A stretch of 35,382 nt of DNA from Candidatus Methylomirabilis sp. (lineage in GTDB: Bacteria > DYJV01), in the NCBI GenBank assembly GCA_020722945.1, contig DYJV01000023.1:1-35382 (forward strand), given 5' to 3'. This document shows positions 1 through 35,382 of the stretch, piece after piece. The notes beneath the pieces are model-generated. The model had not been told where the DNA came from and did no database searches. It saw nothing but the letters and a program-made list of their open reading frames with translations. Made by a program: the position numbers and the translations under genes. Position 1 is the stretch's first letter, and each line of letters starts with the position of its first letter.

Positions 1-7
1 AAGAAAG

Positions 8-53
8 ACCACCCCGTCATCTAACGGTGCCACCCCTTGAGTAGAGGGGAATT
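8..53 (+). repeat. Dispersed two-hairpin repeat, copy 1
   Basis: Conserved ends ACCACCCCGTC at the left and AGGGGAATT at the right, with a variable centre (CATC..GGTG) that can pair with a wobble. The right half forms a second hairpin, CCCCT..AGGGG. The same element recurs at 115-160, 356-402, 28919-28965, 28990-29034 and 29212-29257. It does not look coding. Confidence 0.8.
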
Positions 54-114
54 GACCGCACCTCCAGAAGGACAGGCTGAAGGCTGAAGGAAAAGATAAA
101 AAAATAAAAGAAAG

Positions 115-160
115 ACCACCCCGTCAGGCTCTGCCTGCCACCCCTCCATAGAGGGGAATT
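115..160 (+). repeat. Dispersed two-hairpin repeat, copy 2
   Basis: Same ends as copy 1. The central stem here is CAGGC-tct-GCCTG, followed by CCCCTC-cata-GAGGGG. It is identical over almost its whole length to the copy at 29212-29257. Confidence 0.85.
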
Positions 161-355
161 AAAAAGAGAAACTGCAATTTCAAGGTTCAAAATTTAAATT
201 GAAATGACAAATTATCCTCTTGTTATTTCGACAAACAGAGTGAGGAGAAATATGACTTCAACTCTGCTCAGCTACCATGATGAAGGCTGAAAAAAAGCAA
301 AGATAAAGATAAAAAATAGATGAGGGGGAAAAAGAGATAAAAGAAAAAAAGATAA

Positions 356-402
356 ACCACCCCGTCAGGCTTTGCCTGCCACCCCTTGAGTAGAGGGGAA
401 TT
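356..402 (+). repeat. Dispersed two-hairpin repeat, copy 3
   Basis: Same family, with central stem CAGGC-ttt-GCCTG and a right half like copy 1 (CCCCTTGAGTAGAGGGG). It is surrounded by purine-rich low-complexity sequence (runs of gataaa and aaaaga). A minus-strand reading frame of 84 codons across this copy is an accident of the repeat. Confidence 0.85.
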
Positions 403-547
403 AACCGCCCTACCGCTTTTGCAGCATCCATCCTTAATGAGGGGAATAAAAGTTGTTTTTGAGATGACAGAAATCGGGAAAAATAATTCTCAATTCTCCA
501 TTCTAAATTCATAATTCACCATTAATAATCCTAACAACAGGTTCTAT

Positions 548-608
548 ATAACAGAAGTTGGAACTGATATGACAAAACTTGGGTTAAGATGACAAATGTT
601 GGAAAAAA
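548..608 (+). repeat. Three tandem degenerate ~20-bp units (ATGACAnAAnTTGG type)
   Basis: Units at 548-568, 569-588 and 589-608 share the pattern ATGACA-AA-TTGG. A lone related unit is at about 461-476. The same units occur in tandem on the other strand at 28807-28868. The rest of 403-868 is AT-rich sequence with short repeats of aattcat/attcac type; I see no gene in it. Confidence 0.65.
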
Positions 609-868
609 TAATTCAAAATCCTCAATTCATCATTCACAATTCAACATTAATAACTCATAATTCAAAATTTTTATAAATTAGTTTAAGCTGCCCCAGCTAC
701 CTAACTCTTTGAAAATTTGAAAAGTAAAATCGTATTGTATCTTTGCCTACAAAAAAATAATTTTAATACTTTAGCTCATCTTGTTTTTTAAAATTTAAGA
801 AAGTCATAAAACTGTAATAGTTTAAAAATAAATTGTAAAAGAACCTGTTTTTTGTTAACATATAATTT

Positions 869-1705
869 ATGTTTGATATAGTTATCTCTATTGTTTTATT
901 TAATAACAATCTCTCCGATATCCAATCTCTCTTATCTGAATTATTAGAGATTAAGGCTTCTAAAAAAATTGTCATTATTAACAACAGTAGTAAATATAAT
1001 CTCTCTACCAAAAATTTTGATAAAGATACCTTTGACTACATTGTAAATAGTCAAAATTTAGGATTTGGGAAAGCTCACAATATAGCACTCAAAAAATATA
1101 TCGATCAAACAAGATTTTTCCTCATCATTAACCCAGATGTCTTTATAAAATCAGATGATATACAAAAAATTCTCACTTTCCTTTATAGTAGAGGAGATAT
1201 CGGGATTTTATTACCAAACATTATTCATGAATTGGAAAATAACAATCACTACCATCTTGCTTCAGGGTGTCACCTGATACCAACACCTTTTGACCTCTTT
1301 CTAAAAAGATTTTTCCCTATCTTCTTTAGAAAAAAGATAGACAGATACAACCTCTACTCAATGGACAAATCCAAAATTCAGTTGGCACCAAATCTTTCAG
1401 GATGCTGTCTTTTTGTATCTTCATTATCTCTTAAATCTGTCGGATACTTTGACGAGAGATTTTTCCTTTATATGGAAGATGTTGATTTAGTAAGAAGAGT
1501 AGCAGAAAAATTTAAAACAGTTTACTACCCTTTTGCAAAAGCTATCCATAAAAGAAATAGCCTATCTTATAAGAAAATAAAATTCTTGTTAATTCATATA
1601 AAATCTGCTATAAAGTATTTCAATAAATGGGGGTGGTTTTACGACCCCAAGAGAGCTTTGATAAACAACAACACATTAAAATCATTAAACAAGGAGGAGT
1701 TCTAA
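869..1705 (+). CDS. Family 2 glycosyltransferase (rhamnosyltransferase-like)
   Basis: A 278-residue cytoplasmic glycosyltransferase of the GT-A fold, expected to transfer a sugar from a nucleotide donor to a surface glycan or lipid-linked acceptor. The N-terminus starts directly in the fold (DIVISIVLFNNN). NSQNLGFGKAHN lies near residue 60 and the donor-site NPDV near residue 89. The C-terminal acceptor part has LSGCCLFV and GYFDERFFLYMEDVDLVRR, the motif of the WbbL/rhamnosyltransferase subgroup. The exact sugar cannot be told. The start at 869 is supported by the fold beginning there, although no clear ribosome site precedes it. The next gene starts two bases after the stop, so the two are probably co-transcribed. 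No substrate assignment is intended by the subgroup name. Confidence 0.85.
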   Translation: MFDIVISIVLFNNNLSDIQSLLSELLEIKASKKIVIINNSSKYNLSTKNFDKDTFDYIVNSQNLGFGKAHNIALKKYIDQTRFFLIINPDVFIKSDDIQKILTFLYSRGDIGILLPNIIHELENNNHYHLASGCHLIPTPFDLFLKRFFPIFFRKKIDRYNLYSMDKSKIQLAPNLSGCCLFVSSLSLKSVGYFDERFFLYMEDVDLVRRVAEKFKTVYYPFAKAIHKRNSLSYKKIKFLLIHIKSAIKYFNKWGWFYDPKRALINNNTLKSLNKEEF

Positions 1706-1707
1706 AG

Positions 1708-2511
1708 ATGTTTAAAAAATTTTTTCTATTTTTATTTTTTATCTTCATTGCATCAGTTTTATCCGCTGAAACACTTTTTACCTACAAGATTAACAACAAA
1801 GAGGAGATATTCACAGACAAAGATCTTGATATATACCTCCAAGATATCCCGCCTCAATTTAGACAATTTGTAGTAAAAGACAAAAATGAATTCGTTAAAG
1901 AGATAATTTTTAGGAAAATTGCATCCAATGAAGCTAAAAAACTGAAAATAGACAACAACCCCAATATCAAAAAAGAGATACAAGCACAAGCTGAGAGAAT
2001 ACTTACAAGACATTTTATTGATAAAAAAACAGATAATATAGAGATAAAAGATACCGAAATACAAGAGTTTTACGATAAACACAAGAACCAATTTACCAAA
2101 AAAGCAGGTTTTAAATTTGAAAAAGCTGTATTCAATTCAGAGGATGAAGCTAAAAAAGCTTATGAAGATATCTCTGCAAATAAAGATTTCTCCAAATATG
2201 CAACACCAGAAAAAGCCAATCCATTTGCAGCCCAAAATCCTGACAAATATCAGTTAGAAGCTCAAATACCAAAAGAGATACTTGATACTCTCAACACATT
2301 AAAAAAGAGTGAAGTATCAAAACCTTTCAAATATAGTGACAAATTTGTAATAGTAAAATTAGAAGATAAGAGAGCTGAAGGAGTAGAACCTTTTGACACT
2401 GTAAAGAGCAGTATAAAAAATATGCTCATCCAAAACAAAAAGCAGGAAGCACTCAAAGCCCTCAAAGAAGACCTACTAAACAAATACTCTGTAAAGGCTT
2501 CTACAAAGTAA
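1708..2511 (+). CDS. SurA/PpiC-like periplasmic peptidyl-prolyl isomerase family protein
   Basis: A 267-residue exported protein. Residues 1-20 are a signal peptide (MFKKFF, hydrophobic core, cleavage after VLSA). An alpha-helical SurA-like N-domain covers about 30-125 and a PpiC/parvulin-like domain about 130-235. It probably works in the periplasm as a chaperone for outer-membrane or exported proteins. The start at 1708 is chosen over an in-frame upstream start at 1627 because AAGGAGGAG lies 8 bases before it and the signal peptide begins there. The parvulin core is degenerate: the usual histidine-containing first strand is replaced by FKFEKAVFNS, so isomerase activity is doubtful. It is followed by a strong terminator. 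Confidence 0.75.
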   Translation: MFKKFFLFLFFIFIASVLSAETLFTYKINNKEEIFTDKDLDIYLQDIPPQFRQFVVKDKNEFVKEIIFRKIASNEAKKLKIDNNPNIKKEIQAQAERILTRHFIDKKTDNIEIKDTEIQEFYDKHKNQFTKKAGFKFEKAVFNSEDEAKKAYEDISANKDFSKYATPEKANPFAAQNPDKYQLEAQIPKEILDTLNTLKKSEVSKPFKYSDKFVIVKLEDKRAEGVEPFDTVKSSIKNMLIQNKKQEALKALKEDLLNKYSVKASTK

Positions 2512-2564
2512 TACTTTTTGAAGTTGCTCTCAATGTATACTTTCAATCTATAAGACAATATTTT

Positions 2565-2600
2565 ACTCAACTGCCATTAAACGGGCAGTTGGGTATTTTT
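2565..2600 (+). terminator. Rho-independent terminator after the SurA-like gene
   Basis: Stem ACTCAACTGCC / GGCAGTTGGGT (11 pairs including one G-T) with an 8-base loop, followed by ATTTTT. Confidence 0.85.
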
Positions 2601-2763
2601 ATAACTTCAACAACAAACAAAATATTATAGCACTGTTAAATATTTTTCTGATACTGCATACCAATAACTCTTTCAAGAGCAGAGTCGATATGAACAACAT
2701 AGAAACTTACAATATAATCACCACTCAACTTTATCTTACAATCTAACATAAAGGGAGTTTAAA

Positions 2764-4383
2764 ATATTTTATATTTATATTATTACCATTGTTGGACTAT
2801 TTTCACTACTTCTAATTCCAATTTTAGTATCGCTATCACATCAGTTTAACTTCTTAGATATTCCGAATGAAAGGAAAGCTCACTCTAAAGCTACACCCCT
2901 TGCAGGTGGTTTATTAATTTTTCTGATAACTTTTATATTTTCAAAGATATTTATAAAAGATACATTTATCAACCTACTTCTTTTTTACAGCATTTTTATC
3001 TTTCTTCTCGGTTTTTACGATGACATCTTTAACTTAAAGGCAATATTAAAACTTATTGCCCAAATAATAATTGTATCACTTTTTCTCACAAATATAGAAC
3101 CCTCCTACTTTATAAACATCTTTAACAACTACTCTTTAAATTTTATAGCAACACTTTTTTGGATTCTTCTGTTAATTAACTCTATAAATTTGATAGATGG
3201 AGTGGACGGCCTTGCGGGTGGGATATGTTTTATTGCTTTTATAAGTATCGGAAGTATTGCACTTAATAAAAATCTTTTACCCTTATTTCTATTCTCTCTC
3301 ATCTTTGCCAGTGCTTTAATTGTTTTTCTAAGGTTTAACATCCCGCCAGCAAAAATTTTTCTCGGTGATAATGGAAGTTTATACCTTGGATTTATAGTTT
3401 CAGGAGCAAGTCTCTATATTTCATCAAAAACATTGGTATTACATTCATTCCTTATCCCAGCAATGTTTCTTTTTATTCCACTAATTGATGTATTTAGAGT
3501 TACATTTACAAGATTAAATAAAGGTGGAAATATTTTTAAAGCTGACAGAGAGCATATTCACCACAAACTTATGGAGTATGGTTTCTCTGAAAGACAGGTA
3601 ATCCTTATACTTTATTCAGCTTCATCTCTGCTATCAGTTATCACTTTAAAAACCTACATCTCATCTTTACATTATGTAGTAACATCTATCTTTTTAATTT
3701 TCTTCATTTTATTTATGGCAGCAGGTTTACTCAAAGGTCATAGGCTGAAGAGATTTATCAGATTGTATAACCTAAATATAAGGACACTTCTTAATAAATT
3801 GATCATAGGGACAGAGATAACCGTAAAGAAAAGCAGATCTATACTGGTATGCAGTTTTATAACTTTATTATCAATACTTTTTTTATATTACAAGGGTGGA
3901 CAGTTTATAACTTGGGACATTTACACTTCTATAATTTTTATAATATTTTCAATAATCTTAATAGCCAATCTCCAGCTTCTAAATACTGATGACACTACAA
4001 AGATATTTTCAAACTTTCTTATCTTCTGGATATATATGTTTATATCTTATATCCTAAATCAGAAAGATATATTTACTTTGAATCTAATAACCTTCATTCT
4101 ATTTTTGGTAATACTATACAAAACAATCGTAAAGAAGCAGTTTGACCTATTTATCTACAATCCATTAGAAATTCTTATAATACATACAATTTTTGTATTA
4201 CTATTCTCAATTACTAATATGAGCTTCCCACTTATCGGAAAAACTTTTATAATTTACTATTCAACAAAAGATTTTTTATGGGACAACAGAGTTGAGTATA
4301 AGATATTTGTGCCTATGACAATATTTATGATACTACTCTATCCATTTTATAACCTACTCACCCTACTTGAAAAGATAAAATAA
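2764..4383 (+). CDS. WecA/TagO-type undecaprenyl-phosphate phosphoglycosyltransferase with C-terminal membrane extension, non-canonical ATA start
   Basis: A polytopic inner-membrane enzyme expected to transfer a HexNAc-1-phosphate from UDP-sugar to undecaprenyl phosphate, starting a surface glycan. Family motifs are IPNERKAHSKATPLAGG (about residues 37-53), LGFYDD (about 84), NLIDGVDGLAGG (about 141), FLGDNGSLYLGF (about 200) and the cytoplasmic HIHHKL motif (about 263). The family usually ends near 340-360 residues; here about 190 more residues with several hydrophobic segments follow, unlike anything I recognise. The open frame is continuous from the stop at 2749. No ATG, GTG or TTG occurs before 3190, which is inside the conserved core. 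The best start is ATA at 2764, six bases after AAGGGAG at 2751-2757. That gives 539 residues. The frame and family are sure; the start is inferred. Confidence 0.8.
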   Translation: MFYIYIITIVGLFSLLLIPILVSLSHQFNFLDIPNERKAHSKATPLAGGLLIFLITFIFSKIFIKDTFINLLLFYSIFIFLLGFYDDIFNLKAILKLIAQIIIVSLFLTNIEPSYFINIFNNYSLNFIATLFWILLLINSINLIDGVDGLAGGICFIAFISIGSIALNKNLLPLFLFSLIFASALIVFLRFNIPPAKIFLGDNGSLYLGFIVSGASLYISSKTLVLHSFLIPAMFLFIPLIDVFRVTFTRLNKGGNIFKADREHIHHKLMEYGFSERQVILILYSASSLLSVITLKTYISSLHYVVTSIFLIFFILFMAAGLLKGHRLKRFIRLYNLNIRTLLNKLIIGTEITVKKSRSILVCSFITLLSILFLYYKGGQFITWDIYTSIIFIIFSIILIANLQLLNTDDTTKIFSNFLIFWIYMFISYILNQKDIFTLNLITFILFLVILYKTIVKKQFDLFIYNPLEILIIHTIFVLLFSITNMSFPLIGKTFIIYYSTKDFLWDNRVEYKIFVPMTIFMILLYPFYNLLTLLEKIK

Positions 4384-4410
4384 AAAAGAGCAGTTCCCTG
4401 CTCTTTTTTA
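4382..4410. terminator. Bidirectional terminator between convergent genes
   Basis: Stem GAGCAG / CTGCTC with a 4-base loop, flanked by A6 on the left and T7 on the right. It can stop the phosphoglycosyltransferase transcript on + and the dehydrogenase operon on -. Confidence 0.85.
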
Positions 4411-4421
4411 TTTTATAAAAT

Positions 4422-5186
4422 TTAGTGGGCTGTCCAGCCGCCATCTATACTTAGAGACTGTGCAGTAATATGTTTACTTTTATCACTTGCAAGATACAAT
4501 GCAAGCTCTGCAACCTCATCCACAGAGACAAGAGATTTGATCGGTTGGTCTTTAAGTAAAACTTTTGAAGGGACTTCATCCTCACCTATATTATACTGCT
4601 TTGCAAGGTCTGTGATCTGCTTCTGAACAAGTGGTGTAAGAACATAACCGGGGCAGATAGAGTTGGCAGTGATATTAAACTCAGCAAGCTCTTTTGCTAC
4701 CACTTTTGTAAGACCTATTATTCCATGTTTGGCTGATACATACGCTGCTTTCCAAGGTGAAGCTTCTTTGCCATGTGCTGATGAGATATTGATTATTCTC
4801 CCCCAATTACCCTTTTTCATTATAGGAACAGCATATTTTATAAGCAAAAACGCCCCTGTTAACATTATACCAATAAGCTGATTCCACTTCTCAAGAGGGA
4901 AATCTTCAACCTTTGATATATACTGCAATCCAGCATTATTTACGATTATATCTACTCTTCCAAATCTATCAGATACAGAGCCAATTAAGTTTTTAACATC
5001 ACTTTCACTGCTCACATCACACTTTATAAACAAACTATTTTTGATCTCTTTTTCCGCTTTTTTCCCCTGCTCATCTAAAAATTCAGCAATAACAACAGTT
5101 GCACCATTTTTTGATAATTTATCAGCTATAGCCTTTCCTATCCCACTCCCTGAACCTGTAACAATTGCAATCTTACCATTTAACAT
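4422..5186 (-). CDS. bdhA: 3-hydroxybutyrate dehydrogenase (short-chain dehydrogenase)
   Basis: A 254-residue NAD(H)-dependent cytoplasmic enzyme expected to interconvert (R)-3-hydroxybutyrate and acetoacetate. It shows the Rossmann motif TGSGSGIG, NNAG, and the catalytic set S (NISSAHG), Y and K (YVSAKHG). The subgroup is indicated by NNAGLQYISKVEDFP, ICPGYVLTPLVQKQI and the C-terminal DGGWTAH, which are typical of 3-hydroxybutyrate dehydrogenases rather than FabG. A very strong ribosome site (AGGAGGTG) precedes the ATG. The gene starts 16 bases after purL and is the last of the operon before the terminator. Another SDR substrate is possible but less likely. Confidence 0.82.
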   Translation of the reverse strand: MLNGKIAIVTGSGSGIGKAIADKLSKNGATVVIAEFLDEQGKKAEKEIKNSLFIKCDVSSESDVKNLIGSVSDRFGRVDIIVNNAGLQYISKVEDFPLEKWNQLIGIMLTGAFLLIKYAVPIMKKGNWGRIINISSAHGKEASPWKAAYVSAKHGIIGLTKVVAKELAEFNITANSICPGYVLTPLVQKQITDLAKQYNIGEDEVPSKVLLKDQPIKSLVSVDEVAELALYLASDKSKHITAQSLSIDGGWTAH

Positions 5187-5202
5187 ATCACACCTCCTAA
5201 AC

Positions 5203-7407
5203 TTATTTTTTTATAAACCTTTCAAGTGATGAAAAATATGTCTTTCTCATTGCATTTACTTCACAATCTACTATCTTATTTATCTTTAAGAAGTTGCCGC
5301 CAACCTCACCTATTACTTTGTAATATTGATTAGAAGACTTTAATTTATCCTCTACATGAGATAAATTGGATGGAGAAACTGATACAATAGCCCTTGACTG
5401 CGACTCAGAAAATAGTAAGAATGTGTCATTTATCGGAAGCTCAATCTTAACAACAGCACCTATCGGCTTATCTCCAGTAATACAACACTCTGAAAGAGCC
5501 ACAGCCAATCCACCTTCAGAAATATCGTGAGCAGAGTTGAGAAGGTTAGATTTGTTCAATTCAAGGATGGTGTTTATAAGTGTTTTCTCCTTTTCAAGAT
5601 CAATTTCTGGACACCTACCCTTTACCATCTTGTGTATCACAGCAAGATATTCAGAACCACCAAGCTCTTCAAAAGTTTCTCCAAGAAGAATTATCTTATC
5701 TCCAATATTTTTAAAATATTGACTGATAAAATTGTCAACTTTATCAATCAAACCAACCATACCAATTGTAGGTGTAGGGTATATCGGCGTTCCCGATGTT
5801 TCATTATAAAAACTTACATTACCACTAATGACAGGGGTTTCCAAAATTTGACAAGCTTCTGATATCCCATTTACAGCTTCTTTAAATTGCCACATAATTT
5901 CAGGTTTTTCAGGATTTCCAAAGTTAAGACAATCAGTTATCGCCAAAGGCTTACCACCACTACATGCAACATTTCTTGCAGATTCAGAAACAGCAATTTT
6001 ACCACCTTTAAAAGGATCGAGATAACAGTATCTACTGTTACAGTCAGTTGATATAGCAACACACTTGTTGTTCTCTTTTATCCTTATCACAGCAGCATCA
6101 GAGCCTGGTAAAACTACAGAGTTTGTCCTCACCATATGATCATACTGCTGATAAACCCATTTTTTACTTGCTATATTCAAAGATGACAATATTTCATCAA
6201 GCAGCTCATTATAATTTTGTGGAAAATTCAATGAGCTTATATCAAAATTATTAACCTCATCAATATAAGAGGGTTTCTTAAATGGTCTTTTATATGCTGG
6301 AGCTTGATCAGATATCGGTCCAACAGGGATATCTGCAACTTTTTCATTTTTAAAAAGTAATCTTAAAAAACCATTGTCTGTAACTTTACCAACAACAACA
6401 GCATCAAGATCCCACTTTTTAAATATATCTTTTACTTTCTCCTCATAACCTTTTTTAGCAACTATCAACATCCTCTCCTGAGACTCTGATAACATCATTT
6501 CGTAAGGAGTCATACCCTCTTCTCTTGCTGGGATATCATCAAGGTAAAGTTCTATCCCTGTCCCAGCTCTACCCGCCATCTCGACAGATGAAGAGGTCAA
6601 TCCTGCTGCACCCATATCTTGAATACCAACAATATAATTGTTTTGCATCAATTCAAGACACGCTTCAAGTAATTTCTTCTCTGTAAAAGGATCTCCCACT
6701 TGAACAGTAGGTCTCTTGTCTTGTGATGTCTCATCAAACTCTTCAGAAGCAAGGAGTGAGCAACCATGTATCCCATCTCTCCCTGTTTTAGAACCAACAT
6801 ATATAACAGGATTGCCAACACCCTTTGCATATCCGTAAAATATTTTATCCTGTTCAACAACTCCAAGATTAAAAACATTTACAAGTATATTTCCGTTGTA
6901 ACATGGATCAAAATATATCTCGCCACCAACAGTAGGAACACCCATGCAGTTCCCATAATCTGCAATACCTGAAACAACCCCTGACAAGAGGTATTTGGTT
7001 CTTTCATTATCAGGTGAGCCAAATCTTAATGAATTCAAAGATGCAATAGGTCTTGCACCCATTGTAAAAATATCTCTCAAAATACCACCAACACCTGTCG
7101 CTGCACCTTGGTAAGGCTCAACAAATGAAGGGTGATTGTGGCTTTCCATTTTAAAAGCAACTGCTATCCCATCACCAATATCTATAATACCTGCATTTTC
7201 ACCAGGTCCCTGGATAACCCAAGGTTTTGATGTTGGAAAGTTTTTTAGGTAAACTCTTGAACTTTTGTAACTGCAATGCTCACTCCACATTACTGAAAAT
7301 ATACCAATTTCTGTAAGTGTAGGTGTTCTTCCAAGTATTTTTAGGATATTATTGTATTCATCTTCTGTAAGCCCATGCTCTATTGCAACCTTTAAATCAA
7401 TATTCAC
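5203..7407 (-). CDS. purL: Phosphoribosylformylglycinamidine synthase II
   Basis: A 734-residue small-type PurL. It catalyses the ATP- and glutamine-dependent amination of FGAR to FGAM in purine synthesis, together with separate PurS and PurQ subunits, which are not in this window. Motifs: [11 protein letters not shown] near residue 40, [14 protein letters not shown] near 70, the metal and substrate site [19 protein letters not shown] near 87-105, [10 protein letters not shown], and the second-half counterparts PGSDAAVIR and [16 protein letters not shown]. Full length. Its start overlaps the end of the upstream amidohydrolase by 11 bases, so translation is probably coupled. Confidence 0.97.
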
Positions 7408-8245
7408 TTAAATCTCCTTCTTCCCAGAATTTTAAAACATTTACTGCATTTCTGTAAAATATACTTTTTAAAGAATCAACATTCAAACCTAAATTTTTAA
7501 TCTTCTCAGCATTCTTCGAGATACCTGGGACCCCAGGGAAATCAGTCCCAAAAATAAATTTATCGATACTCTTAGTTAATCCAGGATAGTATTCAAATAG
7601 TTTTTGAGGGGGTAACCCTGAAATATCAATAAATAAATTTTGATGTCTTTTAATCATAAACATTGCAATATCATACCAGAATCCTCTTCCAGCATGACAA
7701 AGGATAATTGTAAGTTCAGGAAAATCTGCAGCTACATCATCAAAAGTATACGGATCTGCAAATCTCAATTTTGTCTTGGGAAAAACAGATGTGCCAGCGT
7801 GCATCATAACAGGGATTTTATTTTCTTGACAATATTCATAAACAGGGTAGAGAAGTTTATCATTAACAAAAAATAAACCGTGAACAGAGTGGACTTTCAA
7901 ACCTTTTACCCCCATATCAACTTGCCTTTTAAATTCATCAAGAAGATTGTGATGGTAATTTGGATTTACAGCACCAAAGGGTATAAATCTCTTATCAAGA
8001 CGGTGAACATCAAAAACTCTCTCAACAGGCAAAACACCAGCTGTTTCTGGTGAATATTCAGGCAGTAATACCCCACCATAAACATTCTCAGAGTATAAGA
8101 CTTCAAGATACCTCTCAGGGATTAGTAACCCCTGTTGATCGTAAATAAGAGGTTTGTAACTCCCTATGTCCATCCAGAGTTTCACAGCATCTTTTGACCA
8201 TTCAAAGAGATGACCTATATGGAGGTGAATATCTATAAGTTTCAT
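7397..8245 (-). CDS. Amidohydrolase family protein (TIM-barrel, COG2159-like)
   Basis: A 282-residue metal-dependent hydrolase or decarboxylase of the amidohydrolase_2 type. The metal ligand motif DIHLHIG is at residues 4-10. GVKGLKVHS is near 117, a histidine in MMHAGTS near 150, [10 protein letters not shown] near 184 and IFGTDFPG near 233, all in the order expected for this barrel. Substrate unknown. It starts one base before the stop of the NYN gene and overlaps purL, so it is expressed with purine and branched-chain amino acid genes; the context does not reveal its substrate. Confidence 0.8.
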
Positions 8246-8767
8246 TTATAGCTTCTCTAATTTACTATTTTTGACTCTTAATTTCTTTGGAAGTTTTTTA
8301 GGATTGCCCCTCTTATCTCTCCTGTCTCTGTCAGAGAAACTCTCCGAATCTTTGATTCCTTTACTATTAGAGTAGAGAGCAAATTCAAGTTTCTCAAGAA
8401 ACTCTTCAGATTTTATTGAAATAACATTATATCTTGCAGCAAAATTAATTATTTCATTGTCAGAGGTAACAACAATATAGTTACCTTTTCGATTTGATAT
8501 AATATTTTTGATATAGTCATCAGCTGTTTCTCCATGAGCAGTAAAGACAACTGAAACTCCTGAACCATGGAATTTAGAAGGGATGAAACTATAGGAGTTA
8601 TAGGCATCAAATATTACTCTTATAGTATGCTCCTTTACTTTTCTATACATAGAGCAGAGGGAAAGTATATACTTTCTCCCCTCTTCACTATCAGCAGAAA
8701 AAATTTTTTTTAGAGACGGGGAACTATTTATAAGATTGTAACCATCAACTAATATTTCGAAAGACAT
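8246..8767 (-). CDS. YacP-like NYN-domain ribonuclease
   Basis: A 173-residue protein with the NYN/PIN-like fold of the YacP/Rae1 family, which in Bacillus includes a ribosome-associated mRNA endonuclease. It has the acidic motif ILVDGYNLI at the N-terminus, VIFDAYNS near 61, HGETADDYIKN near 94 and VTSDNEI near 116, giving the expected set of aspartates. The C-terminus is a lysine/arginine-rich tail (about 145-173) that could bind RNA. It lies three bases after ilvE and directly before the amidohydrolase. Confidence 0.8.
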   Translation of the reverse strand: MSFEILVDGYNLINSSPSLKKIFSADSEEGRKYILSLCSMYRKVKEHTIRVIFDAYNSYSFIPSKFHGSGVSVVFTAHGETADDYIKNIISNRKGNYIVVTSDNEIINFAARYNVISIKSEEFLEKLEFALYSNSKGIKDSESFSDRDRRDKRGNPKKLPKKLRVKNSKLEKL

Positions 8768-8770
8768 TAT

Positions 8771-9697
8771 CTAACAGAAAGATAGCCACTCTTTATGCTT
8801 CTGATTTTCACCCTTTGCATATTCAAAAAACTTTTTCTGAAAAAATTTAGTAAGTTTCCCAGCTTTCCCCTCTCCAATTACCCTTTTATCAAGGGATCTT
8901 ATAGGAGTTATTTCTGCGGCTGTGCCTGTAAAAAAAGCCTCCTCTGCAAGATAGATATCATCACGGGTCATCGGATACTCCTTTACCTCATAACCCTCCT
9001 CTTTTATTATCTGTATAACAGTATCCCTTGTGATTCCAGGTAGGATAGAAACTTTTGGCGGTGTATAGAAAACTCCATTACTCTTAAGTATAAAAATATT
9101 CTCACCTGATGCTTCACATACATAACCTGTTGAATCAAGCATCAAAGCTTCATCATAACCATTTTCGACAGCTTCTTTCTTTGCAAGAATAGAATTCACA
9201 TATGCACCGCAGATCTTTGCACGTGTCATAGAAGTATTAACACCATGTCTGGTAAATGATGAAGTTTTAACATCTATACCTTTTTCAACTCCTTCATCTC
9301 CAAGATATTTTCCAAAAGGAATAGCTATAATAGCAACTTCTACAGGATACTCCTTTACATAAAGCCCAATACCTGTTTGGGTAACACCAACATACACAAG
9401 GGGTCTAATATAACCATCTCCAATATTATTAACTTTGACAGTTTCAATTATGGCATTAAAAATATCCTCTTTTTTAAAAGGAATCTTCATTTCTACTATC
9501 TTAGCAGAGTTAAACAATCTCTCAACATGCTCTTTAAGTTTGAAGACTGCAGTCCTCCCATCTTTAGTTTTATAAGATCTTATCCCTTCAAAAACACCCA
9601 TACCGTAATGTAATGTATGAGTAAGGATATGGACATTTGCATTGTCCCAGTCGGTTAGTTTACCGTTAAACCATATTTTGTCAGCTTTAAAAGACAT
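8771..9697 (-). CDS. ilvE: Branched-chain amino acid aminotransferase
   Basis: A 308-residue PLP-dependent class IV aminotransferase that makes Leu, Ile and Val from their 2-oxo acids. It begins KADKIWFNGKLTDWDNANVH and contains YGMGVFEGIRSY, YIRPLVYVG, the PLP lysine in TRAKICGAYVNS near residue 160, EASGENIF and the phosphate-binding GTAAEITPI. Full length. First gene of the five-gene operon; AGGAGG lies before the ATG and a TTGACA box lies about 55 bases upstream. Confidence 0.93.
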   Translation of the reverse strand: MSFKADKIWFNGKLTDWDNANVHILTHTLHYGMGVFEGIRSYKTKDGRTAVFKLKEHVERLFNSAKIVEMKIPFKKEDIFNAIIETVKVNNIGDGYIRPLVYVGVTQTGIGLYVKEYPVEVAIIAIPFGKYLGDEGVEKGIDVKTSSFTRHGVNTSMTRAKICGAYVNSILAKKEAVENGYDEALMLDSTGYVCEASGENIFILKSNGVFYTPPKVSILPGITRDTVIQIIKEEGYEVKEYPMTRDDIYLAEEAFFTGTAAEITPIRSLDKRVIGEGKAGKLTKFFQKKFFEYAKGENQKHKEWLSFC

Positions 9698-9728
9698 TTA
9701 ATCCTCCTAATTTAGATGCTAATTTTTA

Positions 9729-9757
9729 CGTTTAATGTGATATTAAAATTATGTCAA
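9729..9757 (-). promoter_or_regulatory. Candidate promoter of the ilvE-purL-bdhA operon
   Basis: On the minus strand TTGACA (9752-9757), a 17-base spacer and a poor -10 box TAAACG (9729-9734). The -35 is perfect; the -10 is weak, so the site is only probable. Confidence 0.4.
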
Positions 9758-9863
9758 GAAATTTTTCATAGCAAATATAAAGAACTATCGAAAGGGGTAT
9801 TTATTGTGATGGGATTTAGTTTAGTGAATGAAAATTATTGCTGTTTAAAAAAGTAGTAGAATT

Positions 9864-11090
9864 TTAATGGATAGTAATTATATCATCTGCCCAGTTAATA
9901 GATTGGAGATAACAATTCATAAACACTTCTGAAAAGACCTTGATTTTATTTAACAAGGTATCAACTTCCTCCCACCTACCTTGTTCGTAAAAATCGAGTA
10001 AAATAAGCATATAGTAAATAATATTTTTATCCTCTTTCAGTATTGCTCTTTTTATATCTTCTGAAATGGACAACTCATCTAATATATCTTTTGCAGGTTT
10101 TTGGAGGAGAGTCTCAACATTAGAGAGGAGACCAGATAAAAATAATTTATCTCTATATTTTTTAAGGAGTGGAGATTCAGTAGCTAAAAGTTCAAGCAAT
10201 TTACCTTTAAATAGTGAGAATCTCACTACCTCTAAACTCCTTGAATCTGATAAATTGACATAAGATATTATTGCGAGCCACTTACTTATCTCACTCTCCC
10301 CAAGTAAAACAAGTGCATGTTTTATTGAGGTTATCTTATCTCTGAATCCAAAAAATGGAGAGTTTACATATTTGAGTAGTTTGACAGTCAGAGAGAGATC
10401 TTTACTTAATATCTTTTCAACTTTATTAAAATTAATAAACTCCTGAGAACACTCCCGTATCAACTCCAAATAAACATATTTATTTTCAGGAATCTTTTTA
10501 CCTGAAATAAGCTCAGGTTTGGAGAAAAAGTAACCTTGAAAATAATCGTAACCATAAATCAGAGCATTTTCAAAGTCTTCCCTTGTTTCTACCTTTTCTG
10601 CTATAAACTTTATGTCATCTCTTCTATATTTATCAATAACAAGCTTCCTATAACTCTTGTCAAGCAGTAAAAAATCAACTTTAACAAATGAAGCAAACTC
10701 CAATATAGGGAGAAGGTTATCCTGCATTACAAAATCGTCAATAGCAATGAGGAACCCTTTATTTTTAAGCTCTTTCAAGCAGTTAATAAAATTGTCATCA
10801 ACTATAGTATCTTCAAGAACTTCTATAACTAAATTTTTCATAGGCATAAGAAATGGAACTTTATCTACAATAAGATTTTTGGTAAAATTAATGAAACTTT
10901 TATTAGATTTTGAGAAGTTGTTAAGACCAACCTGCATTAATGAATCTGATATTACTGATACAGTTGCAAAATCAGGATTAGGGACAAGCTGATCATAAAA
11001 ATTGTCAAAGCCTCTCCTAAATAGAAGCTCATACCCAAAAAGCTTTTGATTTCTGTCTAATATAGGCTGCCTTGCAATAAAATAGCTCAT
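9864..11090 (-). CDS. EAL-HDOD signalling protein (YuxH-like)
   Basis: A 408-residue cytoplasmic protein with an EAL domain (about 1-200) and an HDOD domain (about 200-390), the architecture of the YuxH/CdgJ group involved in c-di-GMP signalling and motility control. It starts with FIARQPILDRNQKLFGYELLFR. Several phosphodiesterase signature residues remain: ExLxR (ELLFR), DD in AIDDF, KVD, AEKVE and FQGYFFSKP. Activity is therefore possible but cannot be asserted; many members of this group are degenerate. The HDOD part has NSPFFGFRDKITSIKHALVLLG. Single gene. A TTGACA box lies at 11121-11126 on the minus strand, but I see no good -10 and no clear ribosome site. Confidence 0.85.
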   Translation of the reverse strand: MSYFIARQPILDRNQKLFGYELLFRRGFDNFYDQLVPNPDFATVSVISDSLMQVGLNNFSKSNKSFINFTKNLIVDKVPFLMPMKNLVIEVLEDTIVDDNFINCLKELKNKGFLIAIDDFVMQDNLLPILEFASFVKVDFLLLDKSYRKLVIDKYRRDDIKFIAEKVETREDFENALIYGYDYFQGYFFSKPELISGKKIPENKYVYLELIRECSQEFINFNKVEKILSKDLSLTVKLLKYVNSPFFGFRDKITSIKHALVLLGESEISKWLAIISYVNLSDSRSLEVVRFSLFKGKLLELLATESPLLKKYRDKLFLSGLLSNVETLLQKPAKDILDELSISEDIKRAILKEDKNIIYYMLILLDFYEQGRWEEVDTLLNKIKVFSEVFMNCYLQSINWADDIITIH

Positions 11091-11526
11091 TCCAAATGAG
11101 ATAATATTTTTTTATAATTATGTCAAATCATTTATTTATAATTAATATAAAAATAATATTTTTAGATAATACTTTGTCTGTCTTACAAATTTTTTACAAT
11201 ATTAACAAAATTAATATACATTAGTTATAACAAGCATATAACAGTCCGAAAACCATTAAAAAGAAATATATCTTTACAAGAGCAATAAAAAATGTTATAC
11301 ATAAAGAGTTTAATTTACTTGTAACCTCAATTACATTATAATATTACAACATACTCCATTAATCAGGATAATATAAAATTTTGAAAAGCAAAATATTTAT
11401 TGATCTTATCTTTTTCTCCCCCACACTATCAAACTTTAAGCACAATCTAACATCACCCAATACCTTATCTAAAACTAAATTTAATTTTAATATAGACAAC
11501 CATAGAGAACTACATAGGAGATAATT
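11091..11526. other. Intergenic region between divergent genes, very AT-rich
   Basis: Holds the promoter region of the EAL-HDOD gene (-) and of the PhoH operon (+). Apart from the promoter at 11273-11301 I see no gene or structured element. A 47-codon TTG-started frame at 11381-11524 has no ribosome site and ordinary composition. Confidence 0.5.
11273..11301 (+). promoter_or_regulatory. Candidate promoter of the phoH-proBA-nadD-rsfS-rlmH-uvrD operon
   Basis: TTTACA (11273-11278), a 17-base spacer, and TATACA (11296-11301) preceded by TG at the extended -10 position. This would give a leader of about 220 bases before the ATG at 11527. Confidence 0.5.
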
Positions 11527-12861
11527 ATGAAGAAATTTTATGTCTTCGATACAAATGTCTTACTTTATGATCCAGACTGCATATTCAATTTTGTAGGGAA
11601 AAATATCTATATTGTAATCCCCATTACAGTAATTGAAGAGATAGACAAATTCAAAAAAGAATCGACAGAGTTAGGGAGAAATGCTCGCCAATTCTCAAGA
11701 AACATAGAAAAGCTACGAAGTAACAGTGACATAACCAAGGGTGCCAAGATAAACAATGGAACCACCCTGATAATAAAAATCCCTCAGAAAAATTTACAGC
11801 ACTACTGCGACTACTGTTTCATAGGAGATGAAGGGGACAATAGAATACTCGCAACAGCACTAAATGTTCAAGAAGAGCACAAAAACACCAAAGTAATTTT
11901 TTTATCAAAAGATATAAATTTACGAATAAAGGCATCCTCTCTCGGATTAGATTCAAGGGATTATGAAGAGAGGGAGATAGCAAAATTTGAAGAGCATTAC
12001 TACGGTTGGGAAGATATAATAGCAAGTGAAGAGATAATTGCCAAATTATACGAAGATAAAAAATTAAATATTGATCAACTTCCAAATATTAAATTATTTT
12101 ACCCCAACCATTTTTTATTAATAAAGAGTGAGACCAACCCTAATCATACTGCACTTGCCTCATACAATCACTCTCTTAAAGAAGTTGCTCTATTTGACAC
12201 CAAATTTAGTAGGAGTAACCTTTGGGGTCTTAAACCACGCAATAAAGAGCAGATATTTGCATTAAACCTCCTTCTAAATCCTGAAATCAAATTAGTCTCT
12301 CTTATCGGAAAAGCAGGCACTGGGAAAACTTTGCTTGCTCTTGCAGCAGGACTCAATCAGGTAATTGATACAGGTTTTTATAAAAAATTAGTTGTTGCAA
12401 GACCAATCTTCCCAATGGGTAAAGATCTCGGGTTTTTACCGGGAGATGTTGAGGAGAAGCTTCATCCATGGATGGGACCTATCTTTGACAATCTTGACTT
12501 TCTCTCAAACTCACAAAATTCTGATTCAAATTACAAATTCCTTATGGATAAAAAGCTTATAGAGTTGGAACCACTCACCTACATAAGGGGTAGGAGTATC
12601 GCCAACCAATACTTAGTGATTGACGAAGCTCAAAATCTTACCCCCCACGAAGTAAAAACAATAATTACAAGAGCTGGAGAGGACACAAAGATAGTTCTCA
12701 CTGGGGATCCTTATCAGATAGATACCCCATACCTTGACGCAACAACCAACGGCTTGATATATCTATTAGAAAAGTTTAAAAATGAAGACATTGCTGGCAC
12801 AGTTACACTAACCAAAGGGGAGCGTTCAAGACTTGCCGAATTAGCTTCAAATCTCCTATAA
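11527..12861 (+). CDS. PhoH family ATPase with N-terminal PIN domain
   Basis: A 444-residue YlaK/PhoH2-type protein. The PIN nuclease domain (about 1-150) has the acidic residues in FDTNVLLYDPD, VIEEIDKFKKE, GDEGDNRILATA and LSKDINLRIKA. The PhoH P-loop domain (about 230-444) has Walker A GKAGTGKT near 261 and Walker B YLVIDEAQNL near 361, then TGDPYQID. Homologues of this fusion are RNA helicase-nucleases. A strong ribosome site (AGGAGATAATT) precedes the ATG. First gene of the operon, nine bases before proB. Confidence 0.92.
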   Translation: MKKFYVFDTNVLLYDPDCIFNFVGKNIYIVIPITVIEEIDKFKKESTELGRNARQFSRNIEKLRSNSDITKGAKINNGTTLIIKIPQKNLQHYCDYCFIGDEGDNRILATALNVQEEHKNTKVIFLSKDINLRIKASSLGLDSRDYEEREIAKFEEHYYGWEDIIASEEIIAKLYEDKKLNIDQLPNIKLFYPNHFLLIKSETNPNHTALASYNHSLKEVALFDTKFSRSNLWGLKPRNKEQIFALNLLLNPEIKLVSLIGKAGTGKTLLALAAGLNQVIDTGFYKKLVVARPIFPMGKDLGFLPGDVEEKLHPWMGPIFDNLDFLSNSQNSDSNYKFLMDKKLIELEPLTYIRGRSIANQYLVIDEAQNLTPHEVKTIITRAGEDTKIVLTGDPYQIDTPYLDATTNGLIYLLEKFKNEDIAGTVTLTKGERSRLAELASNLL

Positions 12862-12870
12862 AGATAAAAC

Positions 12871-13992
12871 ATGGATAGAAGTTTATTTATTAAAAGCTGC
12901 AAGAGAGTTGTAATAAAGTGTGGTAGTGCAGTTGTTACTGATACAATAGGGAGCATCGATAAACAAGTCATAAACAATTTAGCAAGGGAGATATCGACTC
13001 TATCATCCCAAAATTACAAAATCTCTCTCGTAACTTCTGGAGCAGTAGCAAGTGGGATATCAATATTTCACCATAAACCTAAAAACATCAGGGAGAAGCA
13101 AGCATTTGCATCAGTAGGTCAGATACTACTGATGGAAAATTACAAAAAAGCTTTTGAAGTTTACAACAAAACAATTGCTCAGATTTTACTTACACATGAA
13201 GATTTTAAAAGTAGAAAGAGATTTCTCCACATCAAAGAGAATATAGAGACCCTTCTCAATCTCTCTACTGTCCCCATTATTAATGAAAATGACAGTATAA
13301 CAGTCACAGAGATAAAATTTGGTGATAACGATCAGCTCTCATCACTATTTGCCGGTCTATTTAATGCTGACCTTCTTATACTTCTTACTGACATTGATGG
13401 CTTTTACAACTCCAATCCAAAGCATCACACCGATTCTATTCTTATACAGAGCGTAAAAGAGATCAACGAGGATATCCTAAAACTCGCAGAGACAACAAAG
13501 AGCAGATTAGGGACAGGTGGGATGATCTCCAAATTAAATGCTGCTGACAGAGCTACCGGACTTGGGATCCCTGTTATTATCGCAAATGGCAAAAAAGAGA
13601 ACATCATCACAGACATCTTACATGGTGAGACATCAGGGACATTCTTCTACCCCAAGAAAAAGAGATTAAAACTTAAGAAATTTTGGCTCCTTCACAGCAC
13701 AAAAGCAAAGGGAGAGCTTATCATAGATAGCGGTGCAGTCAAAGCAATAAAGGAAGCTGGCAAGAGTCTTCTCCCTATTGGAATTGTTGGATTAAGTGGA
13801 AACTTCGATGAAGGTGATATAGTTGTATGTTACGACTCTAATGGCCAGAGCATTGCAAAAGGGATTGCATCATACTCATCTGAAGATATTAAAAAAATAA
13901 AGGGTGCAGAATCTTCAAAGATAAAAAATATTCTTGGTTACAAATACAGTGATGAAGTAATACACAGAAACAATATGGTATTAAGTAAATAG
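12871..13992 (+). CDS. proB: Glutamate 5-kinase
   Basis: A 373-residue kinase for the first step of proline synthesis (glutamate to glutamyl 5-phosphate). The amino acid kinase domain covers about 1-260 (VIKCGSAVVTD, LVTSGAVASG, INENDSITVTEIKFGDNDQLS, LLTDIDGFYNSNP, GTGGMISKLNAA) and a C-terminal PUA domain about 275-365 (KGELIIDSGAVKAI). Normal length with PUA. Nine bases before proA, the next enzyme of the pathway. Confidence 0.96.
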   Translation: MDRSLFIKSCKRVVIKCGSAVVTDTIGSIDKQVINNLAREISTLSSQNYKISLVTSGAVASGISIFHHKPKNIREKQAFASVGQILLMENYKKAFEVYNKTIAQILLTHEDFKSRKRFLHIKENIETLLNLSTVPIINENDSITVTEIKFGDNDQLSSLFAGLFNADLLILLTDIDGFYNSNPKHHTDSILIQSVKEINEDILKLAETTKSRLGTGGMISKLNAADRATGLGIPVIIANGKKENIITDILHGETSGTFFYPKKKRLKLKKFWLLHSTKAKGELIIDSGAVKAIKEAGKSLLPIGIVGLSGNFDEGDIVVCYDSNGQSIAKGIASYSSEDIKKIKGAESSKIKNILGYKYSDEVIHRNNMVLSK

Positions 13993-14001
13993 GGAGGATA
14001 C

Positions 14002-15255
14002 ATGCATAAAAATATTATTGAAATTGCTAAAAACTCAAAATTAGCAAGTCTCAAAACAGCAAATCTCACCTCAACTCAGAAAAACTTTGCTCTTAAATTG
14101 ATAGCTGAGAATCTTGACAAAAATAGAGGGATAATCAAAGAGGAGAACCAAAAAGATATCTCCAAAGCTAAAAAAGATGGGATATCAGATTCAATAATTG
14201 ACAGACTTACACTATCTGACAAAGTCATAACATCAATGATAAAGGGTGTTAATGATGTCATAAATTTACCCGATCCTATTGGGGAAGTCACAAAGATGTG
14301 GCGTAGGCCAAATGGACTTGTAGTTGGGAGAAAAAGGATACCTATAGGCGTAATCTGTATGATCTTTGAATCAAGACCAAATGTAGTAGTTGATGCAGGG
14401 ATTTTATGCCTCAAATCTGGTAATACTGCTCTTTTACGTGGTGGAAAAGAAGCTTTTAATTCAAATAATATCCTTGCCAAGATTATGCAGGAAGCACTTG
14501 ATAAAGCAGGGGTAGTAAAAGAAGCAATACAAGTTTTCCCTACTACTGAAAGAGAGGCTATCCACCAAATCTTAAAACTTGACCAATATATTGATTTAGT
14601 TATTCCAAGGGGGAAAGAGGGTCTGATAAAAACTGTTGTCCAAAACTCCACTATCCCTGTAATCAAACATTACAAAGGTGTTTGTCATATATTTGTTGAT
14701 AAAAAATATGGTGATTACAAACAGGCATCAGATATCATCCTAAATTCAAAAGCCCAAAGACCCGGAGTTTGCAATGCACTTGAGACACTGCTTATCCACG
14801 AAGCTATTGCACAAAAATTTCTTCCTAAAATAGTTGAAGATTTCAAGAAAGCTGATGTAGAGGTAAGGGGCTGCGACAAATGTGTCAATATTCTCAACAA
14901 TATAAAATCAGCCACTGAAGATGATTGGGCAACAGAGTATCTTGACAAAATTATCTCCATTAAAATTGTAAAAGATATAGATGAAGCTATAAGCCATATT
15001 CAGAGATACGGTTCTGATCACACGGAATCAATTATTACTTCCGATTACAACAACTCTATGAAATTTATCGACGAGGTCAATTCATCAGCTGTTTTTGTAA
15101 ACGCATCTACGAGATTTAATGATGGAGGGGAGCTTGGGCTTGGAGCAGAGATAGGTATAAGCACTACCAAACTTCACGCTTTTGGTCCAATGGGATTAGA
15201 GGAGCTTACAACCACCAAATTTATAATTTTTGGAAATGGTCAAATCCGAAATTAA
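14002..15255 (+). CDS. proA: Glutamate-5-semialdehyde dehydrogenase (gamma-glutamyl phosphate reductase)
   Basis: A 417-residue NADPH-dependent enzyme that reduces glutamyl 5-phosphate to the semialdehyde. Aldehyde dehydrogenase fold with IPIGVICMIFESRPNVVVDA, ALLRGGKEA, the catalytic cysteine in RPGVCNALETLLIH near residue 256, and ELGLGAEIGISTTKLHAFGPMGLEELT near the end. Full length, with GGGAGGATAC before the ATG. With proB it supplies proline. Confidence 0.96.
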   Translation: MHKNIIEIAKNSKLASLKTANLTSTQKNFALKLIAENLDKNRGIIKEENQKDISKAKKDGISDSIIDRLTLSDKVITSMIKGVNDVINLPDPIGEVTKMWRRPNGLVVGRKRIPIGVICMIFESRPNVVVDAGILCLKSGNTALLRGGKEAFNSNNILAKIMQEALDKAGVVKEAIQVFPTTEREAIHQILKLDQYIDLVIPRGKEGLIKTVVQNSTIPVIKHYKGVCHIFVDKKYGDYKQASDIILNSKAQRPGVCNALETLLIHEAIAQKFLPKIVEDFKKADVEVRGCDKCVNILNNIKSATEDDWATEYLDKIISIKIVKDIDEAISHIQRYGSDHTESIITSDYNNSMKFIDEVNSSAVFVNASTRFNDGGELGLGAEIGISTTKLHAFGPMGLEELTTTKFIIFGNGQIRN

Positions 15256-15273
15256 ATGCCAGAGGAAATTTTT

Positions 15274-15915
15274 TTGAGAATCGGTATTTTTGGCGGCACA
15301 TTTAACCCTATCCACTTTGGACATTTAAGGACAGTGGAAGATGTAGCTGATACATTCAAATTTGATTCAATATATTTCGTTCTCTCCAAGATTCCACCTC
15401 ATAAATTTAAAAGAGAACTTACACCAGCAGAAGAGCGATTCAAACTTCTTAAACTTGCTCTAAAAGGTAACCACAAATTCATCCCATCAGATATAGAGAT
15501 ACGGCGGAGTAATGTATCTTACACTGTAGATACCGTAAAATATTTTAACAAAAAATTTCCTAATGATGAACTCTTTTTTATAATAGGGAGTGATTCATTC
15601 TTAGAGATAGAGACTTGGTTCAGTTATGCAGAGATATTAAAATTAATCAACATCGTAGTAATGAGCAGAGAGGGATTTAAGTATGACACTCCTCTTATTG
15701 AAAAACTCGGTTACAAACCATTAAACAATTTTGCTATAAATATTAGTAACAAAAGGATCTACTTTACTAATGTCACAAGGCTTGATATATCCTCATCCCT
15801 TATCAGAAAGAATTTAAAAGATGGGTTGTCAATAAAATATTTTATGCCTGAGAGGTGTGCAGAGTATATCTATAAAAAAAATCTTTATTTAGGAATAGGA
15901 GAGTATGGAGAATAA
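15274..15915 (+). CDS. nadD: Nicotinate-mononucleotide adenylyltransferase
   Basis: The enzyme adenylates nicotinate mononucleotide in NAD synthesis. It has the nucleotidyltransferase motif GIFGGTFNPIHFGHL at the very N-terminus, SDSFLEIETW in the middle and ISSSLIR near the end, the HxGH and (S/T)xxR pair of the family. I choose TTG at 15274 (213 residues) because CAGAGGA lies seven bases before it and the family begins MRIGIFGG. An ATG at 15256 sits on the proA stop without a ribosome site and would add six residues. The end overlaps rsfS by 11 bases. Confidence 0.92.
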   Translation: MRIGIFGGTFNPIHFGHLRTVEDVADTFKFDSIYFVLSKIPPHKFKRELTPAEERFKLLKLALKGNHKFIPSDIEIRRSNVSYTVDTVKYFNKKFPNDELFFIIGSDSFLEIETWFSYAEILKLINIVVMSREGFKYDTPLIEKLGYKPLNNFAINISNKRIYFTNVTRLDISSSLIRKNLKDGLSIKYFMPERCAEYIYKKNLYLGIGEYGE

Positions 15916-16264
15916 TTTACTTAAAAACAGTGTAAAAGCTTTACTTGAAAAGAAAGGTGAAAATATAAAGATTCTTGATTTAAGAAAATTCAAAACCTTT
16001 GCCGACTTTTTCATAATTGTATCAGGGACATCCAATAGGCACAACCAGACACTTGCAGATATTGTAAAAGAGGATAATAAGATTCAGGGATTTGGTGGAT
16101 GTATTGGTGAGGAGGGTTATAATGATGGTAAATGGATACTAATCGATTATGGCGATATAATTATCCATATATTTGATGAAGAGTCAAGAAATTTCTATGA
16201 TATTGAAGGTTTTTGGCGAGATGCTGATACTATAAGTGTAGAAAGCCTCAAAATTGAAAGTTGA
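15905..16264 (+). CDS. rsfS: Ribosomal silencing factor RsfS
   Basis: A 119-residue protein that binds uL14 and blocks subunit joining when nutrients are scarce. Typical motifs are ILDLRKFKTFADFFIIVSGTS and ILIDYGDIIIHIFDEESRNFYDIEGFW. The nadD-rsfS-rlmH order is widely conserved. It overlaps both neighbours, so it is probably coupled. Confidence 0.95.
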   Translation: MENNLLKNSVKALLEKKGENIKILDLRKFKTFADFFIIVSGTSNRHNQTLADIVKEDNKIQGFGGCIGEEGYNDGKWILIDYGDIIIHIFDEESRNFYDIEGFWRDADTISVESLKIES

Positions 16265-16724
16265 TTTAAAATTTATATTCACAGGCAAAACAAAAGATAA
16301 CTTTATATATGAAGGGACAGAAAAGTATAAAAAATTCCTTAAAAAATATGGCTCAGCAGAGATATTAGAGATAAAATCCCCTTCATTTAAGGATAACATA
16401 GAAGTTATAAAAAAGCTGGAAGCTGCTACTATCCTAAAACTATTACGGAGCGATTCCTACAAAATATCTCTCGATATCAGGGGTCACCAAAAGACAACAG
16501 AAGCAGTTGCAATAGATTTTGAGAAATTAATCAACTCAGGGGTAAACAAATTTGATTTTATAGTAGGTGGGGCATTTGGATTTGATCAAAACATCCTTGA
16601 CCACACTAATTTTATATGGAAATTTTCAAATCTTACCTTCGACCACCAATTAATACGTCTAACTCTTTTAGAGCAGGTTTATAGAATACTTTCAATTATA
16701 AATAACGAAAAATACCACCATTAA
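16254..16724 (+). CDS. rlmH: 23S rRNA (pseudouridine1915-N3)-methyltransferase RlmH
   Basis: A 156-residue SPOUT methyltransferase acting on helix 69 of 23S rRNA. It has the SAM-knot motif FIVGGAFGF near residue 100 and the C-terminal FDHQLIRLTLLEQVYRILSI and EKYHH. The start is TTG at 16254, inside the end of rsfS, with only a weak ribosome site. Confidence 0.93.
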   Translation: MKVDLKFIFTGKTKDNFIYEGTEKYKKFLKKYGSAEILEIKSPSFKDNIEVIKKLEAATILKLLRSDSYKISLDIRGHQKTTEAVAIDFEKLINSGVNKFDFIVGGAFGFDQNILDHTNFIWKFSNLTFDHQLIRLTLLEQVYRILSIINNEKYHH

Positions 16725-16743
16725 TGATAAAAAGGACATCAAG

Positions 16744-18894
16744 TTGGAACTTTTAAATATGCTCAATCCACAACAAGCAGAAGCAGTTAAAAACAACAGT
16801 AATCCACTACTCGTCCTTGCAGGTGCAGGAAGTGGTAAAACTACTCTTCTTACCACAAAATACTCATATCTCGTAAAAAAAGAGGGGCTCTCCCCTTCAT
16901 CTATATTAGCAGTTACTTTCACAAACAAAGCTGCAAATGAGATGAAAGAACGGATAGAGACACTTATCAACATAAGAAAGAATACTCCATGGATTTCAAC
17001 ATTCCACGCATTTGGCACAAAAGTATTAAGACGCTTCATAGATAAAATTGGTTACAGTAAAGATTTCTCAATTTACGATGATAGTGAACAGAAAAACTTC
17101 ATAAAAAAATTATTAAAGAGGGATTTTTCATATCTTGATAAAAATAAATTCCCTGAAGGTAAAGTTATTAATTTCATAAATCACTTCAAAAATAGAGGGA
17201 TGTTCCCTGAAGATGTTGAAGTTCAAGAAAACTACACAAATAATATCTTAAAAAAAATATATTCAACTTATCAGGAAACCATGAAGGTGAACAACTCCTC
17301 CGATTTTGCAGATCTCCTACTGCTAACTTACAAACTACTTAACGAACATCAGGAGATATTTGATTATTTTCAACATATTTTTGATTACATACTTGTTGAT
17401 GAGTATCAGGACACCAATCATATTCAGTATAAAATTATAAAACTTCTCTCTAAAAATAAGAAGAGGATATGTGTAGTAGGCGACGATGACCAGTCAATTT
17501 ATAGTTGGCGAGGTGCAACAGTAGACAATATCTTAAAATTCGAGCAAGATTTTCCTGATGCGAAAGTCATCAAATTAGAGGAGAATTACCGCTCTACCAA
17601 AAATATTCTCAATGCAGCTAATCATCTCATAAGCAAAAATATTTTTAGAAAAAAGAAAAATTTATGGACAGCAGGTAAATCAGGGGAGAAGATAAAACTT
17701 TTTACTGCACAAAACGAATATGAAGAAGCAAGGTTTGTTGTAAACAAACTACAATCACTCACTGATTTAGGAGATACTGCTATACTTTACCGGACCAATG
17801 CCCAATCAAGGGTGATTGAAGATGAGCTTGTAAGATCAAGTATCCCTTACAAAATAGTGGGTGGATTTAAGTTTTTTGATAGAAAAGAGGTAAAAGATAT
17901 TATCACTTACCTAAAATTAATCAATGGCTCAGAAGACACTCTTTGTTACGAAAGGGTTATAAACACTCCAAATCGTGGAATTGGTGAGAGGAGTTTCGAA
18001 AAGTTAGTAGAACTATCTTACTCTGAGAATAAATCTCTTTTCGAAATATTTGAAAATATCTCTGAGAGCACAACAAAATTTACATCAAAAGCATCTGCCG
18101 GAATAAAAAATTTCTATAATATATTAAGTAAATTTAGAAATATGAAGGGAACTATCCCACTTTTTGAGCTTACCTACAAACTTCTTAACGAAATTAATTA
18201 TACCAATCTATTTGAGACCTTTGACCCAATAGAGAGGGAGAATAAGGAGGAGAACCTTCAAGAATTAATAAGTTCTATAAAAAATTTTGAAATCACTTAC
18301 CCTGAAGCAACACTCACAGATTACCTCGACACAGTTTCGCTTGCATCTTCCATGGATACTCCTAACAGGGGAGATTCTGTTAATCTAATGACTATCCACT
18401 CTGCAAAGGGGCTTGAATTTAAAAATATATTTCTGATAGGATTTGAAGATGATATTATACCTCATGCCAACTCCAAAATAAATCCTCAAAACATAGAGGA
18501 GGAGCGAAGATTGTCTTACGTGGCAATTACAAGAGCAAAAGAGAATCTCTTTATATCTTTCTGTAACAATAGAAACATAGGGAGAGTTTTCCAGAGAAGT
18601 AACCCATCTCCATTTCTCTCTGATATCCCTCATAATTTAATAGAGATAGTTAATAAAGGCAGTGAAGATTTTATCAGAAATATCCCATATTCATCTCACA
18701 ACAGAGACAATGTTACTGATACTACCAACCAAAAATCTATAAGATCCGGAGTAACAGTCAAACATAAAACTTTTGGAATAGGTAAAGTAATCTCTGTAAT
18801 AGGAAAGGGTGAAGAGCAGAAAATAATAGTTTCATTTAATAATTTTGGACTGAAAACTTTACTTACAGAGAAAGCTGGACTTACTATTTTATAA
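16744..18894 (+). CDS. UvrD/PcrA family ATP-dependent DNA helicase
   Basis: A 716-residue superfamily 1A helicase, 3'-5', for repair and clearing of DNA-bound proteins. Motifs in order: LNPQQAEAV (Q motif), AGAGSGKT near 28, TFTNKAA, DEYQDTN near 220, GDDDQSIYSWRGA, LEENYRS, TIHSAKGLEF and YVAITRA. The C-terminal tail (HKTFGIGKVISV) is a PcrA-type Tudor-like domain that in PcrA contacts RNA polymerase. The start is TTG at 16744, placed by AAAGGACATC; an ATG at 16759 is too far from a ribosome site. Last gene of the operon. Its TAA stop lies inside the terminal box of a candidate attC site, exactly where the cassette region begins. Confidence 0.93.
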   Translation: MELLNMLNPQQAEAVKNNSNPLLVLAGAGSGKTTLLTTKYSYLVKKEGLSPSSILAVTFTNKAANEMKERIETLINIRKNTPWISTFHAFGTKVLRRFIDKIGYSKDFSIYDDSEQKNFIKKLLKRDFSYLDKNKFPEGKVINFINHFKNRGMFPEDVEVQENYTNNILKKIYSTYQETMKVNNSSDFADLLLLTYKLLNEHQEIFDYFQHIFDYILVDEYQDTNHIQYKIIKLLSKNKKRICVVGDDDQSIYSWRGATVDNILKFEQDFPDAKVIKLEENYRSTKNILNAANHLISKNIFRKKKNLWTAGKSGEKIKLFTAQNEYEEARFVVNKLQSLTDLGDTAILYRTNAQSRVIEDELVRSSIPYKIVGGFKFFDRKEVKDIITYLKLINGSEDTLCYERVINTPNRGIGERSFEKLVELSYSENKSLFEIFENISESTTKFTSKASAGIKNFYNILSKFRNMKGTIPLFELTYKLLNEINYTNLFETFDPIERENKEENLQELISSIKNFEITYPEATLTDYLDTVSLASSMDTPNRGDSVNLMTIHSAKGLEFKNIFLIGFEDDIIPHANSKINPQNIEEERRLSYVAITRAKENLFISFCNNRNIGRVFQRSNPSPFLSDIPHNLIEIVNKGSEDFIRNIPYSSHNRDNVTDTTNQKSIRSGVTVKHKTFGIGKVISVIGKGEEQKIIVSFNNFGLKTLLTEKAGLTIL

Positions 18895-18946
18895 CACAAA
18901 AATCAGCCTCCGAGTTTACAAGGTCAGCTGGGTTTAATTATTGGAC
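18891..18946 (-). other. Candidate attC-like site a, downstream of vapC
   Basis: Imperfect palindrome on the minus strand, CAGCTGACC-ttgtaaactc-GGAGGCTG, with a GTGTTA outer box that overlaps the helicase stop codon. The 28 bases of the centre are nearly the same as in site b (20902-20929). Its outer boxes are degenerate; the call rests mainly on its kinship with site b and its place after vapC. Confidence 0.45.
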
Positions 18947-18947
18947 G

Positions 18948-19346
18948 CTATTCTTTCCAATCTTCGAGTTTTAGGTTTTTAATTCTTATAAATTCGTTTG
19001 TATTATTGGTAACAAGAATGAGATTGCGTGCAACTGCTTGAGCTGCAATGAGCATGTCATAAGGGCCGATAAGATTTCCTTCTTTTTTTAGCTGTGATCT
19101 TATAATTCCAAAGTGTTCAGCGTCGGTATTACCAAAATCAATAATTTCAAATGGAGCCAGAAATTCAGTTAGTGATATTCTGTTTTTTTCAATGTTTTGA
19201 CTGTTGTAAACGCCAAATTGCAATTCGGCTACCGTGATGCTGGATAAATAAACGGTTTGTTCAAGTGCACTGTGCAATTTTTCCAAGACATAAAGTGGCT
19301 TTCTGTTCTTGATAAAAATACAGATATTCGTATCAAGCAAATACAT
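18948..19346 (-). CDS. vapC: VapC-type PIN toxin
   Basis: A 132-residue PIN-domain ribonuclease, toxin of a type II toxin-antitoxin pair. It has YLLDTNICIFI at the N-terminus (first aspartate), TVAELQFGV (glutamate, about 41), NLIGPYDMLIAAQA (aspartate, about 99) and LVTNNTNEF (last acidic cluster, with N where D is common). Full length for the family. Its ATG overlaps the vapB stop (TAATG). Confidence 0.93.
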   Translation of the reverse strand: MYLLDTNICIFIKNRKPLYVLEKLHSALEQTVYLSSITVAELQFGVYNSQNIEKNRISLTEFLAPFEIIDFGNTDAEHFGIIRSQLKKEGNLIGPYDMLIAAQAVARNLILVTNNTNEFIRIKNLKLEDWKE

Positions 19347-19576
19347 TACAGACCCTTTCTCTCCTTCATTTGCGGCTGTTCTCTCCCGTTTTCCATGAAA
19401 TCATCAGTAAACCCATGTAGTCCATGGAGAAATGTTTCCCACACGCGGTTTTTAGGAAAAAGAATTACAGAATCGCCAATCTTTTGGATTAGCACATCTG
19501 TCCCTTCAAAATTGTATTCTTTAGGCAAACGAACCGCTTGACTGCGTCCATTTTGAAATAATTTAGCTGTTTGCAT
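19346..19576 (-). CDS. vapB: VapB-type antitoxin (SpoVT/AbrB fold)
   Basis: A 76-residue antitoxin. The N-terminal swapped-hairpin DNA-binding domain is typical: TAKLFQNGRSQAVRLPKEY, then GDSVILFPK. The C-terminal part should wrap the toxin. The ATG at 19576 is chosen over an upstream ATG at 19591 because GGAGGTG lies five bases before it. Neutralises VapC and, with it, should repress its own promoter, whose -10 region contains an AT-rich palindrome. Confidence 0.9.
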   Translation of the reverse strand: MQTAKLFQNGRSQAVRLPKEYNFEGTDVLIQKIGDSVILFPKNRVWETFLHGLHGFTDDFMENGREQPQMKERKGL

Positions 19577-19593
19577 GTTGCACCTCCACAATT

Positions 19594-19622
19594 AATATAT
19601 ATCACGGTATATACATTGTCAA
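19594..19622 (-). promoter_or_regulatory. vapBC promoter with overlapping palindrome
   Basis: On the minus strand TTGACA (19617-19622), a 17-base spacer and TATATT (19594-19599). The spacer and -10 carry the palindromic TATATACCGTGATATATA, a likely VapBC operator. Confidence 0.75.
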
Positions 19623-19665
19623 GGTAAAGATATCTTTCCTACCAGATTGTTGTTCTTTTATTTAC

Positions 19666-19789
19666 ATCCAACATTTGGTTAAGCTGCATTTTCGAGCCCA
19701 CAGGGCTTGGTGCAATTTGTGCAAAAACGAGCGTAGCGAGTTGCACAAATCGTGACAAAGAAAATGTCAGGTTGAACCAGATGTTCAAC
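19666..19789 (-). other. Candidate attC site c, between the DsrE gene and vapB
   Basis: The best of the four sites. On the minus strand the outer boxes are GTTGAAC and GTTGGAT; the second fits the integron core consensus GTTRRRY. The arms AACATCTGGTT..ATTTTC and GAAAATGCAGCTTAACC pair over about 24 bases with two unpaired bases on one side, the asymmetry typical of attC. GCAGCTTAACC resembles the L' box. The centre is a further hairpin, TTTGTGCA (19716-19723) with TGCACAAA (19742-19749). Length 124 bases, within the attC range. Confidence 0.6.
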
Positions 19790-19999
19790 GATCTTCTTTT
19801 TATTGTATTATAATATATTTCAATGCATTTTATAAGTTACTATAATATTATATATTTTAAATAAGAAATTATTTTTTTAAGTATTTTTTATTGGGTCTGG
19901 TCAAAAAATACGTTGTTTCGAGACAAGACTTAAGATATTTCTTACAGGAATCTCGTTTTAAAATGTAATAATTAATATATTATTATATAATTAATCAAA
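19790..19999. other. Gene-free AT-rich stretch after the DsrE gene
   Basis: Contains a perfect 9-bp inverted repeat, GTATTTTTT (19881-19889) and AAAAAATAC (19903-19911), and a CGAGA..TCTCG pair around 19920-19955. No gene seen. Confidence 0.5.
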
Positions 20000-20341
20000 T
20001 TATGGTTTTATATATGCAAATCCATTAAGCTGTTTTTCAATTATTTCTTTAACGCCAACCGGCACAATTTCAATAAATTCAAATATCTCCATCGGTTTTA
20101 TCATTAAGTTATTAAGTGCATTTCTACAAGCACATATTTTAATTCCTATATTTGATAGTTCTTTTAGTTGATTAGATATACTACTATCTATTTTTTTAAA
20201 CTCCTTAACTGCAACTGAATTTGCTACTACTTCTATCTCAAAGGACTCATTAGTTATTACCTGTATCATGTTTTGTAAATTTGCAATCAGTAATTTCCAT
20301 TTTTCATTTTCATCAATATGAAACACAGCTTTTATTTGCAT
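20000..20341 (-). CDS. DsrE-family protein
   Basis: A 113-residue soluble protein of the DsrE/DsrF-like fold. It has KAVFHIDENEKWKLLIANLQN at the start, EIEVVANSVAV, a single conserved-type cysteine pair region IKICACRNAL near residue 70 and the C-terminal VGVKEIIEKQLNGFAYIKP, typical of the small stand-alone group. Relatives take part in sulfur-transfer chemistry, but many have no known role. AGGGGGAAGT precedes the ATG closely. It sits alone on the minus strand between two recombination-like elements, consistent with a cassette gene. Confidence 0.85.
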   Translation of the reverse strand: MQIKAVFHIDENEKWKLLIANLQNMIQVITNESFEIEVVANSVAVKEFKKIDSSISNQLKELSNIGIKICACRNALNNLMIKPMEIFEFIEIVPVGVKEIIEKQLNGFAYIKP

Positions 20342-20468
20342 ACTTCCCCCTGAAAATAAATTTGAGTCTTCTAAGAAAAGTCAAAAAACCTACAAATTGA
20401 AATTTAAAATACTTGTATTATTATAAGCACTTAATTTTATAAGAGCAACCATTTTTATAGGAGAGTCA

Positions 20469-20505
20469 TAATTAGACAAACCTGAAAAAAAGGTTTAACT
20501 AATTA
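20469..20505. repeat. Inverted repeat after the LysE fragment
   Basis: TAATTAG-ac-AAACCT, a 7-base loop, AGGTTT-aa-CTAATTA. Nearly symmetric in both strands. There is no following T tract, so it is not a classical terminator. It touches the end of the 45-bp direct repeat. Confidence 0.6.
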
Positions 20506-20867
20506 TTTGGATATTGTCCTAACAGATTGAGCTTTCTGTAAAATGCCCAATCACCATTTTCAATATTTTTCAACCTATTTTTCTGTGCTATAATAAAATT
20601 GAAACCAATCCATATTAAGTAGATGACACCAATCCATTGAGCAATATTCAGAAGACTGGGATAGGCTGAAAGTATTGCTACTAAACCAAGGACAGCAGAA
20701 AGCATATATATGAAATCACCCGTAATAGTTCCGAAAACCACTTTCATTCCTCCACAAACACCACCCCGAGCAGTTGCATTAAGAATGGCTATTGTTCCGG
20801 AACCCGTATAGAGCTGAAATAATAATACAGCTAAAATAAAACCGTTGTAATTTTGTATTTCAAACAT
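20499..20867 (-). pseudogene. LysE/RhtB-type exporter, C-terminally truncated
   Basis: About 122 residues. The N-terminal half matches LysE-family amino acid exporters: hydrophobic segment LAVLLFQLYTGSGTIAILNA near residue 15, GVCGGMKVVFGTITGDF, and the segment IAQWIGVIYLIWIGFNFI. Full members have about 200 residues and six membrane segments; here only about three remain. The frame then runs into ENGDWAFYRKLNLLGQYPNN, whose DNA is the 45-bp repeat also found at 22012. It looks like a gene cut by recombination and joined to foreign sequence. ATG at 20867 is preferred to TTG at 20891; neither has a strong ribosome site. Function as an exporter is unlikely. Confidence 0.65.
20503..20547. repeat. 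45-bp direct repeat, copy 1
   Basis: Matches 22012-22056 with one mismatch (20543 against 22052). It starts TTATTTGGATATTGTCC on the + strand. The copies are 1509 bases apart and bracket the LysE fragment, attC-like sites b and d, DUF2442, DUF4160 and the recombinase remnant. Confidence 0.9.
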
Positions 20868-20887
20868 ACGATTTATTCTTTGTGAAA

Positions 20888-20944
20888 CCAAACGTAGAAC
20901 TCAGCCGCCAAGTTTACAAGGCCGGCTGGATCGTCATGTTTGCC
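20888..20944 (-). other. Candidate attC-like site b, between DUF2442 and the LysE fragment
   Basis: Imperfect palindrome. Minus strand CAGCCGGCC-ttgtaaactt-GGCGGCTG pairs except for one extra G, and the flanks CAAAC..GTTTG close the stem. The DUF2442 frame runs into the site, as is common for cassette genes. The loop region is nearly the same as in site a. The outer core boxes fit the integron consensus only partly. Confidence 0.5.
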
Positions 20945-21225
20945 GAAGGAGCTTCTTGCCGATGCATCCAGTTGGGTAGTTGAGAATCAGTGGCTTCAGC
21001 ATAAAGAGTCTCAGGGGCAATATCTATTTCATCTGCCCACGTCAGCACCCCAAGCTCTTCATTAATTTTAAAGCTTTTGAAAAATTCTATGTTTTTGAAC
21101 TTTTCAAATACACCACCCTTAGATAAATATTTTGAAAAATCAACAACTCCTTTGGCACCATCCTCGAAGGTCACTTCAATTTTATAATCACCCTTATAAT
21201 TTGCAGAAATCACATCTTTATACAT
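20914..21225 (-). CDS. DUF2442 protein
   Basis: A 103-residue protein. It has YKIEVTFEDGAKGVVDF, FEKFKNIEFFKSFKIN, and LGVLTWADEIDIAPETLYAEA, which is the DUF2442 signature (the WP/W-x-D-x-DIAPE segment). Often encoded next to a DUF4160 gene, and such pairs have been proposed to act as toxin-antitoxin-like modules; this is not shown here. GAGGTG precedes the ATG. The last about 12 residues are encoded by attC-like site b. Confidence 0.88.
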   Translation of the reverse strand: MYKDVISANYKGDYKIEVTFEDGAKGVVDFSKYLSKGGVFEKFKNIEFFKSFKINEELGVLTWADEIDIAPETLYAEATDSQLPNWMHRQEAPSANMTIQPAL

Positions 21226-21238
21226 GGATTCACCTCAT

Positions 21239-21499
21239 TTATTTCAATGGGTCAATTTTTTTGGGATTTTGGTTGTTTTTGGCTAAGTTCCAATTCTTCA
21301 AAAGTTCGTCCTTATGTTGAGCAGCCCATTCAATTACAAGACCCAACGCTCGTGGGGAAATATTGCCCTCCAGGATACGGAGCGATTCTATTTCGATTAC
21401 CACTTTTTCTCTGCCATATCGTGCATGAAAATGGGGAGGATTGTGATCATCAAAAAACATAGCAACGATTATCCCATAAAACCGACTGATCTCAGGCAT
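21239..21499 (-). CDS. DUF4160 protein
   Basis: An 86-residue protein with the DUF4160 signature ISRFYGIIVAMFFDDHNPPHFHARYG near the N-terminus and SPRALGLVIEWAAQHKDEL later. Its histidine-rich HNPPHFHARYG motif suggests a catalytic or metal role, but none is established. Thirteen bases before DUF2442, with AAAGGA before the ATG. The two genes form one cassette-like unit. Confidence 0.88.
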   Translation of the reverse strand: MPEISRFYGIIVAMFFDDHNPPHFHARYGREKVVIEIESLRILEGNISPRALGLVIEWAAQHKDELLKNWNLAKNNQNPKKIDPLK

Positions 21500-21519
21500 T
21501 TTAATTATCCTTTTAATAC

Positions 21520-21581
21520 GGCCAACAAGTTATTAGCTGGACAAAGTCGTCCCGCTAACACACACGATTGCAATGTTAGCT
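21520..21581 (-). other. Candidate attC or attI-like site d, upstream of DUF4160
   Basis: On the minus strand the outer boxes are AGCTAAC and GTTGGCC, with stem GTTAGCGGGAC / GTCCAGCTAATAAC around a short loop. The left arm carries about eight extra bases, so the pairing is lopsided. It sits between the recombinase remnant and the first cassette-like gene. Confidence 0.45.
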
Positions 21582-21694
21582 ATTTTAGGACAAATCATAC
21601 CAAATACAATTATTTAAAGCCATTGCGATATTAAAAAATTTAAAAATTCAGCTAACTTTTTCTCTTTTTTGCCGTCTTGCTCGGTATCTGCCTG

Positions 21695-21796
21695 TCAATA
21701 AACATGTCCACCTGCCAATAGACAAGTGCAGCGGGTATAAATCATCGTTGTTCTCACGTCAGTGTGCCCCAGCATTGTATGAATTGTCCATAAAAG
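21695..21796 (-). pseudogene. Tyrosine recombinase (integrase) C-terminal remnant
   Basis: Minus-strand translation over 21734-21778 gives TMLGHTDVRTTMIYT, the last conserved box of XerC/IntI/phage-type tyrosine recombinases. It includes the LGH histidine and the nucleophile tyrosine. The frame then reads RCT..., meets TGA at 21697-21695 and lacks the usual continuation. Upstream, similarity is lost within a few codons, where the sequence turns into a ribosome site and ATG of another gene. No arginine or earlier boxes are present, so the enzyme is dead. Whether it was an integron integrase or a phage-type one cannot be told from 15-20 residues. Confidence 0.75.
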
Positions 21797-21880
21797 TATC
21801 TCCTTTGTATATTTTGCTCATATCGGCAACTTAAAGTAAGAATTAGCAGGGCTTCATACACCTTGGACACTATAAAAATA

Positions 21881-21910
21881 AATATACTATATTCATTTAT
21901 TCTTTGTCAA
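21881..21910 (-). promoter_or_regulatory. Strong promoter reading into the cassette-like array
   Basis: Minus strand TTGACA (21905-21910), an 18-base spacer and TATATT (21881-21886). It is followed by a leader of about 85 bases with AAAGGAG and an ATG at 21791 that opens only a 10-codon frame into the recombinase remnant. GCCGATAT in the leader (about 21825-21832) resembles a sigma-28 -10 box. No other gene is seen between 21800 and 22010. Confidence 0.6.
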
Positions 21911-22011
21911 TATTAGAATAGAACATTTTTTTATTTATAAGATTATTTAAAATATCCATTATACATTCTCTATCTATTATCTAATCAGTCATAAAAATAT
22001 TAAAATATTAC

Positions 22012-22056
22012 TTATTTGGATATTGTCCTAACAGATTGAGCTTTCTGTAAATTGCC
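22012..22056. repeat. 45-bp direct repeat, copy 2
   Basis: Partner of 20503-20547, one mismatch. It lies about 55 bases downstream of the alpha/beta hydrolase stop on the minus strand. A TAA formed at 22014-22012 is in frame with the hydrolase gene across an open stretch of 32 codons. Confidence 0.9.
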
Positions 22057-22110
22057 GCAAATAAAGCAGTAATACCCCTTTATACATTTGAGCTGACACT
22101 CTTTAAAAAA

Positions 22111-22974
22111 TTAAACATTTCCCGATAAAATTTCTCTTATCAGCTCATCTCTCTCTTTATTAGGATACAACAGTATAGTGTAATGGTTACTACCATTTAT
22201 ATTAAAAAGTTTTGCTTTTGGAATGCTCTTGAGCATAAATTGGGCAACATCTTCAGGAAGTAGAATATCATCTTTGCTTACCATAGGTTTAGTAGCTCTT
22301 AAAATATATGTCTCAACTTGTAACTTTGAATAATATTCTGAAATATCCTCTTTTTTTAGGTTTTCAGCTTCTTCAACTACAGTTTCCGGATTAAGAAGAG
22401 TTCTAAACTTCCCCCTCTCATTTTGAAACACTTCATACCTATAATAATCCTCCAGCCCCTGATACCAAGGAGTCAAAAAAGGTGCATTTTTCATATTTAA
22501 AAGATAATCATCAAAAGAGTCAAACTCCTTTCCAACCCTGATAAGAGATGGCTTTATCCCCTCAAAAACCCGATTCCTCTGCTCTTCAGAGAGCTTCCCC
22601 CCACCATCAACAAGTATAAGTTTCTTGACAAGTTGAGGATAAAGAGCAGAGAAAACCAATGCGATATATGCACCAAGTGAATGTCCAACCATCACAACAT
22701 CTTTTATACCAAGGTCATTGATAACAGAAAAAATATCTTTACAATGATTGGTTATAGAGTAACCAGATTGAGGTTTGTCAGAGTGCCCCCTTCCCCTTAT
22801 ATCCATTGCAAATAATTTGTATTCAGGAGTAATCGCATTTGCAACAGTGTTCCACGCAAAGCAGTGCGAAGATATACCATGTATGCAGAAAAGATTATCC
22901 TTATCCCCATCCCAGAGAGCTAAATTTATATCAAGCCCATCACCTTTCGCTTTTATAAACTTTGGCTTAACCAT
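22111..22974 (-). CDS. Alpha/beta hydrolase
   Basis: A 287-residue soluble serine hydrolase. The oxyanion region is LFCIHGISSHCFAWN near residue 30, followed by MDIRGRGHSDKP, the nucleophile elbow MVGHSLGAY near 95, and the catalytic histidine in GSNHYTIL near 265. The acid is likely in the ILRATKPMVSKDD segment. It resembles esterases or C-C hydrolases of the MhpC type; substrate unknown. ATG at 22974 is preferred, with AGGGGG five bases upstream; GTG at 22980 would lie on the ribosome site. It stands alone between the accessory region and the kinase gene. Confidence 0.88.
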   Translation of the reverse strand: MVKPKFIKAKGDGLDINLALWDGDKDNLFCIHGISSHCFAWNTVANAITPEYKLFAMDIRGRGHSDKPQSGYSITNHCKDIFSVINDLGIKDVVMVGHSLGAYIALVFSALYPQLVKKLILVDGGGKLSEEQRNRVFEGIKPSLIRVGKEFDSFDDYLLNMKNAPFLTPWYQGLEDYYRYEVFQNERGKFRTLLNPETVVEEAENLKKEDISEYYSKLQVETYILRATKPMVSKDDILLPEDVAQFMLKSIPKAKLFNINGSNHYTILLYPNKERDELIREILSGNV

Positions 22975-23147
22975 ACTCACCCCCTATAAATTTTTATTAA
23001 ACAGTTAATAATTAATAGCAATAAAAAGTTAATTTTACAAGTTTTCTCAATTACTCTTGATAAGAGGAGTAACAAAGCAATCTAATAAATCAACTAAAAT
23101 GTAACTATCCATAAATACTCAATATCCATAAAATAGAAGGTCTCTTC

Positions 23148-25931
23148 TTAAAACTTTCTCAAAAATTTAATTGTAATTTTTGTCCCAGATCCAAGCTCAG
23201 ATTCAGCAGAAATAATACCTTTATGTTCATCTACTATATTCTGAGTTATTGATAATCCAAGTCCATTACCCCTCTTATTAGCAGTAAAGAAAGGGTCAAA
23301 TATAAATTTGAGATTTTCTTTACTGATCCCACAACCATTATCTTCTATTTCAATAAATATATAATCATCCTTCAAAAAAGTAGCTATCTCTACTCTCCCT
23401 CCATTATCAACAGCCTCAACTGCGTTCATCAAAATATTAATAAGAGCCTGCTTAATTTTCTCTTGAGAGCAGAAGAGCTCACCCTTATAATCAAATCTCC
23501 TCACTATATTGATATTTTTATCTTTTATATGCTTCTTTATAAAGAAGATTGAACTCTCTATAAGTTCTGTAATACTACTATTTTGAAGCTCATGCTTTAT
23601 AGGTGAGGTAAAATCAAGTAGCCCTGAAACAATATTCTCAAGTCTTACAATTTCATCAAGTGCTTTTCTTATAAGAATTTTATCCTCATCTGAAGAGTTG
23701 TCATAAATATCTTCAAGGAGAAGATTAACCCCTGTAAGAGGATTTCTTATCTCGTGAGCAATACCTGCTGCAAATTTACCAAGGCTTATGAGTCTGTCTG
23801 ACCTTTTGAGATGCTCATCAGTCAATCTTTTCTCTGTAACATCTCTGAACAACATTATTACACCTTTGCTATCATCTGTAAAAGAAGAGCTGCAGCTAAA
23901 TATCTTACCTTTGAAATTTAGGGAGTAGGTCATAAATTTTTTACCTTTGACACTTTCAAGATATAAATTAATTAATTCAGGAAATTCAGAAAATATATCT
24001 CTAAATTTCCCACCAGTCATAGATTCATCAAGTAAAAACATCTTTATAGCCATATCATTGATATGGGTAATATATCCATCATTATTTATGAATATTAAAC
24101 CATTTATCATGTTCTTAAAGATATTCTTGATAAAATTTTTCTCTGACTCTATCTCTGAATAAAATTTTATATTTTCAAGAAATTTAGAAAAATTAAGAGT
24201 AAAAAGTTCAAAGTTTCTCTTTTCATCATCTGAAAATGGATCTACCCTCCCTATAAGAAACACACCATTAATCTGATTATTTATAAAAATAGGAAGTGTA
24301 ATTTCATAATTATCAGAATCAATTTGACTCACCCCTATCTTGAAATATTTATCAAGATAAAGTATTTTTAGAGAGACAACATCTGCATTAAATATCTTCT
24401 TAGCTGTCAATAAGACTAAATCAATTATTTCATCAATCCTTTTGTTGTAGTAATCTTTACTCAAAAATTCACGTATCCCCTCCAAAAGAGAAACTTTGGA
24501 CTGCAGCTTACTTTCTGAATTTTTAAGGTCATCAATTATCTTTGAGAGTTTTGAATTATTGTCAACTATCAGATCAACCATACGGTTGAACTCTCTCCCC
24601 ATAATTCCTATCTCATCATCTCTTTTAAAATCTACTTTAAGCCCAGTAAAATTACCTTTCCCAAGCTGAGTGAAGCGTCTTGAAAGAATAATAATCGGTG
24701 ATGTGATCTGCTCTGTAAAGAGAACTGCACCAAAAATCATAAAAATAACAATTATGAAGGTAACAACAAGTATCTCATTTTTAATAAAATCAAACTTATC
24801 ATTTATAATACTTTTGGTAACTATTGCATCCTCGTGAAATTCAGCTAATTTAGAGCCAATAGTAACACCCCCAAAAATCCCATACCTACTATACTGCCCT
24901 AAATCAAAGGATATTGGAGCGTAAGCCATAACTTTTTCTATACCACCAATATTGGTAGTATTTACAAAACCTTTTTTGCCTAATTGGAGATCTTTTAATA
25001 CTAACGGGTAATTTTGATGTATAAATTGTGCCGTAGCAAGATTAAAAGGTATAATACCCCGCTTCACAGACTCCTCACCACTATGCTCTGAATAGGGTGG
25101 AACAATATTCCCATCTTTATCGTAACCCCTTATATCCCAAACCTTAGGGTGAGCAATTGTCCAGCCTTGATCATCAACAAGAAATGCGTAATTGCCACTT
25201 AAATAAATAGGGTAATCAACAAATTCATCTGAATTTGGAAGAGTATGCATAACATACTCCATAATATGGATCTGATCCAAACCGAGTATCAATATCCTCC
25301 CTTTATCTTTCTTGGCAAAGATATAAACACCTTCATAATTTTTACCATCAGCATCCTCAGGGTATTTGGCACTCCCAAGAAACTCATCCATCGAAACATA
25401 CTCACCTATGAGGTGCGATACATATATCTCTCCATTTTTGAGGTTTAAAATCTTCTCTTTTGCAACTTTATCTATTAATTTGTCTAATTTTGTATTTACA
25501 ACAAAATTATTATCCTCAACATTTATAATATGATTCCATTTAGTATCAGATACTATAATTTTTTTATAAAGTGGCATATAAACTTTATCAGATATCCTCA
25601 TCCCAGATAAATCGTAATTTTTAACAAAAACAGCTTTTTTATGATTTAATGAGAAATTTAGATAATTTTGAGAATTCTGAGACAACATAGATAAGTCGTC
25701 CAAGTCAGAAACAGAGCTATTGAGAAGGTCAGAAATTCTCCTGCTTATATCAGAAGCCTGCATAATAAGAGATTGTATAGCTCTTTTATCAAAACCCTCT
25801 TTACTTCTCTGAATTGAAAAAGAGCTTATTTTTTTAAGCTGGAAAAGGTAGTAGACATTTATAAGGATAAATGGAATAAGGCTTAAAATTATTATAAGGA
25901 GTAATGTTTTGTAAAAAATCCCTTTTTTCAT
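23148..25931 (-). CDS. Membrane sensor histidine kinase (Cache-HAMP-GAF-like-PAS-HisKA-HATPase)
   Basis: A 927-residue inner-membrane kinase. TM1 spans residues 7-27. A large periplasmic Cache-like sensor (about 35-385) contains FLVDDQGWTIAHP. TM2 is at about 388-410 (ILVVTFIIVIFMIFGAVLF). HAMP follows (TSPIIILSRRF...DEIGIMGREFNRM), then a GAF-like region (about 490-610) and PAS (about 615-715). HisKA has the phospho-accepting histidine in GIAHEIRNPLTGVN near 725. HATPase has NAVEAV, EDNGCGIS, FDPFFTA and GNGLGLSI. No response regulator is adjacent. It starts 15 bases after the ABC ATPase stop, so both are probably one transcript. The ligand is unknown; small organic molecules are usual for Cache domains. 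Confidence 0.92.
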   Translation of the reverse strand: MKKGIFYKTLLLIIILSLIPFILINVYYLFQLKKISSFSIQRSKEGFDKRAIQSLIMQASDISRRISDLLNSSVSDLDDLSMLSQNSQNYLNFSLNHKKAVFVKNYDLSGMRISDKVYMPLYKKIIVSDTKWNHIINVEDNNFVVNTKLDKLIDKVAKEKILNLKNGEIYVSHLIGEYVSMDEFLGSAKYPEDADGKNYEGVYIFAKKDKGRILILGLDQIHIMEYVMHTLPNSDEFVDYPIYLSGNYAFLVDDQGWTIAHPKVWDIRGYDKDGNIVPPYSEHSGEESVKRGIIPFNLATAQFIHQNYPLVLKDLQLGKKGFVNTTNIGGIEKVMAYAPISFDLGQYSRYGIFGGVTIGSKLAEFHEDAIVTKSIINDKFDFIKNEILVVTFIIVIFMIFGAVLFTEQITSPIIILSRRFTQLGKGNFTGLKVDFKRDDEIGIMGREFNRMVDLIVDNNSKLSKIIDDLKNSESKLQSKVSLLEGIREFLSKDYYNKRIDEIIDLVLLTAKKIFNADVVSLKILYLDKYFKIGVSQIDSDNYEITLPIFINNQINGVFLIGRVDPFSDDEKRNFELFTLNFSKFLENIKFYSEIESEKNFIKNIFKNMINGLIFINNDGYITHINDMAIKMFLLDESMTGGKFRDIFSEFPELINLYLESVKGKKFMTYSLNFKGKIFSCSSSFTDDSKGVIMLFRDVTEKRLTDEHLKRSDRLISLGKFAAGIAHEIRNPLTGVNLLLEDIYDNSSDEDKILIRKALDEIVRLENIVSGLLDFTSPIKHELQNSSITELIESSIFFIKKHIKDKNINIVRRFDYKGELFCSQEKIKQALINILMNAVEAVDNGGRVEIATFLKDDYIFIEIEDNGCGISKENLKFIFDPFFTANKRGNGLGLSITQNIVDEHKGIISAESELGSGTKITIKFLRKF

Positions 25932-25946
25932 AGTTAGATAGGGAAT

Positions 25947-26633
25947 TTATTGGTGGATAATTCCATCTTTTATTATAATTTGCCTGTTTGTAATCTTTGA
26001 TATCTCTGCCTCATGAGTAATAATCACAATAGTAACATTGTTCTCACGATTGAGCTTCTCAAAAATTTTTAGTATCTCAGAGGTGCTTTCACTATCTAAA
26101 TTACCGGTAGGCTCATCAGCCAAAACTATATGAGGATTATTTATCAATGCCCTTGCAATTGCAACTCGCTGCTGCTGCCCTCCAGACAATTCATTTGGTC
26201 TATGGTTGATTCTCGAAGACAATCCAACCAAATCAATTAGCTCTTTTGCACGCTCTTTCGCTTTTGTAAAGGGATTGTTCTTGTTATAGATGGAAGGCAT
26301 TACAACATTCTCAAATATATTATAATTATGTAAAAGATTAAATGACTGAAAGATAAAACCTATTTTCTGGGATCTTATCTCTGACAATTGAAGATCTGAA
26401 AAATTAGAAATATCCCTATTTTCAAACAGATACTTTCCTGAAGTTGCTTTATCAAGACAGCCCAGGATATTCATCAGGGTGCTTTTCCCACTACCTGAAG
26501 GTCCCATTATTGACAAATAATCACCCTTGAATATTTCGAGATTTATATTTTTTAAAATCTTAAGCTCAAGCTTACCTTGGTAATAGATTTTGGTTATATC
26601 TTCAAGTTTTATGATAGATGGATTACCATTCAT
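25947..26633 (-). CDS. ABC transporter ATP-binding protein (LolD/MacB type)
   Basis: A 228-residue ATPase with Walker A GPSGSGKST near 42, the Q-loop FIFQSFNLLHNYN, signature LSGGQQQRVAIARAL, Walker B VLADEPTGNLD and the H-loop ITHE. The sequence style (LGCLDKATSGKYLFENRDI, VMPSIY) matches LolD/MacB/FtsE-like lipoprotein or macrolide exporters. No permease is next to it, which is unusual; the partner must be elsewhere. ATG at 26633 is chosen because AAGGGA precedes it; a longer frame to 26699 lacks a ribosome site and adds 22 atypical residues. Followed by the kinase gene. Confidence 0.9.
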   Translation of the reverse strand: MNGNPSIIKLEDITKIYYQGKLELKILKNINLEIFKGDYLSIMGPSGSGKSTLMNILGCLDKATSGKYLFENRDISNFSDLQLSEIRSQKIGFIFQSFNLLHNYNIFENVVMPSIYNKNNPFTKAKERAKELIDLVGLSSRINHRPNELSGGQQQRVAIARALINNPHIVLADEPTGNLDSESTSEILKIFEKLNRENNVTIVIITHEAEISKITNRQIIIKDGIIHQ

Positions 26634-26779
26634 TAAAAAATTTCCCTTGTGAGGTATTGACAAATATAAATGAATACCTATTTTTAATCTTGACAACAAC
26701 TAAAGAGTAATTAGGTTATTTACACAATGGAAAATTTATTTCAATAAAAATTTAAAATTAATAAAAGAGGAGGATTTAA

Positions 26780-27067
26780 ATGAAAGTTAGGCCATTAAAT
26801 GACAGAATTTTAGTAGAAAGAATCGAAGAAGTAGAGAAAACTGCTGGTGGCATCATTATTCCAGACACAGCAAAAGAGAAACCAAGTCAAGGGAAAGTAG
26901 TAGCAGTAGGCAATGGAAAGAAGACAGATGATGGTAAATTAGTATCTCTCGATGTAAAAGTTGGCGACAAAATACTCTTTGGTAAATATGCAGGCACAGA
27001 GATCAAGATCGAAGGTAAAGAGTATCTTATGATGAGAGAAGATGAAGTTTTTGCTGTATTTGAATAA
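26780..27067 (+). CDS. groES: Co-chaperonin GroES
   Basis: A 95-residue cap of the GroEL chamber. It has [26 protein letters not shown] at the start, the mobile-loop [18 protein letters not shown] and the C-terminal [26 protein letters not shown] precedes the ATG. No CIRCE operator (TTAGCACTC and its inverse) lies in the 80 bases upstream, and I see no convincing heat-shock promoter. Thirty-five bases before groEL. Confidence 0.98.
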
Positions 27068-27078
27068 AAGTTTAATAA

Positions 27079-28746
<1,668 letters not shown>

Positions 28747-28768
28747 TAGTATCCCAATCTACAATTTT

Positions 28769-28796
28769 AAGCCCCTCAAAATTGAGGGGCTTTTTT
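28769..28796 (+). terminator. Rho-independent terminator after groEL
   Basis: Stem AAGCCCCTC / GAGGGGCTT with an AT loop, followed by TTTTTT. Confidence 0.92.
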
Positions 28797-28806
28797 ATTG
28801 ATAGAT

Positions 28807-28868
28807 CTCAAAACCCAACTTCTCTGTTCTCAAATGAATTTCTGCCATCTCACATGAACCTTTGTCAT
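28807..28868 (-). repeat. Three tandem degenerate 20-22-bp units (ATGACAnAAnTTnnnTGAG)
   Basis: Read on the minus strand: ATGACAAAGGTTCATGTGAG (28849-28868), ATGGCAGAAATTCATTTGAG (28829-28848) and a 22-base unit with AACAGAGAAGTTGGG (28807-28828). They abut exactly. Same family as 548-608. Confidence 0.7.
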
Positions 28869-28869
28869 A

Positions 28870-28897
28870 ATCGAACCTGCTGGTAAGCAGGTTCGAT
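28870..28897. repeat. Perfect 12-bp hairpin
   Basis: ATCGAACCTGCT-ggta-AGCAGGTTCGAT, followed after four bases by GTTTTTT. It could act as a second terminator for groESL or be part of the repeat island. Confidence 0.8.
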
Positions 28898-28918
28898 ATC
28901 TGTTTTTTCTCTTGCTCC

Positions 28919-28965
28919 AATTCCCCTCTACTCAAGGGGTGGACAGCGAAGCTGGACGGGGTGGT
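28919..28965 (-). repeat. Dispersed two-hairpin repeat, copy 4
   Basis: Inverse orientation to copies 1-3. The central stem is CAGC-ttc-GCTG (as read on the minus strand), a different sequence with the same pairing. Confidence 0.85.
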
Positions 28966-28989
28966 CTTTTCTTTTATTTTTTCTCTTTT

Positions 28990-29034
28990 ATTCCCCTCTA
29001 CGGAGGGGTGGACAGCGAAGCTGGACGGGGTGGT
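28990..29034 (-). repeat. Dispersed two-hairpin repeat, copy 5
   Basis: Same as copy 4 but with the shorter outer hairpin CCCCTCTACGGAGGGG. Confidence 0.85.
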
Positions 29035-29185
29035 TGTTTTTTAGTTTTTTTGTTTTTGTTTTAGCTCTCCTACTTATTGATGAAGGGAGTTTTTTAAAAA
29101 ACTATACCATCCAATTCAAAGACAAAATCTCTTTGCTTTTATCTTTTTTTCTGTTCTAAAAACTATAAACTAACAACTATTTTTT

Positions 29186-29257
29186 AATTCCCCTCTACTC
29201 AAGGGAAATTGACCACCCCGTCAGGCTCTGCCTGCCACCCCTCCATAGAGGGGAATT
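29186..29257. repeat. Half copy plus full copy 6 of the two-hairpin repeat, inverted to each other
   Basis: 29186-29205 is a half element in minus orientation. 29212-29257 is a full element in plus orientation with the CAGGC/GCCTG centre. A further fragment (aaggggtggttg) is at about 29279. The remaining bases up to 29447 are AT-rich with short cagcctt repeats; no gene seen. Confidence 0.75.
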
Positions 29258-29447
29258 TTAAAAAAAACTATAACATCCAAGGGGTGGTTGTTCTTTAGTT
29301 TTTTCTCTTCTTGTTTTTATTTTTTAGTTTCTCCCTTCAGCCTTATGTCTTCAGCCGTCAGCCTGTTTTTATAGTTTATCGTTATAACTTAAATTTTGAA
29401 CTTTCAAACTACATAATTTCACCATTCAAAAGAGTGGACAAAACTGC

Positions 29448-29476
29448 TTGACAACCCGCTCTTTTAGTGGTATCAA
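29448..29476 (+). promoter_or_regulatory. tRNA-Leu promoter
   Basis: TTGACA (29448-29453), a 17-base spacer and TATCAA (29471-29476), 14 bases before the tRNA 5' end. Confidence 0.75.
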
Positions 29477-29490
29477 GGTTTTTCTAAATT

Positions 29491-29574
29491 GCCGAGGTGG
29501 TGAAATTGGCAGACGCGCCGGACTCAAAATCCGGTGAGAGCAATCTCGTGTGGGTTCAAGTCCCACTCTCGGCA
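29491..29574 (+). tRNA. tRNA-Leu (anticodon CAA)
   Basis: 84 bases. The acceptor stem GCCGAGG pairs with TCTCGGC with one G-T. D-arm TGGTGAAATTGGCAGAC. Anticodon stem CCGGA/TCCGG with loop CTCAAAA, so anticodon CAA. A long class II variable arm follows, and the T arm has GGTTCAAGTCC. The discriminator is A; CCA is not encoded. Reads UUG codons. Confidence 0.95.
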
Positions 29575-29773
29575 TATATGCAAATCTCAATTTAGTTCAA
29601 TGTAGTCACCCAATAAAGTCTAAATCAAACCACAAAACTACCATCATTTGTCAAGACAATTTTTTTGAAGTTCTTATCTACCTATCGGCAGATAGGATCA
29701 ACTATTCTGACATATTAGGTCTATATTTTTGAGGACATTATAATATTTGGCAAAAGCTTGTAAAAATATAAAA

Positions 29774-30883
29774 TCATTTCAACCTTACTCCATAACATTT
29801 CTGGATACTCTCTTTTACAGATTTTATTTTTAAAAACTTATCATGGAATTGAAACCATTTTATTGCCCATTTTTTAATTCCCAATTGCTCTTTCAATATA
29901 TTTTTTACTCTTTTTTCCTTTGCTACTAAAGCATTTTTTAGAGAATTATCTAATTGATAATTTGATAATACCAAATTTAAAGGAGCTACAAATAATATAG
30001 TTTCAGCATATATTTCTAAATTAGAGAAATAAGGCTCAAATCTCTCTCTTTCAAAAATAAGTTTACTTAAAATAGCTTTTTGCAAAGTTGCATGTCCTGG
30101 ATGATTATGATATTTTTCATGTCCAGTAGGTCTTTGACCTCCAATTAAGAAATTCTTAGAGAAGCTATTCCCTCCATGCCTTCTATAATTAACTTTTGCT
30201 CTATCAAAAAGTAGGCTTCCACCAAGTAAATTTGCAAAGTGAACAATATAATAATCGGCACAAACCCTAAAATCATCTGTATTTTCAGTAGCTATAAGTC
30301 TAAGTAAATCAGCTCTAAACATCATTGCACTTGTAGTGCTCCAGCTCCAAGTAGGTGTGTGTATTACACGAGGGGAAATATATGCAATTTCTTGATTATT
30401 ATTGTAAAAATCCATATGAAAATCATTTAATAAATAAGAATTTTTTGAAACTTGACGGTTTCTCAAGCATGTAAATCCTACAGGAGGCTTTTGGAATAGA
30501 TGTATATAAAGATGTGCTGAAATTGCATCATGATCGAGAAAATCATCAGAGTCAACAAAAACAATGAACTCACCATTAGCAACCTTTAATCCTGTAAAAA
30601 AAGAAGCTAATTGTCCTTTGTTTGAGTCATTGGATAATATTGTGATGGAATCTGAATATCTCTCTAACTTCTTTAAAGAATCATCTGTTGAAGCGTCGTC
30701 AACAACAATTACCTCACAAAATTCATAATCTTGATTAATGCATGAGTCAAGACATTCCTCTAAAAATTCTCCATAATTATAATTAGTAACAATAATTGAA
30801 ACAAGGGGTAACTTTGAGCTTCCAATTGTATGCTTTCCATCAACAGAATGATTGTTAATTGCTTCTAATGATTTAGTAAACAA
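29774..30883 (-). CDS. Family 2 glycosyltransferase
   Basis: About 369 residues. The GT-A domain starts LVSIIVTNYNYGEFLEECLDS, with VIVVDDAST, SNKGQLASFF and the metal-binding VDSDDFLDHDAI; the C-terminal half is helical and unassigned. It should add a sugar to a surface glycan or protein. Start: TTG at 30883 is preferred because AGGAAAAAA lies before it, inside the end of the radical SAM gene. A longer ATG start at 30922 would overlap that gene by 50 bases. Last gene of the operon. Confidence 0.85.
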   Translation of the reverse strand: MFTKSLEAINNHSVDGKHTIGSSKLPLVSIIVTNYNYGEFLEECLDSCINQDYEFCEVIVVDDASTDDSLKKLERYSDSITILSNDSNKGQLASFFTGLKVANGEFIVFVDSDDFLDHDAISAHLYIHLFQKPPVGFTCLRNRQVSKNSYLLNDFHMDFYNNNQEIAYISPRVIHTPTWSWSTTSAMMFRADLLRLIATENTDDFRVCADYYIVHFANLLGGSLLFDRAKVNYRRHGGNSFSKNFLIGGQRPTGHEKYHNHPGHATLQKAILSKLIFERERFEPYFSNLEIYAETILFVAPLNLVLSNYQLDNSLKNALVAKEKRVKNILKEQLGIKKWAIKWFQFHDKFLKIKSVKESIQKCYGVRLK

Positions 30884-32171
30884 TTTTTTCCTGTTCCTTA
30901 ATAAAATATTTTGGATCATCAATTAATTCTATATCAAAAGCTTTTGCCTCAGAAGTTCCAAAAATCGAAGAATAATCAGAATGAAAACCATCACATATCA
31001 GTCTCAATCCACATACTTTACATGTATCATTATATTGATATTTACAGTGTTTTTCAGCTCTAAGTCTTCCATTTTGACGGTAAAGCAAATCTTTAGGTAT
31101 TGCTGCAGTAAACATTTTTAAAAGATGTTCCTCTAAATTTATATCCAGAAGATAATGAACTCTATTCCCATGTTTTGCAGCATCCCCAAATTTGATACCG
31201 TTGTATTCATCAATCTCATACATAAGTATTGGGATTGGTCGATCAAGATCGGGAGAATTTGAACGTTGGTTAACACGAGTGGTCCATGTCCATGAATTGT
31301 AGTCCCATTCATGTGGATCATAGCTTAATTGCTGAAAATTGTAAAAATTCTTCAAATGTCGTTTTTCAGCCATACACATTGGCAAATATCTGACATTTGT
31401 TTCAATACCTGCTTCTTCAAGTCTATCAATTGCTATAGAGAGATGATTTTTTATCTTTGAATAATTAGGAACATTTTCCGTACTCCTACCATTTTCTCCC
31501 TGCTGGTCAGCAAATGGATTAAATGCAATAAAGTTAACAACAAGAGCTCCTGTCTCAATAGAAAGAGTTGCAACATTTTCAATTTCATCAACAACATCTT
31601 TTGTCATCGTGCAATTTAGTCTAAAAGGGATATCCAGTTTTTGCAGATTATATAATGCTTTCATCTGTTTCTTACTACCACCATCAAGTCCAACTACTTT
31701 GTCATAAGTTTTGCCAAGACCATGAACACTTAATAAAAAATCTTTTACCCCTGCATCTTTAAACTTTTTACATTTATCTTCACTTGCCAGTACTATTCCG
31801 TTTGTAATAAGTGTTGGCTCCAAACCTATATCGCAACAATATTTGATAAGCTCAAAAATCTCCGGATAAATTGTAGGCTCTCCACCTTGTATATCAATTG
31901 CAGTATTTCCGTAAACCGTTCGCAATGTATAACAAATCTTTTTTGCTTTTTCCAAACTCATAAAAGCATGCTCTGGATGATCTTTATCTCTGATCTTATC
32001 AGTAAAGTAACAGAAAAAACATCTTAGATTACATGTCTGCCCAAGCCAAATGACGCCTCTTTTGGTAATATCTCTATCTTTGGTTTTTGAAAATAAATCA
32101 TTGACTTCCGACCTATTCTCTTTTGGATACATATAAAGTGATCTTGCCCAAGATAAGATGTCTTGATTCAT
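30873..32171 (-). CDS. Radical SAM protein with C-terminal cysteine-rich (SPASM-like) region
   Basis: A 432-residue enzyme. The [4Fe-4S] SAM motif CNLRCFFC is near residue 48, and IDIQGGEPTIYPE (GGE motif) near 92. LITNGI and FLLSVHG follow in barrel order. The C-terminus has CKYQYNDTCKVCGLRLICDGF (about 385-405), a cluster of four cysteines like the auxiliary Fe-S site of SPASM/twitch proteins. The reaction is unknown; relatives modify peptides, sugars or alcohols. Its place between two glycosyltransferases suggests a sugar or glycoprotein substrate. AAAGGAGAATAACC precedes the ATG. Confidence 0.88.
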   Translation of the reverse strand: MNQDILSWARSLYMYPKENRSEVNDLFSKTKDRDITKRGVIWLGQTCNLRCFFCYFTDKIRDKDHPEHAFMSLEKAKKICYTLRTVYGNTAIDIQGGEPTIYPEIFELIKYCCDIGLEPTLITNGIVLASEDKCKKFKDAGVKDFLLSVHGLGKTYDKVVGLDGGSKKQMKALYNLQKLDIPFRLNCTMTKDVVDEIENVATLSIETGALVVNFIAFNPFADQQGENGRSTENVPNYSKIKNHLSIAIDRLEEAGIETNVRYLPMCMAEKRHLKNFYNFQQLSYDPHEWDYNSWTWTTRVNQRSNSPDLDRPIPILMYEIDEYNGIKFGDAAKHGNRVHYLLDINLEEHLLKMFTAAIPKDLLYRQNGRLRAEKHCKYQYNDTCKVCGLRLICDGFHSDYSSIFGTSEAKAFDIELIDDPKYFIKEQEKIVY

Positions 32172-32211
32172 GGTTATTCTCCTTTTCTTTTAGAAGCATC
32201 TAAATCAGATA

Positions 32212-33120
32212 TCAAGAAGATCCTTTGCTCAATTTCTTTAATATTTGAAAAGTCACTAATATCTTTGACAAAATAGTTATATCCATCTCAAACCAAACAA
32301 CTTTTAAATAATATAAAGCCAGTTCTTTCGAAAATAAAGCGTGTGTTTTTATCTCAATTAATAGATTATAAGGATTCGTCAAAAAAAATCGGGGTAAATT
32401 CATTTTATTAAGAGCATTTGCTTTTAATCTGTTTCTTTTTTTCATAAGCTCATAAAGATAGTCGCTGTTTCTTTTTTGCCCATAGTGTCCATTTGCGTCG
32501 TGAATCCTATAAAATGTCAGTTTTTTGTCTAAAAACTTGGCCCTACTCATCATGGCCGCTTGAAAAACTATCACATCATCTGCTTGGATTTTCCACTCTG
32601 ACTCATTTGGCAAAGGAAATATTTTATCAGCTAAACTTCTTTTAAGTGAAATTGTTGAAGTAACATTTCCAGGGTATTTTGACATATAATATACTAAAAA
32701 TAGATTATGACCATCACATTTATATCTTTTGAGAGTATCTTTAATATGCTTTCCAGATTGGTCAACAGCCTGATGATCAGTAAAAACATACTCATATCCA
32801 CTATGATGAAATTTAACTACTTCTTGAATTTTATTTGGAGCAAAGTAGTCATCTGAGTCTAAAAAACATATTATATCACCGCTACATGCTGCAAATCCTG
32901 CATTAAATGCACTCGCTTGTCCACCATTTTCTTTAAAAATAGGCTTGATGCGATTATCTTTTTTTGCATAGCTTTGTATTATTTCCGCAGAACCATCCGA
33001 GGAGCCGTCATCAACGATTATAAGCTCAAACTTCGTATATGTCTGCGACAAGACAGATTCTATCGCCTGTGAAATATAGGTGGAATAGTTGTAATTATCA
33101 AGAATAACCGAAATTAACAA
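32212..33120 (-). CDS. Family 2 glycosyltransferase
   Basis: 302 residues. GT-A domain: LISVILDNYNYSTYISQAIES, LIIVDDGSSDGS, GGQASAFNAGF, FLDSDDYF (metal site) and, later, QADDVIVFQAAM. A C-terminal helical segment of about 80 residues follows. The TTG start at 33120 has GAGG seven bases upstream and overlaps the end of the FkbM gene by seven bases. Forty bases before the radical SAM gene. Acceptor and sugar unknown. Confidence 0.87.
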   Translation of the reverse strand: MLISVILDNYNYSTYISQAIESVLSQTYTKFELIIVDDGSSDGSAEIIQSYAKKDNRIKPIFKENGGQASAFNAGFAACSGDIICFLDSDDYFAPNKIQEVVKFHHSGYEYVFTDHQAVDQSGKHIKDTLKRYKCDGHNLFLVYYMSKYPGNVTSTISLKRSLADKIFPLPNESEWKIQADDVIVFQAAMMSRAKFLDKKLTFYRIHDANGHYGQKRNSDYLYELMKKRNRLKANALNKMNLPRFFLTNPYNLLIEIKTHALFSKELALYYLKVVWFEMDITILSKILVTFQILKKLSKGSS

Positions 33121-34187
33121 TTTATAACCTCAATTTCTTTAGGTATCGCATACAAAATTGTTTCCGCAGTATCGTTACTATATCTTGCTATTTTAAATAC
33201 ATAATCTGGGCAAAGCTCTTTTAAAATCAACGGAATTTCATAAAAATGCTCTTTTGTATGATAAATTGAAATTGCAATTTGCGGACGACAGTTTTTTATG
33301 GTTTTGACTGCACCTTTCAGAACTTCTATTTCAGTCCCTTCAACATCAAGCTTGATAAAATCAACTTTAATCTCTCTCTCGCTTGTAAAGCTATCAATAG
33401 AAACTGCTTCAATTTCTAAGCCATCCCCATATATGTTGACTTGCGAGGATGCACCTTTGTTTAAAAAATAAAGCTTTGTATTTTTACTCCACAAAGCTTT
33501 ATAGATGAGCTCCATATTGTTAGAACTGCATTTCAGCTTATCCCTGCAACAGCTATTGTCTACATAACTTTTGCATGGCTCAAATCCATATACAAATATA
33601 GATGAATTGGTATATAAATTTTTAAACATGAGTGACAATGTATATCCATCAAAAATTCCACCATCAATCACATTTCGGATGTAGTTTGGATTAATAAAGT
33701 CACAATACTGTCTCTCCCAGCTTCTAACCCTGAATGAATCTACTTTTTTTAGTATACTACCATCACTAATTCTCAAATCAAAAATAAACTGGTATAGCTC
33801 CTTGTCTTCTTCCGATTCAAAAATTTCCAGTACTTTCTCAATTTTTGGAATAAGTAAATCAGCTTCACTTTTTGAAAACAGATGATATGGAGAAATATAA
33901 TTGCAAATCTCTTTTTCGACTATACCTAAAACTCCTATTTGAGACAATTTCTGGGCCATAAGCTCTTGCAAACTTGGATCTGTGGTTGCAATATAAACTT
34001 CACAATTTTTCAAGTTAATATTTGTAAAACTATCAAAATCCAATATCTCTAAATTTAATAAATTTGACCTAAGTCCTATTTTGTAATCATCAATAATATA
34101 CTTGACACTTCCTGGTTCTCTTGCTTCTATCATGTGCTCCAAAACTTCACCATACCCACCATATCCATATATTGCATACACTCCCAT
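33114..34187 (-). CDS. FkbM-type methyltransferase with N-terminal nucleotide-binding-like domain (paralog 2)
   Basis: 357 residues. About 1-95 resembles the Rossmann domain of sugar-modifying proteins (YAIYGYGGYGEVLEHM, YIIDDY). About 145-350 is an FkbM SAM-dependent methyltransferase: VIDGGIFDGYTLSLMF (SAM site), YGFEPCKSYVD, VDFIKLDVEGTEIEVLKGA and RPQIAISIYH. It probably O-methylates a sugar in this glycan cluster. ATG overlaps the stop of its upstream paralog (TAATG). The two proteins share the whole domain order, so they arose by tandem duplication. Confidence 0.85.
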   Translation of the reverse strand: MGVYAIYGYGGYGEVLEHMIEAREPGSVKYIIDDYKIGLRSNLLNLEILDFDSFTNINLKNCEVYIATTDPSLQELMAQKLSQIGVLGIVEKEICNYISPYHLFSKSEADLLIPKIEKVLEIFESEEDKELYQFIFDLRISDGSILKKVDSFRVRSWERQYCDFINPNYIRNVIDGGIFDGYTLSLMFKNLYTNSSIFVYGFEPCKSYVDNSCCRDKLKCSSNNMELIYKALWSKNTKLYFLNKGASSQVNIYGDGLEIEAVSIDSFTSEREIKVDFIKLDVEGTEIEVLKGAVKTIKNCRPQIAISIYHTKEHFYEIPLILKELCPDYVFKIARYSNDTAETILYAIPKEIEVINC

Positions 34188-35353
34188 TAATTAGCTATAG
34201 TGTCACTCATATCAATATCCAACTCCATAGGTATTGCATAAACTACGGTTTCTGTGAAATGATATGTATAGTGCTCAATCTTAAAAATATAGTCTTCACA
34301 AATATCTTTCAACAACAATGGCAACTCAATCATGTCATACTTGCTGTGATATATTGATACCGCAAGTATCGGTCTATCCGTCGCAATGGTTTCTTTGGCT
34401 CCAAGCAAAACTTTTTTTTCTGATCCCTCAACATCAAGTTTTATAAAGTCAATTTTACCGACTCCCTGCTCAATTTTAAATTCATCAATTGAAACTGCTC
34501 TAACAGTCTGTGCATCAGAACTATTAGACTGATGCGACCATGCACCACCGTTTATAAATTTGAGCTCACAATTATTTTCCCATAATACACTATTAATTAT
34601 TGTGTGTTTACCGCTACTTTCAATAGTTTTTCTACCCCAAAATTTATGATAACTATCAAGAAATGGCTCAAATGAATAAATCATCTGAAGGTTTTTAAAA
34701 GTCTTTATCATTCTGAATGCATCATAACCATCAAACAATCCGCCTTCAATAACTACTCTAATTGAGTTGAAATCATAATGTTCATAGTATTGTTTTGCAT
34801 TGCTTATTAGGCCTGTTTTATCTAACAAGTATTTTCCAGTTTTTATATTACTATTCAGTCTGGATTCTATTAATGTCAAATACTTTTCTCTATCGTCATC
34901 TGAAAAAATTAGGGATGCAGCATGTATTTTTTGCTCTAACTGGAGCAATTCATTGTCAGCGAAACTCTGCTCTTCATAAAATCCTGGCCACATTTCGCAC
35001 TCATTAACCAACATACAGTTGTGTTCAAATTTTGAAATATCAGATACTATATAGAGATTTTCAATTGCGGCTGAAAGTGACTGAACTATTTTGTCCACTA
35101 TCTCATCGCCCAACGCACCAATCAAAACTATAAAATTCTTATTTTCTACACTTTTAAATTCATCAGTGCTTTTAATTACTTTACCATGCTCAGATATACC
35201 AGCGTAGTGGTCATCTACTATAAAATCTATTTTTATATCTTTTCTGAAGGTAGTTAAAATGTAGTGCAATCTTCTGCCGTATTCACCGTATCCAACTATT
35301 GCAACCGTAGCATTTACTGGAATATCAAATATAGAGTTGTATTCTATCATCAC
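34187..35353 (-). CDS. FkbM-type methyltransferase with N-terminal nucleotide-binding-like domain (paralog 1)
   Basis: 388 residues. N-terminal VAIVGYGEYGRRLHYIL and FIVDDHYAG, then VIEGGLFDGYDAFRMI, YSFEPFLDSYHKFW, IDFIKLDVEGSEKKVLLGA, RPILAVSIYHSKYD and the end FTETVVYAIP. It matches the downstream gene motif by motif. Start GTG at 35353 (overlapping the upstream TAG stop) or ATG at 35350; AGGAAG lies upstream of both. Confidence 0.85.
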   Translation of the reverse strand: MMIEYNSIFDIPVNATVAIVGYGEYGRRLHYILTTFRKDIKIDFIVDDHYAGISEHGKVIKSTDEFKSVENKNFIVLIGALGDEIVDKIVQSLSAAIENLYIVSDISKFEHNCMLVNECEMWPGFYEEQSFADNELLQLEQKIHAASLIFSDDDREKYLTLIESRLNSNIKTGKYLLDKTGLISNAKQYYEHYDFNSIRVVIEGGLFDGYDAFRMIKTFKNLQMIYSFEPFLDSYHKFWGRKTIESSGKHTIINSVLWENNCELKFINGGAWSHQSNSSDAQTVRAVSIDEFKIEQGVGKIDFIKLDVEGSEKKVLLGAKETIATDRPILAVSIYHSKYDMIELPLLLKDICEDYIFKIEHYTYHFTETVVYAIPMELDIDMSDTIAN

Positions 35354-35382
35354 TATTTAACTTCCTGAACATATTCAAATCT
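35353..35382 (-). CDS. 3' end of an upstream gene (partial)
   Basis: An open minus-strand frame enters at the window edge, reads RFEYVQEVK and stops at TAG, overlapping the next start by one base (TAGTG), the same arrangement as between the two FkbM genes. Too short to identify. Confidence 0.4.
   Translation of the reverse strand, partial: RFEYVQEVK

What the first reader, a model, noticed from the sequence alone, without database searches (positions are those of the whole stretch)
18891..21800. Small degenerate integron cassette array (CALIN-like) at the 3' end of the uvrD/pcrA gene
Six small unrelated genes (vapB, vapC, DsrE, LysE fragment, DUF2442, DUF4160) all lie on one strand. They are interrupted by four imperfect palindromes with attC features and led by a tyrosine recombinase remnant and a strong promoter. 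The gene types are those often found as cassettes (toxin-antitoxin, DUFs). If true it adds an integron relic in a lineage where I know of no well-described ones.
Basis: partly seen in the sequence, partly recalled or inferred. Interest (0 to 1): 0.8.

Follow-up and report, generated by a model that had tools for sequence, protein, structure and literature searches.

The report
Small integron cassette array without integrase
Next to a DNA-repair gene, this bacterium from a sparsely sampled lineage carries a short row of captured 'gene cassettes', two of them toxin-antitoxin pairs whose near-copies sit in unrelated bacteria, showing that the integron gene-capture machinery once worked here although no intact integrase remains.

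Summary
The finding is real. A covariance model of attC sites, trained only on plasmid-borne cassettes, gives one hit in the whole 2.5-Mb genome: window 20887-20944, minus strand. A broader model that excludes the window ranks four sites of the array first in the 35-kb window, all on the minus strand.

The decisive evidence comes from single cassettes in other genomes. The VapBC unit, 19672-18892, is 94% identical over 781 bp to a unit in a genome drawn from the phylum of a named Desulfobacterales MAG. The match runs exactly from one GTT crossover to the next. The DUF4160-DUF2442 unit (DhiT-DhiA toxin-antitoxin) is 77-78% identical in five unrelated Desulfobacterales, Desulfopila and Smithella genomes, bounded by the same GTT positions, and its downstream neighbour differs each time.

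Genomes sharing these cassettes or their attC sites often carry full-length integron integrases. This genome has none, only an 18-residue IntI-like stub. It is therefore a CALIN: a cluster of attC sites lacking an integrase.

The LysE/DsrE middle section is decayed and its unit structure is unproven. Site 21520-21581 is weak. CALINs are a known kind, so this is a new, well-supported member in a little-sampled lineage, not a new kind of system.

The parts
16744..18894 (+). uvrD/pcrA helicase gene, intact; the last attC R' overlaps its stop codon
   Evidence: Pfam UvrD N/C and PcrA_UvrD_tudor; closest relative is the same-order genome G001, 52-54% identity against 44% or less elsewhere
18889..18946 (-). 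attC site D, degenerate (R" has AAT for AAC), 3' end of the VapBC cassette
   Evidence: CM 4.7 bits (R1) and 11.4 bits (R2), not significant alone; homologous to site B and to sites in G202, G145, G324, G454 and G063
18892..19672 (-). VapBC gene cassette, GTT to GTT
   Evidence: 781 bp at 94% identity in G202:C137:4290-5070, starting at GTTGGAC and ending at ...TGTTA exactly
18948..19346 (-). vapC toxin gene
   Evidence: NF047863 182.6 bits, over cut-off; PF01850
19346..19576 (-). vapB antitoxin gene (ATG start at 19576)
   Evidence: NF047862 121.6 bits, over cut-off
19594..19622 (-). promoter-like TTGACA-17-TATATT inside the VapBC cassette
   Evidence: 11 of 12; TTGACA and the sequence around it are kept in the G202 and G454 copies
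19666..19789 (-). attC site C, long (124 nt) type
   Evidence: CM 14.9 / 19.6 bits; DNA hairpin z = -5.3, 0 of 200 shuffles as stable; 82% identical site behind a GNAT gene in G416
20000..20341 (-). DsrE-like gene; cassette status unproven
   Evidence: PF02635; not found in the same-order relative G001
20499..20867 (-). LysE-family gene fragment, truncated
   Evidence: PF01810, profile 5-85 of 193; ends in a 48-nt repeat also at 22009-22056
20887..20944 (-). attC site B, best site, 3' end of the DhiT-DhiA cassette
   Evidence: only hit of models R1 and R2 in the whole genome, 28.8 and 37.8 bits; same site at the same place in L058, L059, L064, L065, L066
20891..21526 (-). DhiT-DhiA gene cassette, GTT to GTT
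   Evidence: 77-78% DNA identity to units bounded at the same positions in five unrelated genomes, each with different downstream sequence
20914..21225 (-). DUF2442 / DhiA-like antitoxin
   Evidence: PF10387; NF048016 35.4 bits, below cut-off
21239..21499 (-). DUF4160 / DhiT-like toxin
   Evidence: PF13711; NF048015 87.6 bits, cut-off 100
21520..21581 (-). site A: weak attC- or attI-like palindrome ahead of the first cassette; R' GTTGGCC at 21526-21520
   Evidence: CM 12.7 bits, E 0.61; hairpin not better than shuffles; DhiT-DhiA homology begins at its R'
21734..21787 (-). 18-residue integrase stub TIHTMLGHTDVRTTMIYT
   Evidence: best NCBIfam hit TIGR02249 at 20.0 bits, XerC 16.2; 80% over 20 aa to the full IntI of G324, 57% to XerC/D
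21881..21910 (-). promoter-like TTGACA-18-TATATT ahead of the stub
   Evidence: the surrounding 116 nt recur at C27:4857-4972 at 88%

Best explanation
This is a CALIN: two demonstrable integron gene cassettes, VapBC and DhiT-DhiA, plus decayed cassette remains (LysE fragment, possibly DsrE), joined through attC sites on one strand and ending at the uvrD stop codon. An integron integrase, resident and now lost or acting from another element, recombined the folded single strands of the attC sites and inserted cassettes that also circulate in integron-bearing bacteria such as Desulfobacterota. No intact integrase remains, so the array is immobile unless an integrase acts in trans. At least the VapBC cassette has a promoter-like element of its own, and the two toxin-antitoxin cassettes probably keep the array from being lost. 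Shown: unit-wise homology with exact GTT junctions, attC sites, absence of a full integrase. Inferred: direction of transfer, role of the stub, persistence through addiction.
For: An attC model trained on 15 plasmid cassettes gives one hit genome-wide, in this array. A model from 51 outside sites ranks the four array sites first in the window, all minus, while five control genomes give none and two integron-rich ones give 33 and 52. The VapBC cassette is 94% identical over exactly GTT-GTT in G202. The DhiT-DhiA cassette is bounded at GTT in five genomes with different downstream flanks. All 34 attC hits in the 80 DhiT loci lie on the gene's strand. The attC of site C sits behind another gene, next to priA, in G416. 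G202, G145, G063, G071 and G324 have IntI over the family cut-off; G000 has none. The same-order genome G001 also has two attC sites flanking genes on one contig.
Against: Sites 18889-18946 and 21520-21581 are not significant by model alone. No attC separates LysE from DsrE. The 5' end of the LysE unit (GTTTGGT) does not complement the R" of site C (GTTGAAC), so that stretch is rearranged. The genome is a draft with 5.8% estimated contamination, though uvrD on this contig is closest to the same-order relative.
Confidence: 0.93

Rival explanations
1. Off-target insertion: cassettes were inserted one by one at a genomic attG-like site at the uvrD end by an integrase acting in trans. This was never a complete integron, and the integrase stub is incidental. 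(A sub-case of the CALIN reading, rival only to a degraded resident integron.)
For: The array ends exactly at the uvrD stop, where the minus strand reads GTTATAA. A lone GNAT cassette with the same attC type lies beside priA in G416. The stub is on the cassette strand, whereas the intact integrons examined here have IntI divergent from the cassettes. The literature lists off-target insertion as a CALIN route (PMC8618304; attG sites cited in PMC12901181).
Against: The IntI-like stub sits just ahead of the first cassette, as a residue of a resident integron would. Archaeal integrons show attI directly downstream of intI (PMC9668308), so the stub's orientation is not disqualifying.
Confidence: 0.4
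2. An ordinary genomic island of toxin-antitoxin and DUF genes with chance palindromes or terminators.
For: Toxin-antitoxin genes cluster in islands; AT-rich DNA has many palindromes; two of the four sites are weak.
Against: The two units are found separately elsewhere with exact GTT boundaries and attC sites; the attC model hits nowhere else in the genome.
Confidence: 0.03
3. The array lies on a contaminant contig, not in the stated lineage.
For: Estimated contamination 5.79%; VapBC is 94% identical to a genome from another phylum.
Against: uvrD, adjoining the array, is closest by far to the same-order genome G001. G001 itself carries attC sites on another contig. The histidine kinase on the other side was uninformative.
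Confidence: 0.06

Closest known systems
CALIN elements (clusters of attC sites lacking an integron integrase), IntegronFinder sense
   Same: At least two attC sites in tandem on one strand with small cassette genes, and no intact intI in the genome; toxin-antitoxin cassettes are among the commonest known contents (PMC9024848; PMC8618304)
   Different: Very short (two to four sites, against an average of almost six per CALIN in PMC9024848), partly decayed, with an integrase stub, in a lineage with one same-order relative held
Chromosomal integrons of Desulfobacterota-like genomes (G202, G063, G324 and others)
   Same: Share cassettes or attC types: VapBC 94% DNA identity in G202; attC D-type sites in G324 and G063
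   Different: Those genomes have full-length IntI, G202 has dozens of attC sites, and in the integrons examined the cassettes run away from a divergent intI
Vibrio-type superintegron cassettes (VCR-length attC)
   Same: Site C is a long (124 nt) attC, comparable to the 126-nt qnrVC6 and fos sites used for training
   Different: Different sequence; no long array

Membership tests
CALIN / integron cassette array | At least two attC sites with R"-L"-L'-R' architecture on one strand | tested here: met
   20887-20944 and 19666-19789 minus by two independent CMs; two further weaker sites
CALIN / integron cassette array | Cassettes exist as independent units bounded at the GTT crossover | tested here: met
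   VapBC in G202, DhiT-DhiA in five genomes, exact ends
CALIN / integron cassette array | attC folds as a hairpin on the bottom strand with conserved pairing | tested here: inconclusive
   Site C z = -5.3; site B z = -1.6; sites A and D not better than shuffles. In the 12-member B/D family 80.8% of cells pair against at most 45.6% when slid, but covariation is modest
CALIN / integron cassette array | No functional integron integrase nearby | tested here: met
   No TIGR02249 match over the cut-off in the genome; the genome is a draft
Complete integron | intI gene next to attI | tested here: not met
   Only an 18-residue IntI-like stub; no demonstrable attI
CALIN / integron cassette array | Detection by IntegronFinder/HattCI itself | not testable with these tools
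   The programs and their attC model are not available; own models were built

The most novel reading that the evidence does not exclude
The lineage never kept a resident integron: cassettes arrived from Desulfobacterota-like neighbours and were inserted at the uvrD stop codon, an attG-type site, by an integrase acting in trans. Cassettes would then reach lineages that have no integron of their own.
Probability: 0.3. Interest if true: 0.5.

Novelty: new member of a known kind. Interest (0 to 1): 0.4.

Why it matters
It extends the integron cassette pool to a sparsely sampled lineage (one same-order relative held, which also carries attC sites). Base-exact junctions show that toxin-antitoxin cassettes move between phyla: a 94% identical VapBC cassette in another phylum points to fairly recent exchange. 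It also gives a small, clean case for studying how cassette arrays persist after the integrase is lost.

Tried and rejected
Rfam found nothing in the array. A simple R"/R' pattern scan recovered only site C above shuffles. Other recombinase C-termini in this genome (C69, C41, C152) looked at first like further IntI relics; none carries an attC by model. C69 is closest to G063:C18, an integrase below the IntI cut-off, and C41 is about equally close to several IntI and that protein, so I do not count them as integron parts. The same-order genome G001 gives no empty site, because mfd follows uvrD there. A first pair count used a mis-indexed structure and was redone. VapC in plasmids is at most about 50% identical, and the VapBC cassette DNA has only short vapB matches there. 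The histidine kinase on the far side of the array did not help to place the contig.

Full report
What is there. On the minus strand, from high to low coordinates, the region reads: a promoter-like element (21910-21881), an 18-residue tyrosine-recombinase stub (21787-21734), a palindrome A (21581-21520), DUF4160 and DUF2442 (21499-20914), site B (20944-20887), a truncated LysE gene (20867-20499), a DsrE-like gene (20341-20000), site C (19789-19666), vapB and vapC (19576-18948), and site D (18946-18889). The R' of site D overlaps the uvrD stop codon. NCBIfam names the two pairs as Leptospira-type VapBC (over cut-off) and DhiT/DhiA (below cut-off), so at least four of the six genes are two toxin-antitoxin modules.

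Are the palindromes attC sites? I built an attC covariance model from 15 cassettes of plasmid integrons. In the whole 2.5-Mb genome it gives a single hit up to E 10: site B, 28.8 bits. Without speed filters, site C follows in the region (14.9 bits), and sites D and A score weakly. A second model, from 51 sites in plasmids and environmental genomes and none from the window, ranks B, C, A and D as the four best places in the 35-kb window, all on the minus strand. In whole genomes it again finds only site B here, none in five control genomes, five in a sixth control genome (G059), and 33 and 52 in two integron-rich genomes. Site C folds far better than shuffles (z = -5.3); B modestly; A and D not.

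Are the genes cassettes? A relative search with DUF4160 returned 80 loci; all 34 attC hits in them lie on the gene's strand. In Smithella, three Desulfobacterales or Desulfobacteraceae genomes and a Desulfopila-labelled MAG, DNA homology to the window runs from about 21529-21513 to 20891-20885. At base level it begins right after the GTT of the preceding site and ends at the GTT of the cassette's own attC. The following bases differ in every genome (GTTTGGT here; GTTCGGA, GTTAGAT, GTTGTGC, GTTATGC, GTTCAGT elsewhere). In the Smithella contig the unit is an internal cassette among several attC sites. The VapBC unit, 19672-18892, is 94% identical over 781 bp in G202, a genome drawn from the phylum of the Desulfobacterales MAG G061; the match begins at GTTGGA and ends at GTTA. 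The attC of site C occurs at 82% identity behind an unrelated GNAT gene beside priA in G416. Type-D sites occur in several more genomes. Unit-wise exchange with exact crossover points is the defining behaviour of integron cassettes, and it is met.

Where is the integrase? No match over the integron-integrase cut-off exists in this genome or in the same-order relative G001, while G202, G145, G063, G071 and G324 have full-length IntI. The stub ahead of the array reads TIHTMLGHTDVRTTMIYT. It scores best against the integron-integrase family, but only 20.0 against 16.2 bits for XerC, and is 80% identical over 20 residues to the full IntI of G324. An integrase fragment whose residues [21 protein letters not shown] are the same as in the G324 IntI lies just downstream of the VapBC cassette in G202:C137, at the contig end. 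An IntI origin is therefore likely but rests on very few residues. The stub is on the same strand as the cassettes, unlike the divergent layout in the intact integrons seen here, so the left end is rearranged or of another origin.

The middle part. LysE is truncated and ends in a 48-nt stretch repeated at 22009-22056. No attC separates it from DsrE. The GTTTGGT at its start does not complement the R" of site C, as it would in one intact cassette (inference from the sequence), whereas the ends of VapBC and DhiT-DhiA do nearly complement each other. I infer that a deletion fused the front of a LysE cassette to other DNA. DsrE is absent from the same-order relative; its cassette status is open.

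Mechanism and status. Most likely an integron integrase inserted the cassettes through their folded attC strands, and the array then lost, or never had, a cis integrase. CALINs are described as arising by off-target insertion, loss of intI or rearrangement (PMC8618304). I cannot decide between a degraded resident integron and off-target insertion at the uvrD end. The toxin-antitoxin cassettes, with at least the VapBC unit holding its own promoter-like element, plausibly prevent loss of the array. This is a new member of a known kind; its value lies in the lineage, the clean cross-phylum cassette exchange and the array's small, dissectable size.

Limits. The genome is a draft with 5.8% estimated contamination. 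The neighbouring uvrD is closest to the same-order genome, and that genome also has attC sites, so I take the array to belong to the lineage. The species name was not available. IntegronFinder itself could not be run.

Noticed in passing
window 20500-20547 and 22009-22056: A 48-nt direct repeat (96% identical) flanks the stub/DhiT-DhiA/LysE stretch; both copies read as a protein tail ...YRKLNLLGQYPN(N/K)* and contain CTGTTAGGAC.
   Followed up: partly
window 21885-22002; G000:C27:4857-4972 (L020): A 116-nt promoter-bearing repeat, 88% identical, recurs once elsewhere in the genome; similar TTGACA...TATAGT elements stand ahead of the recombinase relics on C41 and C152.
   Followed up: partly
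G000:C69:15900-16055 (L011), C152:35668-35856 (L012), C41:7906-8100 (L013): Three further decayed tyrosine recombinases keeping mainly the C-terminus; in C41 an N-terminus is joined to the C-terminus by an internal deletion. The C69 relic is closest to the sub-cut-off integrase of G063:C18.
   Followed up: partly
L211 (G001:C191) 880-964 and 2955-3027: The same-order relative carries two strong attC sites on one strand around ATPase-like genes, with no integrase over the cut-off in that genome.
   Followed up: partly
L184 (G416:C6) 5400-6167: A lone GNAT gene with a site-C-type attC sits convergent to priA, apparently a single cassette inserted in a chromosome without an array.
   Followed up: no
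L128 (Elusimicrobia bacterium ND5_Bin_57): Eight attC hits around a DUF4160 gene, with a full IntI elsewhere in the same genome: a sizeable integron in Elusimicrobia.
   Followed up: no
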